In this document: positions 1 to 12,816 of the stretch, piece by piece
How the letters are laid out: each line of letters opens with the position of its first letter
Numbering within the stretch: the stretch's first letter is position 1
Source of the DNA: a bacterium
GTDB taxonomy: Bacteria > Thermosulfidibacterota > Thermosulfidibacteria > Thermosulfidibacterales > Thermosulfidibacteraceae
Direction of reading: 5' to 3'
Length of the DNA stretch: 12,816 bases
Assembly (NCBI GenBank): GCA_027022065.1
Contig: JALVZS010000044.1
Location: 1-12,816 of the forward strand
Notes under the pieces: generated by a model
Told to the model about the DNA's origin: nothing
What the model saw: the letters and a program-made list of their open reading frames with translations, nothing else
Databases searched by the model: none
Translations under genes and position numbers: made by a program

Positions 1-233
1 CCTCTGGAGATACCATAACCAAAGAAGAGCTTTTCATTGAACCCAGAAAGGAAAGAAAAGAAAAGCCTACCGAGGACCTATCTGTGGACGAGCTTGAAAA
101 GATGCTCATCAAAAAGGCCCTTGATGAGGCTGGCGGCAATATAAAGAAAGCCTCCCTTATCCTGGGCATAGACGAAGACATTCTCAGATTCAAAATACAG
201 CGCTATGGAATTAAGGATATCTCCCGACTTTGA
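1..233 (+). CDS. NtrC-family sigma-54-dependent regulator, C-terminal fragment
   Basis: Partial: the 5' part lies outside the window. The first full codon is at 3 and the stop TGA at 231-233, leaving 76 visible residues. The fragment has a charged linker (KERKEKPTEDLSVDELEKM) and then a Fis-type helix-turn-helix, with ALDEAGGNIKKASLILGI followed by LRFKIQRYGI. This matches the family pattern N..kAA..LGI...L..ki..ygi found at the C-terminus of enhancer-binding proteins. The family binds upstream DNA and uses an AAA+ ATPase to open sigma-54 promoters; the ATPase and receiver parts cannot be seen here. A consensus sigma-54 promoter 1.5 kb downstream (1757-1773) makes this a likely activator of the flagellar operon (FlgR/FleQ/FlrC-like role), but that link is inference from position. 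Codon use matches the neighbours. Confidence 0.85.
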   Translation, partial: SGDTITKEELFIEPRKERKEKPTEDLSVDELEKMLIKKALDEAGGNIKKASLILGIDEDILRFKIQRYGIKDISRL

Positions 234-379
234 CACATATTCCCGAGTTTACCCCATAGAACCGTTTGGAAGCTTGGCGACTAGATAGAATTTCGGCTTT
301 CCTCACCCAAAGCACGATCCCTCTGTAGATGGTGTCCAATTCATCTTTGTACTTTTCAGCTAAGATACATTGGAAAGGC

Positions 380-406
380 TTTAGATTTCTCACTCCTGTC
401 CGATAG
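380..406 (+). promoter_or_regulatory. Candidate sigma-28 (FliA) promoter upstream of the lipoprotein/flgO genes
   Basis: TTTA at 380-383 and TCCGATAG at 399-406 are separated by exactly 15 nt. The flagellar sigma-28 consensus is TAAA-N15-GCCGATAA, so the match is 3 of 4 and 6 of 8 with ideal spacing. The predicted start would be near 413-415, about 25 nt before the ATG at 438, which has a strong AAGGAGG (424-430). It lies in the only sizeable non-coding stretch (234-437, 204 nt). Otherwise that stretch shows only the inverted repeat at 389-416 and no terminator hairpin for the upstream regulator. Matches of this quality also arise by chance, so confidence is moderate. Confidence 0.4.
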
Positions 407-416
407 AGCAAGTGAG
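389..416 (+). repeat. Short inverted repeat bracketing the candidate sigma-28 -10 element
   Basis: CTCACT (389-394) and AGTGAG (411-416) are perfect reverse complements with a 16-nt spacer that contains the TCCGATAG element. CCTGT (395-399) and ACAGG (418-422) form a second, overlapping pair. This could be an operator around the promoter or chance; six-base arms are short. Confidence 0.35.
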
Positions 417-437
417 AACAGGAAAGGAGGAAGGACC

Positions 438-680
438 ATGAAAAAGGCCGTATTTCTCGCCATGGTTATTTTCGCTTTCATGGGATGCTCCTCCCAGGCA
501 AGTGTTCAGAAAAAAACAGACAATCCTCCAAAGCCTCTGGCACCACCCAAAGTTAAAGTTCACCGTCCACACCCTGTTGTGAACGAATACATTGTTAAAT
601 GCGGTACCAAAATCCTCAGAGAGCCCTGCTATGATTTCCCCATCACATACAGGCACTGCTACAAGAAAAGGTGTGATTAA
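438..680 (+). CDS. Small cysteine-containing lipoprotein of unknown function
   Basis: An 80-residue exported protein. Residues 1-16 are a short lipoprotein signal peptide ending in the lipobox AFMGC, with Cys17 as the lipidated residue. A proline/lysine-rich linker (about 28-46) follows, then a short C-terminal region with four further cysteines at 55, 64, 74 and 79. These could form two disulfides in the periplasm. The start is well set by AAGGAGG at 424-430, seven nt before the ATG. It is the first gene after the leader and sits 18 nt before the flgO start. Position suggests a cell-envelope part of the flagellum, perhaps near the outer-membrane ring with the two FlgO-like proteins. I do not recognise a family, and the function is unknown. 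It is a real gene judging by RBS, lipobox and spacing. Confidence 0.75.
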   Translation: MKKAVFLAMVIFAFMGCSSQASVQKKTDNPPKPLAPPKVKVHRPHPVVNEYIVKCGTKILREPCYDFPITYRHCYKKRCD

Positions 681-698
681 GCTTTGGGAGGTGGAAAG

Positions 699-1268
699 AT
701 GAAAGCCTTAAAGAAACTCACTAAAGCCTTGTTGATAGTAATCCTTGGCTTTACCATCACCTACGCAGGCAGGATTCGCATAATAGGAAGCGAAACTCCC
801 CTAGGCATGCTCAATGCAAAGATTATATTTTTGGCAGACCAGCTTGAAAACAACCTACAAGGCGCATTAAAAGGGATGCCCACTGTGGTAAGCACCTTCG
901 TCAATGTCAACAACTTTAACAAAAGCGATACATTTGGCAGGATACTAACCGAAGCTTTGATACACGAGCTTCAGGTGAGAGGGTGGAATGTAAAAGAGAT
1001 AAGGCTTACAAGAGATATAAGGGTCAACAGGCATGGAGAATTTACCCTGTCAAGAAACAGCAAAAGGTTGAGATACCGCAATGTGAGAGCCGCTTTGATA
1101 GTTACAGGCACCTACTTCCTGGCAGGTAATGCAGTGGTTGTCAACGCCAGAGTTATAAGCACATACACAGGAAGAGTCGTGTCCACAGCCCAGGCTGTAA
1201 TACCCATATCGGGCATTGACGAACTATTTGTGCCGGACACCATCCCCTTGGTAAAGATAGACGGCTAG
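699..1268 (+). CDS. flgO: FlgO-family flagellar outer-membrane-associated protein
   Basis: 189 residues from ATG 699. A longer reading from TTG 684 is unlikely because it would translate through the Shine-Dalgarno itself (GGGAGGTG, 686-693). The N-terminus is a signal peptide (MKALKKLTKALLIVIL then a GFTITYAG region) without a lipobox Cys. The FlgO-type domain follows: PTVVSTFVNVNNF, then GRILTEALIHELQVRGWNV, later ALIVTGTYFLAGNAVVVNAR and ISTYTGRVVSTAQ. This is the family pattern of an early 'vvtsFvn' strand, an amphipathic helix, and a late 'vtGtY..v.v.aRli...tG.v' segment. In Vibrio, FlgO and FlgP are outer-membrane proteins needed for stable flagellar anchoring and motility. A similar role at the distal rings is inferred. 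The next gene carries the same type of domain. Confidence 0.75.
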   Translation: MKALKKLTKALLIVILGFTITYAGRIRIIGSETPLGMLNAKIIFLADQLENNLQGALKGMPTVVSTFVNVNNFNKSDTFGRILTEALIHELQVRGWNVKEIRLTRDIRVNRHGEFTLSRNSKRLRYRNVRAALIVTGTYFLAGNAVVVNARVISTYTGRVVSTAQAVIPISGIDELFVPDTIPLVKIDG

Positions 1269-1272
1269 CCGA

Positions 1273-1755
1273 ATGCACAGGATACTCTTAATAACAGCCC
1301 TCCTTGTCACTGTAGGCTGTGCCAGCGTTCCCAGGTTCCTGCACGGCGGGAACCTGGGCTATGTTTTTGACAGCATTGCAAGGGATCTTTGTCCCAGCTC
1401 GGACAATGTCTGTACCTCTTCCCCTATCATCGTTACAGACTTTACCAACATAGCGCTCATGAAGCCCGGTCCTAAAGGCCTGCTCTTTTCTGACTACATG
1501 AAGGCCTCCCTTTCAAAGGTATGCCACTGCGAAATCTATGAGGTGAAGTTGAGAAAAACACTTAAGCTAAGCGAAAGTGGCCTAGAGGTGCTTACAGAAA
1601 ACGCTACACAGTTGAGAAGAAAGGAGTACAACACCCGCTGGATGGTCATAGGCACCTACAAAGAAACCCCCTACTCCACTGTTATTTTTGTCAGGCTTGT
1701 GGATCTAGCAACGGGTAAAATCAAAAGGTTCACAGAAAGGGAAATCTACTACTAA
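1273..1755 (+). CDS. Second FlgO-like lipoprotein
   Basis: 160 residues. The signal peptide ends in the lipobox VTVGC with Cys16 as the lipid site. The body repeats the FlgO-type layout of the preceding gene: [18 protein letters not shown], a helix ([14 protein letters not shown]), then [20 protein letters not shown] and [16 protein letters not shown]. It is shorter and differs in having four extra cysteines (40, 47, 84, 86) that could be disulfide-bonded. The start ATG is 4 nt after the flgO stop, and no clear Shine-Dalgarno precedes it, so translational coupling to flgO is likely. The gene stops at 1755, two bases before the sigma-54 promoter of flgF. Bases 1330-1358, just after the lipobox, form a strong hairpin (separate entry). 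It probably arose by duplication of, or shares a fold with, flgO; outer-membrane location is predicted. Confidence 0.7.
1330..1358 (+). repeat. Strong inverted repeat/hairpin inside the FlgO-like lipoprotein gene, followed by a T run
   Basis: CCCAGGTTCC (1330-1339) and GGAACCTGGG (1349-1358) are perfect reverse complements. Inside them, T1340-G1348 wobble, G1341-C1347 and C1342-G1346 also pair, giving a 13-pair stem with a 3-nt loop (ACG). A run of five T follows at 1364-1368, five nt after the stem. It encodes residues 20-29 of the lipoprotein. It could be an attenuator or terminator-like element, an RNA processing or stability site, or a DNA palindrome bound by a regulator. Confidence 0.6.
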
Positions 1756-1756
1756 A

Positions 1757-1773
1757 TTGGCACGCATTTTGCT
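1757..1773 (+). promoter_or_regulatory. Sigma-54 (-24/-12) promoter for flgF and the rod/ring operon
   Basis: TTGGCACGCATTTTGCT fits the sigma-54 consensus YTGGCACG-N4-TTGCW at every defined position. GG (1759-1760) and GC (1771-1772) have the required 10-nt gap. It begins two bases after the stop of the preceding gene, and the predicted start is near 1784, leaving a leader of about 15 nt before the flgF ATG at 1799. An NtrC-family activator encoded at the left edge of the window is a likely partner. No clear activator-binding repeat is visible in the 200 bp upstream; the palindrome at 1330-1358 is about 430 bp away. Confidence 0.9.
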
Positions 1774-1809
1774 AACCATCCTGGCAGGAGGTGCTGGGAT
1801 GGTTAGCAG
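1769..1809 (+). promoter_or_regulatory. Hairpin over the flgF ribosome-binding site and start codon, left arm inside the promoter
   Basis: GCTAACCATCC (1771-1781) and GGATGGTTAGC (1797-1807) are perfect reverse complements. Pairing continues inward (1782-1786 with 1792-1796, including two G-U pairs) and outward (1770-1808, plus wobble 1769-1809). The total is 18 uninterrupted pairs, 15 Watson-Crick and 3 G-U, around a loop of exactly GGAGG (1787-1791). The AUG at 1799-1801 is in the stem. The left arm overlaps the sigma-54 -12 element and precedes the predicted start near 1784, so only RNA read through from upstream could fold fully. As DNA it is also a palindrome that a protein could bind. 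Confidence 0.75.
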
Positions 1810-2611
1810 CCTTTACACAAGCGCATCTGGAATGATAGCAGAGGAGAGACGCCTTGATGTCATTTCCAACAACCTGGCCAACGTTAACACCCCTGGATTT
1901 AAGAGAGAAGGCATAACCTTTTCAGACTACTTCTATCATGTGGGCCTCAAGAAAGGGCTCGCAAAGGCTCCCCTAGCCACCAAGGAGCGCTCGCCTTTCT
2001 ATTGGTTTGATGCACAAAATGCCGTGGTTTTTCCCGATGACTACTACTTCTCCTTCACCCAGGGCCCAGTAAAGGAAACGGACAACCCCCTAGATGTGGT
2101 TATAGATGGGAGAGGGTTTTTTGTTGTTAACTCCCCCAAAGGAGAGCTGTTTACAAGAAACGGTGCCTTCCACGTAAATCCCGACGGAACCCTAAGGACG
2201 GTTGATGGATACCAGGTGCTGGGAAGAGTTGCACCCAACATGCCTCCTGAACCTGTGGTGGTGGATCCCAACGTTCCTGTGGTTATAACGGCAGACGGCT
2301 GGGTCACCCAAAACGGCAACAGGATGTTCAAGCTGGAGATAAGGGACTTTAACGGAGATTATAATAGATATCTGGAAGCGGCAGGATACGGCTACTTCAG
2401 GGCAAAGGACCCAAAGAACACAGGATTTTTGGTTAACAACCCCGATGTGAGAACAGGTTATCTAGAGATGAGCAACGCTGATGTGGTGAGGGAAATGGTA
2501 AACCTAATAAGCTGTATAAGGCACTATGAAGCGTGCCAAAGGGCAATACACATAACCTTTGAGGACACAACACAAAGGGTCATTAACGACGTTGGAGTTG
2601 TGAGGAGGTAA
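1799..2611 (+). CDS. flgF: Flagellar basal-body rod protein FlgF
   Basis: 270 residues from ATG 1799, preceded by AGGAGGTG (1786-1793). The frame also opens at TTG 1757, but that codon is part of the sigma-54 promoter and would add 14 residues not expected in this family, so 1799 is chosen. The N-terminus [16 protein letters not shown] followed by [18 protein letters not shown] is the rod/hook signature. The middle holds the [15 protein letters not shown] block and [13 protein letters not shown], and the C-terminus has the axial helix ([16 protein letters not shown]). FlgF is a proximal rod subunit exported by the flagellar type III system. It is assigned as FlgF rather than FlgG because the next gene is the more canonical FlgG. 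Unusually, two cysteines (239 and 246) lie in the C-terminal helix, where the common pattern is AQRAYEAN. The final AGG AGG codons serve as ribosome-binding site for flgG. Confidence 0.92.
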
Positions 2612-2614
2612 GCC

Positions 2615-3403
2615 ATGATAAGGGCGTTATGGACAGCAGCAACGGGAATGAGGGCGCAACAGCTTAACATTGATGTAATAGCCAACAACCTGGCCAACGT
2701 TAACACAGTGGGCTTCAAAAGAACCAGAGCGGACTTCCAGGACCTCATGTATCAAACCCTTAGACCCCCTGGTGCAGACTCTACAGCCACCACCAAAATA
2801 CCCACAGGAATACAGGTTGGACTGGGAACAAGGGTTGCCGCCCTGGAAAAGATCTTCCAGCAGGGAAGTTTCAAGCAAACAGGCAATCCACTGGATCTGG
2901 CCATAGAAGGAAGAGGATTCTTTAAAGTACAGCTTCCCAACGGAGAGATCGCCTACACAAGGGCAGGAGCCTTTAAGCTGGACGATCAGGGACGCATAGT
3001 AACATCTGACGGTTATCCTTTGGATCCTATCATAACCATACCTCCTGATGCCATTGACATCTCCATAGGTGAAGACGGAACAGTCAGCGTCTTACAGCCT
3101 GGAAACACCACCTACACCCAGGTGGGACAGATAACATTGGCAGACTTTCCCAACCCAGCAGGACTGAGGGCCATAGGCAGGAACCTGTTTCTGGAAACAG
3201 ATACTTCAGGAGCTCCTACCATCGGAACTCCTGGTCAGGATCAGTTTGGAACCATTGCCCAAGGATACATAGAAACATCCAACGTGGATGTGGTTGAGGA
3301 GATGGTGAATCTTATAGTGGCCCAAAGGGCCTATGAGGCCAACTCAAAGGCCATTCAGACAGGCGACGAGATGTTGCAGATAGCCAACAACCTCAGGAGG
3401 TAA
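2615..3403 (+). CDS. flgG: Flagellar distal rod protein FlgG
   Basis: 262 residues, the usual FlgG length. It starts [16 protein letters not shown], then [22 protein letters not shown]. The FlgG-specific stretch follows ([10 protein letters not shown], then [20 protein letters not shown]), then [20 protein letters not shown]. The C-terminal helix is [20 protein letters not shown] then [18 protein letters not shown]. It forms the distal rod that passes through the P- and L-rings. The Shine-Dalgarno AGGAGG (2603-2608) is made of the last two Arg codons of flgF, with the ATG 6 nt later, indicating tight coupling. It ends with AGG AGG TAA, which again supplies the ribosome-binding site for flgA. 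Confidence 0.97.
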
Positions 3404-3406
3404 TCC

Positions 3407-4054
3407 ATGAGGCGCCTGCTCATCGCCTTTGCAATAACTTCGTTTATACTTTCCCAGGCAAGGGCCTCTGTTAAAGATCAGTTCCTAAAGCTCATATCAA
3501 GCTACATGCAGGCACCTGTGAAAATCTCCAACATCCAGGCATCATACAGAGGTTTTGATCCCAACGACACATACGAGATCGTTAGCTACAGGATCCGCCC
3601 TTCATCGGGAAGGGCTTGGTTTCTGGTAAAGGGGCAAAGGGCAAGGTGCTGGGTTCAGGTAAAATTTTTGGTGCAAAGGCCCGTGGTTGTGGCCACATCT
3701 TTCATAGAAAAGGGAGAGGAGATTGAGCCCACAGATGTGGAAAACAGGCTCATGTACATAGATCCGTCAAAGATGGGCAGAATTTTAAGCTTCTCAGAAG
3801 TTGTGGGAAAGGTAGCTACAAGAAGGATAGAGGCAGGGCAAATAATAGAAGCAGGGATGGTGAAAAGGCCTATCCTAGTGAGAAGGGGTGAGTTGGTAAG
3901 GTTTTTGCTAAAGGAAGGGTGCATGGAGATTGAAGGGGTGGCGAAGGCCATGAGAAGCGGAAGCCTTGGAGACATTATTGAGCTTAAGAACCTCTCCTCG
4001 GGAAGAATATTCTCGGGGGAGGTCATAGGTAGAGGGAGGGTGATGGTAAGATGA
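3407..4054 (+). CDS. flgA: Flagellar P-ring assembly chaperone FlgA
   Basis: 215 residues with a Sec signal peptide (residues 1-20, ending ILSQARA; mature start near SVKD). The C-terminal half contains the SAF-type domain typical of Flg[40 protein letters not shown], then [16 protein letters not shown] final beta-rich segment ([18 protein letters not shown]) follows. FlgA acts in the periplasm, binding FlgI and helping it polymerise into the P-ring around the rod. The start is set by AGGAGG (3395-3400) at 6-nt spacing. It overlaps flgH by 4 nt (ATGA, 4051-4054). flgI lies two genes on, consistent with joint expression. Confidence 0.93.
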
Positions 4055-4749
4055 GGAAGAGGTGGCTATTCATAGCCATTTCGCTGGCGGTTTTGGGCTG
4101 CGCCACAGCTCCCAAAAGAGAACCTGACAGCTTCAGAAGCGTGTATGACAGAGAAGAGATACTCGCAGCCATGAAAAAACGGCACAGCTACACCTCAAGA
4201 GGCTCCATATGGAAGGACTTCAACCTCTACTCCGACATAAAGGCAAGAAGGGTGGGAGACATCGTGACCATCATAGTCAGGGAGTACGCAAGCTCCAAAG
4301 ATTCCGGAACAACGGAATCCGACAAGAAAGCCTCATTCTCCACGGTTCTTAAGAGCCTCATGGGCCTCAAGGACGAAGTTTCATCTATTATGGGCATGAA
4401 GGATCCAACAAACTTTCTGGATGTGAGCGCTTCAGGGAAGTTTAAAGGAAGCGGAAAGATTGAGCAGACAAGCTCCCTTCAGACCAGAATAACCGCCATG
4501 GTGGTGGATGTGCTTCCCAACGGAAACTTGGTGATTGAAGGAAAAAGAACCATATACGTTAACGGTGAAAAGAAGATAATAGCAGTAAGAGGTATAGTAA
4601 GGCCTGAAGACATAAAGCCCGATAACACCGTCCCATCTGAAGCACTGGCAGATGCAGAGATCATATACCAGGGCAAGGGCATAGTCTCCCAGAGCCACTC
4701 CCCAGGACTTTTCACAAAACTGCTTCTTTGGCTGTGGCCCCTTCTGTAA
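4051..4749 (+). CDS. flgH: Flagellar L-ring lipoprotein FlgH
   Basis: 232 residues. The lipoprotein signal ends AVLGC with Cys17 lipidated. Typical FlgH blocks follow: [20 protein letters not shown], then [20 protein letters not shown], the [20 protein letters not shown] block, and [20 protein letters not shown] with [18 protein letters not shown]. The C-terminus ([20 protein letters not shown], ending in a Trp/Leu-rich segment) also fits. FlgH builds the L-ring in the outer membrane, which shows that this organism has a Gram-negative envelope. The start overlaps the flgA stop (ATGA). A 12-nt gap with AAGGAGGTG leads to flgI. Codon use is like the neighbours. Confidence 0.96.
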
Positions 4750-4761
4750 GGAGGTGGAATC

Positions 4762-5847
4762 ATGAGGAGAATTATGGCTATACTACTTGTGCTACTTGTT
4801 TCAACAGCTAAGGCCGCCAGGATAAAGGATCTCACCACCATTGAGGGGGTAAGGGAGAATCTGCTTGTAGGCTATGGTCTTGTGGTTGGCCTTGACGACA
4901 CAGGAGATGACACGAAGATGTACTACCAGAGCATATCCAACATGCTAGAGAAGCTGGGAATACACGTGCCTGCAGACAAGGTTGATGTAGGCAACGTGGC
5001 GGCGGTTATAGTTACTGCGAAGCTTCCTCCCTTCGCAAAGCCAGGGATGAAGATAGATGTGGATGTGGCATCAGTGGGAGATGCTGATTCACTACAGGGA
5101 GGAACCCTTATAATGACGCCTCTATTTGGACCTGACGGCAAGATATACGCCGTGGCTCAGGGTCCCGTCTCCATAGGCGGGTTCAATGTTAGAGGTGGTG
5201 GACAAAGGGTGCAGAAAAACCATCCCACTGCAGGTAGAATCCCTGGAGGAGCCATTGTGGAAAGACCCGTTCCCAGCAGCTTTGCGGAAACAGGAATAGT
5301 TAAGCTGAACCTGAACAATCCTGACTTCATCACCGCCTACAGGATTGAACAGGCCATAAACAAGGTGTGGCCAGGAATAGCTAAGGCCATAGACCCTGCA
5401 ACGGTAAGGGTTATTGTTCCCCCAGAGTACAGGGGAAACATAGTGGACTTCATCGCTAAGGTGCAGAATCTTGAAGCAACGCAGGACAAGACAGCGAAAA
5501 TCGTGATATCGGAAAGGACAGGAACCATAGTGATGGGAGATGATGTGAGAATACTCCCTGTGGCCATATCCCACGGAAGCCTAACGGTAACCATAGAAAG
5601 CACTCCTCAGGTTTCACAGCCTGCTCCCCTAGGCGGTGGAACAACAGTTGTCACCCAACAGACAAGGCTAACAGTTAAAGAGAAGAAGGGACCCATATTC
5701 ACTGTTGGCATGGGCAAGAAAGAGGTTAAGGTAAGCGACCTCATAAACGCCCTCAACAGGATCGGAGCAAGCCCAAGAGACATAATAGCCATACTTAGGG
5801 CCATTGAAGCAGCAGGCGCCCTTGAGGGAGAGCTGGAGGTAATGTGA
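4762..5847 (+). CDS. flgI: Flagellar P-ring protein FlgI
   Basis: 361 residues, close to the usual length. The Sec signal peptide covers about residues 1-18 (ending LVSTAKA). Hallmark FlgI sequence follows: [51 protein letters not shown], the [20 protein letters not shown] block, and [13 protein letters not shown]. The late segment [20 protein letters not shown] and a C-terminal [15 protein letters not shown] complete the family. FlgI assembles around the rod in the periplasm with FlgA as chaperone. No cysteine is present, so the disulfide reported for the enterobacterial protein is missing. AAGGAGGTG precedes the ATG. The stop TGA shares its A with the flgJ ATG. Confidence 0.97.
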
Positions 5848-6200
5848 TGAAAACACAGGCCCTATACATACAGGAAAGGCCCTTCTGGGCCAGTGTTGCC
5901 CCAGATATAAGAAATGTAAAGGATGCTGCAGATGCCTTTGAAAGTATGCTATGGCAGATAGTGTTGAAGGAATCCTTCAAGAGCCTCCCCAAGGGCTCCT
6001 TCTTCAATAGCGGAGGGGAAAAGGGCATATACGCTCAACTAGTTATCTGGAGGCTCTCGGACTACATATCCAAAACCGTGGATACAGATATAGGAAGAGC
6101 CATATACGAAAAGTTTTCACAGGGCTACAGAAAGGCGCCCTCCCATCCGATATATAATAAAAAGCAGAAAACCTTAGGGGAGGTGCGCCATGAGGGTTAA
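5847..6200 (+). CDS. flgJ: FlgJ-type rod-binding protein (no muramidase domain)
   Basis: 117 residues from ATG 5847; a GTG at 5844 would add one residue. GGAGGT (5835-5840) sits 6 nt before the ATG, and TGATG overlaps the flgI stop. It contains the rod-binding domain at about residues 20-95: [20 protein letters not shown], then [20 protein letters not shown] and [10 protein letters not shown]. It matches the N-terminal half of enterobacterial FlgJ. The peptidoglycan hydrolase half is absent, as in many non-gamma-proteobacterial flagella, so another enzyme must open the wall. It likely caps the growing rod in the periplasm. Its last 11 nt overlap flgM, and its tail is Lys-rich ([14 protein letters not shown]). 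Confidence 0.85.
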
Positions 6201-6504
6201 CGACAGAATCCAGCAGCTTTACCAGTATGTTCAGCAGGATGCGGTAAGAGATGCCCAAAATGTGCAGCAGAACCAAAGAACCAGGCAAGCGCAGAACCAA
6301 AGAAGGGTGGCCAGAGAGGACAGGGTTGAGCTTTCCCAACAGGCAAGGCAGATGGCCCAGGCAAGGCGCAATGTGGAAAACGAAAGGGCTGAAAGGCTTG
6401 AACAGGTAAGAAGAGAGGTCCAGCAGGGTACCTACCAGCCCAACGCCAGAAGAACGGCCTATGGCATGGTGAGGGAAAGTATTATCAACCGCATTGTGAG
6501 ATGA
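6190..6504 (+). CDS. flgM: Anti-sigma-28 factor FlgM, Gln/Arg-rich and lysine-free
   Basis: 104 residues from ATG 6190 with GGGGAGGTG just upstream. Residues 44-98 carry the FlgM pattern: [14 protein letters not shown], then [20 protein letters not shown], then [13 protein letters not shown]. This is the sigma-28-binding half. FlgM holds sigma-28 (FliA) inactive in the cytoplasm until it is secreted through the finished hook. Context agrees, since flgN, flgK and flgL, classic late genes, follow directly. Odd points: about 43 N-terminal residues are low-complexity and Gln-rich (12 Gln in the first 48). In total there are about 20 Gln and 21 Arg but no Lys, Cys, Trp, His or Phe, unlike the Lys-rich neighbouring proteins. 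It overlaps flgJ by 11 nt and flgN by 4 nt (ATGA). Confidence 0.85.
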
Positions 6505-6968
6505 GGTGGCTGGGGAATCTCATAGGGATTCTTAAGGATGAGATAGCACTGTTTGAAGAGGTCATAGGGGTCCTTCAAGAGGAAAGGAAAGCTGTGGTTG
6601 AAAACGACCTCAACGGGATATTTGCCACCAACAAAAAGAAGGAGAACCTAAGCGCAAGGCAGAAGCTTCTGGATGAAGCCCTTGCATCCTGCTTAAAGAA
6701 AGCTGGTAAAGAAGGATACACCTTAAGCCAGCTCATGGAGGAGCTGGCTCCCTCTGAAAGGAGCAAACTTGAGGGGGTTGTTTCCAGGCTTCAAGATGTT
6801 TTGGACAGGCTTTCTTGGGAAAACAAAAGGAACATGTTTTTGATAAATAAAGCAATGGAGATAAACCAAGATCTAATAAGGCTATTTTCTCCCGCCTACA
6901 GCCTGTCATATAAGCCCGACGGCAGCCTTCATACCGACTTCACCAGCAGACTCCAGATAAGGGGGTAA
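6501..6968 (+). CDS. flgN: FlgN family chaperone for FlgK and FlgL
   Basis: 155 residues, predicted almost wholly alpha-helical. It starts [20 protein letters not shown], continues [20 protein letters not shown] and [15 protein letters not shown], and has a second helical part around [20 protein letters not shown] then [20 protein letters not shown]. This matches the FlgN pattern of an early 'L..l..llekEr.al...dl..l......K..ll' region and a late 'N..li......'. FlgN keeps the hook-filament junction proteins unfolded and delivers them to the export gate. Its two clients are the next two genes. The start overlaps the flgM stop (ATGA), and the stop lies 3 nt before the flgK ATG. Confidence 0.88.
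6726..6749 (+). repeat. Perfect 9-bp inverted repeat within flgN
   Basis: AGCCAGCTC (6726-6734) and GAGCTGGCT (6741-6749) are exact reverse complements around a 6-nt loop (ATGGAG). It lies in coding sequence for SQLMEELA. No T run follows, so it is not terminator-like. It may be chance from helical codons, or an RNA processing/stability element between the structural and late genes. Confidence 0.4.
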
Positions 6969-6971
6969 AAC

Positions 6972-8723
6972 ATGCCCACCCTTTTCGGACTGCTCAACGT
7001 AGGGAAGACTTCTCTACTCTCCCACCAGAGGGCGATGAGCGTTACAGGAGAAAACCTGGCGAATGTGTACACGCCAGGATATGTCCGAAGAAGGGTGGTG
7101 CTGGAGGAGCTTCCCCACTACACCGACGGGCGCCTTTACTATGGATCGGGCGTAAATGTAAAGGAGGTTCAAAGGGTCATTGACAAGGTGCTGGACAAAA
7201 GGCTGGCCATTGAAAAGGGAGAAAATGGCTTCTGGAAGTCCCTGTACGATGTGGCCAAGGCCGTTGAAACCACATTCAACGAGCCAAAAGGCATGGGACT
7301 TTCCAACGCCCTAAACGAATTCTGGAATGCCTGGCAGGCGCTAGCCACCTCCCCTGAGGGAACAACGGAAAGGGATGCAGTAGCGGAAAAGGCTTTGAAT
7401 CTCATAGGCACATTCAAGGAAATAAAGAGCTCTTTAGAAAACGTGATTAACGATGGTGTTGATAGAATAAGGGAGTGGGTCTCCCAGGTAAACGAAACGT
7501 TAAGGGAAATTGCGTCCCTCAACAAGCAGATAAAGGAAGAGGAGATAGGCTCCAAAAAGGCCAACGACCTCAGAGACAAGCTTTCCCAGAACCTAAAGAA
7601 GCTTTCGGAGCTAACTGGTGCCTATTACTATGTGGGAGACGATGGCGTTCAGGTGTTTCTGGACAACGGAGTCTCCTTGGTAGATGGCGATGTTTACAGG
7701 CCCATAGAGTTTGAGGAAGGGGATTTTGAGAGAAAAGAGGTGGGCATCCTAAACGGAGTGGTTTACAAAAAAGATATTGTTTTTGAAAAAAACTACCTGA
7801 AGCTCACGGTAGCCGGTGAGGACATTACAAAGGTTATAAAGGGAAAGATAGGCGGCACCATAAACGGCATGATAAACCTTGCGGATCACTATTTGGCGGA
7901 AACGGACAGATTAGCCTCTGAAATTATCTACAGGGTTAATACGGAGCATGTGGCGGGTATAGGCCTGCAGCACATGACCAGCCTAACAAGTGAGGTGGCG
8001 GCGGGGGATCCAAATACGAAGCTGAGAGACATTCCCAACATATACTTTAGAGACAGGCTCACCAACGGTGCCTTTGAGCTGAGGGTATGGGACGAAGACG
8101 GAAACCTTGTAACCTCACAGATGATCAACGTCAATCCCGATGACACGCTGAAAGAGATAGTAGAAAGAATGGACAAGGTGGATCACATAACGGCATATTT
8201 AACGGATCAGGGAGCCGTGGTTATAAAGTCTGATAGCGGCTATACCTTCTCCTTCAGCAAGGACACATCGGGCTTTCTGGTATCCATGGGGATAAACACC
8301 TTCTTCTCAGGAGAAGACATAGACACTATAGATCTTAGCGAAAGGATAAAAGCCAACCACATGTTCATAGCGGCAGGATCCACACCCAACGCTGGAGACA
8401 ACAAGGTGGCCTTAAACATAGCTCACCTTGCCTTTGAAAAGACCATGGAAAATGGACAAAAGACCTTTGGAGAGTTCTACGATTCTCTGGTTGGGGAAGT
8501 GGGAGCAAAAACGCAGAGAATAGAAAATATAAAGGACGACACGGAAAAGTTTGTAAACCACCTGGAAGATCTCTGGCAGTCTGTATCCGGAGTAAACATA
8601 GATGAGGAAATGACCAATCTGATAAAGTTTCAGAGGGCCTACGAAGCTGCCGCAAGATACATAACCACTGTGGATGAAATGATGAACAGGGTCATAAACG
8701 GCATGGGAGTGGTAGGTAGATGA
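6972..8723 (+). CDS. flgK: Hook-filament junction protein 1, FlgK
   Basis: 583 residues, within the usual FlgK range. The N-terminal rod/hook signature is at residues 23-42 ([20 protein letters not shown]), followed by [20 protein letters not shown] and the long helical D1 region ([20 protein letters not shown] is typical FlgK). At about 389-448 there is a flagellin-IN-like module ([20 protein letters not shown] then [14 protein letters not shown]). The C-terminus ([20 protein letters not shown] then [16 protein letters not shown]) is the axial D0 helix. FlgK forms the first junction layer between hook and filament, after export aided by FlgN. A GGGGG ribosome-binding site (6961-6965) overlaps the flgN stop region and can pair weakly with the CCC tracts just after the ATG. 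The stop overlaps the flgL ATG (ATGA, 8720-8723). Confidence 0.95.
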
Positions 8724-11700
8724 GGATAACCAACGAACTGCTCATAGATAGGTTTTTAAGGATACATCAGGAGATAATGGATAGGATAGAAAGGGCAGCC
8801 TATCAGGTTTCCTCGGGCAAGAGACTTGAAGCGCCCAGCGACGATCCCGCAGGCACATCCCAGATACTGAACCTCAAAAGAAGCATTGAGGAGATGCAGA
8901 GGTTCCTGAAAAACGTGGACATGGGAAACGCCTGGCTCGGTGTAACAGACTCTACTTTTGACAAGCTTGACAGGTACATTGAAAGGGTAAAGGAGCTGGC
9001 ACTTGAAGGCTCCAACGACACACAAGACGCAGACTCCAGAAAGGCCATAGCCGAAGAGCTCGGACAGATATTCGGAGAGTTAGTGGACATAGGCAATACC
9101 AAGGCCATGGGAAAGTACATCTTTGGAGGCACAAGAACTGACAAAAAGCCTTTTGAGGTAAGGGATTACAACTCCATAAAGCTTGGCAAGCTTCCAAATG
9201 TATTCGCAGAAAACGACAGGGTCACCATAAGCACCGCCCCTGCCTTTTCAGACCTCTACCAGTTTGGCAACGGCAACTACAAGCTGTTCATGAAGAAGGA
9301 GGGAAACGGCGTAAGGGTGTGGATGGAGGACGAAAACGGGGATGTTGTTCAGATAGACTCCAACGGCTCCGATGACAGCGGAACAAGCCAGAATATTTTT
9401 GCCGATGAGGCCATATTCAAGCCCTCTATAGTGACTGTGGACGGCAAAAGGTACATATACGGCACCTTTGACACAGGAAGAGGCATAAAGATAAACATAA
9501 ACGGCCTTCCATTTTCCGCTTTAGAAACCGTCAAGGTGGTAGAGCTACAGTACACCAAAGGTGGAGAAACCTCTTACGAGGGCAACGGCGAAGAAGAGCA
9601 GATACAGGTAGGATACCACAGATACATCCCTATAAATGTTCCCGGAGAGGGCGTATTCAAGCCGTCCCACAGGATACTGGCGGCCCAGTCTTATGTGGAA
9701 AACATAGTGGAGTCCCTCCCCTGGGACAGGGCAGGCATCTTCACAGGAGCACAGTACCAGCTAAGCGGCATAACCCACTCAGGGAAGCTAGCAGGATCGG
9801 CCTATGTAATAGCCCCATCTCCCGTGAACTTTGAAAAGCTGGGCATGTCGGCCGGAACAACGGGCACCTACCAGAAGGTTGAACTGAACTTCTATATAAA
9901 TGAAGCCGCATCCACAGGCGACCCCAACGCCATATACTCGGCAAAGATAACTCTGTTTCTTCCGGCCCACTTTGAAAACATTGGACAACTAGTAGACACC
10001 CTTAAAGCCGAGCTTGACGCAAATCCCATACTGAGAGATCATGTTGAGGTAGAATCTGAAGGAGACCACTTGGTATTTTACACCTTAAAGCCCGGAGCCA
10101 ACTACCTCTATGTAAAAGAAAAGGTTTATGACAATGCATCCAACGTAATAGAAGGAGAAAGCCTCCTTGGCTTCTCAAGCGGTGTGGGAAGCTGGGGAAT
10201 GGATGACATATACACGGTATCCCAAAGGGTTAGAGGAAGGGCGTCAACCGTTCTTTCGGTAAGCACAACGCTGCAGGTTACCACAAATACTGGAAGCATA
10301 ACGGTAAATCTTCCAAAAACCAATGACACACCGCTTTACACCATAGAAAAGCTAGAGCCGCGCCTTTTCAGCCCCATAAGCTCAGGAACAACCATTGTGG
10401 TGAGTGCAAACGGCACCGTTTATAAGTGGACGGCAGACGAAAACATAGAAACCCTCAGCGAGCTTGCGGAAAAGTGGAACTCATCAGCAAACTGGACGCT
10501 GAACGGAAACAACGTGGAGCCGCCAGTGGCAATAGTCAGGGAGGATGAAAGCCACTACAGACTGCTCTCCATGCTTGATACAAGCGAAATAAGGTTCTCC
10601 AGTGCCCACACGGATCAATCCCTTTATAAACTTGGAATCTCCACGGAGCCGGGAGAAAGGGTGTTTACCCTATCCGCCACAGACCCTAACACATCACCTT
10701 ATCTCAGCTCATCGGAGTTTACAGCACTAAGGGTGGCCTACAGCATAGAAAAGCAGACAAGGAGTATAGGCATTGAGGCCCACACCGACGGCAAGGGAGG
10801 CATAGAGCTTGTAAATCCGCAAAAGAAATTTTCTCTCGTTTTTGACACAAACAGCAAAGCCGCCCAGCTTTTCCCCACAAGATTGGACAGCAAAACAGGA
10901 AAGCTCGTTTCAGAGTCCCAGATAGATACGGTAAGAGAGCTCATCAAGAAGGTGGAAAAGCTCTTCAGGTGGCATGTCAAGGGATATGTGAAGAACGAAC
11001 GCATCTACTTCAAGGACAAGATGGGAGGAGAGTCGCTGTTCCAGCTTGAGATAAGAAGGTTGAACGAAAAGGCAAGAAATATTCTGGGAAGCTTCTTCAT
11101 TGCCCAAGAAGGAGAAGGAGTTGATCTCTTTGATATAATAAAGGACCTGGAAGAGGCCCACGCAGAAAACATCCCCAGGAGAATGATCGGGAAGCCAACG
11201 GACTGGAAAACCGTGCAAAGAGGAGATGTTATACACACTACCCTTGTGGCCCTGCCAGACGGACAGTTCAAAGGAGACTACAACACCACCTGGACCGTGA
11301 AGGTAAGCCTCATGAAAAATGGGGTTCCCGTTGAATACGGATATACGGGTGTTTTTGCAAAAGAGGAAGCGGAGATAACCAGCAACAGCCTCACCTTAAG
11401 CGGTGTAGGTACTTACACCTTCATAGATCCCAACGGAGAGAAAAAAAGCATAACAATAAGCTCTGGAGGCACCCTACCAATAACGGCTACCACAGGTGTA
11501 ACCTTTAGACTCTTTTTGGAAAACGGAAAAATGAATGTAGATAGCGCCTCAGGAACCATTGATGTAAACGGCAAGGTTACCCTCATGGTTGAAAGCCCAG
11601 AGGACAAATGGGCAAAGCTTGATCTTCCCGACACAGATCCAAGAGTGCAAACCCTAGGAAAGGATTTCAAGATAAAGTACATAACCTTCAACGGAAGCCT

Positions 11701-12187
11701 CAAGATAAAGGTAGGAGCCAACCAGGTTTACAAGGTGGATGAGAATAAAAAGCATAACCTTCTGGTAACTGTGGAGGACTCCAAGGGAAGAGTTGTCAAA
11801 ACACTGGTGGTAAAGGATCCCTACCAGGACTACTACATAAGAGACGGAGTTTACATGCAGTTCAGCAGCGGCTTTGTAAAGTCTGGAGACTACTTCCAGA
11901 TGAAGGTGGGAGGAGGTATAAGGGAAAAAATAGGGGCTCTAGATGAGGCTTACAACCAGGTGCTCAGAAAAAGAACGGATGTGGGAGCCAGGATAGAATC
12001 TCTGAAGATGATTAAGAACAGGTATCAGCTTTACATCCAGCACGATAAGGACGCCAAGGCGCCTCTAGAGGATGCCGATTTCACAGAGGCCATAACCGAA
12101 CTGCAAAAGGCCCAAACGGCACTGAGGGCAACCCTAATGGCCTCCCTGAGGCTGTTTACTCCAACACTACTGGACTTCATGAGGTAA
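8720..12187 (+). CDS. flgL: Hook-filament junction protein 2, FlgL, giant form (1155 residues)
   Basis: Both ends are canonical FlgL. Residues 1-150 give [13 protein letters not shown], then [20 protein letters not shown], then [20 protein letters not shown]. Residues from about 1056 on give [20 protein letters not shown], then [20 protein letters not shown] and a LLDFMR terminus. These coiled-coil halves pack in the filament core. Between them are about 900 residues that ordinary FlgL (roughly 300 residues; 317 in E. coli) lacks. The insert is beta-rich (Gly, Thr, Ser, Asn, Val) and would sit on the outside of the junction. At least three stretches (about 418-488, 574-645, 733-789) look like degenerate flagellin-IN modules. 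The frame is open throughout, with codon use like the neighbours, so it is not a fused artefact. The product is exported with FlgN. Confidence 0.93.
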
Positions 12188-12190
12188 AAG

Positions 12191-12643
12191 ATGAAGGTGA
12201 AAACAGAAAGATTTGGGACCATTGAGGTGGCAGAGGATCAAATAATAGAAATGGTTGATCCTATATTGGGCTTTCCATACGCAAAACGGTTTGTGATAAT
12301 AGAGCACAAAAAGGGAAGCCCCTTTAAGTGGCTGCAGTGCGTGGATGACGGTTCTTTGGCTTTTGTAATAATAAACCCAAAAATAGTGAAGCCTGACTAT
12401 GTGGTTCCCCTTGAAAAGGAGGATGCAGAAAGGCTCCAATTGGAAGATCTGAGCGATGCAGAGGTTTACGCCCTAGTGGTCATACCAGAGGATCCCAGAG
12501 AGATGACCATGAACCTAAGAGGACCTATTGTTATAAACAAGAAAAAGCGGCTGGCTAAGCAGGTTGTTATAGCCGATGAGAGCTACCCCATAAAATACAA
12601 GATCTTCAGGGAAGAAGATGCTTGTTCTCACACGAAAGGTTGA
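12191..12643 (+). CDS. fliW: Flagellar assembly factor FliW (CsrA antagonist)
   Basis: 150 residues. It begins [20 protein letters not shown], then [20 protein letters not shown] and [20 protein letters not shown], all typical Fli[41 protein letters not shown] and [10 protein letters not shown] complete the family. FliW is a cytoplasmic protein that binds CsrA (noncompetitively in B. subtilis) and relieves repression of flagellin translation; free flagellin titrates FliW. The GAGG from the last codons of flgL lies 6 nt before the ATG. The end overlaps csrA by 26 nt, so the antagonist and its target are translated in direct coupling. Confidence 0.95.
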
Positions 12644-12816
12644 AGAGAGCATAATAATAGGGGACAACATAGAGATAAAGATTCTAGGGATTAGCGGGAA
12701 AAGCGTGAAGATAGGTATATCTGCCCCTAGGGAGCTTCCCGTATTCAGAAAGGAGGTTTATGAGGCCATAAAGCGTGAAAACGAAGCAGCAGCCTCCGTT
12801 AAGGCAGACCTTGATG
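12618..12816 (+). CDS. csrA: Carbon storage/translation regulator CsrA, 3' end cut by the window
   Basis: The first 66 residues are visible; the gene runs past 12816. It begins with the family start [20 protein letters not shown], then [20 protein letters not shown] and [18 protein letters not shown]. Both RNA-binding surfaces are intact: LTRK in the first strand, and the IGI-APREL-V.R block with the conserved Arg. CsrA is a homodimer that binds A(N)GGA sites in 5' leaders and blocks ribosome entry, with flagellin mRNA as the known target where FliW is present. The start lies inside fliW, with AGGGA (12608-12612) as a plausible ribosome-binding site five nt upstream. The next gene is expected to be flagellin or another flagellar gene, but it is not in view. 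Confidence 0.96.

Follow-up and report, generated by a model that had tools for sequence, protein, structure and literature searches.

The flgF promoter and the hairpin across its start codon

The window, a 12,816-nucleotide stretch of the genome referred to here as G000, carries a flagellar operon that begins with flgF and continues through flgG, flgA, flgM, flgN and others to fliW. Upstream of flgF, on the same strand, lie the tail of a Fis-type helix-turn-helix gene, a small ORF and a pair of FlgO-family genes, the second ending at 1755. The sigma-54 gene is present in the genome, and a sigma-54 site (GG at 1759-1760, N10, GC at 1771-1772) precedes flgF; a search of the window for a sigma-28 promoter, with up to 3 mismatches allowed, gave no match. 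The usual sigma-54 spacing from the promoter elements places the predicted transcription start (+1) near 1784, which leaves a predicted flgF leader of 15 bases. The features at this junction are as follows.

1273-1755, + strand: FlgO-family lipoprotein gene, whose stop codon lies 2 bases 5' of the promoter
1758-1773, + strand: sigma-54 promoter TGGCACGCATTTTGCT, a perfect match to the consensus
1769-1786, + strand: hairpin left arm, equal to promoter positions -15 to +3 and found at the equivalent place in G002 and G003
1787-1791, + strand: hairpin loop GGAGG, the flgF Shine-Dalgarno sequence (SD), 7 bases 5' of the ATG
1792-1809, + strand: hairpin right arm, containing the flgF ATG and first codons
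1799-2611, + strand: flgF, which opens the rod/ring operon, with Pfam flagellar rod domains

The hairpin is built of 18 uninterrupted pairs, 15 Watson-Crick and 3 G-U, from an outermost pair at 1769-1809 to an innermost pair at 1786-1792. Eleven of these pairs form a perfect core (1771-1781/1797-1807), and the flgF ATG (1799-1801) is buried in the right arm. Our recomputed pairing agrees with the preliminary description of this DNA on the 18 pairs, the 11-pair core, the GGAGG loop and the AUG in the stem, and likewise on a left arm that begins inside the sigma-54 -12 element. One figure had to be corrected: starting at 1784 takes away 15 of the 18 bases of the left arm, and with them the entire 11-pair core, rather than the 13 bases first given. 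Within the window no inverted repeat is stronger and no uninterrupted hairpin longer; shuffled controls (n=40) reached a longest run of 14 pairs. No known element in Rfam matches it.

The preliminary description had proposed folding RNA 1740-1830 against RNA 1784-1830, and the two behave differently. The long RNA folds at -31.7 kcal/mol, compared with -22.2 kcal/mol (sd 2.9) for dinucleotide shuffles (z -3.2), whereas the short RNA, which is without most of the left arm, folds in an ordinary way by the same measure (z +0.2). The predicted probability that the AUG is unpaired is 0.00 at 37 C and 0.01 at 70 C when both arms are present, versus 0.51 and 0.68 in RNA that starts at +1. These values favor the original proposal of an AUG hidden on read-through RNA and open on sigma-54 RNA. 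The SD of the long RNA is formally unpaired but lies within a closed five-base loop, where a ribosome would presumably reach it poorly.

A role as an RNA thermometer, also suggested at the outset, is unlikely. The predicted stem energy is -14.5 kcal/mol at 70 C and still -9.9 kcal/mol at 80 C. The AUG stays paired, with an unpaired probability of 0.01 at 80 C that rises to 0.06 at 90 C, and no opening by heat alone is predicted up to the latter temperature.

The flgF start in related genomes

The preliminary description had pointed to related Aquificales, but the window's genome sits in a separate phylum, not in the Aquificota-like group. This phylum is represented by nine genomes in our collection, three of which have flgF: G000, G002 and G003. 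Both flgF-bearing relatives have the start-site hairpin arrangement. The adjacent pair of FlgO-family genes (684-1755) is absent from G002 and G003; since FlgO genes were found in G000 only, the hairpin does not depend on their presence.

G002 encodes a FlgF 63% identical to that of the window, has a different upstream gene and carries TTGCTAACCATCCTAAGTGGAGGTTTTTTAGGATGGTTAGCAG at the equivalent place. In its own contig, the G002 hairpin likewise counts 18 pairs, around a loop of nine bases. When the 18 pairs of the window are followed into G002, 13 are unchanged, 2 are altered on one side and 2 on both, and 1 is lost, so that 17 of 18 pairs are kept; a shift of the partner by one to three alignment columns destroys the fit. 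The accompanying shuffle control (124 of 500) has little power with two sequences only. The sigma-54 RNA of G002 is predicted to be partly paired at 37 C (unpaired probability 0.20 for the SD and 0.31 for the AUG) and open at 70 C.

G003 is more distant, with a FlgF 52% identical and TTTGCTCTCCTGCTCAAGCAGGAGGAGAGAAGAATG, whose letters are largely unrelated. Its hairpin is much shorter, and its left arm, between -12 and +1, pairs with the SD itself; the SD has a predicted unpaired probability of 0.17 with both arms versus 0.98 from +1. Conservation or covariation of the arms in relatives, chosen beforehand as a check on the hairpin, was thus found in the form of compensatory changes in G002 and of different letters in G003. 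Across the three genomes, and three genomes only, the pairing is conserved, and a stable hairpin is predicted to hide the SD and/or the AUG in the long RNA. What is common to all three is an SD or AUG hidden by the stretch from -12 to +1, and not the length of the stem.

This comparison bears on three other explanations. In the first, GCTAACCATCC/GGATGGTTAGC would be a DNA operator at the promoter, bound by a dimeric protein that governs initiation by sigma-54. As such an operator would have it, G000 and G002 have identical 11-base core arms, and these overlap the promoter, a position suited to a repressor. Nevertheless, the arm sequence and spacing expected of a dimeric operator are not kept, nor is the arm repeated elsewhere: the exact arm occurs only at this hairpin in the G000 and G002 genomes, the arm centers are 26 bp apart in G000 versus 28 bp in G002 (a turn of ~70 degrees), the letters and geometry at G003 flgF are unrelated, and the inner pairs change in such a way that pairing stays. 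We regard an operator as distinctly improbable. In the second explanation, the stem would be a processing or stability element, cut by a double-strand RNase or protecting the read-through RNA, with any effects on translation secondary. An 18-pair stem is near the size recognisable by RNase III-like enzymes, but the G003 version is much shorter, and hiding of the SD or AUG is kept in all three genomes where stem length is not; this makes a processing element very improbable. In the third, a promoter other than sigma-54 would place the RNA 5' end upstream of 1769, and the hairpin would either dampen translation at all times or open with the help of a factor. A weak sigma-70-like match at 1729-1758 would indeed start RNA just 5' of the left arm, yet such matches occur at chance level (3 found, 3.0 expected), and heat alone is not predicted to open the stem up to 90 C. 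Under this model there is no reason to expect a left arm that begins, as it does in each of the three genomes, in the -12 element, and we consider the model unlikely.

Random arms and other sigma-54 promoters

Chance complementarity among the promoter, the SD and the conserved first codons was addressed with a random-arm test, in which the -12 element and everything from +1 onward were fixed and positions -11 to -1 were drawn at random. Random arms as stable or better were obtained for flgF in 0 of 12,000 draws in G000, 0 of 12,000 in G002 (0/24,000 for the two genomes) and 22 of 12,000 in G003 (0.2%). The arms in G000 and G002 are shared by descent, leaving only about two independent cases. 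When the test ends at the ATG, flgF of G000 and G002 weakens to 1-3%, since the outer right arm is cut off. The flgB promoters are weaker throughout (10% in G000, 7% in G002 and 42% in G003). Chance gains something from these 7-10% values, and also from the outer pairs TTGC/GCAG, whose letters are fixed for other reasons; with those letters fixed, however, the test still contradicts it at flgF, as do the compensatory changes in G002, and coincidence is exceedingly improbable.

A third promoter of G000, that of a conserved gene of unassigned function called here orfX, reaches 0.9% in the same test, and its orthologues in G001 and G002 are not significant. The orfX gene (L162, L166 and L148, that is G000:C69, G002:C240 and G001:C12) has ~279 codons. 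Its sigma-54 promoter abuts the upstream gene in the three genomes, and a strong start-site hairpin is found only in the G000 copy.

The idea that a start-site hairpin is a general property of sigma-54 promoters was tried and rejected, as 143 short-leader sigma-54 promoters in the Aquificota-like phylum of G018 trend in the opposite direction. Their p values are piled near 1, with 67 in the top tenth and 1 below 0.02, an effect that owes something to the A-rich -11 to -1 stretch there; pairing of this stretch to the ribosome-binding site seems to be avoided. Compared with these 143, the five flgF/flgB promoters that have an ATG start rank far lower (approximate Mann-Whitney p 5e-8, computed on values rebuilt from a histogram). 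A set of about 30 promoters from further phyla, most of them in front of flgF, gives roughly even p values, and only L077 falls below 5%. An exception within the G018-phylum set, at G082:C2:6813-6855, has a near-perfect start-site hairpin.

Probable insulation of flgF by the RNA start site

Taken with the relatives and the predicted folding, the hairpin probably acts as a translational insulator tied to promoter choice, blocking flgF translation on read-through RNA and not on sigma-54 RNA. RNA entering from the upstream gene would carry both arms; its AUG would be locked in the 18-pair stem and its SD held in the five-base loop, and ribosomes could not start. RNA begun by sigma-54 near 1784, at a predicted +1 that falls inside the left arm, would lack that arm and leave the flgF start open. 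With the long RNA closed and the sigma-54 RNA open, the operon would yield protein only while the sigma-54 flagellar programme is running, in keeping with the earlier suggestion that the rod/ring operon is insulated from upstream transcription. Comparative support for the hairpin structure is good, and geometry, conservation and predicted folding are what the sequences show; the start site, the read-through and the difference in translation are inferred.

Placement fits the insulator reading in two of the genomes. The stop codon of the FlgO-family gene is so close to the promoter that its RNA would read into flgF, and no terminator-like site was found between that stop codon and flgF. The flgF promoter begins 2 bases (G000) and 7 bases (G002) after the stop of a co-directional gene, and the gene differs between them. 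Several observations count against insulation. First, G003 flgF lies ~235 bases from a divergent gene, the nearest upstream gene of annotated size, with no co-directional gene close. Second, the orfX promoters of G001 and G002 abut a gene and have no significant hairpin, so an abutting gene alone does not predict one; over 13 promoters, hairpins and abutting genes are not significantly associated (Fisher p 0.08). Third, a hairpin at 1330-1358, within the upstream gene, might curb read-through before it arrives at flgF. Fourth, the sigma-54 RNA of G002 is itself partly paired at 37 C, and the arms shared by G000 and G002 through descent reduce the number of independent cases.

One of the closest known counterparts comes from phage T4, in which late genes such as I-TevI, soc, e, segB and others have their late promoter inside the hairpin; early and middle transcripts are silenced, and late RNA, which is without the left part, is translated (PMC2988022). 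The T4 precedent cited in the preliminary description (e, soc, I-TevI) is borne out by that paper. The promoter-embedded logic is the same as at flgF, although T4 applies it to viral genes under a late promoter of its own and flgF has a bacterial sigma-54 promoter. On a bacterial chromosome, the sigG gene of B. subtilis has a hairpin of 20+ pairs that is proposed to block read-through RNA of the spoIIG operon; transcripts begun at the sigG promoter are unable to form it (PMC5942855). Exclusion of the hairpin from own-promoter RNA is shared with flgF; the differences are that sigG encodes a forespore sigma factor behind a sigma-F/sigma-G promoter, while flgF heads a flagellar structural operon under sigma-54 and has its SD in the loop and its AUG in the stem. 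In Campylobacter, the RNAs CjNC1/CjNC4 pair with sigma-54 dependent flagellar messages at the ribosome-binding site (PMC4626219). There too the ribosome-binding site of a sigma-54 flagellar message is paired, but by a trans-acting small RNA on the sigma-54 RNA, in contrast to a hairpin that would act in cis on read-through RNA only. No flagellar or sigma-54 case of a read-through-silencing hairpin was found in a non-exhaustive search of the open literature, as had been anticipated for flagellar genes, and the use of the T4/sigG-type mechanism in this setting appears new.

In compact genomes, tightly timed promoters lie directly behind unrelated genes, and insulation without terminators is seldom explained. 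If the mechanism is correct, it would insulate in cis without a protein, with sigma-54 RNA competent for translation and all other RNA not; it would extend the mechanism of phage T4 and one spore gene to flagellar assembly and sigma-54 control, and offer a simple signature to search for in other genomes. From flgF in three genomes, the weaker flgB in two and the third promoter in G000, one may tentatively ask whether flagellar sigma-54 promoters of this phylum repeatedly have such a start-site hairpin embedded in them, a device by which the RNA 5' end would turn translation on or off and which would replace terminators in a tight gene order; we see this wider reading as possible but doubtful.

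Two smaller features accompany the junction. The hairpin at 1330-1358, near the start of the second FlgO-family gene, is terminator-like, with 13 pairs followed by CTATGTTTTT; it could attenuate upstream RNA or be due to chance. At 1753-1801, the TAA stop codon (1753-1755) is followed by a TTG at 1757 that is in frame with flgF across the entire hairpin; no in-frame ATG, GTG or TTG start was seen at the corresponding place in G002. Ribosomes restarting at the TTG would produce a FlgF with 14 extra residues.
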